DNA of 64,000 bases from Acidobacteriota bacterium (lineage in GTDB: Bacteria; Acidobacteriota; Terriglobia; Terriglobales; Acidobacteriaceae): the NCBI GenBank assembly GCA_013289795.1, contig JABCZH010000001.1, positions 248,001 through 312,000 of the forward strand. Reading direction: 5' to 3'. Positions 1-64,000 of this stretch are shown here, one piece after another. A program made the translations under genes and the position numbers. Position 1 is the first letter of the stretch. Each line of letters starts with the position of its first letter. The notes under the pieces are model-generated. The model was not told the origin of the DNA, searched no databases, and saw nothing but the letters and a program-made list of their open reading frames with translations.

Positions 1-404
1 AGACCCAGAATCTGTGCCGCCAGAATGCCGGCGTTGGTGGCTCCCGGCTTGCCGATCGCGACCGTTGCCACCGGAATGCCAGCGGGCATCTGAACGGTTG
101 CCAGTAGCGAATCCAAGCCATTCAACGCAGTCGAAGGAATGGGAACTCCGATCACCGGCAGAGTGGTGTGAGCGGCAATCACGCCCGCCAGGTGTGCCGC
201 ACCGCCCGCACCGGCGATGATCACTCGAATGCCGCGGCCAGCCGCCTTGCGCGCGTATTCTGCGGTTCGCTCGGGTGACCGGTGCGCGGACGTGACATCG
301 ATCTCATAGGCGATGCCAAATTCCTCGAGCGCCTTGGCCGCCTCGCGCATGATGTCGAGATCAGAATCGCTGCCCATCACGATGGAAACCTGTGGTTTGC
401 TCAT
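1..404 (-). CDS. purE: N5-carboxyaminoimidazole ribonucleotide mutase, partial
   Basis: PurE converts N5-CAIR to CAIR in de novo purine synthesis. The translation begins [17 protein letters not shown], followed by SAHRSPE and AGGAAHLAG, which are the signature segments of class I PurE. About 134 codons are present and the C-terminus runs off the left edge of the window, so the gene is cut by the window rather than broken. Its ATG overlaps the TGA of purD in an ATGA arrangement. The two genes are therefore very likely co-transcribed and translationally coupled, with purD upstream. Assignment is secure. Confidence 0.95.
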
Positions 405-1690
405 AGACTCCTTTTTCCGGCGCTGTTCAGCGCCCGCGCTGCAATGTCCTTGCGGTAATGCGCGCCTTCGAAGCCAATCTCGGCGACTGCTTGATAAGCG
501 CGGTCCACTGCGGTCTTGAGGTCCGCGGCCCTAGCCGTCACTCCCAATACTCGCCCGCCGGACGTAAAGTACGCGTCGTCGTGTTTGGTAGTTCCCGCGT
601 GAAATACTTGCACGCCCGCAACTTTCTCCGCCTCAGCCAAGCCGGTGATCCGCCGGCCGGCTTCGAATGTTCCCGGATAACCGCCAGACGCCATTACCAC
701 GCAAACCGACGCATTGGGTGACCAACGGAAATCGCCCGCACTGACCCGCCCCTCGATCGACGCTTCCAGTGCCTCCACGAGGTCGCTCTCCAGGCGCATC
801 AGGATAGGCTGGGTCTCGGGATCGCCAAAACGGCAGTTGAACTCCAGTACCATGGGCCCGCGTGCGGTCATCATCAGGCCGCAGTACAACACGCCTTTGT
901 ACTCGGCACCCTCAGCCTTCATTCCATTCACGACGGGCTGGGCAACGTGTTGGATCAGCCAGTTTTGCATCTGCTCGTCCAATATCGCAGGAGTCGAGTA
1001 GGCGCCCATCCCGCCGGTATTCGGACCGGTGTCGCCATCGCCCACGCGCTTGTGGTCCTGCGCCGCCACTAGCGGAGCTACGCGCTCGCCGTCGCTGAGC
1101 ACAAGGAAAGAAAGTTCTTCCCCTTTAAGACATTCTTCGAGCACTACCCGCGCCCCCGCCGTGCCCAGCATCTTGCCACAGAGCATCTCGGCGGCGACTT
1201 CGCACGCCTCATCCTTCGTTTTGCAGATCACAACGCCTTTACCAGCCGCCAGGCCGTCAGCCTTGACCACGATGGGCATGTGAAAGTGCGGTAAGGCGGC
1301 GCGAACCTGTTCGAGGGAATCGCAAATGGCGTAATGCGCCGTGGGGATGTGGTGCCGCTGCATGAATTCCTTGGCAAAACTCTTACTCGACTCCAGCTGC
1401 GCCGCGGCCATGGTCGGCCCGAACGTCTTCCAGCCCTGGCGAGTAAATTCGTCCACTACGCCCAGAGTCAGAGGCAACTCGGGGCCAACTACGGTGAGAT
1501 CAGGCTTGATCTGCGCAGCCAGTGCCAGTAAAGAAGCTACACTCTTCAAGTCGGCCGCAACGCACTCGGCCTGCGCAGCGATGCCGCCGTTCCCCGGCGC
1601 ACAGTAAACCTTCGAGACGCGCGGCGACTGGCGTAGTTTCCACACCAGCGCGTGCTCGCGCCCGCCGCCTCCAATGACCAGAACCTTCAT
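401..1690 (-). CDS. purD: Phosphoribosylamine-glycine ligase (GARS)
   Basis: This ATP-grasp ligase joins glycine to phosphoribosylamine, the second step of purine synthesis. At 429 residues it has the normal length. The N-terminus [15 protein letters not shown] is the family hallmark. [11 protein letters not shown] marks the ATP-grasp nucleotide-binding region and the segment around [12 protein letters not shown] is the conserved metal and substrate region near residue 290. The gene leads a purD-purE unit whose coding regions overlap by 4 nt. Upstream, a long hairpin repeat separates it from the divergent dtxR-type gene. Start ATG at 1690; no strong ribosome-binding site is visible. Confidence 0.97.
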
Positions 1691-1743
1691 AGTTGGGAGA
1701 CCCTAAGGGTAGGTGTCCTCGGAGCACGATGTCAAACCAAAGC

Positions 1744-1856
1744 AAAACTCACCGCAGAGGCACAGAGTCACAGAGGAAAATGGGGGCTGCGCGCTTCCCA
1801 ATCATGAATATCTATTCTTCTTTTCTCTGTGACTCGGTGTCTCTGCGGTGGGTTTT
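1744..1856. repeat. Intergenic hairpin of CACAGAG words (family 1)
   Basis: Left arm 1744-1780 and right arm 1821-1856 are near-perfect inverted copies of about 36 nt, separated by about 40 nt. Each arm reads as three quasi-tandem words of the CGCAGAGG / CACAGAGT / CACAGAGG type. It lies between the divergent genes purD and the dtxR-type regulator, so it is not a terminator for either. Similar word-built hairpins recur through the window. Confidence 0.85.
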
Positions 1857-1860
1857 GTAT

Positions 1861-1885
1861 TTAACCATGCTTAACTGCGTATAAT
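1861..1885 (+). promoter_or_regulatory. Promoter and candidate operator of the DtxR-type regulator
   Basis: A 14-nt imperfect palindrome, TTAACCATGCTTAA (1861-1874, 12 of 14 positions symmetric), is followed by a perfect TATAAT (1880-1885). TTGTAT at 1856-1861 is a possible -35 with an 18-nt spacer. The ATG at 1894 is 8 nt after the -10, so the message is probably leaderless. Most of the palindrome recurs at 2602-2615 upstream of the transporter gene, which suggests autoregulated control of both. This is inferred from sequence only. Confidence 0.6.
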
Positions 1886-1893
1886 CGCGTGAG

Positions 1894-2574
1894 ATGATCA
1901 CCGGCTCCAAAGAAGATTATCTCAAGGCGATCCTGGAAGCCGAAAGCGAGGGCGAACCTGTCATTTCCGCAACACTCGCTCACTGGCTGGCCGTATCGCC
2001 GCCCGCGGTCACGATGGCGCTGCGCCGCCTGAAGAAAGACGGCCTGGTACGAGTGCAGGCCGATGGCCACGTTGCCTTGACTCCCGCCGGACGCAAGATC
2101 GCTCGCAAGCTTACCTTGCGGCATCACCTCATCGAGCGCATGCTGGCCGAGATGTTCGGCATGGAGTGGTACAAGGTGCACGACGAGGCCGAACGCCTGG
2201 AACATGCGGTTTCGCCCGACTTCGAAGCCAAGCTGCTGGCGCGGTTGGGGCGCGCCGGTGCTTGTCCGCATGGCAATCTCAGCGAGATGGAGAGTCCCGC
2301 CAGCCGCCGCCGCCGCGGGCTGCTGCTTCTGGCCCACGCGGAAGCAGGGAAGCATTATGTCGTCAGCGGTATCTACGAACGTGACCGCCGCCTGCTGGAA
2401 TTCCTGGAAGACAGGGGCGTACGTCCCGGCGCACGGCTGCGTGTCTCCGGGCGAAACTACGATCAAACCCTGACGCTGGCCACCGATGCCGGCACCGTCG
2501 CCCTTGGCCGTTCGGCTGCGGAGCGAGTCTGGGTCACGAGTGATGTCCGAAGCGCCAAACGCACCTCGAACTAG
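1894..2574 (+). CDS. DtxR/MntR-family metal-dependent repressor
   Basis: A 226-residue metalloregulator. Residues 1-65 form the winged helix (KEDYLKAILE; ATLAHWLAVSPPAVTMAL). Residues 70-140 are the metal-binding dimerisation domain, with LRHHLIERML, VHDEAERLEH and CPHG holding the usual Glu/His/Cys ligands. Residues 155-215 are a FeoA/SH3-like domain. The family senses Fe(II) or Mn(II) and represses uptake genes when metal is replete. The next gene is an NRAMP-related transporter carrying a related upstream palindrome, so that operon is its likely target. Which metal it senses cannot be decided here: CPHG resembles DtxR/IdeR more than the classic Bacillus MntR. Confidence 0.9.
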   Translation: MITGSKEDYLKAILEAESEGEPVISATLAHWLAVSPPAVTMALRRLKKDGLVRVQADGHVALTPAGRKIARKLTLRHHLIERMLAEMFGMEWYKVHDEAERLEHAVSPDFEAKLLARLGRAGACPHGNLSEMESPASRRRRGLLLLAHAEAGKHYVVSGIYERDRRLLEFLEDRGVRPGARLRVSGRNYDQTLTLATDAGTVALGRSAAERVWVTSDVRSAKRTSN

Positions 2575-2601
2575 CTTCCATCGTCCTTGATTTCACAGCG
2601 A

Positions 2602-2631
2602 TTAACCATAGTTTACCCATTGATGTATACT
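2602..2631 (+). promoter_or_regulatory. Promoter and candidate metalloregulator operator of the NRAMP-related gene
   Basis: TTAACCATAGTTTA at 2602-2615 shares the first eight bases, and 12 of 15 bases overall with one more flanking base, with the motif upstream of the dtxR-type gene. It is symmetric at 10 of 14 positions. TATACT at 2626-2631 is a good -10, with TTAACC at 2602-2607 as a weak -35 at 18-nt spacing, so the palindrome would cover the -35. The -10 ends just before the ATG at 2633, which argues that the ATG at 2648 is the real start. Confidence 0.55.
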
Positions 2632-2647
2632 CATGCTAACTTCGACC

Positions 2648-4051
2648 ATGAGCGTAGGTTCCCGACCTCCACACACGAAGTCCACTGCGGCCCGCATCGC
2701 CGACGGCGGCGAAGTTGTCGTCATCACCCACGAAGACGTTGATCGAGCGCATGATCGCGTTCGGGTGTCCACAGCCCGCGCTCGGCGCGGTTTTTCCTCT
2801 CGAGCGAAGCTGCTGTGGCTGCTGGTTGGGCCCGGTGTTCTGGTCATGCTGGGAGAAAACGACGGGCCCAGCATGCTCTCCTATGCTGCTACCGGCGCGA
2901 AGTTTGGCATCGGTTTCTTCCTCCCCTTCGTTGCGCTGACGTTTTGCATGGCGATCGTGGTCCAGGAGATGACGGTGCGTCTGGGTGCAGCGACCCATCG
3001 CGGACACGCCGAGCTAATCTTCGAACGCTTCGGGCCTTTCTGGGGATGGTTTTCCATGATCGACCTGGGCATCGGCAACTTCCTCACGCTCATCACCGAA
3101 TTCATTGCCATCCGCGCGGGCCTGGGTTTCTTCGGAGTTCCTCCCTGGATGGCAATCCTAATCGCGCTCGTCATCCTATACGGAGCGCTGGTAAGCCACC
3201 GCTACTGGACCTGGGAGCGGATCACTCTCGCCGCCGCCCTATTCAACCTCGTGTTCATCCCAGTTGCGCTCATGACCCATCCGAGTTGGCACTCAGTCGG
3301 CCATTCATTCATCACCTGGCAGCCTCTTCCCGGCTTCAATAAGGACACTCTTCTGATCGTGCTGGCCGACATCGGAGCCACGGTCACGCCCTGGATGCTT
3401 TTCTTTCAGCAGAGCGCGACCGTTGACAAAGGAATGACCACAAAAGACATTCGTTTCGGCCGCATTGACACGGTACTCGGAGCCGCGTTAGCCACTGCCG
3501 CCGCAGTGGCGACAATTCTGGCGACGGCGCCATTGTTCGCCCATCAGATGACGGCTGACACTTTCCAGGCAGCCGAGTTTGCCCAAGCTCTGCAGCCGCT
3601 GATCGGCCGCTTTGGCGCGTCGCTCTTTGCCCTCGGCATGGTTGAAGCCGGAATCGTAGCCTCGATCACGATTTCAACCTCGTCGGCATACGCCTTCGGA
3701 GAGGTAACCCACAAGCCTCACAGCCTGAATCTCCCCATGGGACAGGGCAAGGCCTTTTATTCTGTGTTGACGTTGTGCGCCGTGGCCGCGGCGGCCATCG
3801 TTCTGATCCCCGGGCTGCCCCTGGTATATGTGGTGCTCGTCGTCAACGTAGTCGCAGTTCTCGCCATGCCCCCCGCGCTCGTGTTCCTGTTCATGCTGGT
3901 GAATGACCAGGAAATTATGGGTGATCTGGTCAGTCCAAGGTGGGCAAACGGTTTGGCTACTGCGGTCGTGTTCATCCTGACCGCTGCCGGCGTGCTTTTC
4001 GGGATCAGCATCATCGCGCCCAACATCTTTGCGGCGTTGGGCGGGAAGTAG
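2648..4051 (+). CDS. NRAMP-related divalent metal transporter with non-canonical ion-site motifs
   Basis: A 467-residue polytopic protein of the NRAMP (SLC11) fold with about 11 membrane helices after a cytosolic N-terminus of about 50 residues. GPGVLVMLGENDGPS replaces the classical helix-1 DPGN. GATVTPWMLFFQQSA replaces the helix-6 segment that normally carries the metal-binding methionine (MPHN). The protein therefore belongs to an NRAMP-related branch, and its selectivity cannot be assumed to be Mn or Fe. The ATG at 2633 would lie upstream of the predicted transcription start, so 2648 (MSVGSRPP) is chosen. It sits directly after a DtxR-type regulator with a shared palindrome, and a small membrane protein follows 14 nt downstream. 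Confidence 0.85.
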   Translation: MSVGSRPPHTKSTAARIADGGEVVVITHEDVDRAHDRVRVSTARARRGFSSRAKLLWLLVGPGVLVMLGENDGPSMLSYAATGAKFGIGFFLPFVALTFCMAIVVQEMTVRLGAATHRGHAELIFERFGPFWGWFSMIDLGIGNFLTLITEFIAIRAGLGFFGVPPWMAILIALVILYGALVSHRYWTWERITLAAALFNLVFIPVALMTHPSWHSVGHSFITWQPLPGFNKDTLLIVLADIGATVTPWMLFFQQSATVDKGMTTKDIRFGRIDTVLGAALATAAAVATILATAPLFAHQMTADTFQAAEFAQALQPLIGRFGASLFALGMVEAGIVASITISTSSAYAFGEVTHKPHSLNLPMGQGKAFYSVLTLCAVAAAAIVLIPGLPLVYVVLVVNVVAVLAMPPALVFLFMLVNDQEIMGDLVSPRWANGLATAVVFILTAAGVLFGISIIAPNIFAALGGK

Positions 4052-4065
4052 GGGAGACAGCCGTT

Positions 4066-4284
4066 ATGACGCCAAAAGAACAGTCGCCAGTTTTGATCTC
4101 CAGCGCCGATCAAAAGCTGGCTTTATCCTCGCTCGAACACGATCAACTGGTTCACGCCAAGAAACACTTCATCCCCAGGCGGCACCTCAAAGGCCCTGAG
4201 CTGTTCGTGCTCTGGGCGCTCCGAATCTACCTTTTATTCATGATGGCGGTGGTCGGGTACCAGGTGTGGATCGCGGCGCACTGA
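4066..4284 (+). CDS. Small membrane protein downstream of the NRAMP-related transporter
   Basis: A 72-residue protein starting MTPKEQSPVLISS. The first 45 residues are hydrophilic, with HAKKHF and RRHLKG, and a single C-terminal membrane helix follows (about residues 47-69, FVLWALRIYLLFMMAVVGYQ). It begins 14 nt after the transporter stop, so it is almost certainly in the same transcript. I do not recognise the family. A transporter accessory or regulatory role is inferred from position only. Confidence 0.7.
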   Translation: MTPKEQSPVLISSADQKLALSSLEHDQLVHAKKHFIPRRHLKGPELFVLWALRIYLLFMMAVVGYQVWIAAH

Positions 4285-4337
4285 ATCACGATCATTCTTG
4301 ACCTGCAACCCTTAGCCACAACTGGCATAATGAAGTG

Positions 4338-4862
4338 ATGAAGAATCGACTTCGCCCCTGTGCAGTTGTCAACCTGGCTGTCTCCTTATCTCTTGGCCTC
4401 ATAGCGCACGCGCAGCAAGACTCTCCAGCTCCAACCCCGCCCCAGAAAGGCGCGACCGTGACCACTCATGGAAAAGGAACATTCGACGTCAAGATTACCC
4501 CGCAGACGCCGGACGGCAAGTTCGAAGACGCCACCATGGGCCGCATGACCATCGACAAACAGTTCCGCGGCGACCTAGAAGCCACCAGCAAGGGCCAGAT
4601 GCTCACGGCCATGACCGAGATCAAGGGATCGGCAGGTTATGTTGCGGTGGAGCGGGTGGCCGGAACGCTTGGTGGCCGCAGCGGCAGCTTCGTCTTGCAG
4701 CACAGCGCCACCATGACGCGTGGCGTCCCGCAACTGAGTGTGACGGTCGTGCCAGATTCCGGCACCGGCCAACTGGTCGGCCTTACCGGCAAGATGGATA
4801 TCATCATCAACGCCGGAAAACATTCTTACGACTTCGAGTACACGCTGCCGACAACTCCCTAG
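4338..4862 (+). CDS. DUF3224-family protein with signal peptide
   Basis: A 174-residue protein with an N-terminal signal peptide ending near AHAQQD. The mature part matches the DUF3224 pattern: GKGTFDVKITPQ, GRMTIDKQFRGDLEATSKGQM, GSAGYVAVERVAGTLGGRSG and LQHSATMTRGVPQLSVTVVP. DUF3224 proteins are small calycin-like beta-barrels of unknown function, often cytosolic, so the export signal is worth noting. CATAAT at 4326-4331 ends 6 nt before the ATG, so the transcript may be leaderless. The GTG at 4335 in the same frame is an unlikely alternative start. The next gene is about 210 nt away, beyond a hairpin repeat. Confidence 0.82.
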   Translation: MKNRLRPCAVVNLAVSLSLGLIAHAQQDSPAPTPPQKGATVTTHGKGTFDVKITPQTPDGKFEDATMGRMTIDKQFRGDLEATSKGQMLTAMTEIKGSAGYVAVERVAGTLGGRSGSFVLQHSATMTRGVPQLSVTVVPDSGTGQLVGLTGKMDIIINAGKHSYDFEYTLPTTP

Positions 4863-4870
4863 GACCATTC

Positions 4871-4990
4871 CTCCGCGAACTCCGCGGCCGTTCTCCGCGA
4901 CCTCGGCGTTTCCAGGTTTTGGCGAGATTGCCGGAACAAAATCCTAAGTCGCGGAGATCGCAGAGAACGGCTGCAGAGCACGCGGAGCAA
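4871..4990. repeat. Intergenic hairpin of CGCGGAG words (family 1 variant)
   Basis: Left arm 4871-4911 and right arm about 4946-4987 are inverted copies of about 41 nt with few mismatches, built from CTCCGCG/CGCGGAG words around a shared CCGTTCTC core. It occupies most of the gap between the DUF3224 gene and aconitase. The word is CGCGGAG in both arms, unlike the CACAGAG version at 1744. Confidence 0.8.
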
Positions 4991-5074
4991 CCCCGCAGAG
5001 AGCCTCTATGCCTTTGGTTTCTGGCGCAATCCTTACCAGAACGACTAAACTAGAGAGAACAGGAAGGCCATTTC

Positions 5075-7768
5075 ATGAATAGCTTTGGCAGCCGTTCTAC
5101 TCTCCGCGTTAGCGGCCACGATTACGAAATTTATCGTCTCGACGCTCTCGACAAGCAGGGTATTTCCACCAGGCATCTGCCATTTTCGCTGCGCATCCTG
5201 CTGGAGAACCTTCTGCGAACCGAGGACGGCCGCAGTGTAACCAAAGAAGACATCCGCGCCCTGGCGAGCTGGAACAGCAAATCGAAGCCGGACAAGGAAA
5301 TTGCCTTCACCCCCAGCCGCGTTCTTCTGCAAGATTTCACCGGCGTACCTTGCGTGGTTGATCTGGCGGCCATGCGTGACGCCATGAAGCACCTGGGCGG
5401 CGATCCCACCCTGATCAATCCGCTCCAACCCGTGGAGTTGGTCATCGATCACTCCGTGCAAGTCGATCAATTCGGCACGCCCAACGCGTTCCAGTTCAAC
5501 GCCGAAATGGAGTTCATCCGCAACAAAGAGCGCTACGGATTCCTGCGCTGGGGACAAACCGCCTTCCGCAATCTGGCCATCGTCCCCCCCGACACAGGCA
5601 TCGTGCATCAGGTGAATCTGGAATTCCTCGCCCGAGTGGTTTTCGTGCATGACGCAAACGGAAAGAAGATCGCCTACCCCGATACGCTTGTCGGCACGGA
5701 TTCGCATACCACCATGATTAACGGTCTGGGCGTGCTGGGCTGGGGTGTCGGCGGAATCGAAGCCGAAGCGGCCATGCTGGGCCAGCCGGTTTCCATGCTG
5801 ATCCCGCAAGTCGTCGGAGTGAAACTCACAGGGAAGCTGAAAGAAGGCGCCACCGCCACCGATCTCGTCCTTACCATCACCGAGATGCTGCGTAAACACG
5901 GCGTCGTGGGAAAATTCGTCGAGTATTTCGGACCCGGCCTGCAAGAGCTGCCGCTCGCCGATCGCGCCACCATCGCCAACATGTCGCCCGAATACGGCGC
6001 CACTTGCGGCATCTTCCCCGTGGACAAAGAGACGCTGGCTTATCTGCGTCTGACCGGCCGCAGCGAAGAACAGATTGCGCTGGTCGAAGCGTACGCCCGC
6101 GAACAAGGCCTGTTCCACGACGAGAAAACGCCGGAAGCCCAATACTCGGAACTGCTCGCGCTCGATCTCGCCAGCGTGGAATCGAGCCTGGCTGGGCCCA
6201 AACGGCCGCAAGACCGCGTCCCGCTCTCGCAAGCCAAAGAATCGTTCGACAAGGCGCTGCCCTCGCTGATCAAGCCCGGCAAAGGCGCGCCCCCGGCGAC
6301 GGCCTCAGGCAATGGACATCTTCATCATGGCAGCGTGGTGATCGCCGCCATCACCAGTTGCACTAACACCTCGAATCCTTCGGTGATGATCGCCGCCGGA
6401 CTGCTGGCCAAGAAAGCGGTGGAGCGCGGCCTGCAAGTCCCAACCTGGGTGAAGACGTCGCTCGCCCCAGGATCGAAAGTTGTCCGCGACTACCTGGAAC
6501 GCGCTGGCCTGACTGGATATCTCGAGAAGCTGAAATTTCACATCGTGGGCTATGGCTGTACCACCTGCATAGGAAACTCCGGCCCGTTGCCGGAAGAGAT
6601 TTCGAAAGCCATCGACGAAAAGAATCTGGTAGTGGCGTCAGTGCTCTCCGGCAATCGCAACTTCGAGGGCCGCATCAACGGTGAAGTTCGCGCCAACTAT
6701 CTGATGTCGCCGCCACTGGTGGTGGCTTTCGCGCTGGCCGGGCGCATTGATCTCGACCTGCGCAAAGATGCCATCGCCCAGGACAAAGCTGGCAAACCAG
6801 TATTCCTCGCCGATCTCTGGCCGTCGCGCAGCGAAGTTGAAGAGGCCATCAGCAAGTCCATTACGCCGGACATGTTCCGCCGCAGCTATGGCGAGGTCTA
6901 TCACGGCGACGACCGCTGGCGCGCCCTGGCCGTTCCCAAGGGCGAAACCTACGCCTGGGAAAAGGATTCTACCTACATCCGCCAGGCGCCGTACTTCGAC
7001 GGCATGAGCGTGTCCCCGGGCGCTATCACCGACATCAAGAACGCGCGAGTGCTGGCGGTACTCGGCGACAGCGTCACGACCGACCACATCTCGCCCGCGG
7101 GTTCCATCAAACACGACAGTCCGGCGGGAAAGTATTTGATCGCACATGGCGTCAAGCCGGCCGAGTTCAACTCATACGGCTCGCGCCGCGGCAATCACGA
7201 AGTCATGGTGCGCGGCACCTTCGCCAACGTGCGCCTGCGCAACAAGATGGTCCCCAGTCTCGAAGGCGGATTTACCCGGCATCTACCCGATGGAGCCGAG
7301 ACAACGATTTATGAAGCTTCGGAAAAGTACATCGCCGAAGGCGTGCCGTTGGTGATTCTTGCCGGCAAGGAGTACGGATCAGGATCCTCGCGCGATTGGG
7401 CCGCCAAAGGCCCACGGTTGCTGGGGGTCCGGGCCGTCATTGCCGAGAGCTACGAGCGCATTCATCGCTCAAACCTTGTCGGGATGGGCATTCTGCCGCT
7501 GCAATTCCGCGAGGGCGAGACGGCACAATCCTTGGGTTTAACCGGCGAGGAAACATTTGAGATCGGCGGCGTTCGCGACGTAGTCGAGCATTTCGCCGCT
7601 GGCCGCCAGGTGAAGGTGCGCGCCACCGTGAAAGGCAAGAGTAAGGAATTCGAGGCGCTATTGCGAATCGATACTCCTCAGGAAGCGCAATACTACGCCC
7701 ACGGCGGCATATTGCAATTCGTGCTGCGGCAACTGCTGGCGGGAAAGCCGCAGGCGGTTACGGCATAG
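5075..7768 (+). CDS. acnA: Aconitate hydratase A
   Basis: A TCA-cycle enzyme that isomerises citrate to isocitrate using a [4Fe-4S] cluster. At 897 residues it matches AcnA/IRP-type aconitases. Cluster ligands are visible as Cys429 (TSCTNTSNP), Cys495 and Cys498 ([11 protein letters not shown]). Substrate segments include [13 protein letters not shown] and [16 protein letters not shown], and the C-terminal swivel domain contains [20 protein letters not shown] at 5061-5067, 8 nt before the ATG, is a good ribosome-binding site. The gene appears to be monocistronic. A long open frame on the opposite strand is a codon-bias shadow. Confidence 0.98.
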
Positions 7769-7778
7769 AACTTCTCGC

Positions 7779-7812
7779 CGCGGATCAACGCAGACGAATG
7801 CTGATCCAAACA
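7779..7812. repeat. Single arm of a GCAGAT/ACGC word repeat
   Basis: The stretch after acnA reads GCCGCGGATCAACGCAGACG and then GATGCTGATCC-like words, matching one arm of the hairpin at 31870-31939. No second arm is seen. It lies between the convergent acnA and dtd genes. Confidence 0.4.
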
Positions 7813-7822
7813 GAGCTGTGCC

Positions 7823-8272
7823 TCAAAATGCCTTTCCCGAATCCATCAATATCGTCACCGGCCCGTCATTCACCAGTTCCACCTGCATCATTTCCTGAAA
7901 GCGCCCGGTTTCGCAGCGAAGGCCGGCAGCCCGAATGCGCTCTACGAAATACTCGTATAGCTTGCGCGCCTGTTCCGGCGGAGCCGCAGCGTCGAACGAC
8001 GGTCGCTTCCCCCGTCTGACGTCTCCATACAAGGTGAACTGCGAAACCACAAGCACCGCGCCACCGGCTTCTCCCACCGCGCGGTTCATCTTGCCCGCCT
8101 CATCCTCGAACACCCGCAACCCAGCGACCTTCTCAGCCAGATAGTCAGCGTCCGCCTCTTTATCCGTGCTTGCAACTCCGAGCAAAACTAACAAGCCCCG
8201 CTCGATCCTGCCCACCACCTCGTCGCGCACCGTGACTTGCGCCCGGCTTACACGTTGTACCACCGCCCGCAT
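7823..8272 (-). CDS. dtd: D-aminoacyl-tRNA deacylase
   Basis: This enzyme hydrolyses D-amino acids (classically D-Tyr) and glycine mischarged onto tRNA. The 149-residue protein starts [15 protein letters not shown] and carries the conserved VSQFTLYGD block and a [13 protein letters not shown]-terminus, close to the NxGPVT motif. A 10-codon upstream extension to 8302 is possible but lacks family support, so the start at 8272 is preferred. It is convergent with acnA and divergent from the amidohydrolase gene. Confidence 0.95.
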
Positions 8273-8379
8273 CGAACACCTCCTCAACATAACAATCGCC
8301 ACATATGCTCACATCGCTTTTCATTGACGCGGCTTGCGATCCCTCCTACAATTTGCCCTTTCCACCAAAGGACGCAAGC

Positions 8380-9666
8380 ATGAACCGCGCAACCCGTTCC
8401 GCTCTCTTATTTCTGGCGTTGTCCGCCGCCTTTGTCCAAGCTCAACAGCCGCCAGCTACTCATAACGAAGTCGTCATCAAGGATGCCGTGGTGATGACCG
8501 TCACTCACGGCATTGTGCAGAATGGCTCCGTGTACATCAAAGACGGCAAGATCGCAGCCGTCGGCAAAAACGTGAACGCGCCATCCAGCGCAACTGTCAT
8601 CGACGCTGGCGGAAAGTATCTGACGCCGGGCATTATCGACTCCCATTCCCACATCGCGCTCGATGATGACGTCAACGAAGCCACAAGCCCAATCACTCCG
8701 CAGATGATGATGATCGACGCCTTCGATTACCAGGATAAGGCTATCTATCGCGGCTTGGCTGGCGGTGTAACCACGTCTCTGTTGTTGCACGGCTCCGCCA
8801 ACATGATCGGCGGGCAGGCAGTAGTCATCAAGCACAAGTACGGACTAAACCGCGACGCCCTCCTGTTCCCCGGAGCGCCGCGTTCCATCAAGTTTGCCAG
8901 TGGCGAGAATCCCAAGCGCGTTTACGGCAGTAAGGACCAGCTTCCTTCCACTCGCATGGGGAATTTCGCTGTGCAACGCGAAGCATTCGTCCAAGCCCAG
9001 GATTACATGCGCGAATGGGACGAGTACAACGCCAAAGTTAAGAAAGGCGACAAGGACGCAAGCGCTCCCAAGCGTGACCTGAAGATGGAAGCGCTAGCCG
9101 ATGTGCTGCGGGGAAATCTGCTGGTGCAGATCCACTGCTACCGCGCCGACGAGCTCCTCACCGAAATAGCGATTGCCAAGGAATTCGGCTACAAAGTGCG
9201 GGCCTTCCATCACGCGCTCGAAGCCTACAAAGTCGCCGACCAATTGGCGGCAAACAATGTTGGCATCGCCACTTTTTCCGATTGGTGGGGCTACAAGCAG
9301 GAAGCTTGGGACGCGATCCCGTGGAACGCAGTGATGTCCATGCGCAAGGGCGTGCGCGTGGCCATCAAGAGCGACTCCGGCGACTTTGCCCGCCGCCTGA
9401 ATCAGGAAGCTGCCAAGAGCATTCGCTACGGTGGCGCCACCGACGAAGAGGCACTCAAGATGATTACGCTAAACCCGGCCTGGATCATTGGCGTCGATGA
9501 CAAGGTAGGATCGATTGATGTCGGCAAAGACGCCGACCTGGTGATCTGGGATGGTTATCCACTCTCCAGCTACGGCGTTCCCAACAAAGTATTCATCGAC
9601 GGCGATGTGTATTTCGACCGTTCTCTCCCCGGTTTCGGCATGACGCACTACTCGGAGGGACAATGA
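8380..9666 (+). CDS. Secreted amidohydrolase, first of a pair (metal site intact)
   Basis: A 428-residue amidohydrolase-superfamily protein. It has a signal peptide (MNRATRSALLFLALSAAF, cleaved near VQA-QQ), a small beta-sandwich, then a metal-dependent barrel. PGIIDSHSHIALDD supplies the first HxH metal pair. Likely further ligands are His in LLVQIHCYRADE, His in RAFHHALEAY and Asp in IKSDSGDF. AAAGGA at 8367-8372 is the ribosome-binding site, and the ATG at 8380 is chosen over an upstream one at 8305 because it starts the signal peptide. Its TGA overlaps the ATG of the next gene, a paralogue. The family includes imidazolonepropionase- and prolidase-like enzymes; the substrate is unknown. 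Confidence 0.88.
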   Translation: MNRATRSALLFLALSAAFVQAQQPPATHNEVVIKDAVVMTVTHGIVQNGSVYIKDGKIAAVGKNVNAPSSATVIDAGGKYLTPGIIDSHSHIALDDDVNEATSPITPQMMMIDAFDYQDKAIYRGLAGGVTTSLLLHGSANMIGGQAVVIKHKYGLNRDALLFPGAPRSIKFASGENPKRVYGSKDQLPSTRMGNFAVQREAFVQAQDYMREWDEYNAKVKKGDKDASAPKRDLKMEALADVLRGNLLVQIHCYRADELLTEIAIAKEFGYKVRAFHHALEAYKVADQLAANNVGIATFSDWWGYKQEAWDAIPWNAVMSMRKGVRVAIKSDSGDFARRLNQEAAKSIRYGGATDEEALKMITLNPAWIIGVDDKVGSIDVGKDADLVIWDGYPLSSYGVPNKVFIDGDVYFDRSLPGFGMTHYSEGQ

Positions 9667-11108
9667 ATCAGCTAACCGACATTAGGCCTCAGGTCGCGCG
9701 ATGCGTCGTTGGTGGTCGGTCCCTTCGCCATTCGGCTCAGGGCAGGCTCTTGGTCGCTAGCGTAATTCTGTGCTGCTGCGCCATTCCCGCCGTCGCCCAG
9801 CAGAAGCCGGTCGTCTTGAAGGGCGGCAAACTGCTCACTGTTTCTCACGGCACCATCGAGAGCGGCGTGCTGGTGATGCAAAACGGCAAGATCACCGCCG
9901 TCGGCGAAGCCGGCTCAATCAAGATTCCCAAAGATGCCCGCATCATCGACGCAACTGGCATGACCGTTTATCCCGGACTGATTGACTCGGAAGACAATCT
10001 CGGCCTCACCGAGATCTCTGCGGAGCAGAGCACCAACGATCTCATCGAATCGAGCGAAGAGATCATGCCGCACATGCACGTCTATGATGCCTTCCATGCC
10101 GAATCGGAGCTGATTCCCGTTACCCGGCTGAACGGTGTCACCAACGCCCTCGTCGCGCCCGACAGCAAAGACACGCTGCCTGGCCAGGACTCATTCGTAC
10201 AACTGGCGGGGAAATCCTCAGAAGACATGGTGCTCATACGCGATATCGCCATGCCGCTGAATTTCACCGGCGACCAGCGTCACAACGAATCCTGGGACAA
10301 AAGAAAATTCCCCCAGACTCGCATGGGCATGGCTGCCCAACTGCGCCAGGCATTCCTCGATGCTCAGGACTACGCCCAGCATTGGGCTGACTATGAGAGG
10401 AAGAAGAGCGAGGCCGCGCAAAAGCCCGACGAGAAAGCGAAGCCTGACGACAAAGACAAGAAGCCCGGCGACACGGAAAAAGATAAAGAAAAAGACAAGA
10501 AACCCCCGACCCCGCCCAAGCGAGACCTAAAACTCGAAGCCTTGCTACCCTACCTGCAAGGCAAGAAGCCGATCGTTCTCGCCGCCGAGGAAGCCAACGA
10601 TCTGCAAACTGCGGTGTCGCTGGCGCACGAGTTCAAGCTCAAGTTTGTGTTGAGCCACATTAGCCATTCCCAGTCCGTCCTCGACTACGTGGCGGGGCTC
10701 AAAGTTCCCGTCATCGTCGGCCCCATCTACGAGGATCCCAAGCCCTACGAACGCTATGACGCGGTCTACGGTTTGCCGGCGCAGTTGTACAAACGGGGAG
10801 TCAAGATCGTTTTCGCGTCATTCGACGCCCACAATGTGCGCAACCTGCCTTATCAAGCGGGCTACGCTACGGCGTTCGGTCTGCCCCATGAGGAAGCGCT
10901 CAAGGCCATCACTCTGAATGCCGCCGAAACCTGGGGCGTGGCGGATCAGTTGGGATCACTCGACCTTGGCAAGACTGCCAACGTGGTGATGGCCAACGGA
11001 GATCCTTTGGACATGCGGACCGACGTGAAACAGGTCTTCATCGCTGGACAGGAAGTGCCCATGACCAGCCGTCAGACCCGCTTGCGGGATCAGTACTCGG
11101 GCCAGTGA
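9663..11108 (+). CDS. Secreted amidohydrolase paralogue lacking the first metal ligands
   Basis: A 481-residue paralogue of the preceding protein, coupled to it by an ATGA overlap. The hydrophobic signal core is LLVASVILCCCAIPAVAQ. Where the first protein has DSHSH, this one has DSEDN. Where the first has QIHCYRADE it has LAAEEANDL, so at least two metal-binding sites are missing. A Lys/Asp/Glu/Pro-rich insertion of about 25 residues lies near residue 250, before TPPKRDLKLEAL. It may be a non-catalytic partner of its neighbour. Residues about 14-32 are encoded by an intergenic-type repeat (9706-9760). Confidence 0.85.
   Translation: MNQLTDIRPQVARCVVGGRSLRHSAQGRLLVASVILCCCAIPAVAQQKPVVLKGGKLLTVSHGTIESGVLVMQNGKITAVGEAGSIKIPKDARIIDATGMTVYPGLIDSEDNLGLTEISAEQSTNDLIESSEEIMPHMHVYDAFHAESELIPVTRLNGVTNALVAPDSKDTLPGQDSFVQLAGKSSEDMVLIRDIAMPLNFTGDQRHNESWDKRKFPQTRMGMAAQLRQAFLDAQDYAQHWADYERKKSEAAQKPDEKAKPDDKDKKPGDTEKDKEKDKKPPTPPKRDLKLEALLPYLQGKKPIVLAAEEANDLQTAVSLAHEFKLKFVLSHISHSQSVLDYVAGLKVPVIVGPIYEDPKPYERYDAVYGLPAQLYKRGVKIVFASFDAHNVRNLPYQAGYATAFGLPHEEALKAITLNAAETWGVADQLGSLDLGKTANVVMANGDPLDMRTDVKQVFIAGQEVPMTSRQTRLRDQYSGQ
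9706..9760. repeat. REP-like composite repeat inside the 5' end of the second amidohydrolase gene
   Basis: Positions 9721-9747 are the exact reverse complement of 33626-33652. The flanks (GTCGTTGGTGGTCGGT on the left, TTGGTCGCTAGCG on the right) also resemble the flanks at the other site. The core contains CCCTTCG and CTCAGGGCAGGC, the hallmark of a REP-like element found in many bacteria. Here it is translated as part of the signal-peptide n-region. Confidence 0.85.
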
Positions 11109-11279
11109 GGCATTAATTTGCCTGCGGTTTGACCGCCTCAACGGCGAGCAGTTAGGATGCAGGTGGGTTGAGCCGGCGCATCTCCACTTGCTTGCGGCGG
11201 GGCCCTTCTTTACACCGATTCGTGCTGGCCATTACACTACTTCTTCCCTTTTGTTTGCCTTCAGGAAGGTGGGACGTTC

Positions 11280-11537
11280 ATGGCCGTTGCCGCAAAAAAA
11301 GAGGTTGTCGAGAAAGTTAAGCAGATTGTCAGCGAACAACTGGGCGTGGATGAAGCCGAAGTCACCCCCAGCGCATCCTTTACTGATGATCTGGGAGCTG
11401 ATTCTCTCGATCAGGTGGAACTGGTGATGGCCCTGGAGGAAGCTTTCAATATGGAGGTCGGTGACGAAGACCTGGAAAAGATGCTCACCGTCCAAAGCGC
11501 CATCGACTACGTCGACAAGCACGCGAGGGCCAAGTAA
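11280..11537 (+). CDS. Acyl carrier protein, first tandem copy
   Basis: An 85-residue ACP with the phosphopantetheine attachment motif [18 protein letters not shown] (Ser about residue 42). It carries the growing acyl chain in fatty acid synthesis. AGGAAGGTGGG at 11263-11273 is a strong ribosome-binding site. A second ACP gene follows 75 nt downstream and fabF follows that. Compared with the second copy it has a slightly longer N-terminus ([15 protein letters not shown]) and a different helix II/III ([15 protein letters not shown]), so the two may have different acyl partners. Confidence 0.95.
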
Positions 11538-11612
11538 AAACTGAACCCGGTGCGCTCGCGAAATCCGGACATCTGGGAACCAAATCCGAATCACTCAGCA
11601 TAAGGAGAACTC

Positions 11613-11858
11613 ATGGCAGCCGTTGATGAGAAGGTGAAACAGATCATTGTGGAGCAACTGGGCGTGGAAGAAGGCGAAGTAACCGCGACCGCATCGTTTG
11701 TGGACGACTTGGGCGCCGACTCGCTCGATACCGTGGAGCTGGTCATGGCGTTTGAGGAGGCTTTTGAGTTGGAGATCCCCGACGAGGACGCGGAGAAGAT
11801 CCGCACCGTGCAGGATGCGGTGGATTACATCAGTAAGCATGCGAAAGGCGGGAAGTAG
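11613..11858 (+). CDS. acpP: Acyl carrier protein, second tandem copy
   Basis: An 81-residue ACP with [18 protein letters not shown] and the typical [16 protein letters not shown] helix III region, closest to canonical housekeeping AcpP. AAGGAGA at 11601-11607 provides a good ribosome-binding site. The fabF start codon TTG follows its TAG with no gap, so translation of fabF probably depends on termination here. The acp-fabF order is the usual bacterial arrangement; the extra ACP upstream is the unusual part. Confidence 0.95.
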
Positions 11859-13100
11859 TTGGCGCGACGCGTCGTAGTTACCGGGGTGGGTCTGATCTCA
11901 GCCGTGGGCAACACCACCGAAGAGACCTGGGCAAACCTGCTTGCCGGCAAGTCGGGCGTCGGTTCTATTACTTCATTCGACGCCTCGCAACATGCCTGCC
12001 AGATCGCCGGCGAGGTCAAGAACTTTGACCCGCTGAAGTTTATCGAGAAAAAAGACGTCAAGAAGATGGGTCGCTTCATCCAGTTGTCCATGGCGGCCGC
12101 CGAGGACGCCATGACATCCTCCGGCCTTCAGGTGACTCCCGAAACTTCGACCCGCGTAGGTGTTCACATTGGATCGGGCATCGGCGGGCTGGATGTCACC
12201 GAGCGGGAACATTCGAACCTGCTGAGTGGCGGTCCTCGCAAAATCTCTCCCTTTTACATACCAGCAACCATCATCAACCTGGCTGCCGGACAGGTGAGCA
12301 TCCGCTACAACGCCAGGGGCCCTAACGAAGCCACCTGCACGGCATGCACCAGCAGCGCGCACTCCGTTGGAGACTCCTACAAGATCATCGCGCGCTGCGA
12401 TGCCGACGCCATGATCGCAGGCGGCACTGAAGCCGCCATAACGCCGCTCTCCGTGGGCGGATTCGCGGCCATGCGCGCTCTCTCCACCCGCAACGATGCG
12501 CCGGAGAAAGCCAGCCGCCCCTGGGACTCAGGGCGCGACGGATTCATCATCGGGGAAGGTGCCGGCATTCTGATACTCGAGGAACTCGAATTCGCACGCC
12601 GGCGGGGCGCGAAGATTCTGGCTGAAATTGTTGGTTACGGCATGAGCGCCGATGCCCACCACATCACCGCGCCCGCCGAAGACGGCGACGGCGCTTACCG
12701 CGTAATGCAGAACACGCTGCAAGACGCGAAAGTGCAACCCGCGCAGGTGGGCTACGTCAACGCCCACGGCACCTCCACGCCGCTCGGAGACCGGATCGAA
12801 ACCACCGCCATCAAACGCGCCTTCGGTGACCACGCCTACAAGCTCGCCGTTAGCTCGACCAAGTCGATGACCGGACACCTGCTGGGGGGCGCTGGCGGCC
12901 TGGAAGCGGGCGTCACCGTGCTAGCTCTGCGCGACCAGATATTGCCCCCGACCATCAACCTGGAAAACCCCGATCCGGAATGTGATCTGGACTACGTACC
13001 CAACCACGCCCGCAAGGCCTCGCTGGAATACGCCATGTCTAATTCATTCGGTTTTGGCGGCACCAATGGCGCATTGTTGTTCCGCCGCTGGACCGAATAA
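11859..13100 (+). CDS. fabF: 3-oxoacyl-[ACP] synthase II
   Basis: KAS II elongates acyl-ACP by condensation with malonyl-ACP. The 413-residue protein has the Cys-His-His triad: Cys in ATCTACTSSAHSVGD, His in VNAHGTSTPLGD and His in SSTKSMTGHLLGGAGG. The N-terminus ARRVVVTGVGLISAVG is canonical and requires a TTG start at 11859, directly after the TAG of the second ACP. There is no independent ribosome-binding site, which suggests translational coupling. Confidence 0.97.
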   Translation: MARRVVVTGVGLISAVGNTTEETWANLLAGKSGVGSITSFDASQHACQIAGEVKNFDPLKFIEKKDVKKMGRFIQLSMAAAEDAMTSSGLQVTPETSTRVGVHIGSGIGGLDVTEREHSNLLSGGPRKISPFYIPATIINLAAGQVSIRYNARGPNEATCTACTSSAHSVGDSYKIIARCDADAMIAGGTEAAITPLSVGGFAAMRALSTRNDAPEKASRPWDSGRDGFIIGEGAGILILEELEFARRRGAKILAEIVGYGMSADAHHITAPAEDGDGAYRVMQNTLQDAKVQPAQVGYVNAHGTSTPLGDRIETTAIKRAFGDHAYKLAVSSTKSMTGHLLGGAGGLEAGVTVLALRDQILPPTINLENPDPECDLDYVPNHARKASLEYAMSNSFGFGGTNGALLFRRWTE

Positions 13101-13307
13101 CACACCTCCGTTCCAGAGCATCGATCGCCAGCCGTAAAGCCTGATCCACCAAAAGCCGATGAGTTTGGCAAGTACCCAATGCCGCGCACCGGGACATTGC
13201 TGGTAATAAGACCTTGGTACTCAAGGATTGTCCTTCTAACCCTTTGCCAAGCCTGGAGATGCAGGCCAGAATAGGGTCAGCAGGCAAGATCGAGATCAGA
13301 TCGCCTT

Positions 13308-14027
13308 ATGGAAAAAGCCATTGGAACGGCCGTTGCCCTCCCGCCTGCCGGTAAGAAGGCTGCGGCTCGGGCGGCGCTGGTTGATCTCAAGGAACCGGTC
13401 CGAACTGTGCTCGCGGACTGTTTCCGGCAGTTTGGCATTGAGACCGTGGTGGTGCCCGGAAACGCCGCCGAACGCCTGCAAAAGGAAAAGTTTGAGGCTT
13501 GTGTTTTGCATCTGGGACCGGCCGCGCAGCCGATGATGGAAGCGGCCCGCACTTCGCTATCCAACAGCCGCATGGTGATCTACGGGCTTGGCGGCAGCGC
13601 CCAGGATGCCATGCGCTTTTCCAAGTACGGCATCAATGCGGTTTTCCAGGAGCCTCTGGAACGGCACGCGGCTTTGAAGCTGGTGCGATCCACCCAAATG
13701 CTGGTGTTGCACGAACTGCGCCGCTACGTCCGCATTCCGGTGATCACCGAAATTACCGTGATTCTAGGCGGCGACAATCGCCGCCTCACCGCCACCAGCG
13801 TCGAACTCAGTTCCGGCGGTATGTCCCTGCGCAGCGCCGAGGACATCGCAGCCGGACAGTCGGTCGAAATCTCTTTTGCCCTGCTCACTCTGCCCCGCGT
13901 CTGGGTGCGCGGCACCGTGAGCTGGCGCAACGCGCCGGGAAAGACTCTCGGTGTTCGCTTTGATCCACAGGACGAACGCCGTCAGAAAATCAAACAGTGG
14001 GTTGACTCCTACGTCGACGGTTCATAG
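13308..14027 (+). CDS. PilZ-domain protein with receiver-like N-terminal domain
   Basis: A 239-residue protein. Residues 20-130 resemble an alpha/beta receiver-like fold (ALVDLKEPVRTVLADCF, then MVIYGLGG and a YGINAVFQEPLE segment like the KP loop region), but no clear phospho-acceptor acidic pair is seen. Residues about 140-235 form a PilZ-type beta-barrel. The c-di-GMP motifs are imperfect: RRYVRIP gives RxxxR, but the second motif reads ELSSGG rather than [DN]xSxxG. Binding is therefore uncertain. It follows fabF by about 200 nt with no obvious promoter. A link to surface polysaccharide or motility is known for the family, not shown here. Confidence 0.75.
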   Translation: MEKAIGTAVALPPAGKKAAARAALVDLKEPVRTVLADCFRQFGIETVVVPGNAAERLQKEKFEACVLHLGPAAQPMMEAARTSLSNSRMVIYGLGGSAQDAMRFSKYGINAVFQEPLERHAALKLVRSTQMLVLHELRRYVRIPVITEITVILGGDNRRLTATSVELSSGGMSLRSAEDIAAGQSVEISFALLTLPRVWVRGTVSWRNAPGKTLGVRFDPQDERRQKIKQWVDSYVDGS

Positions 14028-14175
14028 TTCTAATGCTCAATTTGTCATCCTGAACGAGCGTTCTCTGCGTGGCGAAGGATCTGGGCGAGCCGCGCGATGG
14101 GTCGCGTTTTCTGCGACCCCAGAATCGCGCGTTTGGCTCGCTTCCCTATAGCGACCGTGTAAAATCAAGACATAC

Positions 14176-15084
14176 ATGGCGGGCGCTGCCCAACTCGTGC
14201 AAATCGATGTCGGCCCCCCGATCCGGCAGCCGAAGCCGGACTGGCTCCGCGCCAAAGCCCCGGTCGGCGACAACTTCCACAATCTCAAGAAGCTGGCCCG
14301 CGGACTCGGTCTGCACACCGTCTGCGAGTCCGCGCAATGCCCCAACATCGGCGAGTGCTGGGACAACCACACCGCCACGTTCATGCTGCTGGGCGACATC
14401 TGCACACGCCGCTGCGGCTTCTGCGCCGTGCCCAAAGGCAAGCCTGGGCCGATCGACTGGCAAGAGCCGGCACGCGTTGCCGAAGCGGTTGCCACGCTTG
14501 GCCTGCGGCACGCCGTCGTAACCAGCGTCAATCGCGATGACGACAACCTGGGCGGCGCGCGCGTGTTTGCCGAAACCATCCGCCAGATTCGTGAGCTGAC
14601 TCCCGGCTGCCGGGTCGAAGTCCTGATCCCCGACTTTCAAGGTCTGGACGAGCCTCTCCAGATCGTGCTCGACGCCCAGCCCGACATCCTCAATCACAAC
14701 ACCGAAACCGTGCCGCGGCTCTATCGCGTGGTTCGCTCCGGCGCGCGCTACGAGCGCACGCTGCGCCTGCTGGAGAACGCCAAAAAGCTATCGCCCGGCA
14801 TGGTGACCAAATCCGGCGTGATGGTCGGCCTGGGAGAAACCGCCACGGAATTGATCGAAGTCTTCCGCGACCTGGGTTCGCGCGGCGTGGACATTCTCAC
14901 CGTCGGCCAATATCTGCGGCCCTCGCGCGACCACTTGCCCATTGCCCGTTTCTACACTCCCGACGAATTCCGCACCTTGAAAGACGCCGCCCTCGAATAC
15001 GCCTTCCGCCACGTCGAGTCAGGGCCGCTGGTGCGCTCCAGTTATCATGCGCATGAGCACGCGGACGCGGCTGCGAGAGTCTAG
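14176..15084 (+). CDS. lipA: Lipoyl synthase
   Basis: This radical SAM enzyme inserts two sulfurs into octanoyl-E2/GcvH. The 302-residue protein has the auxiliary cluster ligands Cys50, Cys55 and Cys61 (CESAQCPNIGEC), the radical SAM cluster Cys76, Cys80 and Cys83 (CTRRCGFC), and the C-terminal RSSY Ser that ligates the auxiliary cluster. TAAAAT at 14160-14165 lies 10 nt before the ATG, and no Shine-Dalgarno is seen, so a leaderless or very short leader is likely. A small membrane protein gene follows. No lipB is nearby. Confidence 0.97.
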   Translation: MAGAAQLVQIDVGPPIRQPKPDWLRAKAPVGDNFHNLKKLARGLGLHTVCESAQCPNIGECWDNHTATFMLLGDICTRRCGFCAVPKGKPGPIDWQEPARVAEAVATLGLRHAVVTSVNRDDDNLGGARVFAETIRQIRELTPGCRVEVLIPDFQGLDEPLQIVLDAQPDILNHNTETVPRLYRVVRSGARYERTLRLLENAKKLSPGMVTKSGVMVGLGETATELIEVFRDLGSRGVDILTVGQYLRPSRDHLPIARFYTPDEFRTLKDAALEYAFRHVESGPLVRSSYHAHEHADAAARV

Positions 15085-15109
15085 GCGATATACGCTCTTC
15101 CCGTGTAGC

Positions 15110-15268
15110 ATGAATATGAATCTAGGGCTAATGGATCGCGGCTTGCGTGTGTTGCTGGGTGTCGGGCTCGCCATCGCGGGAATCTTGGTCAGTGGTCATC
15201 CTTACGTTGGGCGGTTGCTCGGCGTCGCCGGGGCTCTGGTGATTCTTAGCGGTGGCTGTGGGACGTGA
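15110..15268 (+). CDS. Small DUF2892-like membrane protein
   Basis: A 52-residue protein starting MNMNLGLMDRGLRVLLGVG, with two short hydrophobic segments (about 11-27 and 33-48) joined by GHPYVGR. It resembles YgaP-type DUF2892 inner membrane proteins, which occur alone or fused to rhodanese domains; their role is unclear. TATACG at 15089-15094 is a possible -10 about 15 nt upstream. It ends in GGCGT. Confidence 0.6.
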   Translation: MNMNLGLMDRGLRVLLGVGLAIAGILVSGHPYVGRLLGVAGALVILSGGCGT

Positions 15269-15280
15269 CTTGCGTATCGC

Positions 15281-15297
15281 GTGCTCGGGCTGAGCAC
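15281..15297. repeat. Short hairpin GTGCTC/GAGCAC
   Basis: A perfect 6-bp inverted repeat with a GGGCT loop lies 12 nt after the small membrane protein gene and is followed by GAAAAAG. It could be a weak terminator for the plus-strand lipA unit, but there is no T-tract on that strand. Confidence 0.35.
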
Positions 15298-15357
15298 GAA
15301 AAAGCAGAGTGAGAACGCCGGCTGACGGATTCGTGTTACATTCAGAACTTCAAAGGC

Positions 15358-15377
15358 GACGGACAAGAATGTCCGTC
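15358..15377. repeat. Palindrome GACGGACA-AGAA-TGTCCGTC
   Basis: A perfect 8-bp stem with a 4-nt loop, in the convergent gap between the DUF2892-like gene and a secreted-protein gene. It is followed by CCCACACAAG. From general experience this palindrome recurs between genes in acidobacterial genomes; only one copy is in this window. Confidence 0.55.
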
Positions 15378-15383
15378 CCACAC

Positions 15384-15414
15384 AAGAAGAAAGGCGGGGC
15401 TCGAAAGCCCCGCC
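15384..15414 (-). terminator. Rho-independent terminator with UUCG tetraloop
   Basis: Read on the minus strand, a 9-bp perfect stem GGCGGGGCT/AGCCCCGCC closes a TTCG tetraloop and is followed by TTTCTTCTT. It lies about 30 nt after the stop of the minus-strand secreted-protein gene at 15444. This is the clearest intrinsic terminator in the window. Confidence 0.85.
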
Positions 15415-15443
15415 TCCGCCGTCCGCAAAGCTATACGCGGTAC

Positions 15444-15905
15444 TTATTGCAGAAGCAATGTACCGGTGCTGGGGTTGGTATCCACGGTACGCATGAGCAC
15501 GGTCTGCGCCACCCCGGCGGTGTTGAAATTTCCGAGCGTGAGATAGGCTCCATTGGCGGAAGTGCCCATGGCCCCGTTGAAGCCGGAGACCGAATAACCC
15601 CAAACTGTGCCGACCGTCGGTCCGTGCGAGCCGCCATTGCTGATGGTAAGGAACTTTACGTGTCCCAACCCGTCGAAGGAAACCGTGCCATACGAGACCT
15701 TGGAGAAGGCCTGATTAGAACAGTGTTGGTTGGTTGGGCACGTGGTGACACTCACCCAGGTGCTGCCATTGTAGTATCCAAATTCGTTGTTCACATCCAG
15801 AAGTTGGAAAGCATAGGTACCTTTCAGGCTGGCAACCGACGTTGCCGAGGAAGCAGTTACAAGAACCATCGTCATCAAGATTAGGAACAATGCTGTTTTC
15901 TTCAT
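15444..15905 (-). CDS. Secreted protein of unknown function
   Basis: A 153-residue protein with a clear signal peptide (MKKTALFLILMTMVLVTASS). The mature part begins SVASLKGTYAFQLLDVNNE and is rich in Gly, Ser, Thr and Tyr, with FDGLGHVKFLTI and GAYLTLGNF segments suggesting beta structure. SLKGTYAF followed by FDGxGxV is typical of short acidobacterial secreted beta-barrel-like proteins without an assigned function. Two cysteines (TTCPTNQHCSNQ) may form a disulfide. A longer in-frame extension to 16094 is possible but would bury the signal peptide, so ATG 15905 is chosen. A strong terminator follows. Confidence 0.75.
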   Translation of the reverse strand: MKKTALFLILMTMVLVTASSATSVASLKGTYAFQLLDVNNEFGYYNGSTWVSVTTCPTNQHCSNQAFSKVSYGTVSFDGLGHVKFLTISNGGSHGPTVGTVWGYSVSGFNGAMGTSANGAYLTLGNFNTAGVAQTVLMRTVDTNPSTGTLLLQ

Positions 15906-16165
15906 GATTTCTCCCAGTGGTAGGTCACAACCCTCGTTCTGTCTGCCCTCCGGTGCCTGGCATTCAGATGACTTGTTTTTCGTCTGTCCCAGATTGGCAC
16001 CAGCGTCCCAGATCGACAATGGCCTCTTGGTAATTGACGCCATCCCCTGTAACCAGCGGGAGGTGACTGAGGTTAGGAGAGCGGTTGAAAACAAGGGGTT
16101 GGCAAGGGAAAGGCTCGATTTTCGCGGAGAAAACCCTGTCCAAGCGGAGCTGCTGATCTGTTCCC

Positions 16166-17245
16166 TCAGAATATCTTGACGTGGATGGTCAGATACTTCT
16201 TGGGATTCTCGCGCATGGCTTTGATCAGGCTGCGGGTTTCCGTCAGCAGGTTGTTGGTGTTGTCATAGAGCGAGGGATCGTGCAAGAGCTTGCCGACTGA
16301 GCCTTCGGTGGAGTTGAGCTGGGCGCTCAACTCGGACACATTGTCCATGGTGATTTTTAGCTTTTTAGCGAAGGCTTCGTCGCGGGCCATGACGCCTATC
16401 GCGCCTTTGCCAGCATTGATGTCGTCGGTCAGGGTCTTGACGTTGGCAATGGTCTTATTGGCATTGTCGTAGAGCGTGGAATCGCTCAGGAACTTGCCGG
16501 CTGTGCCCTTGCCAGCTCTGAGGTCATCGATGATGTGGTTCAGCTTGTCGACGGTGTCGTTGGCGCTTTTATAGAGCTGGTCATCCACCAGCAGCTTGCC
16601 CAGGCTGCCCTTGCCGTTGGCCACTTGGGCAACCAAGTTCTGGAATTGAGCGACGGTCGCGTTCAACTGGTTATAGAGCGCGGGATCGTAGATCACTTTG
16701 CCAATCGAGCCCTGACCGCTTTCCACGTAGGCGACAATGCGGTCCACGCGCTTGAGCAGGGAATCCATGTTCTGCAACGTGCTTTGACTGGCGCGGACCA
16801 CGTCTTCAATCTGCGGCGACTCTCGCGTGGTCATCACGTCGCCTTCTTGCGCCTCCAGTCCCTTGGCTTGGGCACTGTTAATATCGATGTAAGTCTCGCC
16901 CAGCACTCCTGCTGTCGAGAGCGTCGTGACCGAGTCTTTTCGAATGTTCTTGTGATACTTGGGAATGACCTTCATGGTCACTTGGACGGGGGCGAGTTGG
17001 CGGGCAGGGTCAGAGACGACCATGATCTTGGTGACGTTGCCGATGTCCACGCCTTGCAGACGCACGGGTGCGCCCTCACGCAGACCGCCGGCGTTGTCGA
17101 AATAGGAGACCAGGGTCATCTTCCGGGTGAAGATGCCTCCGGTGCCGCTCATCAACAGGATGAGGACGGTCAGCACGAGGCTGGCGATCAACACGGTGAT
17201 TCCGACTTTCAGTTGAGACCACTTCAACTGCTTCTGGCTAGGCAC
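16166..17245 (-). CDS. MCE-domain (MlaD-like) lipid transport protein with five 34-residue repeats
   Basis: A 359-residue protein: one N-terminal membrane helix (residues 14-33), an MCE domain (about 40-125, including GAPVRLQGVDIGNV and STAGVLGETYIDI), then a helical region with five repeats. The repeats start at residues 177, 211, 245, 279 and 313, exactly 34 apart, and follow GxGSxGKLLxDxxLYxxxN; the fourth is degenerate. MCE proteins form hexameric rings or tubes that carry lipids across the periplasm. GTG at 17245 with GGAG upstream is the likely start. No MlaE/MlaF permease or ATPase genes are adjacent, so its partners must be elsewhere. Confidence 0.88.
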   Translation of the reverse strand: MPSQKQLKWSQLKVGITVLIASLVLTVLILLMSGTGGIFTRKMTLVSYFDNAGGLREGAPVRLQGVDIGNVTKIMVVSDPARQLAPVQVTMKVIPKYHKNIRKDSVTTLSTAGVLGETYIDINSAQAKGLEAQEGDVMTTRESPQIEDVVRASQSTLQNMDSLLKRVDRIVAYVESGQGSIGKVIYDPALYNQLNATVAQFQNLVAQVANGKGSLGKLLVDDQLYKSANDTVDKLNHIIDDLRAGKGTAGKFLSDSTLYDNANKTIANVKTLTDDINAGKGAIGVMARDEAFAKKLKITMDNVSELSAQLNSTEGSVGKLLHDPSLYDNTNNLLTETRSLIKAMRENPKKYLTIHVKIF

Positions 17246-17336
17246 TGGTTCTCCGTAAGAGCGTCATCGCAATGTTTGCGTGTGGTCCACTGCTCCAGAC
17301 AATGCCCTGCATCATAGCAGAGGAGCAGGTCATCTT

Positions 17337-19724
17337 TCACGCCGCGTGCCGTAGCTTGGGCGAAATCAGCAAGGCTGCGAGATAGGCGGCCGCCCCGCAG
17401 CCCAGTGTGGCGTTAAGTCCGAACTGTATGGCGATAATCATAGCCAGCACCGAGCCCAGCACGCTGGCGCCCGCGTTCACGGCCCAGGCCCACTCCACGG
17501 TATTGTCCCTGGTTTCGCCTGCCTGGGAGGCGGCCAGGGCGCGTAGTCCGCTGGGGAATGGCATGCCCATGGCGAATCCCAACGGCGCCAGCAGCGCTGC
17601 ACTCACGGCCAGCTTGACCACGAAAGGCATGCCGACGAGGGCATTCAAGATGGACGGCAGTATGAACACGTGGAGCAGAATAGTAGACGCAATCAGGGCA
17701 AGCGGGAGCACGCTTCGTCCGGCTTTGTCGAGCCAGCGGCGGGAAGCTAGGCTGCCAGCGCCGCTCGAGAGCAGCAGCAGAAATACCACCACGGTCAAGG
17801 CGTAAGTAGGATGCCCGAGAAAGAGTACGAAGCGCTGGATGAAGGCAATCTCCACCAGAATGTATCCCAACCCCACTGCCACAAAATAGAACAGAGGGAC
17901 CACGCTTGGGCGGTTTCGCCCGCCGCGCAATGCCAGCGGAGTGACCAGGAACGCCCCCACCGCAGCCAGCGAAATCAGGAGCACCATGGCTAAGACGGCT
18001 ACGCCGACGTTCACCTTCCAATCGAGCCCTTGAACCAGCCCGTGGCGTCGGCCGAAAATCTGCCCCAGCTTCAGAGTAAAGAAAAAGAACGGGGCGTTAT
18101 CACGCACTGGAGCCACGTTGTAAGGGTACTGCCGGGCAAAGGCGTAAGGATCGTTGCGGGTGATCAGGGCGGAGAAAGGCGTCTCCTCAAACTTCGAAGG
18201 CATATAGATCGGCGTCAGCGCCGGGTAAGCGTCCATATGTGCGCGGACTGCCGCTTCTTCCTCGGGAGTGAAGCCGATCTTCTTGGTCAGCACCGCTACC
18301 GGAATGCCGTCTTCGTTGAGTTGACCCTGTGAGACCACTATGAAATTCCGGGCGGGATCGCCGACGCCCAGTTCGTGCAACGCCTGCATGGCGACGGAGA
18401 CCACGCGCAGCGCCTCGCGCGGCTGGTGAAACTCCCAACGGGTGATGGCAAGCAGGCCATCCGCCTTCAAATGCTCGAAGTATTCGCGGAAGGCCTCGAC
18501 GGTATACAGACTGTTCTCGCTGAGGGCAAAGGCTCCGGCGCCGGTCGAGGCCCAGGTATCCACCAGCGTCATCTGCACTACATCGAAACTCTGCCTGGAA
18601 TTCCGAATAAACGACCGGCCGTCGCCCACATGAATGTGCACCTGGGGCCGCTCGTAGAGGTGATACGCGTAGTCGGCGTAACGGCCGCGCATGATGGTGT
18701 TGGCGATGATGGCATTGATTTCGATTCCAGTGACGCTGGGACTGCCGTTGGCCAAAGCCCGCAGCACGTCCACCCCACCGCCCGGCCCAATGATGGCGTA
18801 GTCTCCGCGTGGTCGCAGGATATTGGAGACCGCCGGTGGCGCGGACATCAGGTTCTTTTCCCACTCCGTTCCCTTCCACTGGCCAGGCGCGGCGTTCATG
18901 ATGTAGGTGGAGGCATCGGCGTCAATGACGATGGTTTTGGCGTCGCCCTGGCGGTCCACTTCCGCGCGGGAAATCGCGTTCCAGCGCGAGAATTCAACCC
19001 ATGCAGGATCACGGAACACGCCTTTGGCGTAGACGATGTCAATGAGCCTTGAGGAATGATTGGCTGCGATCAAAAGTAAAAGCACGGCCGCCAGGGCCAG
19101 CGTGAGTTGTCTCGCGCCCGGGCTGGCGGCCCACACCACACCCGCGCCTGCGGCCAGCGCGCCGGCGAACAAAATCGTGTTAGGGCCGCCCAGCCAGTTC
19201 AGCAGTGGGACCACCAGCAGGCACGCCAGCGCGCCCCCGGCAAGGTCGGAGGCGTAGAGCCGGGGAATGTGCTCCGCCTCGCGGGCGAAGAGAACCGAAA
19301 ATTCAATGCCGGTAATGAAAAACGGAACTGCTGAGAGCAGGTAAATTGCAGTGAGCCGGGCGAAGTTCACCAGCGAAAGTTCGAGCGAAACCCCGATGTG
19401 CAGGCAGAGTTCCAGCACCGCGGGAACTGCCAGGGCGTTGGCCACGCAGAGCGTGGAAAGTAACGAACGCGTCTCGAAGCCAGACAGTGATTGCTTTCGT
19501 ACATATGCAAACACACCGCCTGAGCCCAGCCCCAGCAGCGCAATCGAAATGGCGAGAAAGGCAAAGTGATAGAAGAGCACTACCGAGAACAACCGGGTCA
19601 GAGCCAGTTCGAGGAGCAAGGCGCTGCAACTGCTCGCCGCCACGCCGATCAAAAGAGCGCGCGGAAGTTTCTTTGCGGCCGCGTCGATCACGGGAGGCGC
19701 AAGAGTTTCGCTAGTGACGGACAT
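17337..19724 (-). CDS. Polytopic membrane protein with spermidine-synthase-like domain
   Basis: A 795-residue protein. About seven membrane helices lie in residues 20-240, a soluble methyltransferase-fold domain in about 280-500, and further helices in about 560-790. The soluble part resembles spermine/spermidine synthases: GPGGGVDVLRAL (SAM-type binding loop), GIEINAII, VGDGRSFIRN and ALSENSLYTVEAF. The usual catalytic Asp-containing D-x-S-D-P region reads QMTLVDTW, so true aminopropyltransferase activity is doubtful. ATG 19724 (MSVTSETL) is preferred over 19772. Polyamine transport or modification at the membrane is possible but unproven. Confidence 0.8.
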   Translation of the reverse strand: MSVTSETLAPPVIDAAAKKLPRALLIGVAASSCSALLLELALTRLFSVVLFYHFAFLAISIALLGLGSGGVFAYVRKQSLSGFETRSLLSTLCVANALAVPAVLELCLHIGVSLELSLVNFARLTAIYLLSAVPFFITGIEFSVLFAREAEHIPRLYASDLAGGALACLLVVPLLNWLGGPNTILFAGALAAGAGVVWAASPGARQLTLALAAVLLLLIAANHSSRLIDIVYAKGVFRDPAWVEFSRWNAISRAEVDRQGDAKTIVIDADASTYIMNAAPGQWKGTEWEKNLMSAPPAVSNILRPRGDYAIIGPGGGVDVLRALANGSPSVTGIEINAIIANTIMRGRYADYAYHLYERPQVHIHVGDGRSFIRNSRQSFDVVQMTLVDTWASTGAGAFALSENSLYTVEAFREYFEHLKADGLLAITRWEFHQPREALRVVSVAMQALHELGVGDPARNFIVVSQGQLNEDGIPVAVLTKKIGFTPEEEAAVRAHMDAYPALTPIYMPSKFEETPFSALITRNDPYAFARQYPYNVAPVRDNAPFFFFTLKLGQIFGRRHGLVQGLDWKVNVGVAVLAMVLLISLAAVGAFLVTPLALRGGRNRPSVVPLFYFVAVGLGYILVEIAFIQRFVLFLGHPTYALTVVVFLLLLSSGAGSLASRRWLDKAGRSVLPLALIASTILLHVFILPSILNALVGMPFVVKLAVSAALLAPLGFAMGMPFPSGLRALAASQAGETRDNTVEWAWAVNAGASVLGSVLAMIIAIQFGLNATLGCGAAAYLAALLISPKLRHAA

Positions 19725-19800
19725 TCGAGGTTTTGAGGGAGAATGCGACAGTCTAACAGAAGCGTCTGCCATGCTGAGCGATGTTCACAGCAGCTGCCCT

Positions 19801-19866
19801 CAGCGGCTGAAGCCCGACCATCATTTGAGTCTCCATCGGCACGACTGGAAGTCGTGCCTTCCCAGA
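19801..19866. repeat. Composite intergenic repeat with GGCACGACT palindrome
   Basis: CAGCGGCTGAAGCCCGACC is followed by the perfect inverted repeat GGCACGACT-GGA-AGTCGTGCC (19838-19858). It lies in the divergent gap between the spermidine-synthase-like gene and the ornithine-cyclodeaminase homologue. An open frame runs through it, but the downstream ATG at 19918 is the better start. Confidence 0.65.
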
Positions 19867-19917
19867 CCCGCGCCGATCATGAACGTCAGACACCGAGCAG
19901 GCTATACTTCTGGACGC

Positions 19918-20901
19918 ATGAATGCTCGTGATCCTAAGCAACTGCTCTACCTCTCTCACGCCGACGTTGAGTCCATCGGCCCGCCCCTGGCTGAGATCAT
20001 TCAAGCGCTTGAATCCATGTTCCGCGAAAAGGGCGAAGGCCGCGTGGAGATGCCGCCGAAGATCGGCGTCCACACTCTGCCCGACGCTTTCATTCATGCC
20101 ATGCCCGCCTACATTGCCGCCCAGAAGGCAGTGGGAATGAAGTGGGTGAGTGGATATCCCGAGAACAGCAAGCGCGGCCTGCCTTATATTGCCGGGCTGC
20201 TCATTCTCAACCACGTCGAAACCGGCATGCCCCTCGCGGTCATGGACTGCACCTGGATCACTGCCCAGCGTACCGGAGCGGCGACGGCGGTAGCCGCCAA
20301 GTACCTGGCGCGCGGCGAATCAGAGACGGTGGGGATTCTGGGCTGCGGCGTCCAGGGCCGCAGCAATCTGGAAGCATTAAAGGTCTTGTTCCCCATCGAG
20401 GAGGTCCGAGCCTACGATGTTCACCCCGAACGTAGTGCGAAGTATGCGCAGGACCTGAGCGCGGAACTCGGGATAGAAGTCGCATCGGTGGCGACCGCGC
20501 GCGAGGCCGTGGTGGGCAGCGACATTGTGGTCACGGCCGGCCCCATCCTGCGCCAGCCGCACGCTACCATTCAGTCTGGCTGGCTCGCCGAGGGTGCATT
20601 TGCGTCGCTGGTGGATTTCGATTCCTACTGGCATCCCGACGCGCTCCGCCAAGCCGATAAGTTTTGCACCGACGACGTGCCCCAGCTTGAGCACTATCGC
20701 CAGATTGGATATTTCCAGAACCTGCCGCCGATCCACGCTGACCTGGGCGAACTGGTCACCGGGCGCAAACCTGGCCGGCAAACGCCCGCAGAACGTACTT
20801 TCGCCTGCAATCTCGGTCTTGCACTCGAAGACATCGCCACCGCGTCGTTGATTTACAAGCGAGCGCTGGAAAAGAGCGTGGGGACCTGGCTGCCGCTGTA
20901 G
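19918..20901 (+). CDS. Ornithine cyclodeaminase / mu-crystallin family protein
   Basis: A 327-residue NAD(P)-dependent enzyme of the OCD/mu-crystallin family. GILGCGVQGRSNLEAL near residues 139-154 is the Rossmann GxGxxG motif, and the N-terminal half has MPAYIAAQKAVGMKWVSGYP with the substrate-binding Lys and Arg region. Members include ornithine cyclodeaminase, archaeal alanine dehydrogenase and pyrroline or ketimine reductases, so the substrate cannot be fixed. TATACT at 19903-19908 ends 9 nt before the ATG at 19918, supporting that start and a leaderless transcript. Upstream in-frame codons run through a repeat. Confidence 0.88.
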   Translation: MNARDPKQLLYLSHADVESIGPPLAEIIQALESMFREKGEGRVEMPPKIGVHTLPDAFIHAMPAYIAAQKAVGMKWVSGYPENSKRGLPYIAGLLILNHVETGMPLAVMDCTWITAQRTGAATAVAAKYLARGESETVGILGCGVQGRSNLEALKVLFPIEEVRAYDVHPERSAKYAQDLSAELGIEVASVATAREAVVGSDIVVTAGPILRQPHATIQSGWLAEGAFASLVDFDSYWHPDALRQADKFCTDDVPQLEHYRQIGYFQNLPPIHADLGELVTGRKPGRQTPAERTFACNLGLALEDIATASLIYKRALEKSVGTWLPL

Positions 20902-20916
20902 GTAGGTAGCGTCCGA

Positions 20917-20941
20917 ACAGCCGCCGGGACGGCGGCGCTAC
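20917..20941. repeat. 25-nt repeat, copy 1 (CCGCCGGGACGGCGG palindrome)
   Basis: Identical over 25 nt to 44157-44181. It contains the palindrome CCGCC-GGGAC-GGCGG and ends GCGCTAC. It fills the gap between the convergent ocd-like gene and acpS. Confidence 0.85.
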
Positions 20942-20944
20942 ACC

Positions 20945-21322
20945 TTAGTCTTCCAGAATCACCTGAGCGATGGCGTGCTCGGCGGTGTGAGTGAGCGAGA
21001 GTGACACGTGCTTTGTTCCCAGCTTGGCGGAAAATTCCGCTGCTTTGCCATGAAATGTGATCGTCGGACGCCCACCCGGCATACGGCTGACTTCGACGTC
21101 ACGCCAGGTCACGCCGTGGTTCCATCCCGTGCCGATGGCCTTCATGGCGGCTTCTTTGGCGGCAAAGCGGGCGGCGTAGCGTTCCGCGCTATTGGCTTTC
21201 CCATCGCAGTAGCGAATCTCACCCTCGGTGAAGATGCGACGCAGGAAACGCTCCCCAAAGCGCGCGATGGAAGCGGCAATCCGAGGCACCTCGGCGATGT
21301 CGATTCCAGTGCCGACGATCAT
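20945..21322 (-). CDS. acpS: Holo-[acyl carrier protein] synthase
   Basis: It transfers 4'-phosphopantetheine from CoA to ACP. The 125-residue protein has the Mg-binding Asp in MIVGTGIDIAEV and the FAAKEAAMKAIGTG helix with the catalytic Glu/Lys, plus SLSLTHTAEHAIA near the end. The ATG overlaps the TGA of selA by ATGA, so the genes are coupled. Functionally it serves the two ACPs at 11.3-11.9 kb. Confidence 0.96.
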   Translation of the reverse strand: MIVGTGIDIAEVPRIAASIARFGERFLRRIFTEGEIRYCDGKANSAERYAARFAAKEAAMKAIGTGWNHGVTWRDVEVSRMPGGRPTITFHGKAAEFSAKLGTKHVSLSLTHTAEHAIAQVILED

Positions 21323-22728
21323 GAGGCGATCTGAATGAGCGTGCGGATCACATCCTGATCCTGCTCGGGGAATACCGTACGAAGATCGAGTAAAACTCGA
21401 CCCTCTTCCACCCGGGTCACTATCGGCGGAGTTGAAAGCCGAAAGCGCGCAGCCAGTTCGTCGGCGCTCACGCCCTCTGTACTTACCGCCAGCAGGCGAG
21501 TGGGTAGGACCGCGGAAGGAGCGGCTCCGCCGCCAATTACCGATTCGCCGTCGATCACTTCGACAGAGAGGCTCGAAGACTGAACCTTGCCGGCGACTGC
21601 TTCCGCACGCCTTCCGATCTCTTCTTTCGACAAACGCATCATGCGGATCGCCGGGATGGCGTCGTGGTCGCCCTTTACATAGGCCATGAGAGTGGATTCG
21701 AGGGCGGCGTAGGTCAGTTTGTCCACGCGCAGGGCGCGAAACAGGGAATTCGACCGCATGCGTGCGAGCAGGTCACTGCGGCCACTCAGTATTCCCGCCT
21801 GCGGGCCGCCAAATAACTTGTCGCCACTGTAGGTGACGATATCCACTCCGGCGCGGAGACTATCGAGCACACTGGGTTCGCCAGTGACACCGAGCGCATC
21901 CAGATTGATCAGCGCGCCGCTGCCCAGGTCTTCCATCAGAGAGATGTTACACTTGCGGGAGAGTTCTACCAATTCGTCCAGCCGAGGCTGCTCGGTGAAT
22001 CCAGTGATCTCGAAATTTGGGCTATGCCCGCGCAGCAGCAGGCGGGTCTTCTCGGTGATGGCGCGCTCGTAATCGCTGACGCGAGTGCGGTTGGTGGTTC
22101 CCACTTCGCGCAGCACGGCGTTCGACTTTGTCATCACATCCGGGATGCGGAACGAACCGCCGATTTCGACTAATTCCCCGCGCGAAACAATGACTTCGCC
22201 GCCTTCGCCAATCGTGTTAAGCGCCAGCAGGACGGCAGCGGCATTGTTATTGACCACGATGGTGGAAACTTCTGGTGACGCTTCGCCCAGCAGTTTGCGG
22301 AACAGGTGGTCCACGTGGACATCACGCTTGCCACGCTCCCCGGCTTCGATATCGAACTCGAGGTTCGAATAACCGCCCACTGTCTCACGAATGTGTTCCA
22401 GCGCCGAAGCCGCGAGCGGCGCGCGCCCCAGATTGGTGTGAAGGATGACTCCTGTAGCGTTAATGACCGTCCGGAGCGAATAGCTCAAAGCCTGCCGCAG
22501 CCGCCGTTCCACCGCATGGTCGAGGCCGGAAAGCGCCAAGTCGATGCCATGCTCGTCGAGCCTGCCAGCGCTAATTTCGTCGCGCAAGGATGCGAATACG
22601 GCCCGCGCAGCGTCGGTCACGGCGACTAATCCTTCTTGCGAAACCAAAGACTCCACGCCGGGGCGGCGGACAACTTCATCCACCGACGGAAGCTTGCGGT
22701 ACAAGCCGGCCTTGGTTTCGGTTTTCAC
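21319..22728 (-). CDS. selA: L-seryl-tRNA(Sec) selenium transferase
   Basis: A PLP-dependent enzyme that converts Ser-tRNA(Sec) to Sec-tRNA(Sec). At 469 residues it is normal length for bacterial SelA. Recognisable segments are RTVINATGVILHTNLGRAPL, the GERGKRD region and TYSGDKLFGGPQAG with the PLP lysine. The start is GTG (22728); ATTATG at 22737-22742 is CATAAT on the coding strand, 8 nt upstream, so the message may be leaderless. No selB, selD or tRNA-Sec is seen in this window. Confidence 0.95.
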   Translation of the reverse strand: MKTETKAGLYRKLPSVDEVVRRPGVESLVSQEGLVAVTDAARAVFASLRDEISAGRLDEHGIDLALSGLDHAVERRLRQALSYSLRTVINATGVILHTNLGRAPLAASALEHIRETVGGYSNLEFDIEAGERGKRDVHVDHLFRKLLGEASPEVSTIVVNNNAAAVLLALNTIGEGGEVIVSRGELVEIGGSFRIPDVMTKSNAVLREVGTTNRTRVSDYERAITEKTRLLLRGHSPNFEITGFTEQPRLDELVELSRKCNISLMEDLGSGALINLDALGVTGEPSVLDSLRAGVDIVTYSGDKLFGGPQAGILSGRSDLLARMRSNSLFRALRVDKLTYAALESTLMAYVKGDHDAIPAIRMMRLSKEEIGRRAEAVAGKVQSSSLSVEVIDGESVIGGGAAPSAVLPTRLLAVSTEGVSADELAARFRLSTPPIVTRVEEGRVLLDLRTVFPEQDQDVIRTLIQIAS

Positions 22729-22814
22729 CCGCCAAGATTATGACATCCACAGAGCTGGTTGCCAAAGGCCATTCGGCGCGGCTAGGACCTATATGGATTT
22801 GAAAGAGAGCTTTT

Positions 22815-22860
22815 GATCGCAGAGAACGCTGAGAAAAACGGCAGACGGCGCGGAGAGAAA
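22815..22860. repeat. Single arm of a family 1 word repeat (CGCAGAGAAC)
   Basis: GATCGCAGAGAACGCTGAG followed by GGCGCGGAGAGAAAC matches one arm of the hairpin at 4871-4990. No complementary arm is found. It lies in the gap between recG and selA. Confidence 0.5.
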
Positions 22861-22866
22861 CTCCCA

Positions 22867-25110
22867 TTACCCGACCTCAACCAGGCCGTAACTCTTCTGC
22901 CAGCGGGTACGCATGTGGCGGAGTGCCTCTTTGATTTCTTTCTGTGAAATCTCGGGGTTGGGACCCTCGAGAACCGCCGCCGCCTCGCGTTTGGCGATTT
23001 CGAGTAATTGCCGGTCGCGAATCAGATTCGCCACCTGAAAACTGGGCATCCCCGCCTGGCGCGTGCCGAACAATTCTCCTGGCCCGCGCAGTTCAAGGTC
23101 GAGCTCCGCAATCTGGAATCCATCGCTGGTGCGGACCATGGCATCGAGGCGGCGTTCTCCATCTTCGGAAACCTTGCCGCCGGTCATGAGCACACAATAC
23201 GACTTGGCAGCGCCGCGTCCGATGCGACCCCGTAGCTGGTGCAGCTGCGCCAGCCCGAAGCGCTCGGCCTGTTCGATCACCATCATGGTGGCATTGGCAA
23301 CATCCACACCCACTTCAATCACCGTGGTTGAGACCAGAATGTCCAGTCCACCCTTCTGGAAGAGGCGCATCACCTGTTCTTTCAAGTCGGCATCCATGCG
23401 GCCATGCAACAGCCCCACGCGCAAATCAGCAAACAAGCGGCTCAGTTCCTTGTACATTTTGGCGGCGGCCTTGATCTCGGTCTCTTCATTTTCTTCTATG
23501 ACTGGATAGACGACGTAAGTCTGATGTCCGGCCGCCGCTTGCTTGCGCACAAAATCCCAAACTTCGGGGGCGCGATCGTCTGAAACTCGGCGAGTGACGA
23601 TGGGAGTGCGCCCCGGCGGCATTTCGTCGATCACGCTGAGGTCCAGATCGCCGTACAGAGTGAGAGCCAGTGTGCGGGGGATGGGGGTTGCGGTCATTAC
23701 CAGGACGTCGGGTTCCGCTTCCGGGTCTATGGTAGCCGACTGTATTGGCGCTGCCTGCACGGGCGGGCCGCCCGCGCCTACATTGCCGGATTTCTTCATC
23801 AACTTAAAGCGTTGCAATACTCCGAAGCGATGCTGTTCATCGACGATGACGAGGCCAAGCTTGGCGAATTCGACTTTCTGCTCGATCAGCGCATGAGTGC
23901 CGATCACGAGTTGCGCGCTCCCCTGTCCGATATGGCGGCGGATTTCGCGCTTGCGGTCATCTTCGAGCGAGCCGGTGAGCAGCACAATCCGATAGCCAGC
24001 CGGCTCCAGAATGCGGCGCGCGGAGAAGTAGTGTTGCTGGGCCAGAATCTCGGTCGGCGCCATCAGTGCTACCTGGTAGCCGTTCTCCATGGCGATGATG
24101 GCGGCCTCGAACGCCACGATGGTCTTGCCCGAGCCTACATCGCCTTGCAGCAGGCGCCGCATGGGCGACAGCGTCTCCATGTCGGAAGCGATGTCCTTGA
24201 GGACCCGCTTTTGCGCTGCGGTGGGATGGAAGGGAAGGATCTTCTTGATGGCGGAACGGACGCGATCATCCAACTGAAACCGAATGCCGGTTTGCGCCTT
24301 CTGTTCTCGACGCTTTAGCTCGAGCCCAAGTTCAATGAAGAACAGTTCCTCGAAAATCAGCCTCACGTGAGCCGGGGTGCGCGACGACTGCAAGTCTTCC
24401 ACGCTCTCACCGGCTTCCGGCCAGTGTACCCGGCGCAACGCTTCGAGCGGCGAGATCAAACTCAGCCGCCGCCGGACCATCTCCGGAATGGTGTCGGGCA
24501 TATCTGCGGCTAGATTTTCCAGTGCAGAGTGGATCGTGCGACGGAACCACCGCGAAGTCAGGCGTCCTTGCCCAATGGCTTCATAGATAGGCACAATCCG
24601 GCCAATCTCGAGCGACTCGGCCAACTTCTTTTCGGCGGAATCAGATGAGCCGTTCTCCGAAGGTTCTTCGAGAATCTCGAATTGCGGTTGGACGATCTGA
24701 AGTTCACCGCTGCGATTGTCGGCTTCGACTTTTCCATAGAGAGCGACCACCTGCCCCGGCTTGAACTTGTCGCGAAGGTAGGTTGCATTGAACCAAATGC
24801 ACTTCAGCCGCGTCCGCCCCTGCCCGGCTGTCATCTGGAAAATGGGCATACGGCGAGTGCGGAAGAGTCCGGAATTGCGGACTTCGGCGATCACCGTGGC
24901 CATCTCGCCGGCGCGCAGTTCGGGGATGGTGCGCGGGTTCAGCCGGTCTTCATAACGAAATGGCAGATAATGCAGGAGGTCGTCGACGGTGTGGATGCCC
25001 TTTCCCGCCAGCACGTCGGCGAGCCGTGGGCCGATACCTTTCACATATTGCACGGAAGTAGAAGGATCGAGCATCTGAACAGATGGTAGCAGGAGCGCGG
25101 CGTCCGCCAC
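22867..25110 (-). CDS. recG: ATP-dependent DNA helicase RecG
   Basis: It remodels stalled replication forks and Holliday junctions. The 747-residue protein has the N-terminal wedge/OB domain (residues about 15-230, starting LDPSTSVQYVKGIGPRLADV), the Walker A GDVGSGKT, the DEQH box (VIVDEQHRFG), a TATPIPRTLALTLYGDLD motif and the C-terminal TRG region. The start may be GTG 25110 or the ATG at 25074; neither has a clear ribosome-binding site. A proline/alanine-rich insert (GGPPVQAAPIQ) sits before the TATPIPRT motif. Confidence 0.96.
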   Translation of the reverse strand: MADAALLLPSVQMLDPSTSVQYVKGIGPRLADVLAGKGIHTVDDLLHYLPFRYEDRLNPRTIPELRAGEMATVIAEVRNSGLFRTRRMPIFQMTAGQGRTRLKCIWFNATYLRDKFKPGQVVALYGKVEADNRSGELQIVQPQFEILEEPSENGSSDSAEKKLAESLEIGRIVPIYEAIGQGRLTSRWFRRTIHSALENLAADMPDTIPEMVRRRLSLISPLEALRRVHWPEAGESVEDLQSSRTPAHVRLIFEELFFIELGLELKRREQKAQTGIRFQLDDRVRSAIKKILPFHPTAAQKRVLKDIASDMETLSPMRRLLQGDVGSGKTIVAFEAAIIAMENGYQVALMAPTEILAQQHYFSARRILEPAGYRIVLLTGSLEDDRKREIRRHIGQGSAQLVIGTHALIEQKVEFAKLGLVIVDEQHRFGVLQRFKLMKKSGNVGAGGPPVQAAPIQSATIDPEAEPDVLVMTATPIPRTLALTLYGDLDLSVIDEMPPGRTPIVTRRVSDDRAPEVWDFVRKQAAAGHQTYVVYPVIEENEETEIKAAAKMYKELSRLFADLRVGLLHGRMDADLKEQVMRLFQKGGLDILVSTTVIEVGVDVANATMMVIEQAERFGLAQLHQLRGRIGRGAAKSYCVLMTGGKVSEDGERRLDAMVRTSDGFQIAELDLELRGPGELFGTRQAGMPSFQVANLIRDRQLLEIAKREAAAVLEGPNPEISQKEIKEALRHMRTRWQKSYGLVEVG

Positions 25111-25146
25111 GGTGCGGTTGAATTGGGGAGGACTGCAAGAAAGTCT

Positions 25147-25368
25147 ATGTCAAAGTCAGCAAGCAACTTCTTACAGGCGCTACTGGCTGTTTTGGTGGGC
25201 AACGTGGCATATTTTCTTCTGGAGAAACACCTGCCAGCGGCGGCCCAGCACAGCCGCTACAAGACCGACCTTGGAACCCTGGTCGATTTCTGGTTCTGCC
25301 TGGCGGTGTTTGGGGTCATCAAGACCGTTGTAGGTTGGCGAACGCGGTCTAAGCTCCCCAGAAACTGA
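25147..25368 (+). CDS. Small two-helix membrane protein
   Basis: A 73-residue protein starting MSKSASNFLQALLAVLVGN, with hydrophobic segments near residues 8-25 and 45-62 separated by a polar loop. GGAGGA at 25127-25132 may serve as a distant ribosome-binding site. It is divergent from recG. No family is recognised. Confidence 0.55.
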   Translation: MSKSASNFLQALLAVLVGNVAYFLLEKHLPAAAQHSRYKTDLGTLVDFWFCLAVFGVIKTVVGWRTRSKLPRN

Positions 25369-25446
25369 CCCCCTCTCCCCTTACCCTCAGGTTACTTTCG
25401 GAACCTCGGTAACTGGCCCGGAACCCGATAGAATCCCGCCAGCACC

Positions 25447-26943
25447 ATGCAAAAGATCGCCATCCTCTACGACGCCAGCCAGGCGGTGCTCTCCACCTTT
25501 GACCTGGACGAAGTCTTGCAACAGATTCTCGTCATCGCGCGCGATTATTTCCACTTACAGAATGTCGCCATCTTGTTGCTGGATAACGAGAGCGGAGAGT
25601 TGTACGTTCGCCGCCAGGTGGGTTGGGACGAGGGTCAGGACAAGGTTCGTGTGAGGGTTGGGACGGGCATCACGGGAGCGGCAGCTCAACAGAAGCGCCC
25701 GGTCTATGCTCCTGACGTCAGTAAGGATTCGCGTTACCTGAAGACTTCCAAAACCACGCGGTCGGAACTGGCAGTCCCGCTCATGGTGCGGGACCAGGTG
25801 GTGGGTGTGCTGGACTGCCAAAGTGCCAACCCTAATCATTTTGATTCTGAGACTGCGGACATGCTCACGTTGTTTTCCACCCAGGCGTCAATGGCTCTGC
25901 AGAACGCGCGGCTGTATTCCCTGGAGCGGCGGCGTGCGTCACAACTGGAAGCCATCAACGCCATCGCGCAGCAGACCACGGCGGTTCTCGATCTGAAAGA
26001 ATTGCTTTCCAAAGTGTGCCTGTTGATCGAGCAGGCTTTTCAGGTATCGCAGGTTTCCGTGCTTTTGAAGGACGAGGACGATCTGGTCTTGCGCGCCAGT
26101 CACGGCAAGTTGACGCCCCGGGTCCCCGAAGGCGGCCGTTTGCCCTCACGGGCTGGCCCCTGGGGACGAGCGCTCGAGGCCGGCAAGACCCTGGTAGAAA
26201 ACAATGCCAAGGCCACATCCGACACAGGCCTCTACGTGGAAACCGACTCGCGCATGTGTATCCCTTTGGTGTCCTTCGGCCAAACCCTGGGCGTCCTGGT
26301 TCTAGACAGCGAACGCGCCGGGGCCTTCCACAGCAACGACACTCAGCCACTAGAATCCGTGGCCGATATCTGCGCCAATGCGATTCAGAATGCCCATTAC
26401 GTGGACAGGGTCAAACAGCTGGCTTATTTGGACGGACTGACCGGAATATTTAACCGTCGATACTTTGAGCTACGCATGGCCGAGGAAATCGAGCGCGCCC
26501 GCCGCTACGATTCCGGCATGGGTGTGATCATGATCGATATCGACCAGTTCAAACGCCTGAACGACGAATTCGGGCACTTGCTGGGCGACGAGGTGTTGCG
26601 CCAGGTGTCGTCCATTCTGCATCAGCAGTTGCGCAAGATAGATGTGGTGTGCCGCTATGGCGGAGAGGAATTTGCCATCCTCCTATCGCAAACCAGCCCC
26701 CAGCACTCGCTGGCGGTGGCCGAGAAACTGCGTCGCATGGTCGAAACCTGGCAATTCCCCGGCGTGCCTCGCCCAGTCACCATTAGTGCCGGCACTGCGA
26801 ACTACCCAGATCATGGAACTACACGGGATGAACTGGTGAAGGCGGCCGACGCTGGTTTGTATGCTGCGAAACAGTCGGGGCGAAACCGGGTGTGCCTCGC
26901 GCCTGATCCACAACGAGGACTTGCCCAAGCAGGCGGGAAGTAA
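25447..26943 (+). CDS. GAF-GAF-GGDEF diguanylate cyclase
   Basis: A 498-residue cytosolic enzyme predicted to make c-di-GMP. It has two GAF sensor domains (about 15-165 and 180-325) and a GGDEF domain (about 340-495). The active-site motif is RYGGEEFAILL near residue 405, and RKID five residues upstream is an intact inhibitory I-site, so product feedback is expected. MIDIDQFKRLND supplies the metal-binding Asp. No membrane helices are seen. TAGAAT at 25429-25434 is 12 nt upstream of the ATG, giving a very short leader. It is convergent with the PDZ gene. Confidence 0.93.
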   Translation: MQKIAILYDASQAVLSTFDLDEVLQQILVIARDYFHLQNVAILLLDNESGELYVRRQVGWDEGQDKVRVRVGTGITGAAAQQKRPVYAPDVSKDSRYLKTSKTTRSELAVPLMVRDQVVGVLDCQSANPNHFDSETADMLTLFSTQASMALQNARLYSLERRRASQLEAINAIAQQTTAVLDLKELLSKVCLLIEQAFQVSQVSVLLKDEDDLVLRASHGKLTPRVPEGGRLPSRAGPWGRALEAGKTLVENNAKATSDTGLYVETDSRMCIPLVSFGQTLGVLVLDSERAGAFHSNDTQPLESVADICANAIQNAHYVDRVKQLAYLDGLTGIFNRRYFELRMAEEIERARRYDSGMGVIMIDIDQFKRLNDEFGHLLGDEVLRQVSSILHQQLRKIDVVCRYGGEEFAILLSQTSPQHSLAVAEKLRRMVETWQFPGVPRPVTISAGTANYPDHGTTRDELVKAADAGLYAAKQSGRNRVCLAPDPQRGLAQAGGK

Positions 26944-26986
26944 CTGCTCTGGTCAAGAAGTGGCCTTGTGGAAGTCTGCGGCCCTC

Positions 26987-28147
26987 CTAGAACAGGTTGC
27001 TCGGGGCTCGGTACTCTTTCTGAAATTCTCGCTCGACTTCCCGCTGGTGATCACGGAATTGTCGCTGCATGTCCCGCAGCTGTCGCCGGAATTCTTGTTT
27101 CTGTCGGAGCATCTCCCGGGTCTGCCGCTCCATCTCGGGCCCGACCTGCTCCATCGCCCGGTTGACCGCCTCTTCCATCGGAGGCCCAAGCTCAGCCATT
27201 TCCGATCCGAACTGGCTCCAGTCCTCCCCGAACCGGCTCCATTCCTCACGGGTTTCCGCGTCCACCTCCGGCGTCATCAGGCTTTCGCGCTCCAGGTCTG
27301 ACTGTTTGCGCTCCGGCAGAGTAATGGTTATGTTGACTTCTTTCTTGTCACGAATTACGCCGATGCTGGCGGTGTTGTCCTTACGCGAACGCAACGCATG
27401 GCTGAAGTCGCTGCTGTCGTGAATGGCTTCTCCGTTGATCTTTACGATCACATCCCCGGCGCGGAACCCGGCTTTGTCGGCGCGGCTCCCCTTTTCGACC
27501 GAACGCACCAGCACTCCCTGGCCGTTCTTGGTTCCAAAAAAGTCTCCGAGCTGCGGAGTGAGGTTCTCCACCATCAGCCCACTGCGAGCCGAGGAATGCA
27601 CCACCACGATCGACACCGGAATATCCATATCCCCAATGTCCGGCATAGGAGGAATGGGCGGAATAGCCGGCATCACGAAGTGGAAGTCTTTGCCTTTCGG
27701 CCCATAAGAATAGCCATAGGCGTAGCTATTCTTCCGTTCCGCCAACTGTACTTTGATGGTCATCGCTTGGCCATCGCGGCTGATGCCCAGAGCAACCACC
27801 CGTCCCGGCGGCGTTTCCCGGATCATGCGCCGCAGTTGTTCCACACTTTCCACCTCCGCGCCGTTCACCGTAAGGATGACATCGTGCTCTTTCAAGCCAG
27901 CTTTGCCCGCGGGAGCGTCCTGATCCACCATGGTAACTTCCACCCCTTGCTCTTCTTTCAGCTTGAGCGCGCCCAGACGGTCGGGAGTGATGTCTCGCGT
28001 GTCCACACCGAGATAGGAACTGCCGCCTACATCTTCGCTGGAGATTCCGAAGATCTCGTTTTTTGAATCAAGCGCGGCATTCTCTGCATGCGCCGCGACT
28101 GATACCAGCGGCAAGGTCAGCAGTGTGATGAAAATGGCATTTCGCAT
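26987..28147 (-). CDS. Secreted double-PDZ protein with C-terminal coiled coil
   Basis: A 386-residue protein with a signal peptide (MRNAIFITLLTLPLVSVAAHA). PDZ1 lies at about 45-135 (APAGKAGLKEHDVILTVNG), followed by a proline-rich linker (PAIPPIPPMP). PDZ2 lies at about 180-280 (GSRADKAGFRAGDVIVKING), and about 100 highly charged residues at the C-terminus are predicted to be helical (REMLRQKQEFRRQLRDMQRQ). No protease domain is present, so it is likely a periplasmic adaptor. It is the last gene of the sigma/anti-sigma/DUF4097 cluster, suggesting a role in envelope stress sensing. Confidence 0.85.
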   Translation of the reverse strand: MRNAIFITLLTLPLVSVAAHAENAALDSKNEIFGISSEDVGGSSYLGVDTRDITPDRLGALKLKEEQGVEVTMVDQDAPAGKAGLKEHDVILTVNGAEVESVEQLRRMIRETPPGRVVALGISRDGQAMTIKVQLAERKNSYAYGYSYGPKGKDFHFVMPAIPPIPPMPDIGDMDIPVSIVVVHSSARSGLMVENLTPQLGDFFGTKNGQGVLVRSVEKGSRADKAGFRAGDVIVKINGEAIHDSSDFSHALRSRKDNTASIGVIRDKKEVNITITLPERKQSDLERESLMTPEVDAETREEWSRFGEDWSQFGSEMAELGPPMEEAVNRAMEQVGPEMERQTREMLRQKQEFRRQLRDMQRQFRDHQREVEREFQKEYRAPSNLF

Positions 28148-28167
28148 ATGTACCTCCGTGTTTTCTC

Positions 28168-29358
28168 TTAGTGACCACTGCGGCGAAAGGAGATGTCGCC
28201 AGTAGTCGTTCGTACCTTGAGCACCGGCCCGCCGCCGTTCAAATCGCCCTCGGCAGTCACGGTCTTGGAGCCATAATCCCCGCCTTCGGTTGTGACCCGG
28301 ATCTCCGAAAACTCTGATTCGATGCGGTGCCCGTTGGCAACCTCGATGGATGCGCGGATGCTCAACTTCACACTCGGCGCCACATAAACGGTAATGTCGC
28401 CGGCCGAAGTTTCCAGAACGGAATCGTTGCGCTCCCCGCCTGAAGCGATGAACTTAGCCTCAATACCGCCGGCTCCGGTCTCGGCCCGTGCGGAAGGCAC
28501 GCCCAGCAACTCGATGCTGCCGCCCCCGGTTTCCGCCTTCACCGGGCCCTTGGCAGAAGCCAGCCGGATGCTGCCGCCGCCGGTTTCGATTTCTGCCGGA
28601 CCGCCAATCTCACCCAGGTCAATGCTGCCGCCGCCGGTTGTGGCCGTGACTTTCCCGGTGCAACGATCCACCTGAATGCTGCCGCCGCCGGTTTCCAGTT
28701 CTGCGCCTTGCAAGCCTGAAATCACGATCACACTGCCGCCACCGCTATCTGCGACGATCTTTCCCTTGGCCGAGACCACCTTGATGGAACCGCCGCCGGT
28801 GTGCAGGCTTACGTCGGAGGACACATTGCCCACGTCGATGTTCCCGCCGCCGGTTTCGGCATTGATGACCCCCCCGATGTCATCGAAGCGGATGTTGCCT
28901 CCGCCACTCTGGGAATCCACTCGTCCTGCCACTCCTGTGGTGGTTACGTTGCCGCCGTCGGTCTCGACTTTGATTTCATCCATCTCCCGCGGCACACTGA
29001 TGGAGAATTCGCCAGAGAACCGGTGTGGGCGGCCGCCCTCCCAATCGCCCACAATCCACGCAGTGTCGCCACGCACGTAGGCGGTGATCTTGTAGGAATC
29101 GAATTCCCGCCGCGCCTTGGTTTCGGATGAGCTGTAAGAATGATTGCGAATGACGTAACTGATGCCCTGCTGTGAGCCGCCGTCCACCTTCACCGTTCCA
29201 ACATCCACTTTGACCCTGAGATTCCGCACCGCAGTCATAGACCCCGTGATCTCCTGGGTCCAGTTGCCGCCATCACCGAAAACACGGGTCTGCTGTGCCA
29301 GGGCCGCTGGCAGAATCAGCAGCAGAACCGCAACGAGTTTAGAAAGCCTTCTCACCAT
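28168..29358 (-). CDS. Secreted DUF4097-type beta-solenoid protein
   Basis: A 396-residue protein with a signal peptide (MVRRLSKLVAVLLLILPAAL) and about ten short repeats of the form ETGGGSIxx...A, spaced roughly 18-21 residues between about residues 120 and 300. This is the DUF4097/putative adhesin pattern, probably a right-handed beta-solenoid. The repeated GCCGCCGCCGGT at DNA level reflects the TGGGS turn. ATG 29358 starts the signal peptide; the in-frame TTG at 29388 lies in the upstream gene's end. It sits between an anti-sigma gene and a PDZ gene with tight spacing. Confidence 0.85.
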   Translation of the reverse strand: MVRRLSKLVAVLLLILPAALAQQTRVFGDGGNWTQEITGSMTAVRNLRVKVDVGTVKVDGGSQQGISYVIRNHSYSSSETKARREFDSYKITAYVRGDTAWIVGDWEGGRPHRFSGEFSISVPREMDEIKVETDGGNVTTTGVAGRVDSQSGGGNIRFDDIGGVINAETGGGNIDVGNVSSDVSLHTGGGSIKVVSAKGKIVADSGGGSVIVISGLQGAELETGGGSIQVDRCTGKVTATTGGGSIDLGEIGGPAEIETGGGSIRLASAKGPVKAETGGGSIELLGVPSARAETGAGGIEAKFIASGGERNDSVLETSAGDITVYVAPSVKLSIRASIEVANGHRIESEFSEIRVTTEGGDYGSKTVTAEGDLNGGGPVLKVRTTTGDISFRRSGH

Positions 29359-29384
29359 TCCACCTTTTTCTTCTTCAACGTTAA

Positions 29385-30320
29385 TCAATCAAATTCCGGC
29401 ATCTGGGCCAGCATATTGCGCGCCTGGGTCTTGATGTACTGGTTCGGATCGTTCTCCGCCAGCCGTTGCAGGACGGCGCGCACACTGCCATCGGCCCGCA
29501 CCGGGTCCAGCAAATGCAGGGCCTCGGTCCGCACTCCGGGATTGGAATCGCTCATCAGACCTTCAAGCACCGCATCCCGTACCCTCGGATCGCTCTTTAC
29601 GTAATTTCCCAGGCCGCCCAGCGCCTTCAGCCGCACTCCCGGGTTCGAGTCGTAACGCAGGGCATAAATCAGCGCTTCTCGAACATGGGTGTCATTGGGC
29701 TGCTGAGTCAGCAGATCCACAGAATCCATGCGCACTCCGGAGTTGTAATTGTTGCGGGCTGCGAACAGCAACAACTGCTGGATGCGCTGATCGTTCAGCG
29801 ATCCTTGCGCCTGCTGGGTTGAAACCGTGTCGTATTTAATGCTGATCTGGTTCGATCCCGGCTCTTGCGAAATGGAACGAATGCCGGCAACCGAAGACTC
29901 AGCCGGTGCACTCAGCGAGCTGACGGCAATCGCGCCGGCGCCGCTACCGTTCACAATCTTGTAGGTGGCGCCAATGCCGCTGGCAAAACCGATAATGAAG
30001 ATCGCGGCAGAAAGAGCGGGAGAGAAACGCATTTGCCGTAGCCACATCGCCGGGTCGAACATCAGGCGATGCCAGAAGCCGCCCTGACTGGTGGTTTCCA
30101 GCGCTTCCTGTAACCGCATGCGCGAGGACGCCACCAGGTTGGGGGTGGGCTCTTCCACCTGAAGTTCGGAGAGCACGGCGTGAAACTTGCGCGTTGTCTT
30201 CAGTTCAGCGGCGCAGTCCGTGCAACGTGCCAGATGCTGCTCTAACTCATAGCGGGCATCGTCCGGCAACTCGTTGTAGACGTACAGCAGAACGTTTTCT
30301 TTGACCCAATCACATTTCAT
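29385..30320 (-). CDS. Zinc-finger anti-sigma factor with periplasmic HEAT repeats
   Basis: A 311-residue membrane protein. Residues 1-45 form a zf-HC2 anti-sigma domain (MKCDWVKENVLLYVYNELP; HLARCTDC zinc ligands). A membrane helix lies near residues 103-122 (ALSAAIFIIGFASG). The outer part has at least four HEAT-like units (NSGVRMDSVDLL, NPGVRLKALGGL, NPGVRTEALHLL, NQYIKTQARNML). It is expected to hold the sigma factor encoded upstream and to release it on a signal sensed by the repeat domain. Gap to the sigma gene about 40 nt. Confidence 0.88.
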   Translation of the reverse strand: MKCDWVKENVLLYVYNELPDDARYELEQHLARCTDCAAELKTTRKFHAVLSELQVEEPTPNLVASSRMRLQEALETTSQGGFWHRLMFDPAMWLRQMRFSPALSAAIFIIGFASGIGATYKIVNGSGAGAIAVSSLSAPAESSVAGIRSISQEPGSNQISIKYDTVSTQQAQGSLNDQRIQQLLLFAARNNYNSGVRMDSVDLLTQQPNDTHVREALIYALRYDSNPGVRLKALGGLGNYVKSDPRVRDAVLEGLMSDSNPGVRTEALHLLDPVRADGSVRAVLQRLAENDPNQYIKTQARNMLAQMPEFD

Positions 30321-30360
30321 AATTGCACCCCCGCATCGGGGAATCTCCCTTGCTTAGCTT

Positions 30361-30957
30361 TCATCTCATGTCCGCCAACGCGCCACGTAACTTCTGCGTC
30401 GCCCGAAACAACGTGTTCTTGGCAGTCTCTTCGGTGGTATTGAGGACCTCACCCACCGTCCGCAATTTGAGTCCGTGATAGTGCTTCAACTCAAACACCA
30501 TGCGCTCTCGCGGCGTCAATCGGTCCAGCGCCCGGCTGATTCGTCCGCCCAACTCGCGGCTCATGAGGTCGCGTTCGGGGTTGGCACCGGCGCGGCCATC
30601 GGGAACTTGCTCCAGCACATCGTACTGCTCGCCCGACGCATCCGTCGCCACCGGAGCGTCTTCCTTGCGAACTTGCCTTCGCCGCAGATGATCGAGGCAG
30701 AGATTGGTGACAATCCGGTAAATCCACGTATAGAACGAACATTCGAACCGGAAGTTAGCCACGCTCTTGTAGGCCTTCAGGAACGCTTCCTGGTAAATGT
30801 CCTGGGCCTCGTGCTCATTGCCGGTGAGGTGAATGGCCAGCCGCAGCACCGCCTGGTCGTAGTGCCGCACCAGCTCCTCGAAGGCTGCGCGGTTGCCCCG
30901 CTGCGCCTCGCGCACCAGCACCGTGTCGTCAATGCGGCCTAGACTTTGCCCAGCCAT
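30361..30957 (-). CDS. ECF-type RNA polymerase sigma factor
   Basis: A 198-residue sigma-70 family factor of the extracytoplasmic type. Region 2 spans about 20-90 (AAFEELVRHYDQAV; DIYQEAFLKAYKSV; FYTWIYRIVTNLCLDHLR) and region 4 about 140-195 (LTPRERMVFELKHYHGLKL). ATG 30957 (MAGQSLGRIDD) is preferred; a longer frame to 31122 has no family support. It precedes its likely anti-sigma factor. The 430-nt stretch upstream (30957-31385) has no gene I can support apart from a hairpin repeat. Confidence 0.93.
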   Translation of the reverse strand: MAGQSLGRIDDTVLVREAQRGNRAAFEELVRHYDQAVLRLAIHLTGNEHEAQDIYQEAFLKAYKSVANFRFECSFYTWIYRIVTNLCLDHLRRRQVRKEDAPVATDASGEQYDVLEQVPDGRAGANPERDLMSRELGGRISRALDRLTPRERMVFELKHYHGLKLRTVGEVLNTTEETAKNTLFRATQKLRGALADMR

Positions 30958-31293
30958 GTGGCCCCGTCGCCTGGGGTCCTGGGTACTGCCCGCCTCGCCC
31001 CTTGAATCCCGTTCCCGTTGGGAACAACCGCCAACCGTAAATGGTACAGCCAGTGCTTCGGCTGGCATATTCTCTCTGTCCTCGACTGCTCCGGGTGCCT
31101 TTGCCGTCCCTCCCGGTTGCATAGCTATGGACGTGTCAGGATGAGAACCGTGAGCAGGATTATAGGGGAGGGGCAGGATTTCTGCTGACGCATTGTATTG
31201 TCAGGAAAGGTTTTAGGCGGTTTGATCTGCCGCCGCACCAAAAGTAACGCGGTTCGCTCTGGCAAGCCTCGCAGGGCTCCGGAAAAATCGATA

Positions 31294-31367
31294 AACCACA
31301 AAGGACACAAAGCTTCACAAAGGTCCGGGTTGAAGATTTCCTTTGTGTACCTTTGTGCCCTTTGTGG
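31294..31367. repeat. Intergenic hairpin of CACAAAGG words (family 1 variant)
   Basis: Left arm 31294-31323 and right arm 31340-31367, each three CACAAAGG-type words. It lies between rplI and the sigma-factor gene. Both arms use the CACAAAG word, in contrast to CACAGAG at 1744 and CGCAAAG at 40684. Confidence 0.85.
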
Positions 31368-31384
31368 AACGGAACTAAGTTTGC

Positions 31385-31837
31385 CTACTCGCCCGCTTCC
31401 TTTTCGATCACAACTTTCAGGTGCGCGGTCACTTCCTTGTGCAGCTTGATAGGGATGGTGAACTCGCCCAGGGTGCGCAGCGGTTCGTGGATTTGAATCT
31501 TGCGGCGATCCACGTTGAAACCCTTCTTCTCCAGCGCGTCGGCCACATCTCCGGAGGTGACTGAGCCGAATAGCTGGTCGTTCTCCCCGGACTTGCGCTG
31601 GAAGGAAACCGAGAGCCCATCGAACTGCTTGGCCAATTCCTCGGCTTGGGTCTTTTCCTTGGCGGAGCGGCGCACCGAGGCAGCCTTCATTTGCTCAATG
31701 ACCGCCTTGTTTCCCTTGGAGGCCTCAATTGCCAGCTTGCGCGGCAGCAGGTAGTTGCGCCCGTATCCCTCGGCGACTTTGACCACGTCACCGCGCGATC
31801 CCAGCGAAACTACATCTTCTTTCAGTATGACTTCCAT
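31385..31837 (-). CDS. rplI: 50S ribosomal protein L9
   Basis: A 150-residue protein starting MEVILKEDVVSLGSRGDVV, with GYGRNYLLPRKLA, a long connecting helix and a C-terminal domain (FTIPIKLHKEVTAHLKVVI). It is the last gene of the prs-rplI cluster, 100 nt after rpsR; that gap holds a hairpin repeat. Confidence 0.97.
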   Translation of the reverse strand: MEVILKEDVVSLGSRGDVVKVAEGYGRNYLLPRKLAIEASKGNKAVIEQMKAASVRRSAKEKTQAEELAKQFDGLSVSFQRKSGENDQLFGSVTSGDVADALEKKGFNVDRRKIQIHEPLRTLGEFTIPIKLHKEVTAHLKVVIEKEAGE

Positions 31838-31869
31838 AAGTATGACTCCCGTTCTATAAAATCTCTTTG

Positions 31870-31939
31870 CCGCAGATTCACGCCGATTTAGCAGATCAAT
31901 CAAAGAACATCGTTGATCCGCGTCATCAGCGGCGGATTT
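31870..31939. repeat. Intergenic hairpin of GCAGAT/ATCCGC words (family 3)
   Basis: Arms at 31870-31899 and 31913-31939 are imperfect inverted copies with CCGCAGAT, CGCCGAT and GCAGATCAA words. It fills the rpsR-rplI gap and its right edge touches the rpsR stop codon. Confidence 0.65.
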
Positions 31940-32321
31940 ACGATGCCCGCCCGGCAAACGGCAGCAGCGCGATATTGCGCGCCTGCTTAATGGCACAGGA
32001 AAGCCGCCGCTGATGCGGTGTGCACACGCCCGTCAATCGCCGCGGCGTGATCTTTCCGCTCTCTGCCACGAATTGCGCCAAGAGGCGGACATCTTTGTAA
32101 TTGATGGCCTCAATTTTTTCGACGCAGAACTTGCAGACTTTCTTGCGCCGGAAGAATTTGCGGCCTCCGGGGCCGCCCTCGCCACGTCCGCCGGGACGCG
32201 GTGGACGGCGCTCGCCGCGATCGGGCCGGTCGCCGCCGCCGGAAGGTCGATCACCCCCCGAGGGCCGATCGCCGCCGGAGTGTGAGGATGCACTTGTTGT
32301 CGGTCTAGTTTCGTCAGCCAT
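31938..32321 (-). CDS. rpsR: 30S ribosomal protein S18 with long Gly/Arg/Pro-rich N-terminal extension
   Basis: A 127-residue protein. The S18 core is residues about 53-127 ([46 protein letters not shown]-like end), with cysteines of the zinc-type C+ form. The first 50 residues are disordered, with tandem SGGDRP units followed by RG/PG-rich sequence, unlike the typical 75-residue S18. Start at ATG 32321 ([10 protein letters not shown]). Gap to rpsF about 128 nt with a hairpin repeat. Confidence 0.95.
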
Positions 32322-32336
32322 GATGCTCCTTAAAAT

Positions 32337-32443
32337 CTGTCGTTGGTCGTGGGTCGTCTGCCGTTGGCTTTTCGTTCTGTAGCCGCAGATGATTGCGGCG
32401 CATCGATCGCTGGCCAACGACCAAAGACCAACGACGAACGACG
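32337..32443. repeat. Intergenic hairpin of CCAACGAC words (family 4)
   Basis: Left arm 32337-32368 (GTCGTTGGTCGTGGGTCG...) and right arm 32412-32443 (GGCCAACGACCAAAGACC...) are inverted copies built from CCAACGAC words. It sits in the rpsF-rpsR gap. Related words occur at 9706, 33610-33665 and 56365-56395. Confidence 0.75.
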
Positions 32444-32449
32444 GGGTTC

Positions 32450-32860
32450 CTATGCCGTAGCCGCCGGCGCTTCTCCGGCCGGTTCTGAAGGCGTTGGCGC
32501 GGGTGCCGGTGTTGCTGAAACCTTACGCCGCGAGTCGCGGATGGCCTTGATCTTGTCCAGCCGCTTTTGCTCTTCATCAATACGTACCGTCAGGAATTTG
32601 ATCACCGGCTCGGTCACACGCAGACGGCGCTCCAGTTCATGAATCAGGCCGCCACTGCCTTCCAGGGTGAGCAGAATGTACAGGCCATCACGAAATCTGC
32701 GGACCGAGTAGGCGAGATGGCGCTTGCCCATCTTTTCGACGTTCTTCATTTGACCACCCGACGTGGTAACGGCGGTTTCCAGAGTCGAAATCAGCTTGTC
32801 CTGTTCCTCTTCCGGCATATCCGGGCGGACGATAAACATGAGTTCATAAGTGCGATTCAT
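32450..32860 (-). CDS. rpsF: 30S ribosomal protein S6
   Basis: A 136-residue protein: S6 core 1-100 ([38 protein letters not shown]) plus an Ala/Pro-rich tail ([16 protein letters not shown]). It binds 16S rRNA with S18, whose gene follows. Confidence 0.97.
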
Positions 32861-32878
32861 TTAGTTCTCCAAATCTGG

Positions 32879-32940
32879 CCACGGATTCTCACGGATCATC
32901 ACGGATAAACCCAACGCAAATCCGTGTTCATCCGTGTAAA
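32879..32940. repeat. Intergenic hairpin of CACGGAT/ATCCGTG words (family 2)
   Basis: Left arm 32879-32907 contains three CACGGAT words and right arm 32917-32940 contains ATCCGTG words. It fills the pth-rpsF gap. A related single arm is at 36771-36798. Confidence 0.8.
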
Positions 32941-32947
32941 TCGGCGG

Positions 32948-33535
32948 CTACTCTTTCTCTGGTTCGTCCGGCTTGCGGTTGTACCGGTTCATCGCCGCCG
33001 CCGGTCCTTCTTTCAAAATCGCTTCCACTGCTTCGGCAGCGAGGTCGAGCATTGGATCCACCAGTTTGAGCTGCGCCTTGCGGAAGGGCGAGAGCAGATA
33101 AGTCATCCCGTCTTCCACCTTGCGGTCCGGCGCGACGCCCATCCGGATGCGCAAGAAATCCTGCGTACCTAGCGCCCCAATCACCGACTCAATCCCGTTA
33201 TGCCCCGCCGAACTGCGGTTCCGATGGATGCGAACCGTACCCAATGGAAAATCCAACTCATCCTGAATTACCACCAAGTCGGTTTCCGGCTTGGCGTCGT
33301 GCTCGGCCAGCAGTTCGCGCACCGAGAGACCACTCAAATTCATGAACGTCTCTGGCTTGGCCAGCAGGACCGTCTCCGAGCCGATTACCGCTTTCGCGGT
33401 CAACGCCCGGCACTGGCGGTTTCTCACTTCGACTTTCGCCTGCTCGGCGATTCTATCGATGACGAGAAAGCCCAGGTTATGCGGCGTGAACTGATACTCG
33501 ATGCCCGGATTGCCGAGACCAACGATCAGCTTCAC
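32948..33535 (-). CDS. pth: Peptidyl-tRNA hydrolase
   Basis: It recycles peptidyl-tRNA that drops off the ribosome. The 195-residue protein has KLIVGLGNPGIEY, the catalytic His in FTPHNLGF, KPETFMNLSG with the active-site Asn, and SAGHNGIESVIGALGT. The C-terminus is lysine/glutamate rich. It lies between rplY and rpsF, as in many bacteria. Confidence 0.97.
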   Translation of the reverse strand: MKLIVGLGNPGIEYQFTPHNLGFLVIDRIAEQAKVEVRNRQCRALTAKAVIGSETVLLAKPETFMNLSGLSVRELLAEHDAKPETDLVVIQDELDFPLGTVRIHRNRSSAGHNGIESVIGALGTQDFLRIRMGVAPDRKVEDGMTYLLSPFRKAQLKLVDPMLDLAAEAVEAILKEGPAAAMNRYNRKPDEPEKE

Positions 33536-33540
33536 GCATC

Positions 33541-33670
33541 CAGCTCTTAGCTTCTAGCTTGTGGCTCCTAGCTTCCAGCCCACACCCAACCGCCATCGGC
33601 CACTCGCGCTTGCCAACGACCAACGGCCTGCCCTGAGCCGAATGGCGAAGGGACGAACGACCAACGACCG
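33541..33670. repeat. Composite repeat: AGCTTC words plus REP-like core and CCAACGAC flanks
   Basis: The rplY-pth gap holds AGCTTCTAGCTTGTGGCTCC-like words (33545-33580), then CCAACGACCAACG, the core at 33626-33652 that is the exact inverse of 9721-9747, then ACGAACGACCAACGACCGACG. The whole is a palindromic composite around the core. Confidence 0.8.
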
Positions 33671-33678
33671 ACGACCGA

Positions 33679-34413
33679 TTACTTCTTTTCTTTCTTCTCT
33701 GCCTTCTTCTCCGCTTTCTCGGGAGCGGCAGCTTCGCCCTCTGCTCCCTCGACTTCCTGCTTGCCCTTCTTGATGACCTCGGGCTCGGCCGGGGTGGCGG
33801 CAGCATCGGCCGCAACCGCGTCCGGGGTCGCCACTACTTCTTCCTTCACGGTAGTGATGTGAGCCACCGGCAGGTTGGAATCCGAGAGAAACTTCAGTTT
33901 TGGGTTGTGCGGCAAGTCCGAAACGCGCAGCACCTTCCCGAAGACCAGCTCGCTGACGTCGGCTTCAATCGAAGTCGGAATATCGCCAGGCAAACACTCG
34001 ATTTCCACTTCGCGCGTCACCTGTTCCAGAATGCCGCCTTGCGTCTTCACGCCCTCAGGCTCGCCCTTCAGCACGATGGGGACGCGGACCTGCAAGACTT
34101 TGTCCATGGCGATGCGCTTCAGGTCGATATGCAGCAACGATCCCTTGATAGGCTCGTATTGCCAGTCAACGATCATGGCCTGGGTGCGCTCACTGCCGTC
34201 CAGAGCCAACTCGAAAATCGTGTTGTGGCCGGAAGCTGAACGCAGGATGCGTGAAATCTGCCGGGGATCGAGAGTGACCGATAACGCCTGCTTTCCCGCG
34301 CCATACAGAACTCCAGGGACTTTTCCTTCGCGGCGCACCCGGCGGGCATCGTTCTTGGTGCCTGCGGTCCGCGGTTGTGCTTCCAGAATTGTGCTTTCAG
34401 TTGCTGTCGCCAT
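33679..34413 (-). CDS. rplY: 50S ribosomal protein L25 (Ctc form)
   Basis: A 244-residue general-stress-type L25 that binds 5S rRNA. The N-terminal L25 domain (about 10-100) has RRVRREGKVPGVLYG; the C-terminal TL5/Ctc domain (about 100-190) contains GDIPTSIEADVSELVFG. It ends in a long Lys/Glu/Ala tail. It starts 15 nt after prs; this is the only gap of the cluster without a repeat. Confidence 0.96.
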   Translation of the reverse strand: MATATESTILEAQPRTAGTKNDARRVRREGKVPGVLYGAGKQALSVTLDPRQISRILRSASGHNTIFELALDGSERTQAMIVDWQYEPIKGSLLHIDLKRIAMDKVLQVRVPIVLKGEPEGVKTQGGILEQVTREVEIECLPGDIPTSIEADVSELVFGKVLRVSDLPHNPKLKFLSDSNLPVAHITTVKEEVVATPDAVAADAAATPAEPEVIKKGKQEVEGAEGEAAAPEKAEKKAEKKEKK

Positions 34414-34428
34414 AATTTTGATTCCTGT

Positions 34429-35466
34429 TTACAAAAATAACTTACTTACGGAAGTCTCTTCGTGAATCGACTGAATCGCGCGTCCGATCAACCCTGCAAC
34501 CGAGCGAACCACAATCTTCGGTTCCTTCTTCGCCCCTTCCGACAGCGGGATGGTATCGGTGACCACCACTTCTTTAATGCAGGACTGCCCAATGATTTCC
34601 ACGGCAGTGCCGGACAGCACAGGGTGGGAGCAGCAGGCGTATACCGCAGTAGCGCCGTTCTCCATCAGGGCGGCGGCGGTCTTGACCAGCGTTCCAGCGG
34701 TATCAATCAAGTCGTCGATCACCAGACAAGTTCGGCCTTGCACATCTCCGATCACGTGCATGACTTCCGCTACGTTGGCTTCCACCCGGCGCTTATCGAC
34801 GATGGCCAGTGCACAGTCCATTTTCTTGGCGAAAAACCTTGCCCGCTCCACGCCGCCCGCATCCGGAGAAACCACCGTCAAGTTGGGCAAGGTCAACTTC
34901 CTGAAGTAATCCACCAGTACCGGCGAAGCGAACAGTGGATCCACAGGAATATTAAAGAATCCCTGAATCTGCGCCGCATGCGGATCGATAATGAGCGCGC
35001 GGTCGGCGCCTGCGGTGGTCAGCAAATCCGCCACTAGCTTGGCCGAGATCGGCGCACGCGGCTTGTCCTTGCGGTCTTGCCGCGAGTATCCGTAATAGGG
35101 CACCACTGCGGTGATGCGTCGCGCGGAAGCCCGCTTCAGCGCGTCGATCATCAGGAGGAGCTCCATCAGGTGCTCGTCCACCGGGCGCGAAGTCGGTTGA
35201 ATCACGAATACATCCGCGCCGCGCACATTCTCCTGGATCTGGACGTAAGCCTCGCCGTCTTTGAATCTCGTGACCTGCGCCAGATTGCGGGTAAGTCCGA
35301 GAAACTCGCAAACATCATCCGCCAGGCGCTCATTGGCCGTGCCGCTGAAGATCTTGAACTTGTCATCCACGCGGCCGCGTTGCGGAGGTTTTCGCTCCGG
35401 CTTTTCCTCGGCGGTCATCTGCGGTTTCTTTTCCGTCTTTTCCGTTGCTGTCGCAAGAGTGGCCAT
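34429..35466 (-). CDS. prs: Ribose-phosphate pyrophosphokinase
   Basis: It makes PRPP from ribose 5-phosphate and ATP. The core (KIFSGTANERLADDVCEFLGL; RITAVVPYYGYSRQDRKD; VSPDAGGVERARFFAK; VIDDLIDTAGTLVKTAA) is canonical. The first 32 residues are a Lys/Glu/Pro-rich extension. An in-frame GTG at 35370 would give a standard 313-residue enzyme, so the start is uncertain. The ATG at 35466 lies just after a hairpin repeat. It follows ispE and tRNA-Gln. Confidence 0.95.
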   Translation of the reverse strand: MATLATATEKTEKKPQMTAEEKPERKPPQRGRVDDKFKIFSGTANERLADDVCEFLGLTRNLAQVTRFKDGEAYVQIQENVRGADVFVIQPTSRPVDEHLMELLLMIDALKRASARRITAVVPYYGYSRQDRKDKPRAPISAKLVADLLTTAGADRALIIDPHAAQIQGFFNIPVDPLFASPVLVDYFRKLTLPNLTVVSPDAGGVERARFFAKKMDCALAIVDKRRVEANVAEVMHVIGDVQGRTCLVIDDLIDTAGTLVKTAAALMENGATAVYACCSHPVLSGTAVEIIGQSCIKEVVVTDTIPLSEGAKKEPKIVVRSVAGLIGRAIQSIHEETSVSKLFL

Positions 35467-35471
35467 GTGTT

Positions 35472-35562
35472 CAGCCTTTAGCTTTTGGCTCTTAGCCTTT
35501 AGCTCAACCCAACTGCCTCAACATTACGGTTAGCCAAAAGCCAAGAGCTAATGGCCAAGAGC
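35472..35562. repeat. Intergenic hairpin of CCAAAAGC/AGAGCTAA words (family 5)
   Basis: Left arm 35472-35503 (TTTAGCTTTTGGCTCTTAGC...) and right arm 35530-35562 (TAGCCAAAAGCCAAGAGC...) are inverted copies. It lies between tRNA-Gln and prs and would form the 5' leader of prs. Confidence 0.75.
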
Positions 35563-35569
35563 TTTTTTC

Positions 35570-35643
35570 TGGCTGGGCCGCTAGGATTCGAACCTAGACA
35601 AAGTGCTCCAAAGGCACTTGACCTACCATTAGTCGACGGCCCA
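35570..35643 (-). tRNA. tRNA-Gln (UUG)
   Basis: Read on the minus strand it is 74 nt with an encoded CCA. The acceptor stem TGGGCCG pairs perfectly with CGGCCCA, the anticodon stem is AGTGC/GCACT with loop CTTTGGA (anticodon TTG), and the T-arm is CTAGG-TTCGAAT-CCTAG. A first-position T paired with A is typical of tRNA-Gln. It lies between ispE and prs in a conserved arrangement. Confidence 0.95.
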
Positions 35644-35649
35644 GTAACC

Positions 35650-35728
35650 CTAGTTTCCAGTTTCTGGTTTCCAGTGGGAAATAAGCATCAACAGAATACT
35701 AGAAACTAGAAACCGGAAACTAGAAACT
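35650..35728. repeat. Intergenic hairpin of CTAGAAAC words (family 6) overlapping the ispE 3' end
   Basis: Left arm 35650-35676 (CTAGTTTCCAGTTTCTGG...) and right arm 35698-35728 (CTAGAAACTAGAAACCGG...). The right arm encodes the last residues of IspE (FLVSGF) and its TAG. Confidence 0.8.
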
Positions 35729-36707
35729 TATTCCAATACTGCCGTCGCGTCAGGGTGCTGGTCGCCAGCGCCTTCACACCCATTTTCTGCAACTTGGCTG
35801 CGGCTCTCTGTGCCGCCGTACGAGTCGCAAACAAGCCGTAAATGGCCGATCCTGAGCCCGATAGCGAAGCATAAAACGCGCCTGCACGCTCGACCACACG
35901 CTTGACCTCAAGCAACTCGGGATATTGCGGAAAGACGACTCGTTCAAAGTCGTTTTCTATCCCGGTACGGACGAGGTCGAGAAGCGGGGTCTCGGCCCGG
36001 CCCCTGCCTCTGGCAGAGACACCGGATAAACCCTTCCCAGACTTGGCTTTGTCTTTGAATCTGCCTGGGGCGCTCAGCCACGCTGAAAGCACGCGACCGA
36101 ACTCATTCATTCTATCGGACGGTTCGGCAGGCGTCAATTCGGCAGCTTGCATCCCATCCCAATCCGCAAACGCCTTCGGAGTCGAAACTCCAACCTCAGG
36201 CGTCACCACCACGCACGCCACCGCGGGCAAATCTGGCAGCGGATATACTTCCTCTCCGCGCCCGACGCCGAGCACGGTTCCTCCTACGAGAAACAGCGGC
36301 AAGTCCGACCCAACTTCCGCTGCAATCCGCAACCTCTCCGGCCCCGGCAACTCTTTCTTCAGTGCCCGCTCCAGCGCCAGCAGAGCGGTTACCGCGTTCC
36401 CTGATGCCCCACCGAGGCCACCTTGCACCGGCAAGCGCTTCTCAATCTCAATGACCACCCTCCCACGCGCCCTCAGCGCCGCCACCGTCCGCTCGACGAT
36501 ACGATAGCAAGTGTTCGACCGATCTTTGGGGACGCGCGGATCTTCCGAGCGAATCTCAACGCCCGACCCGCGCCCGACCTGGACTCGGATCACGTCGTGT
36601 AAAGCGATCGTCTGATATACCGTTAGCAGCTCATGGAAGCCATCCGAGCGAAGCGCACCAATGCGGAGCCCGAGGTTGATCTTGGCGAAGGACCGGACGG
36701 TGACCAT
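35706..36707 (-). CDS. ispE: 4-diphosphocytidyl-2-C-methyl-D-erythritol kinase
   Basis: A GHMP kinase of the MEP isoprenoid pathway. Motifs: FAKINLGLRIGALRSDGFHEL at the N-terminus, the ATP loop GGLGGASGNAVTALL, and SLSGSGSAIYGLF near the C-terminus. At 333 residues it is about 40 longer than usual, mainly from an Arg/Gly/Lys-rich insertion near residues 213-242 (KAKSGKGLSGVSARGRGR). Its last six residues and stop codon come from a hairpin repeat. ATTCTA at 36717-36722 (TAGAAT on the coding strand) ends 9 nt before the ATG, implying a leaderless message. Confidence 0.94.
   Translation of the reverse strand: MVTVRSFAKINLGLRIGALRSDGFHELLTVYQTIALHDVIRVQVGRGSGVEIRSEDPRVPKDRSNTCYRIVERTVAALRARGRVVIEIEKRLPVQGGLGGASGNAVTALLALERALKKELPGPERLRIAAEVGSDLPLFLVGGTVLGVGRGEEVYPLPDLPAVACVVVTPEVGVSTPKAFADWDGMQAAELTPAEPSDRMNEFGRVLSAWLSAPGRFKDKAKSGKGLSGVSARGRGRAETPLLDLVRTGIENDFERVVFPQYPELLEVKRVVERAGAFYASLSGSGSAIYGLFATRTAAQRAAAKLQKMGVKALATSTLTRRQYWNKFLVSGF
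35985..36060. repeat. Probable repeat-derived insertion in ispE
   Basis: The DNA coding for the extra Arg/Gly/Lys-rich segment contains CTGCC-TCT-GGCAG, a short palindrome, and ACACCGGATAAACC. The segment has no counterpart in typical IspE, so it may be an intergenic-type repeat captured in frame. Only one copy is in this window. Confidence 0.4.
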
Positions 36708-36721
36708 GGATGAATGATTCT

Positions 36722-36838
36722 AACCACAGAGGGCACAGGGGTACACAGAGCAATTCTCTTGAAAGGTTTGATCCGTGAGAATCCGTGCAAATCCGTGGCT
36801 AAGGTCTTGATCAGCGAAAATCAGCGAAATCTGCGGCC
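36722..36838. repeat. Mosaic of single repeat arms (CACAGAG, ATCCGTG, ATCAGCGAAA words)
   Basis: The 140-nt gap upstream of ispE reads as three arms in a row: ACCACAGAGGGCACAGGGG (36723 on), ATCCGTGAGAATCCGTGCAA (36771 on) and ATCAGCGAAAATCAGCG (36810 on). Matching second arms are absent, suggesting decayed or recombined elements. Confidence 0.7.
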
Positions 36839-36846
36839 CAAAACGT

Positions 36847-37584
36847 CTAGCTCCGACGTTTGTAATAAATCGCGAACTCGAACCCCGGATTCGCTGGGAA
36901 CAGCTCTGCCACTTTCCTCAGCCGTTCGGCCATCGGTGACGGCGCCAGCAGCGGGTAATCGCGCTCCCGCAGATCGTGATAGTCCACGTCGATGTATAGC
37001 GAGAGCAGATAGATGGAAATCGCATCCGCGAACGCTGCCGCGAAGTAGTCGTTCTTGTGTTTCTCCGCATCCGGCTCATGAGATGTGGCCAGCTTCCGCG
37101 ACTCCCAGGCATCGAGCGAGGTTTCGCCCTTCACGTTGGCTTCCACCTGTTTCCATGCCTGTTCGGCGAACGCCTGCGACACACCTGCCCGCTCGACGAC
37201 CGCGTGCCCGACGTTGATATAAAACTCGAAGGCGACAGAGAACTTATCATCCATCAGGCGAGTGGAGATGAACACACACTGCGAGTCGCCGAGCTGGAGA
37301 TTGCGATGGCATACGGCGTTGTCGCTGAGCCCGACATCGTAGCGGTCGGCGATGACCGTCTCATCGCCCTGATTGACGGTGAGCGGAACGAAATAATATG
37401 CCTTGTGGTGCAGCGCGGCCGCGGCGGAGTCGGGCACTGCCGCCACCATCCGTTCCAGGTCGGCGGTGGCAACTGTAACTTCGCCGGCGACGGCGTAGCA
37501 GATGCCATTCGGCGCCTGCGCGACGGGAGTCTGGCGGACCACCTCGGCCGGAGAACGCGTAATGGCAGGCGCAGCTTGCGACAT
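36847..37584 (-). CDS. Uncharacterised protein, 245 residues
   Basis: Starts MSQAAPAITRSPAEVVRQ and ends FAIYYKRRS. It has no signal peptide or membrane helix, is acidic, and has recurring aromatic segments (YYFVPLTVNQGDE, FYINVGHAVVERAG, YFAAAFADAISIYLLSLYID). I do not recognise a family or catalytic motif. ATTCTA at 37592-37597 (TAGAAT on the coding strand) ends 7 nt before the ATG, so the transcript is probably leaderless and divergent from the neighbouring small membrane-protein gene. Confidence 0.8.
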   Translation of the reverse strand: MSQAAPAITRSPAEVVRQTPVAQAPNGICYAVAGEVTVATADLERMVAAVPDSAAAALHHKAYYFVPLTVNQGDETVIADRYDVGLSDNAVCHRNLQLGDSQCVFISTRLMDDKFSVAFEFYINVGHAVVERAGVSQAFAEQAWKQVEANVKGETSLDAWESRKLATSHEPDAEKHKNDYFAAAFADAISIYLLSLYIDVDYHDLRERDYPLLAPSPMAERLRKVAELFPANPGFEFAIYYKRRS

Positions 37585-37591
37585 GAGATGT

Positions 37592-37629
37592 ATTCTATCG
37601 TACCCCGCGGTTTCGACCGGCGATACAAT
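37592..37629. promoter_or_regulatory. Divergent pair of -10 elements
   Basis: ATTCTA (37592-37597, TAGAAT on the minus strand) and TACAAT (37624-37629, plus strand) lie 26 nt apart, each 6-7 nt from the start codon of the gene it faces. The -35 regions would overlap within a stretch of about 50 nt, so the two genes may compete for polymerase. Confidence 0.55.
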
Positions 37630-37635
37630 GACTGA

Positions 37636-37929
37636 ATGTCCGCAGCCCGCCAACCGCGCTGGTATGTCATTCCGTTGCGGGTGTTGCTGGTAGCGTTCCT
37701 CCTGACGCTACTCGCTTTCGCGGTTAGCCTGCTTCTCGGCATTCTGGGGATCGTCATCAGCGCGCGCCTGCGCGGACTCCATCCCAACATGACTCTGGCC
37801 TATCGCCACATCGCCCTGCCGGCTGCGCTGGCCGCCGGCGCGGTAGCGCTGATCTTCGCTACTGTCCTCGAAGTCCGTAACTACCGCCAGGCGCGAACTT
37901 TGGCCCAGATCGCACGCGCCAGCCGCTAA
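37636..37929 (+). CDS. Small two-helix membrane protein
   Basis: A 97-residue protein (MSAARQPRWYVIPLRVLL) with membrane helices near residues 13-38 and 57-75 and a basic C-terminus (RQARTLAQIARASR). TACAAT at 37624-37629 ends 6 nt before the ATG. No family is recognised. Confidence 0.65.
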   Translation: MSAARQPRWYVIPLRVLLVAFLLTLLAFAVSLLLGILGIVISARLRGLHPNMTLAYRHIALPAALAAGAVALIFATVLEVRNYRQARTLAQIARASR

Positions 37930-37958
37930 GCCCGTGCTCTCTGTGGTTAAATCAAATT

Positions 37959-38681
37959 ATGCGGCCTCGCATTGCCATTCCCGTGCCTCACTCCGGCGAC
38001 CCGGAATACGCCAGCCGGTCTTTGCCGCAATACGAGCGTGCGGTTGAGAAAGCCGGAGGAGAGCCGGTCCCCATCCCGCTGGACAAGACTCCCGGCGAAG
38101 TTATGAAGCTGATCGAGCAGTGCGACGCTGTGCTGCTGCCGGGAAGCCGCGCCGACGTCGATCCCGCCAAGTACGATGCCGCCCGCCAGCCTCACACCGC
38201 CGCTCCTGATCCCGGCCGCGATACCGTGGACGAACTCTTGCTCCAGGACGCCTACAACATGAGGAAACCCGTGCTCGGCATTTGCTACGGTTTGCAGATG
38301 TTGAACGTTTACCGCAGCGGAACGCTCGTCCAGCACATCGAGTCGGCGATCAATCACGAAGCTGGAAGGAAGGTCGCGGTAGCGCATACGGTGGAGGTGG
38401 AACCGGCGTCGAAGCTGGCTGGGATTGTGGGCGAGTCGCACAAGGTTCCGGTCAATTCAAGCCATCATCAGTCTGCCGAGGTGATCGGAGACGGCCTCCG
38501 CGTCGTGGCTCGTTCGCCCGAAGATGGCGTGGTTGAAGCGGTTGAAGGCACCTCGCCGGATCACTTTGTGCTGGCGGTGCAATGGCATCCGGAGCGATCT
38601 ATCGACGAAGACGAGCCCTCACGAGCGATTTTTCGGGCGCTGGTCGAGGCGGCGCAGGCTAGAAAATCCGCGCAGTCATAA
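37959..38681 (+). CDS. Class I glutamine amidotransferase, gamma-glutamyl-GABA hydrolase-like
   Basis: A 240-residue peptidase C26/PuuD-like protein. The nucleophile Cys is in VLGICYGLQMLN (about residue 108), and the His/Glu pair is in AVQWHPERS (about residues 210-212). PVNSSHHQSAE and the early PGSRADVDPAKYD loop match the PuuD branch, which frees GABA from gamma-Glu-GABA in putrescine breakdown. No other Puu genes are adjacent. The 3' end overlaps the convergent thrS by 6 nt. Confidence 0.88.
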   Translation: MRPRIAIPVPHSGDPEYASRSLPQYERAVEKAGGEPVPIPLDKTPGEVMKLIEQCDAVLLPGSRADVDPAKYDAARQPHTAAPDPGRDTVDELLLQDAYNMRKPVLGICYGLQMLNVYRSGTLVQHIESAINHEAGRKVAVAHTVEVEPASKLAGIVGESHKVPVNSSHHQSAEVIGDGLRVVARSPEDGVVEAVEGTSPDHFVLAVQWHPERSIDEDEPSRAIFRALVEAAQARKSAQS

Positions 38682-40622
38682 TTGAGCTGTTTTCTCCGCA
38701 ATCAACTTCCTAATCTTCTCCACGAACTCCGCCGCTGGCATGTCTGCAGTCTTCTCGCTCCCTCGCGTACGCACGTTCACTTTGCCGGTTTCAGCTTCCT
38801 TGTCTCCGACCACCAGCAGGAACGGCACTTTCTGCATCGCGTGCTCGCGGATTTTGGCATTCATCTTTTCGTTGCGGCCGTCCACGTCAACCCGCACCCC
38901 GGCGGCTTTGAGTTGCGCAGCAACTTTACTTGCATATTCCACGTGGCGCTCGGCGATGGGAATCATCACCGCCTGCACTGGCGAGAGCCATACCGGAAAT
39001 GCTCCGGCATAGTGCTCAATTAGCACACCGAAGAATCGCTCAATCGACCCATACAGCGCGCGATGCGCCATCACCGGCTGCTTGCGGGTGCCGTCTTCGG
39101 CCACGTATTCAAGGCCGAAGCGCGCGGGCAGATTGAAATCGAACTGGATGGTCGAAAGCTGCCACAATCGCCCGATCGCGTCGACTAGCTTGATATCGAT
39201 CTTAGGCCCGTAGAACGCGCCTTCTCCGGGAACGGTCTTGTACTCGATCTTACGGCGCTTGAGTACATTCTCCAGCGACGCGGTAGCGTGGGCCCACGGC
39301 TTCTCGCTGCCTACAAAACTCGCGCGTTGATTCGGGTCCCAGGTGGAAAGTTCGGTCTGGAATTGGTCGAAGCCAAAGTCTTTCAGCACGTCCAAAGCAA
39401 AATCGAGACAAGCCTCGATTTCGCCTTCGATCTGTTCCGGTGTGCAGAAAATATGGGCGTCGTCCTGCGTGAATCCGCGCACCCGCAGCAGCCCGTGCAT
39501 CACTCCGGAGCGCTCGTAGCGATACACGGTTCCCAACTCGCCCAACCGCAACGGCAAATCGCGATAGGACTTCAGAGAATCTTTGTAAATGAGAATGTGC
39601 CCCGGACAATTCATGGGCTTGAGCCGGTATTCGGCGTCGTCCAGTTCCATGACGTCGAACATGTTCTGCGCGTAGTGGCCCTCGTGCCCAGAAGTCTGCC
39701 AAAGCTGGCGACGCATCACGTGCGGCGTGTAGACCAGCGAGTAGCCGCGCTTGAGATACTGGTTGCGCATCCAGTCTTCCATCTCTTTGCGGATGATTCC
39801 GCCCTTGGGATGCCAGAAGATCAGCCCCGGCCCGGCCAGTTCCTGGATCGAAAACAGATCGAGCTGCTGCCCCAGCACGCGATGGTCGCGCTTCTTGGCC
39901 TCTTCCTGTTTGTGGATGAAGTCATCCAGGTCCTTTTTCGAGAAGAACGACGTCCCGTAAATGCGTTGCAGTTGCGGATTCTTCTCATCGCCCAGCCAGT
40001 ATGCGCCGGCGATGTTGAGCAACTTGAAAGCCTTAATACGGCCCGTGGAGGGAATGTGCGGCCCACGGCAGAAATCCGTAAACTTGCCGGTGCGATAAAT
40101 GGAAATCTTCTCATCGGGCTTGGTGAATTGCTCGATGAAATGACACTTCATGAAGTCGCCTTCGTCCTTGAACGCGGCCAGCCCCTGATCACGTGGCAGA
40201 AACTCGCGCGCATACGGGATATTCTGCTGTACGAGTTCCTGCATTTTCTTCTCGATCTTTTGCAGGTCCTCGGGCGTAAACGGCGTGGGCCGGTAAAAGT
40301 CGTAGAAAAATCCGCTTTCAGTCGGCGGACCGTGGCCTAGCTTGGTCTCGGGAAACAATTCGAGCACAGCCGCCGCGAGCAGGTGCGCGGACGAATGCCG
40401 GTAAACCTCCAGCGCCTCGGGATCCCTCTCGGTGAGAATGCGCAGAGGGGTGTCGTTTTCGAGAGGCCGCGTCAGATCGATAAGATCGCCGTTGGTCTTG
40501 GCCACCAGCGCGGCATCGGCCAACCGCTGGCCGATGGATTTGGCGACATCGAGCGCAGTGCTGCCCTTGGGTAGTTCCTTCACGCTCCCGTCGGGAAGCT
40601 GGATATGAATGTTGTCTGCCAT
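38676..40622 (-). CDS. thrS: Threonyl-tRNA synthetase
   Basis: A 648-residue class II synthetase: TGS domain (1-65), editing domain with HSSAHLLAAAV, catalytic core with PMNCPGHILIYK and SGVMHGLLRVRGFTQDDAH, and an anticodon-binding C-terminus. The coding-strand sequence TATACT lies 14 nt before ATG 40622 (MADNIHIQLPDG), favouring that start over the upstream ATG at 40637. No T-box leader is seen. Confidence 0.98.
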   Translation of the reverse strand: MADNIHIQLPDGSVKELPKGSTALDVAKSIGQRLADAALVAKTNGDLIDLTRPLENDTPLRILTERDPEALEVYRHSSAHLLAAAVLELFPETKLGHGPPTESGFFYDFYRPTPFTPEDLQKIEKKMQELVQQNIPYAREFLPRDQGLAAFKDEGDFMKCHFIEQFTKPDEKISIYRTGKFTDFCRGPHIPSTGRIKAFKLLNIAGAYWLGDEKNPQLQRIYGTSFFSKKDLDDFIHKQEEAKKRDHRVLGQQLDLFSIQELAGPGLIFWHPKGGIIRKEMEDWMRNQYLKRGYSLVYTPHVMRRQLWQTSGHEGHYAQNMFDVMELDDAEYRLKPMNCPGHILIYKDSLKSYRDLPLRLGELGTVYRYERSGVMHGLLRVRGFTQDDAHIFCTPEQIEGEIEACLDFALDVLKDFGFDQFQTELSTWDPNQRASFVGSEKPWAHATASLENVLKRRKIEYKTVPGEGAFYGPKIDIKLVDAIGRLWQLSTIQFDFNLPARFGLEYVAEDGTRKQPVMAHRALYGSIERFFGVLIEHYAGAFPVWLSPVQAVMIPIAERHVEYASKVAAQLKAAGVRVDVDGRNEKMNAKIREHAMQKVPFLLVVGDKEAETGKVNVRTRGSEKTADMPAAEFVEKIRKLIAEKTAQL

Positions 40623-40683
40623 AGGATTAGCATTCAAGTATAAAACACGGAGAGGCAGGAGTAGGCTGCGAGCCGGTGCTTTC

Positions 40684-40772
40684 TCTTTGCGCTCTTTGCG
40701 GTTTCTTCGCGCCCTTTGCGGTTAAAGCTTTTACCCCAAAGAGCGCAAAGGATCTCGCAAAGTTCGCAAAGG
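40684..40772. repeat. Intergenic hairpin of CGCAAAG words (family 1 variant)
   Basis: Left arm 40684-40723 (CTCTTTGCGCTCTTTGCGG...) and right arm 40736-40772 (CCCAAAGAGCGCAAAGG...) are inverted copies of nearly 40 nt with four words each. It fills the gap between thrS and the M2 peptidase gene. Confidence 0.85.
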
Positions 40773-40799
40773 ACACTTCGTCTCCACGCCGTCGGACTT

Positions 40800-42593
40800 C
40801 TACCAACCCGTCTTCTGCCCTTTGTTCTGCTCATCCAGCCACTTCTGCAAAGGTGCAAAGTAGTCCAGGATGGCGCTAGCATCCATTTGCCGCTGGCCGG
40901 TAAGGGCTTCCAGAGCATCGGGCCAGGGCCGGCTCTGGCCCATCGCCAGCATCTTGTTCAGCTTTTCTCCCGCCGGCTTGGAGTTGTAGAAGGTGCAACG
41001 ATGCAGCGGCCCGTTGTAGCCGGCCTCCTTGCACATGGCGCGGTAGAACTGGAACTGCAGAATGCGCGCCAGAAAGTACCGCATATAAGGTACATTCCCG
41101 GCGACATGGTATTTGGCGCCGGGATCGAAATCTGCCTCGCTGCGCGCCACCGGCGGCGCCACGCCCTGATACTTCAAGCGCAAGTCCCACCACGCCTGGT
41201 TGTAATTGGCGGGAGTGATTTCCCCCGAAAACACTTTCCAGCGCCACTGATCGATCAGTAGACCAAATGGCAGAAACGCTACTTTGTCGAGGGCTTGTTT
41301 CAGCAGGAGTGGAATGTCGGCGTCGGCGGAAGGAACTTTGTCCAGCAGCCCGATCTGCTGTAAGTATTCCGGTGTGACCGCGAGCGCGATGGTGTCGCCA
41401 ATGGCTTCGTGGAACCCGTCGTTGGCCCCGCCTTCGAAGAAATAGGGCTGGCCCTTGTAGGCCCGCTGATAAAAATTGTGCCCTAACTCGTGGTGGATGG
41501 TGATGAAGTCCTCGTCGCGGATCTGGATGCACATTTTGACCCGCAGATCGTCCTGGTTGTCGAGGTCCCAGGCGCTGGCGTGGCAGACCACATCGCGATC
41601 ACGGGGCTTGGTAAACAGCGAGCGCTCCCAGAAAGTCGGCGGCAACGGAGCAAAACCCAGAGACTTATAGAAGTTTTCGCCGTATCGCACCATGCCTTTG
41701 GGGTCGAGATTCTTGGCCTTCAACAGCTCGGTGAGATCGTAGCCGCGGCTGCTTTCCGGCAGTCCGAGCAGGGGAAAGATGTTGCCCCATTCCTGCGCCC
41801 AGGGATTGCCCAGCAGATCGGCGGGAATCGGCCCGTTCGCCGGTACCACGTTCGCTCCGTAATGCTGCGCCAGCCGCGCGCGGACAAACATATGCAGCGA
41901 TAGATACAAGGGCCGTACCTGTTGCCACAGCCGTTCCAGCTCAGCGTTGAACTGTTCCGGTGTCATATCGTATCCGGCCCGCCACAGCGCGCCCACGTCT
42001 TTGAAGCCCATCTCACGTGCGCCCTGATTGGAGAGTTCGATGAATCGCGCATAGCGCTGGCGCATCGGCGCTCCCACCTTGTGCCATCCCGTCCAAACCT
42101 CCTGTAGCTCCTTGGGATCGCGGCTGCTACTCATGATGCGTTCGATCGCGGTGATGTCGAGACAGTCATCCGGCCTGCGGCAATATTTGCCTTTGCCGTA
42201 GTCGCCATCGAGAGACGTGCCGATTTCGATCATCTCCCGCCGCAGCTTTGGATCCTTCGGCGCCGGAGCGGTCAATCCCAGTTTCAGCAGCAAGAACTTC
42301 CTGGCCAGAGCCGGCGGCAATGCGAGGCCATCGAAACGCTTGGCTTGCTCCACCAATTCAGTGACCGCAGCCGTGCTTTGCTCATTGGCATCGGCCGCAA
42401 TCGCCTCGGTATCGTCGGTGATAAAGTTTTCCTGCACCCAGCCCGCCCGCGCAGCTCGGGTATTGAGCTCGTTCAGACGGGCCTCTGCCTGGCTGATGAA
42501 CTGTTCCGCCTCTGCCAGCGTGGGTTTCGAAGCACTCTGAGCTTCCATCAATGTGGAAAAACACAACAACAGCAGCAGGCAGCGGAATTTCAT
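40800..42593 (-). CDS. Secreted M2-family peptidyl-dipeptidase (ACE-like)
   Basis: A 597-residue zinc metallopeptidase related to angiotensin-converting enzyme. It has a signal peptide (MKFRCLLLLLCFSTLMEAQS), the zinc motif HHELGHNFYQRAY (HEXXH near residues 367-371) and a downstream Glu ligand in HEAIGD. Other ACE-like blocks are GGANDGFHEAIG and the WRYRD-like DQWRWKVFSG. It removes C-terminal dipeptides in other organisms; the substrate here is unknown. GGAGGG lies upstream of ATG 42593. Confidence 0.93.
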   Translation of the reverse strand: MKFRCLLLLLCFSTLMEAQSASKPTLAEAEQFISQAEARLNELNTRAARAGWVQENFITDDTEAIAADANEQSTAAVTELVEQAKRFDGLALPPALARKFLLLKLGLTAPAPKDPKLRREMIEIGTSLDGDYGKGKYCRRPDDCLDITAIERIMSSSRDPKELQEVWTGWHKVGAPMRQRYARFIELSNQGAREMGFKDVGALWRAGYDMTPEQFNAELERLWQQVRPLYLSLHMFVRARLAQHYGANVVPANGPIPADLLGNPWAQEWGNIFPLLGLPESSRGYDLTELLKAKNLDPKGMVRYGENFYKSLGFAPLPPTFWERSLFTKPRDRDVVCHASAWDLDNQDDLRVKMCIQIRDEDFITIHHELGHNFYQRAYKGQPYFFEGGANDGFHEAIGDTIALAVTPEYLQQIGLLDKVPSADADIPLLLKQALDKVAFLPFGLLIDQWRWKVFSGEITPANYNQAWWDLRLKYQGVAPPVARSEADFDPGAKYHVAGNVPYMRYFLARILQFQFYRAMCKEAGYNGPLHRCTFYNSKPAGEKLNKMLAMGQSRPWPDALEALTGQRQMDASAILDYFAPLQKWLDEQNKGQKTGW

Positions 42594-42759
42594 GAAACCC
42601 TCCGGTCGAAGATTATGAACGAGACTGCGGAAATTGTCGCGTGGCCCGTTTGCCGGCGCTACCGGGTCCTGGCCGATTCCCGGTCGTCACTCGCCGATAT
42701 GCCCTTGTCTTCGCACCTCTTCCGCAATACAATCCGCATCGTCTTCTCGGAGGTGTTTT

Positions 42760-43530
42760 ATGGCCGCCGCACCCAACTTGCCTGGCCTGACGCCCGTTTC
42801 TGCTCCTGAGCTTGCGCCACTCTCTGAAGGAGCGCGCATCGTCGACACGTTCATCGCTCCCAGCAAGACCTTCACCGACCTGCGCCGCAGCGCCAGTTGG
42901 TGGGCACCGTTCTTGCTGCTCTGTATCGTCTCGGTGGGCTTCTTCTATGTGGTAGGACAGAAGATTGGCTATCGGAAGGTAGTTGAGAACCAGATCCAGG
43001 CGTCTCCCAAGGCTACACGCCAAATGGAGCAACTCCCGGCTGACCAGCGCAGCGTGGCCATTGCTCGACAGGCAACCATCACCGGTTATTTCTTGTACGG
43101 CTATCCGGTGGTGATCCTGCTCTGGAACCTGATCATCGCCGCTGTTCTGTTCGCGACGTTCAAGTTCGCGGCCAGCGCCGCGGTGAAGTTCAAGACTTCG
43201 TATGCCATCGTCATGTACGCCAGCTTGCCTTTTCTGCTCAAAAGCATTCTGGCTTCAGTCTCGATCATGGCTGGAGCCGACCCCGACTCCTTCGCTTTGC
43301 AGAATCCGGCGGCGACCAACCCGGGCTACTTTCTTTCTCCGGGGAATTCGCCATTTCTCTATAGCGTGGCCACGGCGCTCGATGTTTTCATGATCTGGAC
43401 GCTGATTTTGACTGCCATCGGTTTCACCTGTGTGAGCAAGGTGAAGCGTTCGACTGCGACGACGATCGTGTTCGGCTGGTACATTGTTTTTACCTTGGGA
43501 TCCGCTGGATTCGCCGCGCTTCTGGCTTAG
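42760..43530 (+). CDS. Yip1-family membrane protein
   Basis: A 256-residue protein with a cytosolic N-terminus (APSKTFTDLRRSASWWAPF) and about five membrane helices (residues about 50-70, 110-135, 145-165, 200-225, 235-255). The pattern IVDTFIAPSKTFTDL followed by W is typical of bacterial Yip1/YIF1 domain proteins, whose function is unknown. CGGAGGTG at 42748-42755 is the ribosome-binding site. Confidence 0.75.
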   Translation: MAAAPNLPGLTPVSAPELAPLSEGARIVDTFIAPSKTFTDLRRSASWWAPFLLLCIVSVGFFYVVGQKIGYRKVVENQIQASPKATRQMEQLPADQRSVAIARQATITGYFLYGYPVVILLWNLIIAAVLFATFKFAASAAVKFKTSYAIVMYASLPFLLKSILASVSIMAGADPDSFALQNPAATNPGYFLSPGNSPFLYSVATALDVFMIWTLILTAIGFTCVSKVKRSTATTIVFGWYIVFTLGSAGFAALLA

Positions 43531-43558
43531 AAGTGATATACAAGACATCGGAGGCACT

Positions 43559-44080
43559 ATGAAACGACTGTTTCTCGGCTGCATGTTTCTCGCGTGGACT
43601 GGAATGACGTTTGCCCAGACCAAGAACCCTGTCACCGACGTGGTCAAGGACGCGTTGGCCCGCCGGCAGAAAACAATTACTGCGGCCATCGAAGAGATGC
43701 CTGCCGACAAGTTCGGCTATAAGCCCACGCCTGACCAAATGACCTTCGGCCACCTCGCGCTCCACATTGTCGAAGCCAACAATTATTTTTGTTCGACCGC
43801 CGCCGGCATTCCTGAACCGAAGTCAGAATTGAAAGATACCGACGGCAAAGACAAGCTGGTGGCTGCGGTGAAGGAGTCGTTTACTTTCTGCGGGACCGCC
43901 CTGGACAAGGTGGACGATTCAAAGCTCGGCGATCCGGTTAAGGATTTTGGTGGCCATGACCAAACCCGGGCATGGGCGCTGATCGGCTTAGCCAGTTCTT
44001 GCGCTGACCACTACGGCACCGCTGCCATGTATCTGCGCCTGAACGGCCTGCTGCCGCCGACTGCGGAGAAGAAGAAGTAG
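43559..44080 (+). CDS. Secreted DinB-like four-helix protein
   Basis: A 173-residue protein with a signal peptide (MKRLFLGCMFLAWTGMTFA) and a DinB/DUF664-type four-helix bundle. Putative metal-ligand histidines are in FGHLALHIVE and SCADHYGTAAMYLR, with a third in GGHDQTRAW. DinB-like proteins include thiol S-transferases; the export signal is unusual for the group. GGAGG at 43550-43554 precedes the ATG. Confidence 0.82.
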   Translation: MKRLFLGCMFLAWTGMTFAQTKNPVTDVVKDALARRQKTITAAIEEMPADKFGYKPTPDQMTFGHLALHIVEANNYFCSTAAGIPEPKSELKDTDGKDKLVAAVKESFTFCGTALDKVDDSKLGDPVKDFGGHDQTRAWALIGLASSCADHYGTAAMYLRLNGLLPPTAEKKK

Positions 44081-44181
44081 GTTTTGTAGCAGTTGGCATC
44101 TTACGGCTGTCGCGACGGCAAGCTGTCTTCGCAGGTGGAGGCTGGACGCCTCGACGACAGCCGCCGGGACGGCGGCGCTAC
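44081..44181. repeat. Composite repeat ending in the 25-nt repeat, copy 2
   Basis: Positions 44157-44181 are identical to 20917-20941. Upstream lie GGAGGCTGGACGCCTCGACG (44138-44157, containing GGCTGGACGCC) and ACGGCTGTCGCGACGGC, both palindromic. The TAG of the convergent radical SAM gene (44178-44180) lies inside the repeat. Confidence 0.8.
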
Positions 44182-45188
44182 TTGAGTTGCACCAACTCCG
44201 CGGATGCAACTCCTGCATGCTGCGGCGCCCGCCAGGAATCGAAGATTGACACCTGATGCACGCATGAGACGGTGCAGTGCGGCGCACAGGATTTCTCCGT
44301 CAGGTATTCGCGGCGCAGGTCCTCGACAGTGTACTTTTCCAGCGGAATCGCAGGATAGCCGCGCTGCTGAGAGCAATAGTGCACCAGGCCGTCCTCGCAA
44401 ACGTACAAATAGCGTGACCCGGCGCGGCAGCGCCACTGGTTGGGACGCCCTTGCGCGATGTTGTCCTGAAAAGCATTGACACGGGTGAAACTGCTCTTCT
44501 CAAGTGACTTCATCTCGTGATACACGCGCCGTTCTTCTTCGCCCAGTGGCTGCAACTGACCGGTGCCGTCATGAATGATTCCCACGGTTGAACTGAATCC
44601 CAGCTCCAGAGCGCGTTTGCCGATGGTCAGCGCATCCTGCGGATTGCACACTCCGCCGCCCACGACAGAGTTAATGTTCACGTGAAAGTCCGCGTGCTCG
44701 GCGAGGTTCTCGAGCTTCTTGTCTAGAACCTTCAAGCTTTTTTTCGATACGTCATCAGGAGTGACGTTATCGATCGAAATCTGTAGCCACTCGAGTCCAG
44801 CCCTGTTCAGCCGCTGAATGCGCTCCGGAACCAGAAAATATCCGTTGGTGATCAGCCCGGCAATCATTCCGTTCTTGCGAATGCGCCGAATGATGTCGTC
44901 CAACTCGGGATGCAGCAGAGGTTCGCCTCCGCTGATGGTGATCACCGCGGTGCCGAGTTCGCCCAATTTATCTATCCGCCGGAACATTTCTTCGGTGGCT
45001 ACCGGCTTCGAGAAATCGTCGAACTCGTTGCAATAAGTGCAGGCAAGATTGCAGCGGCGAATGGGAATAATGTGCGCCAGCAGCGGATGCTCGGTCGAAG
45101 CCAGCGCCTTGGCCATCATCTTCGCTCCCCGGACGTTCCGGTAGAGCGCCTTCAGGCGGCGGCGCAGAATGGTGCTGGTTGAGGGCAT
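44178..45188 (-). CDS. Radical SAM protein with SPASM-like C-terminus
   Basis: A 336-residue enzyme. [16 protein letters not shown] holds the CxxxCxxC cluster motif, and [16 protein letters not shown] is the SAM-binding GGE motif. The C-terminal 80 residues contain further cysteines ([32 protein letters not shown]), suggesting one or two auxiliary Fe-S clusters as in SPASM proteins. No precursor peptide gene is recognised nearby, so its substrate is unknown. ATG 45188 ([12 protein letters not shown]) is preferred over 45323. Confidence 0.86.
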
Positions 45189-45308
45189 GAGAATGTTGTT
45201 TTCATTAGAGCACACACGCCTCGTAAGTGCATCGATCCAACAGCGTTCGGCAGATTTGGCGGGGCGAACCGTCATGTCGTACCGCGAGCGGCATCTTCGT
45301 GGCGGGGC

Positions 45309-45314
45309 TATAAT
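45309..45314 (+). promoter_or_regulatory. -10 element TATAAT of the kinase gene
   Basis: A perfect TATAAT ends 11 nt before the ATG at 45326, leaving an untranslated leader of only about 5 nt. An in-frame TTG at 45314 would begin inside the -10 and is rejected. Confidence 0.6.
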
Positions 45315-45325
45315 TGCGCCCACGG

Positions 45326-48019
45326 ATGGCCCTCACCACTGGCACGAAACTCGGGCCTTATGAAATCCAGTCGCCGCTTGGTGCGGGCGGAATGGGTGAA
45401 GTCTATCGCGCCCGCGATACCCGTCTCGATCGCACCGTTGCCATCAAAGTGCTGCCAACGCATCTCTCCGCAGACCCTGAATTGAAACTGCGCTTTGAGC
45501 GAGAAGCCAAGGCGATTTCGGCACTGCAACATCCCAACATCTGCACCCTTCATGACGTCGGTTCCCAGGACGGTGTGGACTTCCTGGTTATGGAGTACCT
45601 GGAAGGCCAAACTCTGGCCGACCGTCTGGTGAAGGGCGCGTTGCCGCTGGACCAGGTGTTGAAGATCGGAGCGGAAATTGCCGCCGCGCTCGAAAAAGCC
45701 CACCGGCAAGGGATTGTGCATCGTGACCTTAAGCCGGGCAACATCATGCTGACGAAGTCAGGCGCGAAGCTGATGGACTTCGGCCTGGCGAAACCCGAAC
45801 TGGCAATCGCAGGCAGTGCAAAAGGGCAGCTCACTCCTTCTACGCCAACCATGAATCTGGCTTCACTAACATCGGCTGCCTCGCCGCTTACGCAGAAGGG
45901 ATCCATCGTTGGAACCTTCCAATACCTTTCGCCGGAGGTGCTGCAAGGTTCTGAAGCGGACGCTCGCAGCGACATTTTCAGCCTCGGATGCGTCCTCTAC
46001 GAGATGGCGAGCGGGCGGCGTGCTTTCGAAGGAAAGTCGCAGCTGGGCGTGCTCACCGCTATTTTGGAGAAGGAACCGGAGCCCATCACGTCCAGTCAAC
46101 CGCCGGCGCTGGATCGGATTATCCGAGCCTGTCTCGCAAAAGATCCTGCGGACCGCTTCCAATCCGCGCACGACGTTGCAATGGACCTCCGATGGGTGGC
46201 GGATTTCGGCGGAGACGCAAGCGAGAAAGGCGCTCACGAGGTTAACACGTCCTGGCTGGCGTTAGCCGCCGTGCTCTTCCTTGTGTGCATCGTGTTTGCT
46301 GGCCTCGGTGGTTTCTGGTGGTCGAAGCGGGCTGAGAATGTCCAGCCAATTCACGCCGAAATACCGCCGCCTGAGAAGTTCCCGTTCGATGCAACAGGTG
46401 ATAACGCCGGCATGCCGGTGCTGTCTCCACAAGGCGACCAAATGGCTTTTGTCGGTCATTCCGCGAACGCCCAGTTCCTCTGGGTGCGATCGCTGAAGAA
46501 TGACACATCGCAGCAGCTCGAAGGTACGCAGGGTGCGATGCATCCGTTCTGGTCGCCGGACGGACGATATGTGGGGTTCTTTGCCAACGGCAAGCTGAAC
46601 AAAATCGCCGCCTCCGGAGGCCCAGTTTCCGTTTTGGCCGACGCTCCAACCTCGCGGGGTGGAACCTGGGGCGCTGAGTGGATTGTGTTCAGTGCAACCT
46701 TTCAAAGCGAGCTACAGAAAGTAAGTGCGCAGGGCGGCACGCCGACCTCTGCGACCGTGATGGATAAACAGAAACACACCACCCATCGCTGGCCATGGTT
46801 TCTTCCTGACGGCAAACACTTTCTCTTTCTGGCGACCAGCCACAACGGGGGAGATACTAAAACCAGCGGCATCTACTTCGGATCCGTAGACAGCACAGAA
46901 AGTCGCCTGGTTGTGGCAACGGATTCGGCGGCGCAGTACGGGTCAGGCTACCTGCTCTACCGGGCTAACACTGCATTGGTGGCGCAACCATTCGATCCAG
47001 AGTCGGGTAAGTTGTCGGGATCGCCGGTTCCACTGGTGAACAACATCCGTTACGACGCGGGGGTGTGGCGCAGCGTTTTCGCCGTGTCGCAAAACGGGCT
47101 CATCGTTTACCAGGCCAGCACTGCCGCCACCGGAGGCACGCGTCTGGTATGGTTCGACCGCTCAGGAAAGCAGCTCGGTGCCATCAGTGAGCCCGAGAAC
47201 ATGGCGACCGACGTACGCCTCTCACCGGATGGCAAGCGGGTGGCATTCATACAGCTGGGCGCGGCGTCCGGCGTGTGGACGCTCGACTTGGAGCGCAAAA
47301 TCAAGACTCGCATCACCTTTGACCAGCAGACAGTTGGCAATCCTTCCTGGTCCGCGGACGGCAAGACGCTGATGTTTACCGCCGACCTGGCGAACCGCGG
47401 AGGGACGGTTGAAATTCGCTCCAAGGCTGCCGACGGTAGTGGGACGGAGAAAACTTTGACCGCCGAGCAGACTAACTATCATTCTCCGGAATGGTCGCGA
47501 GATGGAAAGTACTTAACCTACCTCTATGGTGACGGCGAGAAAATGGTCTCGCTCTGGGCCGTGCCCGTCGCCGAAGATGCCAAACCGTTTGCGGTGGTAC
47601 AGCCGCCATCGCCGCAATCGAACATTTACACGTATCGGGTTTCACCTGACAGCCACTGGGTAGCGTACGAGTCCGACGAGTCGGGAATGATTGAGATCTA
47701 CGTCACAACCTTCCCCGAAGGTAAGGGAAAATGGCGGGTTTCGACCAGTGGAGGAGCTAATCCGGTGTGGAGCGCAAACATGAAGGAGCTGTTCTTCCGC
47801 GACCTGACGGATCAGTTCTTCGTCTGTGGCCTGACCTTCAAGGGCTCGGAAATCGAAGCCGGCACGCCACAGCGGTTATTCCATGCCAGCGTGCCGGGAG
47901 TCGGAATCCCGTATGACGTTTCCGCGGACGGCCAACGCCTGCTGGTGGACCTGGCAGAAGAGGAAGGCACGGCCCCGCTTTTTGTGGTGGTCAATTGGCC
48001 TACAGAGCTGAAGAAATGA
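45326..48019 (+). CDS. Serine/threonine protein kinase with extracytoplasmic beta-propeller
   Basis: An 897-residue receptor-like kinase. The Hanks-type domain is residues 10-290: [13 protein letters not shown] glycine loop, VAIKVLP (Lys41), [10 protein letters not shown] (about 132), MDFGLAKPE and [14 protein letters not shown] membrane helix follows at about 309-332. The remaining 550 residues carry TolB/WD40-like repeats ([40 protein letters not shown]), probably a periplasmic sensor propeller. This architecture is common in Acidobacteria. It appears to be monocistronic. Confidence 0.94.
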
Positions 48020-48035
48020 CAGTGCACATGCAGTC

Positions 48036-49055
48036 CTACGATCGCGCTGCCACCGAATCGAACAGATTCAAGAATTGCAGCTTTTTTTCTGCCGGCAAGA
48101 ACGACGCCTCAAACGAATTGCGCGCCAGCTCGCGCAAGTGTTCGTCTGTGAAGCCGAACGCATCCTGTGCCAACTGATATTCCCCGGCCAGCGTTGTCCC
48201 AAACATCGCGGGATCGTCGCTGTTCAGTGTGACCATAATTCCCTGGTCGAAATAGCGGCGCACTGGATGCTCTGCAATCGTCGAACACACTCCAGTCCGC
48301 AGATTGCTGGTCATGCAGATCTCCACCGGAATCTGTCGCCGCGACAACTCCTCCACCAGTTCCGCGTCATGCCAGGCGGTCAGTCCGTGGCCAATGCGTT
48401 CCGCTCGAAGGTTGAGCGCGCCCCACACCGAATCCGGCCCGGCCGACTCTCCTGCGTGTGCCGTCAGACGCAAACCGTTCTCCCCGGCGTAAGCATAGAC
48501 TTCGCGGAACAACTCTGGACCCGCCTTGGCCTCGTCGCCGCCAATGCCAAATCCCACCACCCCCCGCCCTTTGTAACGAGCCGCCAGCTCGACGACGCTC
48601 TTTGCCTTTTCCTGCCCGAATTGACGGACAGCGTCAAAGATCCACAACAGCGAGATTCCAAAGTCCCGTTCGCCCCGTTCCCGCCCGCGCTCTAGACCTT
48701 CGAAAATCGCCGCAAAATCCTGCTTGCGCCAAAGACACACTCCCACCGACACATAAACCTCAGCGTGCAACACATTTTCTGCCTTAAGTTTCTGCATCAG
48801 ACCGTAAACGACGAGCTCGTAGTCCGCTGCAGTTTGCAGATCTTCAGTGATTGCCTTGAACGCCAGCAGAAAACCGGTGAAATCTTTGTATTGGTAAAGC
48901 TGGTCCACTTCCGCGGGAGTGCTTTCCTTGCCGTGTTGCTTTCGCAACTCGAGGAGAGTGGCCGGATCAATCGAGCCCTCAAGATGCAGGTGCAACTCAG
49001 CTTTGGGTAGCGAGAGAATGAAAGGACTCGGAGGCGGAGATTCGAGAGGCAGCAC
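48036..49055 (-). CDS. Adenosine deaminase-family protein
   Basis: A 339-residue zinc amidohydrolase. Metal and catalytic residues are visible: HLHLEG (HxH), AHAGES (His, Glu), RIGHG and TLNSDDPAMF. The start is taken as GTG 49055, two nt after the permease stop, since a longer frame overlaps that gene by 126 nt. The family includes adenosine, adenine and aminofutalosine deaminases. Linkage to a permease suggests nucleoside or amino acid salvage, but the substrate is not certain. Confidence 0.85.
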   Translation of the reverse strand: MLPLESPPPSPFILSLPKAELHLHLEGSIDPATLLELRKQHGKESTPAEVDQLYQYKDFTGFLLAFKAITEDLQTAADYELVVYGLMQKLKAENVLHAEVYVSVGVCLWRKQDFAAIFEGLERGRERGERDFGISLLWIFDAVRQFGQEKAKSVVELAARYKGRGVVGFGIGGDEAKAGPELFREVYAYAGENGLRLTAHAGESAGPDSVWGALNLRAERIGHGLTAWHDAELVEELSRRQIPVEICMTSNLRTGVCSTIAEHPVRRYFDQGIMVTLNSDDPAMFGTTLAGEYQLAQDAFGFTDEHLRELARNSFEASFLPAEKKLQFLNLFDSVAARS

Positions 49056-49057
49056 GG

Positions 49058-50602
49058 CTAATTCTTCCCAGCAAACTCGCTGTGATGCCGGCTGTAGAGG
49101 TAATAAATAGTCAGGCCAATAATCAGCCAGGCAAAGAAACGCAGCCAGGTGAGGATAGGCAAGCCTGACATCAGCAGCACGCAAAACACCACACTCAGTA
49201 CCGGCGCTGCAAGCCCGCCGGGGGCACGGAAACCGCGATGCCGGCCGGGGTCACGGTAACGCAGGATAATCACCCCCACTGACACCAATACAAAGGCAAA
49301 GAGGGTTCCGATGTTGGAGAGATCCGAAAGCGTGCCAATGTCGAGGAATCCCGCCGGTATGCCCACCAGAAATCCGGCAATCCAGGTCGCAGTCGCCGGA
49401 GTGCGAAAACGGGGATGCACGCGCCCGAACAGCTTGGGCAGCAAGCCATCTCGCGACATCGAGAACCACACCCGCGCCTGACCCAGCTGGAACACCAGCA
49501 GCGACGAAATCATTCCCATCATGGCACCGAAAAGAACGCCTAAGTGGATCCAGTTCAGCGTATGCGAGCCGGTTGTCTCCGCCAGCATCTTCATGCTGTT
49601 CACCACCGGTGCGGCGTCGTCTCGAACCGACTGCCACGGCACCAGTCCGGTGAGCACCACGGCCACGCCGATATAAAGCAGTGTGCAGACCACCAAGGTA
49701 GCAATGATTCCAATGGGAAGGTCGCGTTGCGGATTACGAGCTTCCTCCGCAGCGGTGGAAACCGAATCGAATCCAATGTAGGTGAAGAAGATGATCGAGC
49801 CGCCGGTCAGGATGCCGGACCAGCCCTCGGGCGCGAACGGATGCCAGCGGTTCGGATTGACGTACTGCGCACCCACAATCACGAAGGCCAGGATCGCGGC
49901 GATCTTCAGAATCACCATCACGTTGTTAGCTTCCGCGGATTCGCGGATGCCACGCACCAGCACGACCGTCAAGAGCATCACGACGAGAAACGCCGGAACG
50001 TTGAAGCCGAAATGCAAACCGGGGGCATAAAGCATGTCGCCCTTAAGGTTGGTGAGCCCTCCGGGAAGATACGCGGGCGAGATCCAACGCAAGGCGGGGT
50101 GCCAGCCGAACCAGTCAAACATGCCCACCAGGTGGGCGGCAAAACCCACGCTCACCGCCATGTTGCTGACGGCATATTCCAGAATCAGGTCCCAGCCAAT
50201 GATCCACGCCACCAGTTCGCCCATCGTGGCGTAGGTGTAGGTGTAGGCACTGCCCGCGATCGGAATCATCGACGCCAGTTCGGCATAACACAGGCCGGTG
50301 AACGCACAGACGATTGCGACCAGGACAAGCGATAGAGCTAGAGCAGGCCCCGCGCCCGGCCTCCCCTGAGTGGCGTGGTGTCTGATCAGGAAGTCCAGCA
50401 GCGGGGCGTTAAGAATCGAGGAGGTGTCAAACTTCTGCCCACCGATGGCCGTCCCGATAACGGTAAAAATGCCGGAACCGATCACGGCGCCGATGCCCAG
50501 GGCGGTCAGCGAAACCGGGCCCAGGGTTTTCTTTAACCGGCGCTCCGGCTCTTCCGAGTCCGAGATCAGCTTGTCAATGGACTTGCAGCAGAAAAGCTGC
50601 AC
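49058..50602 (-). CDS. APC-superfamily amino acid permease
   Basis: A protein of about 514 residues with 12-13 membrane helices. KSIDKLISDSEE followed by LKKTLGPVSLTALGIGAVIG and SGIFTVIG is the classic N-terminus of cationic-amino-acid-type permeases. GFDSVSTAAEEARNPQRDLP is the helix-6 and loop signature. The start is uncertain: GTG 50602 gives the standard N-terminus, but the frame stays open to 50683. It is upstream of and probably co-transcribed with the adenosine-deaminase-family gene. Confidence 0.9.
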   Translation of the reverse strand: MQLFCCKSIDKLISDSEEPERRLKKTLGPVSLTALGIGAVIGSGIFTVIGTAIGGQKFDTSSILNAPLLDFLIRHHATQGRPGAGPALALSLVLVAIVCAFTGLCYAELASMIPIAGSAYTYTYATMGELVAWIIGWDLILEYAVSNMAVSVGFAAHLVGMFDWFGWHPALRWISPAYLPGGLTNLKGDMLYAPGLHFGFNVPAFLVVMLLTVVLVRGIRESAEANNVMVILKIAAILAFVIVGAQYVNPNRWHPFAPEGWSGILTGGSIIFFTYIGFDSVSTAAEEARNPQRDLPIGIIATLVVCTLLYIGVAVVLTGLVPWQSVRDDAAPVVNSMKMLAETTGSHTLNWIHLGVLFGAMMGMISSLLVFQLGQARVWFSMSRDGLLPKLFGRVHPRFRTPATATWIAGFLVGIPAGFLDIGTLSDLSNIGTLFAFVLVSVGVIILRYRDPGRHRGFRAPGGLAAPVLSVVFCVLLMSGLPILTWLRFFAWLIIGLTIYYLYSRHHSEFAGKN

Positions 50603-50741
50603 CTCCGACGTGCGGATAATCACGGTGGTTCGTTCGCTGGATGGTGGCTGTGCCAAAGAGCCTCTTGTTGCCTTGACGCACATGCACCTGGCATCGTCAA
50701 GCCTCTTGATTGGCTGCCAAGTGCTATGTGCTAATTGCTGC

Positions 50742-50903
50742 TTACCGCTTCGCCTGACCGCGCACCAGTTTCTTCACTTTGCTCTTCTTGGAGCCGCGTG
50801 CGTATTCACGCGGTTTCAACGGCTTCTCCGCCTTTTGCTTCTTGCGCGAGGCGCGTTTGGATTTCTTGCGTTCTTCTTTGGTTAACTTTGATGTATTTGC
50901 CAT
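50742..50903 (-). CDS. Small very basic protein
   Basis: A 53-residue protein, nearly half Lys/Arg (TKEERKKSKRASRKKQKAEK), starting MANTSKLTKEERK. AGGAGAG upstream looks like a ribosome-binding site and it follows pcrA by about 45 nt. A nucleic-acid-binding role is plausible on charge alone. No family is recognised. Confidence 0.5.
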   Translation of the reverse strand: MANTSKLTKEERKKSKRASRKKQKAEKPLKPREYARGSKKSKVKKLVRGQAKR

Positions 50904-50947
50904 GAGTGCTGTTTGTCTCTCCTGGGATTCTCTATCGCCGAACTGCT

Positions 50948-53584
50948 TCAAGCCCGCTCCAACTGCGCGTACTTCTCCACCAGCTTCTTCAAACCGAAGC
51001 GAGGAAATTGTACCGTAATTTTGGCTTCCTCACCTTCGCCTTCTCGCTGATACACCGTACCTTCCCCATATTTCGGGTGCCGGACCTTCTGTCCCGGCCG
51101 GAACCCCTTCCTGCCCTTGGGTTCTTCGATTGGCAGCTTGGCCACGCTGAATTTCTTGCCCCGAGAGGCGAAAAACTCGGCGATGTTCTCAATCGAATTG
51201 TAGTTGCGCCCGGAATACGAAGCCGGAGCCGTCTTCCCCGGGCTGCTGGCAGCCCAGTTCGCGCTTTGATCTTCATCTTCGTAGGCGTAGTGGGTGCGGT
51301 CTGAATCATGAACTGCGGGGCTTCGCCCCGCCGGGTGGGCGAAGGCACCGGTCCCAACACGAGCTCTACGCGATGCTCCCAACTCCTCCACCAATTGTGG
51401 CGGAATCTCCTCCAGAAACCGCGAGGGCACACTGGCTTCGGGCAGGTCTGTCCCATAACGCCGCCGGTAAACTGCCCGGCTCAGAATCAGCGTATCCATC
51501 GCCCGCGTCATGCCGACGTAACACAGCCGCCGTTCTTCCTCGATGTCATCCGGCTGGAGGAAAGTACGCGAGTGCGGGAACAGCCCTTCTTCGAGCCCGC
51601 ACAGAAACACCAACGGAAACTCCAGCCCCTTGGCTGCATGAAGAGTCATGAGCGTGATTTGCGCGCGTTCATCGTAGGCATCGGCGTCACTTACCAAGGC
51701 GGCATGATCGAGAAACTGGTCAAGCATCTCGCCGCGGTCGCGTGAATCCATGGCAGCGTTGACCAGTTCGCGGAGGTTCTCAATGCGAGAATACGCTTCC
51801 GGCGTGTCCTCTTCCTCTAATTGCTTGATGTAGCCCGTGCGGTCAATCAGGAATTTCAGGATCTCGGCAGTGTTGGCTGGAGCGCCGGGCGAGCGAAAGG
51901 GTTCTGTAGCGTTCTCATCACCCCGGGGGCGAGACGCTTCCTCGACGGCCAGCGGTTCGCCGGCGCTGTCGTCGGCATCCGGATGGAAGTCGAACCTGAG
52001 ATTGTCCGGGTCGAAATCGGTGTCGTCGTCTTGCTCGGCTCGCGTGGGGACAGCCGCCTGAGCCTGCCCTGAGCGAAGCTGCGCAGCTGCCGCCGTCGGC
52101 TGCAATCTCTCCACGTAGCTCCCCGCCAGCATCGCCCGCCCGTCTTCAATGAGACTTCGAAAGCTCTTGAGCGCCGCAACAGCCCGTTGCGGCAGAAGCT
52201 GCCGCCGGATTGCCTCCCCAATCGCACCCCACAACGAGACTCCGTTCTCAAGCGCGATCTGCTCCACGGTTTCCATCGTGGTCCGGCCGATCCCGCGCAC
52301 CGGCGTATTGATCACCCGCAGCAACGCAATCGAGTCGTCCACGTTGTGGATGACCTTCAGATACGAAATCATGTCCTTGATTTCGGCGCGCTCATAGAAC
52401 GAAAACCCACCCACCACGTGATACTTCAACTGATAGCGGCGCATGGCCTCTTCAAACAGTCGCGACTGAGAGTTGGTCCGATAGAGCACCGCCGCACGCC
52501 CGTTCTCGCCCCGCTCAACCGCTTCTCGCAGATATTTCGCCAGGTAGTCAGCCGCGAACAGAGCCTCGTTCTCGCCATCGGGCGCTTCGTAGTAGCCGAT
52601 CTTGGTGCCGCCTTGCCGCGCGGTCCACAGATTCTTGCCTTTGCGCTTGATGTTATTGGCCACCACCGCCGACGCCGCCTGCAAGATGTTCTGCGTAGAG
52701 CGATAGTTTTCTTCCAGACGAACAATCTTGGCCTCGGGAAAGTCCGCCTCGAACTCGAGAATGTTGCGAATGTCCGCGCCCCGCCAGGAATAGATCGACT
52801 GATCTTCATCGCCCACCGCACACACGTTGTGGCGGTCCCCGGCAAGTAGCCGCATCAGTTCGTACTGCGGACGGTTCGTGTCCTGATACTCATCCACCAG
52901 GATGTACTGAAATCGCCGGTTGTAGTAATCGCGTACCGCAGGGGCAGCTTTCAGCAGGCGCACCGCTTCGAGCAGCAGATCATCGAAGTCGAGCGCGTTG
53001 GCCTTCGCAAGATCTTTCTTGTACTCGGCGTAAATGTGCGCCACGCGCTCGGTCTTGGGATCGGCCGATTGCAGGTAAGCTTCCTGCGGGTCGAGCATGT
53101 GATTCTTGGCCCAGGAAATATGCCCGAGGGCCGATCGCGGAGTGGTCTGCTTGTCGTCGATTCCGAGGCGCTTCATGATCGACTTGACCAGTTGCTGCTG
53201 GTCGCTCTCGTCATAAATCACAAAGCTCTTGGTGAGCCCAATCGGCAGAGTGCCGGGAGCTGAAGACGGAATCCGCAGCGCTTCGATGTCCCTCCGCAGC
53301 AACCGCACGCAAAAAGAATGGAATGTCGAGATGACCGGCTTGGCAATCGACAATCCGCCAACCAGTTTGTCCACCCGCTCGACCATCTCCGACGCAGCTT
53401 TGTTGGTGAAGGTCATCGCTAGAATGGATTCTGGCATCGCGCCCATGTGCTCCATCAGATAGGCGATGCGGTAAGTGATGACGCGGGTCTTGCCGCTCCC
53501 AGCGCCAGCCAGAATAAGCACCGGCCCTTCGGTGGTTTCCACCGCTTCGCGCTGCTGCGGATTGAGTTGGGAGAGAAAAGTCAT
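50948..53584 (-). CDS. pcrA: UvrD/PcrA-type DNA helicase
   Basis: An 878-residue SF1A helicase: Walker A GAGSGKT (27-33), DEYQDTNRPQYELMRLL, GDEDQSIYSWRGAD, ENYRSTQNIL, TLHAAKGLEFPLVF and VGMTRAMDTL. The C-terminal end (GQKVRHPKYGEGTV) is the PcrA-type RNA polymerase-interaction module. An acidic insertion of about 80 residues near 500-580 includes a REP-like segment. ATG 53584 overlaps the TGA of the DUF971 gene. Confidence 0.95.
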   Translation of the reverse strand: MTFLSQLNPQQREAVETTEGPVLILAGAGSGKTRVITYRIAYLMEHMGAMPESILAMTFTNKAASEMVERVDKLVGGLSIAKPVISTFHSFCVRLLRRDIEALRIPSSAPGTLPIGLTKSFVIYDESDQQQLVKSIMKRLGIDDKQTTPRSALGHISWAKNHMLDPQEAYLQSADPKTERVAHIYAEYKKDLAKANALDFDDLLLEAVRLLKAAPAVRDYYNRRFQYILVDEYQDTNRPQYELMRLLAGDRHNVCAVGDEDQSIYSWRGADIRNILEFEADFPEAKIVRLEENYRSTQNILQAASAVVANNIKRKGKNLWTARQGGTKIGYYEAPDGENEALFAADYLAKYLREAVERGENGRAAVLYRTNSQSRLFEEAMRRYQLKYHVVGGFSFYERAEIKDMISYLKVIHNVDDSIALLRVINTPVRGIGRTTMETVEQIALENGVSLWGAIGEAIRRQLLPQRAVAALKSFRSLIEDGRAMLAGSYVERLQPTAAAAQLRSGQAQAAVPTRAEQDDDTDFDPDNLRFDFHPDADDSAGEPLAVEEASRPRGDENATEPFRSPGAPANTAEILKFLIDRTGYIKQLEEEDTPEAYSRIENLRELVNAAMDSRDRGEMLDQFLDHAALVSDADAYDERAQITLMTLHAAKGLEFPLVFLCGLEEGLFPHSRTFLQPDDIEEERRLCYVGMTRAMDTLILSRAVYRRRYGTDLPEASVPSRFLEEIPPQLVEELGASRRARVGTGAFAHPAGRSPAVHDSDRTHYAYEDEDQSANWAASSPGKTAPASYSGRNYNSIENIAEFFASRGKKFSVAKLPIEEPKGRKGFRPGQKVRHPKYGEGTVYQREGEGEEAKITVQFPRFGLKKLVEKYAQLERA
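52050..52085. repeat. REP-like core inside the pcrA linker
   Basis: GCCTGCCCTGAGCGAAGCTG matches the central part of the core at 33626-33652 and encodes the peptide LRSGQAQA in the PcrA insertion. It is a partial copy. Confidence 0.55.
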
Positions 53585-53952
53585 CCTGCTTTCTCTGCCC
53601 TCCCCGCCTTGCACTCCTCGCACGGACACCAATCGCGCAGAAACTGCCAGGAATAAATCCCCAACTCGTGGCCGTCGTTCCAATGGAACTTAATAGCGTA
53701 CTTGCCCACAGCGTCGGCTGACTCCGGTCTGGCCGCAGCCTTGAACATGGGCAGCGCTCCGGGCGCGGTTTTCGGAGACTGTCCCGGATCTCGCCCGGCT
53801 TTGCCGCGTTCCTCGTCACAAAGCGCGCAAGGGCAGGCATCTCGCAGATACGGGAACGCGTAGTGCGACTGGTGGCCGTCTTTCCATTCAATGTCCACAC
53901 CCGTGCCCGTGGTCAGGTTCACTTTCACGGATTTGGGGTCAGTAGAGGGCAC
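53581..53952 (-). CDS. DUF971 (GBBH-like) protein with two CxC-type cysteine clusters
   Basis: A 123-residue protein with two related halves: YLRDACPCALCDEE and FLRDWCPCEECKAG, each in a WKDGH / WNDGHELG context typical of DUF971. The fold occurs at the N-terminus of gamma-butyrobetaine hydroxylase and in small proteins linked to Fe-S assembly. GTG 53952 is the start; AGTATC at 53960-53965 (GATACT on the coding strand) ends 7 nt before it, suggesting a leaderless message. Its TGA overlaps the pcrA ATG. Confidence 0.85.
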   Translation of the reverse strand: MPSTDPKSVKVNLTTGTGVDIEWKDGHQSHYAFPYLRDACPCALCDEERGKAGRDPGQSPKTAPGALPMFKAAARPESADAVGKYAIKFHWNDGHELGIYSWQFLRDWCPCEECKAGRAEKAG

Positions 53953-54090
53953 TCAATTCAGTATCGCATAGAGGAATACAGCCTTCCCGGTCGGGCAGGC
54001 CATGTGCGCCGTACCCAACTTGTAACCGCCGTTACCCCTCGTAGCGTAGTATTAACCCAGAAGCCCCCCGCCTGAGTCATAATTACAGAC

Positions 54091-55011
54091 ATGGCCAGTT
54101 CTGCCGACATCGCGGCGCAAATGCCGCCCCAAGTTCGCTCCACCGCGGATGGCTACCGTCTGGGCGATCCCATCGCCGACCAGCACGGCACGCTAACATC
54201 CGCTGACGGCACCTGTCTTTTCTACCGCTACTGGCCGGCTGAGGTCTGGAGTGGCCGGGTGGTGATCGTGCTACACGGCATCGGCTACCACAGCGGGCCT
54301 TACAAGGTCATTGCCGACGCGCTCAATCCGCGTGGCATCGCGGTTTACGGCCTCGATGCCAGAGGTCACGGCCTCTCTTGCGGACCCCGCGGTCACACGG
54401 GAAGTGCTTCTGCGGTCGCGCAGGACGTTTCTGCCATCGTGGACTTCGTCATACAGCAGCAACCGCACGCCAAGGTTTTTCTGCTAGGCGACAGTATGGG
54501 CTGCAACTATGCCCTGGACTATGCCAAAGACAGCGCTCAACTCGCTGGTCTGCTTCTGCTGGCCCCGGCCTTCTATGTGGACAGCAGTCAACTGCTGAAC
54601 CTCGAGAGCGCGCTACTCTTGCCCTATTTCTTGCTTGGACATCGCAAGCCGGTCATCGACCTGGTGGGAAAGCGACTCGATGAAAGCTCCCGCGACCGAC
54701 AGTGGATTGCCACCCGCCGCGCCGATCCGCTGGCCTATAAGAAAGCCAACTTCGGATACTTGCTCGACATTCAACGGCTCATATTCGGGTGGAAGCGTAA
54801 GATCGCTCCGCAGGTTCGGGTGCCGATTCTGATGATAAAAGGTGGAAAAGACCGCGTGGTCAGCCACCGGGACTGCGAAACCTTTCAGAGGCTCTCTGTT
54901 TCTCCCGATAAACGCTTCGAGGTCTACCCCGAGGTGCCTCACACCACGCTTTGGGACCCGCAGACTCCAGAGATTCTGGGAACGGCGGGGAAGTGGATTG
55001 TGGAGCATTAA
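54091..55011 (+). CDS. Alpha/beta hydrolase, monoacylglycerol lipase-like
   Basis: A 306-residue serine hydrolase. The nucleophile is in LLGDSMGCNYAL (GxSxG), the acid in KGGKDRVVSH, and His in PEVPHTTLWD. GIGYHSGPYKVIADAL and YGLDARGHGLSCG fit the monoglyceride lipase/lysophospholipase group. No signal peptide. CATAAT at 54078-54083 ends 7 nt before the ATG, so the transcript may be leaderless. Confidence 0.87.
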   Translation: MASSADIAAQMPPQVRSTADGYRLGDPIADQHGTLTSADGTCLFYRYWPAEVWSGRVVIVLHGIGYHSGPYKVIADALNPRGIAVYGLDARGHGLSCGPRGHTGSASAVAQDVSAIVDFVIQQQPHAKVFLLGDSMGCNYALDYAKDSAQLAGLLLLAPAFYVDSSQLLNLESALLLPYFLLGHRKPVIDLVGKRLDESSRDRQWIATRRADPLAYKKANFGYLLDIQRLIFGWKRKIAPQVRVPILMIKGGKDRVVSHRDCETFQRLSVSPDKRFEVYPEVPHTTLWDPQTPEILGTAGKWIVEH

Positions 55012-55095
55012 CTCCGGCAACAGTTGCCGAAACCACCCCAACTCCGGTAAAATCTATACTTTGCACCCGGATTTCTGATCCTACCTGGAGCAGTC

Positions 55096-55284
55096 ATGGC
55101 ACAAGTTTGTGATATTTGCGGCAAGAAGCCGCTGTTTGGAAATGCGATCAGCCACGCCCACAACGTGTCGCGTCGGCGCTGGAACGTCAACCTGCGCCCC
55201 GTACACGCCAGAGTAAATGGCGCCACCAAGCGCATCCGCGCCTGCACGTCCTGCATTCGCAGCGGCAAAGTGGTTAAGGCTTAG
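55096..55284 (+). CDS. rpmB: 50S ribosomal protein L28
   Basis: A 62-residue zinc-type L28: MAQVCDICGKKPLFGNAIS and RACTSCIRSGKV give two CxxC pairs. TGGAGC upstream is the ribosome-binding site, and TATACT at about 55054 is the likely -10. It is convergent with the FKBP gene. Confidence 0.95.
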   Translation: MAQVCDICGKKPLFGNAISHAHNVSRRRWNVNLRPVHARVNGATKRIRACTSCIRSGKVVKA

Positions 55285-55289
55285 AAACA

Positions 55290-55357
55290 AACCACAGAAG
55301 ACGCGGAGTTTTCACAGAGGAGTGCATTTCCCTGTGCCCCTCCGTGCCCTCTGTGGT
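55290..55357. repeat. Intergenic hairpin of CACAGAG/CGCGGAG words (family 1)
   Basis: Left arm 55290-55320 (ACCACAGAAGACGCGGAG...) and right arm 55331-55357 (CCTGTGCCCCTCCGTGCCC...) are imperfect inverted copies with mixed words. It lies between the convergent rpmB and FKBP genes and could double as a terminator. Confidence 0.75.
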
Positions 55358-55365
55358 AAAGGAAC

Positions 55366-55815
55366 TTACTCCACGCCCAGGAGTTCGATGTCGAAGATCA
55401 GCGTCGAGTTCGGCGGAATCACCGGTGGATGTCCGTTCGGCCCATAGGCGAGATCGGGCGGAATCCGCAATTGCCGCTTGCCGCCGATCTTCATTCCCGG
55501 TACGCCTTCTCCCCAGCCTTTGATGACCTGGTCCAGTCCGAACGAAATCGGCTCTCCGCGGTCCACCGAGCTGTCGAATTTCTTGCCGGTGGTCAGCCAT
55601 CCCGTGTAGTGGACTTTGACCGTCTGGTGAGGCTGAGCGGTGGCGCCAGCGCCGACTTTGATGTCCCAATACTGCAGGCCATCGGGCAGCTTAGTGCCGT
55701 CGCCGGTAACTCTAGTGGGCGCACTGGTGTTCGGTTTCTTGGAACTGCTCTGCCCCCAGGCGAAAGCGGCGGTCAGCGTGAGAATTGCGATTAGAAACGT
55801 AAGCTTCAGCATCAA
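55366..55815 (-). CDS. FKBP-type peptidyl-prolyl isomerase, exported
   Basis: A 149-residue protein with a signal peptide (MLKLTFLIAILTLTAAFA) and one FKBP domain (VKVHYTGWLTTGKKFDSS; GVPGMKIGGKRQLRIPPDLAYG; IPPNSTLIFDIELL). It is likely a periplasmic folding catalyst. Confidence 0.93.
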   Translation of the reverse strand: MMLKLTFLIAILTLTAAFAWGQSSSKKPNTSAPTRVTGDGTKLPDGLQYWDIKVGAGATAQPHQTVKVHYTGWLTTGKKFDSSVDRGEPISFGLDQVIKGWGEGVPGMKIGGKRQLRIPPDLAYGPNGHPPVIPPNSTLIFDIELLGVE

Positions 55816-55911
55816 ATTGTTCTCCCGATATTCGATTGCATTCCCAACTTAGAATCTGAACCTGAGCTTTGGATTTTAAATTGCCGGCCGGAAATCGCCA
55901 ATTGCTGATTG

Positions 55912-56289
55912 CTATGCGAGCGCGATCACATCAATTTCGACCAGCACATCTTTGGGAAGGCGGGCTACTTCAACCGTCGATCGTGCCGGCGGACTGGAGG
56001 GAATGTACCGCCCGTACACGTCGTTCATCGCGGCAAAGTCTCCCATATTCTTCAGGAACACGGTCGAGCGCACGATTTTCTCGAGGCCTGTCCCGGCCGC
56101 CTTCAGAATGGCAGTCAGGTTCTTGAACACGCGGTCGGTCTGGGCCGCGGCATCGCCCCCAATCACTTGTTGCGTCGCTGGATCGATCGCCACCTGCCCC
56201 GAGACGAACACAAACCCATTCGCCCGTATGGCCTGTGAGTAAGGCCCGATCGCTTGAGGAGCGTCTTTAGTCGAAATCACATCCCGCAT
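55912..56289 (-). CDS. ridA: RidA-family enamine/imine deaminase
   Basis: A 125-residue YjgF/YER057c/UK114 protein that hydrolyses reactive enamines from PLP enzymes. QAIGPYSQAIRANGFVFVSGQ and RSTVEVARLPKDVLVEIDV with the conserved Arg and the Glu near the end are diagnostic. TTGGAGG precedes the ATG. It follows rel on the same strand, about 105 nt away. Confidence 0.94.
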   Translation of the reverse strand: MRDVISTKDAPQAIGPYSQAIRANGFVFVSGQVAIDPATQQVIGGDAAAQTDRVFKNLTAILKAAGTGLEKIVRSTVFLKNMGDFAAMNDVYGRYIPSSPPARSTVEVARLPKDVLVEIDVIALA

Positions 56290-56364
56290 GAAACCTCCAA
56301 AATCTTAATCGCCGCTGCTTTACGCAGATCAGCGCTGATCTCAAATGCTCGTAGCTCGGATCTT

Positions 56365-56395
56365 GCCGACGACGAACGACCGACGACCCCACGAC
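56365..56395. repeat. Single arm of CCAACGAC-type words at the rel 3' end
   Basis: GCCGACGACGAACGACCGAC and following bases match the family 4 words of 32337-32443. The rel stop codon (56395-56397) overlaps its last base. Confidence 0.6.
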
Positions 56396-58605
56396 TAAAT
56401 CTTCTGCAACCTCTGCACATCATGCACACCAGGAATCTTGCGCACGCCCGTGATTATGTTTTCCAGGTGCTTGAGATCGATGATGTCGAGAATAACATCG
56501 ATGTTGCCCTGACCGTTCGAAGTGCGAGCTTCGACATTGCGGATATTCGTTTTGGTGTCGCTGATGACGGCGGTGATTTGTTTCAACATGCCGAAGCGGT
56601 CATCACAAAACACCGTGATCTTGACCGGATACGAACCCGCCGCGGCTTCATCTCCTGCCCACTCCACGTCAATACGGCGCTCCGGTTCGTACATGAGGTT
56701 CACCACGTTAGGGCAACTCTGGGCATGCACGGCGACGCCCTTGCCGCGCGTGACATAGCCGACGATGTCTTCGCCGCGAATCGGGTTACAACAACGGGCA
56801 CGGTACACCAGCAGGTCGCCCTGGCCCTTCACCCGGATGGCGTTGTTATTGCTGTCACCTCCGAAGACGCGCCGCACCACGCTGGCCAACCCGCTGGATT
56901 TGTCGCCATCGCCGGTCTCCGCTGGTTCGCCGGCCGCGGGAGCCAGCCGCGCCAGGATCTGCCGTGCCGAATACTTTCCGTATCCGATTCCGGCCATCAG
57001 ATCATCGGGCTGGCCCAGTCCGTAATCCGAGGCAATCTTCTGCAGTTCTTCGTCCCTGATCTCCTTCAACGGCACGCGATACTTGCGCGCTTCCTTCTCG
57101 ATCAGCTTCCTCCCGATTTCAACCGCACGTTCCCGCTGATGAATATTGAGCCAGTGTTTGATCTTGTGCCGCGCCCGCGAGGACTTGACCACCCCCAACC
57201 AGTCGCGGCTGGGCTTATGTCCGGGCGCGGTGAGAATTTCGACGATGTCCCCGCTGTGCAGCCGGTGTCGTAGGGGCACCATGCGGCCGTTCACTTTGGC
57301 GCCCACGCAACTGTGTCCCACGTCGGTGTGGATGGAATAGGCGAAATCGATGGGTGTTGATTCCCGGGGCAGCACCACAACTTTACCCTTGGGGGTGAAC
57401 GTGTAGACCTCCTCGGGATACAGGTCAATCTTCAACGTGGAGAGAAATTCAGTGGGATCAGAGACGTCCCGCTGCCACTCGACCACTTGCCGCAGCCAGG
57501 CCAGGCGCTGCTCATCCTGCGCCGATACCGGGCCGTCTTTGTACTTCCAGTGGGCGGCGATGCCCTCCTCAGCCATGCGGTGCATCTCTTCGGTGCGAAT
57601 CTGAAGTTCAAAAGGCGTGCCGTCCTCTGTGATCACCGAAGTGTGCAGCGATTGATAGAAATTCGGCCGGGGCATGGCGATGAAGTCTTTGATGCGTCCC
57701 GGCACCGGCCTCCACACGTTGTGCACGATGCCCAGCACGGCGTAGCAATCCTGGACCGACTTCGCAATGACCCGCATGGCGTACAGATCGTAAACCTGGT
57801 CGATGTTGATCTTCTGCCGTACCAGTTTCTTGTGAATGCTAAACAGGCGCTTGATACGGCTCTCCACCTCGGCCGTGATGCCTGCTTCTTTCAGCTTGTC
57901 GCGCAGCACTTGTCCCACGCGCGCCAGGAACTGCTCGCCCTTCTTCCGGCGCGCTTCCACAGCCTTGTGCATTTGCTCGTAGGTGATGGGATCCAGGTAG
58001 CGGAATCCCAGGTCTTCGAGTTCGCCGCGAATCTTGCCCATGCCGAGCCGGTGAGCAATGGGGCCGTAAATCTCGAGTGTCTCTTTAGCGATCTTCTGCT
58101 GCCGATCGGGCTCAAGATGTTCGAGGGTGCGCATGTTGTGCAGGCGGTCGGCCAGCTTAATGAGCACCACGCGAATGTCGTCCACCATGGCCAGCATCAT
58201 CTTGCGGAGGTTTTCCGCCTGCTGCTCTTCCCGGCTGGCGAAGTCAATCTGGCTGATCTTGGTGACGCCTTCGACGATGTGGGCGACCTGCTCACCGAAC
58301 TCCTTGCGAATATCGACAATTGTGACCGAAGTGTCTTCCACGGAATCGTGCAGCAGGCCGGCCGCGATGGCGACTGGATCCATCTTCATTTCCGCAAGCA
58401 CCCGCGCCACGCCCAGAGGATGTACCAGGTAAGGCTCACCGGAGGCGCGGGTCTGTCCGGAATGGTTCTTCTGAGAATACTCGTAGGCCTTCTTCACCAA
58501 CTCCAGGTCGTCGTTGGGGCGGTTGGCGCGCAGGGTGCGCATCAACTCGCGGAACTTGGTCACCGTGAGAGTGGTGGTCGCGATCTGTTCGCGCAAAGTA
58601 GCCAT
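56395..58605 (-). CDS. rel: Bifunctional (p)ppGpp synthetase/hydrolase
   Basis: A 736-residue Rel: HD hydrolase (about 45-190; LLHDSVEDTSVT, ADRLHNMRTLEHL), synthetase (about 240-370; DLYAMRVIA, GRIKDFIAMPRPN, YQSLHTSV), TGS (about 395-460) and a C-terminal ACT (about 660-736). The RIKD segment is the RxKD motif of bifunctional enzymes rather than the ExDD of RelA. TATAAT on the coding strand (58667-58672 as ATTATA) gives a leader of about 50 nt. Confidence 0.96.
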   Translation of the reverse strand: MATLREQIATTTLTVTKFRELMRTLRANRPNDDLELVKKAYEYSQKNHSGQTRASGEPYLVHPLGVARVLAEMKMDPVAIAAGLLHDSVEDTSVTIVDIRKEFGEQVAHIVEGVTKISQIDFASREEQQAENLRKMMLAMVDDIRVVLIKLADRLHNMRTLEHLEPDRQQKIAKETLEIYGPIAHRLGMGKIRGELEDLGFRYLDPITYEQMHKAVEARRKKGEQFLARVGQVLRDKLKEAGITAEVESRIKRLFSIHKKLVRQKINIDQVYDLYAMRVIAKSVQDCYAVLGIVHNVWRPVPGRIKDFIAMPRPNFYQSLHTSVITEDGTPFELQIRTEEMHRMAEEGIAAHWKYKDGPVSAQDEQRLAWLRQVVEWQRDVSDPTEFLSTLKIDLYPEEVYTFTPKGKVVVLPRESTPIDFAYSIHTDVGHSCVGAKVNGRMVPLRHRLHSGDIVEILTAPGHKPSRDWLGVVKSSRARHKIKHWLNIHQRERAVEIGRKLIEKEARKYRVPLKEIRDEELQKIASDYGLGQPDDLMAGIGYGKYSARQILARLAPAAGEPAETGDGDKSSGLASVVRRVFGGDSNNNAIRVKGQGDLLVYRARCCNPIRGEDIVGYVTRGKGVAVHAQSCPNVVNLMYEPERRIDVEWAGDEAAAGSYPVKITVFCDDRFGMLKQITAVISDTKTNIRNVEARTSNGQGNIDVILDIIDLKHLENIITGVRKIPGVHDVQRLQKI

Positions 58606-58801
58606 GGTGGACTGAGGCCGCGGAAAGCGGCCAACGCGCGGGTTGCGGGCGGCCGGCCTGCGATTGATTATACCGTCTGAGAACTATGATTCAGAGGTTC
58701 GTGGTTAGCCAAAATCAGGGCAGCAAGTGATTCATGAGCAGCAAGTTAGATCGCCACGGGCTGTCGGACGACCTGATAGAGTTGATTTCAGGTATTACGC
58801 G

Positions 58802-59698
58802 ATGCCTCTCAGGGTTCTGGTCAGTGGTTCGTCCGGCCTAATCGGAAGCGCCCTTGTCCCAGCCTTACGCGCCGCTGGCCACGACGTAAAACGTTTGGTA
58901 CGCGGCGCGGTCACCGCCCCCGACCAGATCTCGTGGAATCCGACTGGACCGCTGGCGCCCGAACCCGCCTCCGGTTTCGACGCCGTCGTTCACCTCGCCG
59001 GAGAATCCATCGCCACCCGCTGGACCAAAGCCAAGAAACGTCGCATCATCGAAAGCCGCGTGCCCGCGACACGGCATTTGGCGAATGCTCTGACCAAGGC
59101 CCAACAACGCCCGCGAGTGTTCATCTGTGCCTCAGCCATCGGGTACTACGGCGACCGCGGCGAAGAGAGTTTGCGGGAAGATAGTCCGTCGGGAAAGGGG
59201 TTCGTCGGAGAGGTTTGCCACCAATGGGAAGCGGCGGCCCATTCGGCGGCCAGCGCTGGGATTCGCGTCGTGCAGATCCGCACCGGAACCGTGCTCAGTG
59301 TCGCGGGCGGTGCACTGGCGAAAATGCTGCCTCCGTTTCGTATGGGCCTTGGCGGAAACATAGGCAACGGCCGCCAGTGGATGTCATGGATAGACCTGCG
59401 CGACGAAGTCGGCGCGATTCAGCATTTGGTTGAGACCGATTCGATCAGCGGCCCGGTCAACCTGGTCTCACCCAACCCCGTCCGCAACGCAGAATTCACC
59501 AAGACCCTGGCTTCGGTGTTGCACCGTCCAGCTATCCTCCCCATGCCTGCGTTTGCGGCACGCCTCGCTTTCGGTCAGATGGCGGACGAACTCCTGCTCG
59601 CCAGTCAGAGAGTGCAGCCGGCTAAGCTCGTATCGAGCGGGTACAAGTTTCAGTTCTCTGATTTGCGTGATTCTTTGGAAAGCGTCCTGCGCAGGTAA
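58802..59698 (+). CDS. TIGR01777-family NAD-dependent epimerase-like protein
   Basis: A 298-residue SDR-fold protein (SDR39U1 type). LRVLVSGSSGLIGSALVP is the Rossmann loop, VHLAGESIATRWTKAKKRRI and ASAIGYYGDRGEESLRED are family signatures. The function of the family is unknown. The start is ATG 58802; an upstream extension has no support. Confidence 0.9.
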   Translation: MPLRVLVSGSSGLIGSALVPALRAAGHDVKRLVRGAVTAPDQISWNPTGPLAPEPASGFDAVVHLAGESIATRWTKAKKRRIIESRVPATRHLANALTKAQQRPRVFICASAIGYYGDRGEESLREDSPSGKGFVGEVCHQWEAAAHSAASAGIRVVQIRTGTVLSVAGGALAKMLPPFRMGLGGNIGNGRQWMSWIDLRDEVGAIQHLVETDSISGPVNLVSPNPVRNAEFTKTLASVLHRPAILPMPAFAARLAFGQMADELLLASQRVQPAKLVSSGYKFQFSDLRDSLESVLRR

Positions 59699-59742
59699 CT
59701 AGAAAACCAAGCGGCTTGAATTCGATCATCAATTGATGTCGA

Positions 59743-61455
59743 CTATTGTTTGGAAGTCGAGCTTTGGATCGTTTTTTGAAGGGCCTCCACCCTTAGGGGC
59801 CCGTGGCGCCCGGCTGCCTCAACCACGGTTTGACCATTATTATTGCGAATACTCAGGTCAGCGCCATATCTAATGAGTAGCGGAATGGCATCATTGTCTA
59901 CCGTGGTAAAGATCGGAGTTTCGCCGTCGTCGTTACGAGCGTTTACATCCGCTCCAAGCTTCAGGAGTTCTTCCTCTACATCTGTGAGAAATGTTTCGTG
60001 AAGTGGAGTATTGCCCTCGTGGTCTCGCGCATTTACGTCGGCGCCCGCTTCTCCTAGTAGGCGCACACACTCCACTCGTGAGCCATCCTTATCCTTATAA
60101 CGAAAGTCAGCTGCGGCAAATATCGCGGTTTTCCCCTGGTTGTCGCGTGCCTCCAGCTTAGGGTGATAACGCAGGATTTCACGCACCATATCTGGATTCC
60201 CCGACTCTGCGGCATAAATCAGCACGCTGCCCGCTCCCGGAAAGCCAAGCGTCATTCCTCCGCTTTCTTCCGTCACCGTCTGAGCATGAAAGTCAGCATT
60301 CGGATTGGCCCCATAGGCAATCAAATCTCGCGCCCCTTCCACATTCCCCGCTCTGGCTGCGCCCAAAAGGGCCAAATCTTTGTCGGCATCGTCATTCTTG
60401 CTGGCGCCCGCACTGATCAGCAGCTTGAGGACATCCGGTTGACCACCTGCGGAACTCAGCAGTCCAGTTTGCGACGATGGCGAGAGATCTCCGTCGGCAT
60501 CTCGCCTAGGAGGGACAACGAGGTCCAGCGGTACGCCAGCATTTAAGAGTTCACTCACTGTCCCTATTTTGCCGCGTACCGCTGCCTCTTTAAGAATCCT
60601 CTGCGCCTCAGGGCTGTGAAAGTCGAAGTGCTCCGCCCGCAACGCGGTGACCAACCCTTCATCCCCCTCGATCCAACGATCAGTTCGCGCAACACGGTCT
60701 ACTTCGTCCTCAAGGGCAGTGATGACCGCCGGCATTCCAACCCATGCACCGACGTAGTCTAGGACGCTCGCAGCCTTACCGTCGATCACAACCGTAAGCT
60801 CATAGGACGGATTGTCTGTCACTGTTGCAGAATACTTTGAATCCATCGAGTAGAAGTTGCCGCCCACGAGATGTCGTGCAAGTTCCTCCACTTCCGCGCG
60901 GGTAACTGTGCTGGTATGTCTTCCAGGGGCGACTACAAATCCGTGACCTTCGAAGACGATACTTGCCCCGTCAAGCGTGACCTTGTAGGACGGACAGGAG
61001 CCAAAACAACCTGACCGTTGGAGCGAAATAGCTATCCTCGAATTGTGCAGTATTGTCGGTGCCGTTATGTGTCTAGTGGGCAGCCGCCCCGGAGGAACGA
61101 GATCAACGTACTCCTCGACTTCCGCGATTGTGGGTCTTCCCTCCTCTTCAAAAGGCACGAATCGCCAGCGCAGAATCTCGTCCCGCAGCTGGGGCCAGAA
61201 TTTCATCGTTGCCTCGTCGCTCTCAGCCTCGGCGTCCTCGACATTACCCCCATAGGAAATTGTTAGCTTCAGATGAAACTGGTTGAAGCCGCCGGTTATG
61301 CCTTGCATAGGAATTGTCCGGCGGTGAGGCTTGATTTCGTGAGTTTTGGCGATGTCGTAGTCAAACGACGGATGGCGACGCTTTATGTCCCCGGCGCACA
61401 GGAAGACACCAGTCAGTGAAGCGAACGCAACACCGATGCGGAGGGCATTCGACAT
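59743..61455 (-). CDS. Secreted DUF6438-ankyrin repeat protein
   Basis: A 570-residue protein with an N-terminal signal-like segment (MSNALRIGVAFASLTGVFLC). Residues about 130-250 match DUF6438 (ISLQRSGCFGSCPSYKV; FEGHG), and residues about 270-560 carry ankyrin repeats (GKIGTVSELLNAGVPLDL; DHEGNTPLHETF; NNNGQTVVEAAGRHG). The N-terminal 120 residues are unassigned. Protein-protein interaction in the periplasm or outer envelope is likely. Confidence 0.85.
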   Translation of the reverse strand: MSNALRIGVAFASLTGVFLCAGDIKRRHPSFDYDIAKTHEIKPHRRTIPMQGITGGFNQFHLKLTISYGGNVEDAEAESDEATMKFWPQLRDEILRWRFVPFEEEGRPTIAEVEEYVDLVPPGRLPTRHITAPTILHNSRIAISLQRSGCFGSCPSYKVTLDGASIVFEGHGFVVAPGRHTSTVTRAEVEELARHLVGGNFYSMDSKYSATVTDNPSYELTVVIDGKAASVLDYVGAWVGMPAVITALEDEVDRVARTDRWIEGDEGLVTALRAEHFDFHSPEAQRILKEAAVRGKIGTVSELLNAGVPLDLVVPPRRDADGDLSPSSQTGLLSSAGGQPDVLKLLISAGASKNDDADKDLALLGAARAGNVEGARDLIAYGANPNADFHAQTVTEESGGMTLGFPGAGSVLIYAAESGNPDMVREILRYHPKLEARDNQGKTAIFAAADFRYKDKDGSRVECVRLLGEAGADVNARDHEGNTPLHETFLTDVEEELLKLGADVNARNDDGETPIFTTVDNDAIPLLIRYGADLSIRNNNGQTVVEAAGRHGPLRVEALQKTIQSSTSKQ

Positions 61456-61502
61456 ATCGCCGAAACAGAACCAACAAGAATCATACTCTCAACGCATCCC
61501 CG

Positions 61503-63746
61503 TCAGCACTGCGGCAGGTCGCGATGCATCTCGTCAAGCAGTTTTGCCAGCAGTTCGGCTCGCTGATCGGTGGTCAACTCGCGCCTCAGCTCTTCCAGTG
61601 CCAGCGCCACAATGTGGTAATGATGCGCCCCGGCATACTTGGGATCGGAAGTGATTTCGCGCCACAGACTATGCATCAATTCCAGGTCCTGTGGGCGCAT
61701 TCGGGGAGCATGCGGTCCCAGCAGGTATTCGTGCAGCTTTCCATTGGGCTCATGGACTTCGACCGTCAGGCGCGGCCGCGGCTCGGGCAGCTTTTCCCAC
61801 GCATCTCCGGTGAGCTTGGCCTGCTCATCGCTGGTTAGTTTGTTCGAAAGTCCGCAAACGATGCGGCTCGAATCAAGCCGTTGCGCGGTCAGGACAATTG
61901 CCTCAAAAACGTCGCTTGCCGGCACTACCAAAAGCGAAACCGGCTTGCCTTCTTTTTCCGCTACCGCAACAGCTGCGGTGAACAGCTCCTGCTCGTAGTG
62001 ATCGAAGACCCGCGCCGCCTCAACCACGGCGCTTCCGCTGAAAGTGTGTTCGCGATGGTACAGGCGGGCCGTCATTACCACCACATCCTGTCGCAACGTA
62101 TCTGTGGAGCGGAGGACGTCATTCAAGTAGTAGAGATTCCGCGGGTCGCGGACAGCCACTAAGACGTTCCCCGGACGAACGCCCAGTGCCCCGCTGCCGA
62201 GTTCCTGGTTTCCATACACCCGGAACTGATCCAGATTCTCCGGCTTGCCGTGCCGCGCCTGGGTTACCTTGTGTTCGGAATAGGCGAAGATGGCGAAAAA
62301 CACTGCGCTGAAGGTGACTCCGGCAATGGTGGCTTCCGTCTTGGTGAGCAGATTCACAAATGCGGTAGTGAGCAACACCGCGGAGATCACAATCAGTCCA
62401 GCCGGCACTTCTTTACCGCCGATGTGGAAGTTTCCTGGCACTTTCCATTGGCGATTCAGCGGCTCGGTGTAGCGCAGCACCAGAACGGCTAACGACTTCA
62501 GCGCAAAGCTCCAAATCACGCCGAACGCATACAACCCGGCCAGCACGTAAACATTGCCTTTGCTGAGGATAATGGTCAGCAATTGCATGCCTACGATCAT
62601 GTTGATGATGCGATAGCTGGTGCCATAGCGGGGCTGAGGCTTCTGAAACCAGTCGGTGAGCACACCGTCTTCGGCCACGCGGTTCAACACGCCATTGGCG
62701 CCAACGATCGAGGTATTCTGCGCGCCCGCCAGAATCAGAACTCCCACCACCACCACGAATCCGTGGAACAACAGCTTCAACACGATCGGGCCCGCCAGAT
62801 ACATGGCAATTCCGCCGATCAGATTAGCGAAGTAGTCGGGCCTGACCTTGTCCGGGATCATCATCACCGCGAAGAAAGACACCAGCGAAGTGAACAGCAG
62901 GCTGTAGACGAAAATCACCAGCCCGGTCTTTTCGAGATTCTTCAGCTTGGGGTGCTCGATCTCACGGTTGACCTGCGCCAGGGTCTCTTCGCCGCTCATG
63001 GCCAGAACCGAATGTCCGAATCCCACAAACAGAATGATCCAGGTCAGATGACTGAGCCAGGTGCCATGCAGCCAGCCCATCGATTCCCGCGTAATCGGCA
63101 CCACCCCCGGCTGGAGTGGGTTCGGCGGCAACTGGATGGGACCGCGGAGAATGGTGATGGTGCACCAAACGATCAGGATCACCACCATCACCGTGGTGAT
63201 AATCATGATTTGCAACGCCTTCTGGCTGGATTCGTGGATGCCCTGGATGTTCTTCCACCAGAAGTAGCAGACCACAATGCAGGCGAAAGCGGCCGCAAAC
63301 GTATTGTCCGGAAAAGATTGCAAAGGATGGCCGAGATAGCGGGCAATGTCTCCAATAAAGCCCGCGAGATACTGTCCGGCAGAGACCGCGCTAATGGGGC
63401 CGGTCAAAACGTAGTCGAAGAGCAGGGCGGAAACCGAGATCTTGGCCAGCGTGCCACCCATGGCTTCCTTGACCACGCGGTACACGCCGCCGCGAACGAA
63501 CATGCTGCTCGATTCGATATAGAGCGCTCGCACTGCATAGCTGAACAGCATGACCGCGAGGATGAACCAGGGTGCGCTCTTCCCGATGACTTTCTCGGCG
63601 TCACCGCCGGCGTAGTAAGCGGAGGACGCCAGGTCGGCGAGCACAATGGCCGACGCTCGCCAGAAAGAGATAAACGTCAGCATCACCGTCGTGGCAACGA
63701 AGACCTTGACCGCCGGCCGTGTGACGTTTTGTGTTGGGGATGACAT
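61503..63746 (-). CDS. Large APC-superfamily permease with cytosolic C-terminal domain
   Basis: A 747-residue protein. Residues 1-500 form about 12 membrane helices with an amino-acid-permease pattern (YAVRALYIESSSMFVRGGVYRVVKEAMGG; GEETLAQVNREIEHP). Residues about 510-747 are soluble, with VLVAVRDPRNLYYLNDVL and SRIVCGLSNKLTSDE resembling a UspA-like regulatory domain. The substrate is unknown. ATG 63746 (MSSPTQNV) is preferred over 63770. Confidence 0.87.
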   Translation of the reverse strand: MSSPTQNVTRPAVKVFVATTVMLTFISFWRASAIVLADLASSAYYAGGDAEKVIGKSAPWFILAVMLFSYAVRALYIESSSMFVRGGVYRVVKEAMGGTLAKISVSALLFDYVLTGPISAVSAGQYLAGFIGDIARYLGHPLQSFPDNTFAAAFACIVVCYFWWKNIQGIHESSQKALQIMIITTVMVVILIVWCTITILRGPIQLPPNPLQPGVVPITRESMGWLHGTWLSHLTWIILFVGFGHSVLAMSGEETLAQVNREIEHPKLKNLEKTGLVIFVYSLLFTSLVSFFAVMMIPDKVRPDYFANLIGGIAMYLAGPIVLKLLFHGFVVVVGVLILAGAQNTSIVGANGVLNRVAEDGVLTDWFQKPQPRYGTSYRIINMIVGMQLLTIILSKGNVYVLAGLYAFGVIWSFALKSLAVLVLRYTEPLNRQWKVPGNFHIGGKEVPAGLIVISAVLLTTAFVNLLTKTEATIAGVTFSAVFFAIFAYSEHKVTQARHGKPENLDQFRVYGNQELGSGALGVRPGNVLVAVRDPRNLYYLNDVLRSTDTLRQDVVVMTARLYHREHTFSGSAVVEAARVFDHYEQELFTAAVAVAEKEGKPVSLLVVPASDVFEAIVLTAQRLDSSRIVCGLSNKLTSDEQAKLTGDAWEKLPEPRPRLTVEVHEPNGKLHEYLLGPHAPRMRPQDLELMHSLWREITSDPKYAGAHHYHIVALALEELRRELTTDQRAELLAKLLDEMHRDLPQC

Positions 63747-63803
63747 GCCCAAAGGCTGGAACGAACGCAAACTTAGAAATCTAACACATTGGGCTGGAGC
63801 TTA

Positions 63804-64000
63804 TCAGTGAGGGGCAACCGCTGGCGTAGCTTTCCCTGCCTTCGGCGCCATGTAGGTGTGCGTGATCCGGTCATGCCAGCATAGTTCGTCCTCATCCAGA
63901 AAGCACCAGGCGTATCCCATGGCGAGTGAGAGCCCGGAAAGGATCGATGCCAATACCCTCCAGCGGCGGAGACGGCGGGGAACAGCCCGGCCGTCGAACC
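63804..64000 (-). CDS. RDD-family membrane protein, partial
   Basis: The last 64 residues of a gene cut by the right window edge: a hydrophobic helix (VLASILSGLSLAMGYAWCF) followed by LDEDELCWHDRITHTYM, matching the C-terminal helix and WHDR motif of RDD proteins. Its stop is 58 nt upstream of the APC permease start. RDD proteins are small membrane proteins, some acting in Na+/H+ exchange. Confidence 0.75.
   Translation of the reverse strand, partial: FDGRAVPRRLRRWRVLASILSGLSLAMGYAWCFLDEDELCWHDRITHTYMAPKAGKATPAVAPH

Follow-up and report, generated by a model that had tools for sequence, protein, structure and literature searches.

Word-array hairpins of several families recur in the intercistronic gaps of the prs-rplI operon of an acidobacterium and its relatives

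The window, a stretch of 64,000 nt, belongs to a genome of 4.67 Mb (G000) and carries ispE, tRNA-Gln, prs, rplY, pth, rpsF, rpsR and rplI in this order on its minus strand. Gene calls and Pfam matches confirmed the order, and with it the co-directional cluster described in the initial annotation. Of the five gaps between prs and rplI, four contain word arrays, and so do both gaps flanking the tRNA and the 3' flank of rplI (Table 1). Different hairpin words had been named for the four operon gaps and were found there, with exact matches to GCAGAT/ATCTGC twice in rpsR-rplI, to CAACGAC/GTCGTTG three times in rpsF-rpsR and twice in rplY-pth, and to CACGGAT/ATCCGTG five times in pth-rpsF, where the CACGGAT family recurs in many relatives; the fifth gap, prs-rplY, is free of hairpins as described. 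The two further families named beside the tRNA were also recovered, both folding far below their shuffles. CCAAAAGC/GCTTTTGG occurs twice in the tRNA-prs gap, and CTAGAAAC/GTTTCTAG has a count of zero inside the ispE-tRNA gap proper (35644-35705) because the arm extends into ispE: the end of that gene, TAG stop included, consists of the GTTTCTA word and forms the 5' arm of the hairpin.

Table 1. Word-array elements of the prs-rplI region, with coordinates in the window and RNA folding scored for each gap element against 200 shuffles (z), and arrays lying in frame within genes
Element	Position	Strand	Words and structure	Fold z
3' flank of rplI	31290..31384	-	CACAAAG/CTTTGTG word hairpin directly 3' of rplI; arms 31296-31323 and 31340-31367	-6.4
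rpsR-rplI gap	31838..31937	-	degenerate GCAGAT/ATCTGCGG decamer hairpin	-2.5
rpsF-rpsR gap	32322..32449	-	GTCGTTG/CAACGAC heptamer hairpin	-4.8
pth-rpsF gap	32861..32947	-	CACGGAT/ATCCGTG decamer-spaced hairpin	-4.7
rplY-pth gap	33536..33678	-	mosaic of GTCGTTG arrays, CCCTTCG..GCTCAGGGCAGG core and AGCTAGRAGCT arrays	-0.02
prs-rplY gap	34414..34428	-	15 nt, without hairpin	
tRNA-Gln to prs gap	35467..35569	-	AGCTYTT/GGCTYTT heptamer hairpin	-5.0
ispE to tRNA-Gln hairpin	35644..35730	-	GTTTCTA heptamer hairpin	-5.1 (on 35644-35740, including the ispE end)
MraW (L292), DnaG (L294) and TGT (L314) genes of G000			in-frame arrays	
Pol III alpha-like protein (L300, L324)			in-frame arrays, two in one gene	
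PmbA/TldD protein (L323)			in-frame array at the start of the protein	

Five of the elements are strong hairpins, the GCAGAT one is modest, and the rplY-pth composite is a mosaic without excess stability. The earlier observation itself is real, word arrays occupying the four gaps that it named. By eye, the CCCTTCG..GCTCAGGGCAGG core of the rplY-pth gap looks REP-like. Among Rfam covariance models, only tRNA scored above the gathering score in the window, with no ribosomal leader or other RNA family.

The arrays of G000 exceed chance expectation. A home-made detector that combines stem and arm period, used at a score of at least 16, returned 19 of 286 gaps of 40-600 nt in the contig stretch 1-452000 of this genome (C1), compared to 0 in three-fold shuffles and 0 in three-fold coding chunks at the same score. 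When intergenic DNA is compared with itself at shifts of 1-30 nt, the values for 7 and 14 are conspicuous (9 and 8 segments; other shifts 0 or 1); coding DNA yields 3 and 0 segments at these two shifts. By orientation, the C1 hairpins fall in 16 of 180 co-directional, 3 of 40 convergent and 0 of 66 divergent gaps. One divergent-gap hairpin, at 1743-1857 in the window, was overlooked by the detector. The operon holds 4 hairpins in 5.3 kb and the rest of C1 holds 15 in 446.6 kb, with a Poisson p of 4e-5 that is post hoc, the spot having been picked for its repeats. Period 8 was disallowed in this 286-gap scan and in the stricter per-kb recount given below, and allowed in the gap survey of relatives, the per-kb comparison of loci and the anatomy of 247 hairpins; gaps below 30 nt and above 600-700 nt were left out, and genes outside the operon were called by a home-made hexamer finder, with rpsR set by hand.

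Two classes of word make up the hairpins. Class A words are of 7 nt and comprise GTCGTTG, AGCTYYT and GTTTCTA in the operon and CAGCAYT, AGTGGYC, AGTACC, GATTG and AGTTCTC elsewhere, while class B words are spaced at 9-11 nt and comprise CACGGAT, CACAAAG, CACAGAG and GCAGAT. The arm period is 7 or 14 in 188 of 247 hairpins, and tandem 7-nt units are present, a feature shared with heptameric intergenic repeats. For the 125 hairpins outside ispE-prs, with start codons set by homology, the median onset lies 6 nt past the stop codon, and a median of 24 nt separates the end of the hairpin from the following start codon. Polarity, taken from counts of motifs that may overlap, is 169:6 overall and near-strict for the heptamers at 133:1 (GTCGTT 30:0, GTTTC 12:0, AGC[TC]YYT 35:1, AGCAYTC 6:0, AGTGGYC 10:0, AGTACC 4:0, GATTG 19:0, AGTTCTC 16:0 and AGGG 1:0); among the class B words it is 30:0 for CACGGAT, 1:0 for GCAGAT, mixed for CACAGAG (5:2) and reversed-only for CAAAG (0:3). 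Note that the polarity of a hairpin is identical when read from either strand, and it is therefore no strand convention. Within a family, the arms of 12 G000 elements align with a score of 0.49 versus -0.125 between families, whereas the loops are unalike even within a family (-0.46 versus -0.51 between families) and are unrelated in 14 same-family pairs. Some sites show one clear arm only, as judged by eye.

Three familiar kinds of element were considered, and two of them rejected. An intrinsic terminator would carry a U run after a GC-rich stem, and a T-rich hexamer (at least 4 T in 6 nt) just after the hairpin was rare, at 10 of 247. Classical REP/RAYT elements were rejected on their tags, with GTAG near the 5' end of 0 of 247 hairpins and CGTC near that of 4, which probably come from the GTCGTT words themselves; G000 has six Y1_Tnp (RAYT-type) matches. 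Whole-element (MITE-like) transposition finds no support, arms being alike and loops not, though in 10 pairs of elements a BLAST alignment at 71-78% covers the greater part of the element.

By rplI, the closest named relatives are metagenome-derived genomes of Acidobacteriota (Terriglobales, 'Ca. Sulfotelmatobacter', SbA1 and similar). The operon order is kept in 40 relatives as far as their stretches reach, with ispE not found in the stretch of one of them (L069), and each neighbouring gene pair is present in 54 to 71 of 73 further loci. The gap survey covered 107 relatives, namely 34 genomes and these 73 loci, which were assigned to the same family by inference from an rplI identity of at least 72% after 7 of 80 loci had been dropped as duplicates of genomes already in the set. 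Of the 503 operon gaps with at least 30 nt, 171 contained a word hairpin; the corresponding counts were 23 of 353 for other co-directional, 4 of 127 for convergent and 3 of 119 for divergent gaps, and the length-matched comparison (50-160 nt) gave 114 of 358 in the operon versus 13 of 178 in other co-directional gaps. Operon gaps are thus about fivefold richer than the other co-directional gaps of the same 107 loci; the genomes are related, so that these counts are not independent and a Fisher p overstates the difference. Six loci of other families (L065-L070), kept out of these counts, gave 0 of 20 operon gaps and 3 of 23 other co-directional gaps at score 16. The preference for gaps inside co-directional operons, which the initial annotation had read as insertion or retention targeted to intercistronic RNA, is supported.

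The refuting outcome named in the initial annotation, that of equally long gaps free of repeats, receives a mixed answer that differs by slot. The median length without versus with a word hairpin is 22 versus 116 nt for prs-rplY, a large difference, 65 versus 93 nt for pth-rpsF and 79 versus 99 nt for rplY-pth, where hairpin-free gaps are somewhat shorter, and 100 versus 116 nt for rpsF-rpsR and 103 versus 112 nt for rpsR-rplI, where they are nearly as long. Gaps lacking word hairpins may still fold: at 50-180 nt, a z below -2 was reached by 42% of such gaps in rpsR-rplI and 21% in rpsF-rpsR, and by class the figures are 95 of 253 operon, 43 of 173 other co-directional, 35 of 83 convergent and 5 of 43 divergent gaps, all folded on the plus strand of the locus, which is not always the coding strand. 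Structure is thus commoner in operon gaps than in other co-directional gaps even where no word hairpin is present.

To the question raised earlier, whether a given gap always holds the same family across relatives, the answer is a tendency rather than a rule. Same-slot 5-mer Jaccard similarity is 0.085 versus 0.044 for different slots, with a permutation p of 0.002 that is the floor for 500 permutations. CACGGAT is found in 12 of 19 hairpins of the pth-rpsF slot, GTCGTT in 9 and AGTGGYC in 8 of 25 in rpsF-rpsR, and GATTG in 20, AGCTYYT in 16 and AGTTCTC in 16 of 68 in the two ispE-prs gaps. About ten word families occur in the slots, several per genome, and they are often replaced; as judged by eye, other genomes have a different kind of palindrome in a given slot or leave it empty. 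The idea that neighbouring gaps must differ was rejected: counting 'other' as one family, all families differ in 13 of the 39 genomes that have at least three hairpins, and two different gaps resemble each other more when they come from one genome (0.069) than when they come from two (0.044). The emphasis on family differences between the gaps is therefore incidental.

Pairing was followed in the pth-rpsF slot for 16 hand-picked sequences of one family from which CACGGAT-like ones too degenerate to align had been left out. Standard pairs fill 91.4% of pair cells there versus 90.0 in shuffles, and two-sided changes number 7 versus 2.6, a value of 7 being reached in 2 of 500 shuffles; as far as such an alignment can tell, these pair-keeping changes agree with selection on the stem. 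Arms pair with their own partners at 0.843 versus 0.827 for cross-genome arms of similar elements (111 better and 85 worse of 197, p 0.013), and the paired register, which is the one chosen by the detector, reaches 0.84 versus 0.73 when shifted by 7. On the coding strand, G-U exceeds A-C (343 versus 248; 108 versus 62 counted per hairpin), with no excess in the few C1 hairpins (11 versus 14). As proof of action in RNA this asymmetry is weak, as a G excess in loops or base skew could yield the same ratio.

Word hairpins also concentrate at other core operons. Measured per kb rather than per gap, because genes cut at locus ends distort the latter, their density is 0.38 at prs-rplI (40 in 106.4 kb), 0.20 at rpsB-tsf (14 in 68.4), 0.25 at infC-rplT (16 in 65.0) and 0.21 at atp loci taken by ATP-synthase A (15 in 71.7), each in 20 genomes, and 0.15 at rplKAJL loci taken by rplA (10 in 67.9; 19 genomes), compared to a C1 baseline of 0.046 (21 in 452 kb) with the same period-8 detector; this background comes from G000 alone, and the 20 genomes used for the other operons were chosen partly for richness. 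Some matches of this detector at the other operons look false (e.g. L221, L254 and L255), and the stricter detector retained 13, 13, 14 and 8 hairpins at rpsB-tsf, infC-rplT, atp and rplKAJL, or 0.12-0.20 per kb, with 0.034 per kb in C1 outside the operon. Within G000 alone, these four loci hold 6 hairpins in 14.0 kb. By the stricter detector trpA loci are rich too (10 in 74.4 kb, 0.13 per kb), and hisD loci gave 0 in 50.2 kb, with few gaps and 11 of 20 genomes only.

With the rpsF-rpsR and ispE-tRNA elements as BLAST queries, G000 yielded 34 further sites, 17 for each, after 5 matches had been merged as second arms of sites already counted. They comprise 22 co-directional, 3 convergent and 2 divergent gaps, 6 sites in reading frames and 1 unclear case. 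Seven adjoin ribosomal-protein or tsf genes, at rpsC-rplV, rpsD-rpsK, rplR-rplF, rplX-rplN, rplU-rpmA, rpsB-tsf and tsf-pyrH (p 1e-6 to 6e-5 under assumed base rates of 1.7-3%); S3, L22, S4, S11, L18, L6, L24, L14, L21 and S2 were identified by Pfam, tsf by family search and the pyrH neighbour as an amino-acid kinase, and the remaining neighbour is one that we take to be rpmA. Other sites adjoin NuoF, MraZ, MreB, SecG, a CoA-transferase and NadA. Across the phylum, the AGCT pattern occurs sporadically, in 42 of 396 genomes, and a reversed control pattern matches in some as well.

At the six reading-frame sites the arrays are in frame, and the products still match their families (Table 1). The word peptides resemble the in-frame palindromic inserts described for Rickettsia (PMC3733652). 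The earlier proposal of targeting to intercistronic RNA was consequently too strong, although the preference for co-directional operon gaps stands; these sites slightly lower the odds of the punctuation reading set out below, also in its fullest form, and raise those of its selfish rival.

The explanation that we favour, if tentatively, is that the hairpins are intercistronic mRNA punctuation recruited from dispersing repeats. The elements are built of two short arrays in inverted orientation, whose imperfect words measure 7 nt or, less often, 9-11 nt; they would be dispersed genome-wide by a copying process and persist where tolerated or useful, mostly between a stop codon and the next ribosome-binding region. 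A stable stem a few nucleotides past the stop codon would impede 3'-to-5' decay, separate translation units, or both; some E. coli REP elements protect mRNA or separate translation units. With the upstream cistron shielded from 3' decay, neighbouring cistrons could stand at different message levels, and the differential message stability of ribosomal-protein cistrons proposed earlier is plausible. Punctuation of mRNA is suggested by where the hairpins lie and how stably they fold, by the rarity of U runs after them, and by their being few between divergent genes and enriched in core operons. The anatomy, polarity and position of the hairpins, their scarcity between divergent genes, their concentration in core operons and the conservation of slots with turnover of families are read from the genomes themselves; from these we infer action in RNA, protection from decay and selection for retention. 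A slot would stay occupied while its families drift or are replaced because shape, not sequence, would matter, and the turnover suggests, without proving, that hairpin shape counts more than exact sequence.

Several results speak against punctuation. The in-frame sites are as expected of selfish spread, trpA loci are rich although ribosomal-type expression is not expected of them, and the distance from the stop codon would also result if insertion were random but spared the ribosome-binding site downstream. Half-hairpins exist, pairing with the own arm barely beats cross pairing, and the G-U excess may be base skew. That the arrays are kept for a function and that they are selfish and tolerated are therefore close rivals, the second being nearly as likely. 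The arrays would then be mostly selfish or mutational, landing widely and surviving where genes and promoters are unharmed, with no gain to the host, and the open or stalled DNA of transcribed core operons would favour copying there. Such an origin fits arms that are common to copies at unrelated loci while the loops are not, near-fixed polarity as descent by copying would give, single arms, words within the frames of otherwise normal proteins and at the end of ispE, divergent gaps that are poor as purging predicts, the sporadic occurrence of AGCT words across the phylum and own-partner pairing hardly better than cross pairing. It does not readily account for enrichment where disruption ought to cost, for one slot held by different families in many genera, or for the compensatory changes in the pth-rpsF slot.

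A function at the level of DNA, in which cruciform-prone gyrase or nucleoid-protein sites ease supercoiling at strongly transcribed operons as proposed for E. coli BIME, is unlikely. The clustering of hairpins in core operons and their rarity between divergent genes would fit it, and BIME-2 repeats are described as gyrase cleavage sites, but their cleavage is reported to be independent of transcription (PMC6379681), no sequence is common to the families here whereas gyrase prefers particular REP types, and the coding-strand G-U excess, though slight, speaks against it. More improbable still is a protein that recognizes the 7-nt words, whether in RNA or in DNA, with the hairpin as a by-product of paired arrays: the dominance of period 7 would suit such a reader, and S1, Csp or CsrA-like binders were proposed by MacGregor for TAACTGA (PMC4679880), but some ten word families sharing slots are hard to square with one sequence-specific reader.

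A heptamer excess in bacterial repeats has been noted since 2007, for long simple sequence repeats with a 7-nt unit (Mrazek 2007, as cited in PMC4679880 and PMC4692102), and in those citing papers little is offered to explain it beyond a proposed polymerase slippage, which alone does not give the imperfect words and inverted partner arms seen here. Heptameric intergenic arrays are already published, inverted in Xanthomonas and as TAACTGA in Beggiatoaceae ribosomal operons (PMC4692102, PMC4679880). The heptameric GGGAATC/GGGGAYT repeats of Xanthomonas and Nostoc (Rehm et al. 2015, PMC4692102) are, like ours, mostly intergenic with few between divergent genes, and the 70-75 close pairs reported for Xanthomonas are in convergent, inverted orientation, one polarity as here. 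They are described as one G-rich word type per lineage and discussed as G-quadruplexes, unlike the about ten families here, most without G runs and mostly studied as hairpins, with a decamer class, concentration in core operons and turnover in fixed slots. The TAACTGA repeats of Beggiatoaceae, Cyanobacteria and Bacteroidetes (MacGregor 2015, PMC4679880) also form heptamer arrays in intercistronic gaps, including those of ribosomal-protein operons, and a post-transcriptional role is proposed for them; as described there, they are direct (169 direct sets, one inverted), have no particular predicted structure and lie near the start codon, whereas those here are inverted pairs that begin near the stop codon. 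A single lineage-specific word (GGGAATC, GGGGAYT or TAACTGA) is a feature of the known heptamer repeats that the hairpins here lack. REP/BIME and other GTAG- or CGTC-tagged repeats are short extragenic palindromes for which roles in mRNA stability, termination or supercoiling are proposed (Di Nocera et al. 2013, PMC3733652; Sutormin et al. 2018, PMC6379681), and one repeated family of transposase-flanking repeats is named in Koribacter (PMC3733652); the elements here lack the GTAG tag, have arms made of word arrays and do not conserve their loops. In searches of open-licence papers, none of the titles and abstracts listed described such word hairpins for Acidobacteriota.

The wider value of these observations is that word hairpins of many families, the heptamers of near-strict polarity, concentrate and turn over in core-operon slots. 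Many genomes in effect offer a natural experiment in which slot and genes are constant and the word family varies, so that three questions become testable: is it the shape of the hairpin that is kept, does polarity reflect copying, and are selfish repeats a source of regulatory RNA parts for the operons of the ribosome and ATP synthase? For the family itself we raise, as a possibility that we consider doubtful in its full form, that core operons may carry slot-conserved, sequence-interchangeable mRNA punctuation, in which unrelated families of near-strict polarity replace one another and are fed by an undescribed copying of 7- and 10-nt word arrays that would also write in-frame inserts into proteins.

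The intercistronic slots of the prs-rplI operon were also found by eye to be occupied by palindromes of other types, namely TCCTCRCTTCGCTCGGAATGACA, GGCTAAAGCC..CACGGCTGAAGCCGTG and GACGGGCGAGACGCCCGTC, in the operon gaps of relatives' loci L036, L043, L110, L116, L120, L122, L160, L162 and others. Upstream of ispE, the gap at window 36708-36846 is a mosaic in which CACAGAG, ATCCGTG and ATCAGCG/ATCTGCGG arrays are adjacent; these three arrays are half-hairpins from three decamer families. A CGCAGAG/CACAGAG decamer hairpin was observed in the divergent gap at window 1743-1857, an exception to the scarcity of word hairpins near promoters.

Three genomes from other families of the phylum (G399, G384 and G361) carry AGCTCRT or AGCTGAT heptamers in long tandem arrays, which are nearly pure repeats.

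Word arrays also reside inside reading frames of the genome containing the window, G000, and the array-bearing products retain their Pfam family matches.

Genes of G000 with in-frame word arrays or hairpins
Product	Locus:coordinates	In-frame feature
MraW	L292:902-1861	array or hairpin within gene
DnaG	L294:219-2117	array or hairpin within gene
Pol III alpha-like protein	L300:157-2367	two arrays
TGT	L314:950-2128	array or hairpin within gene
PmbA/TldD protein	L323:157-1545	array or hairpin at N-terminus
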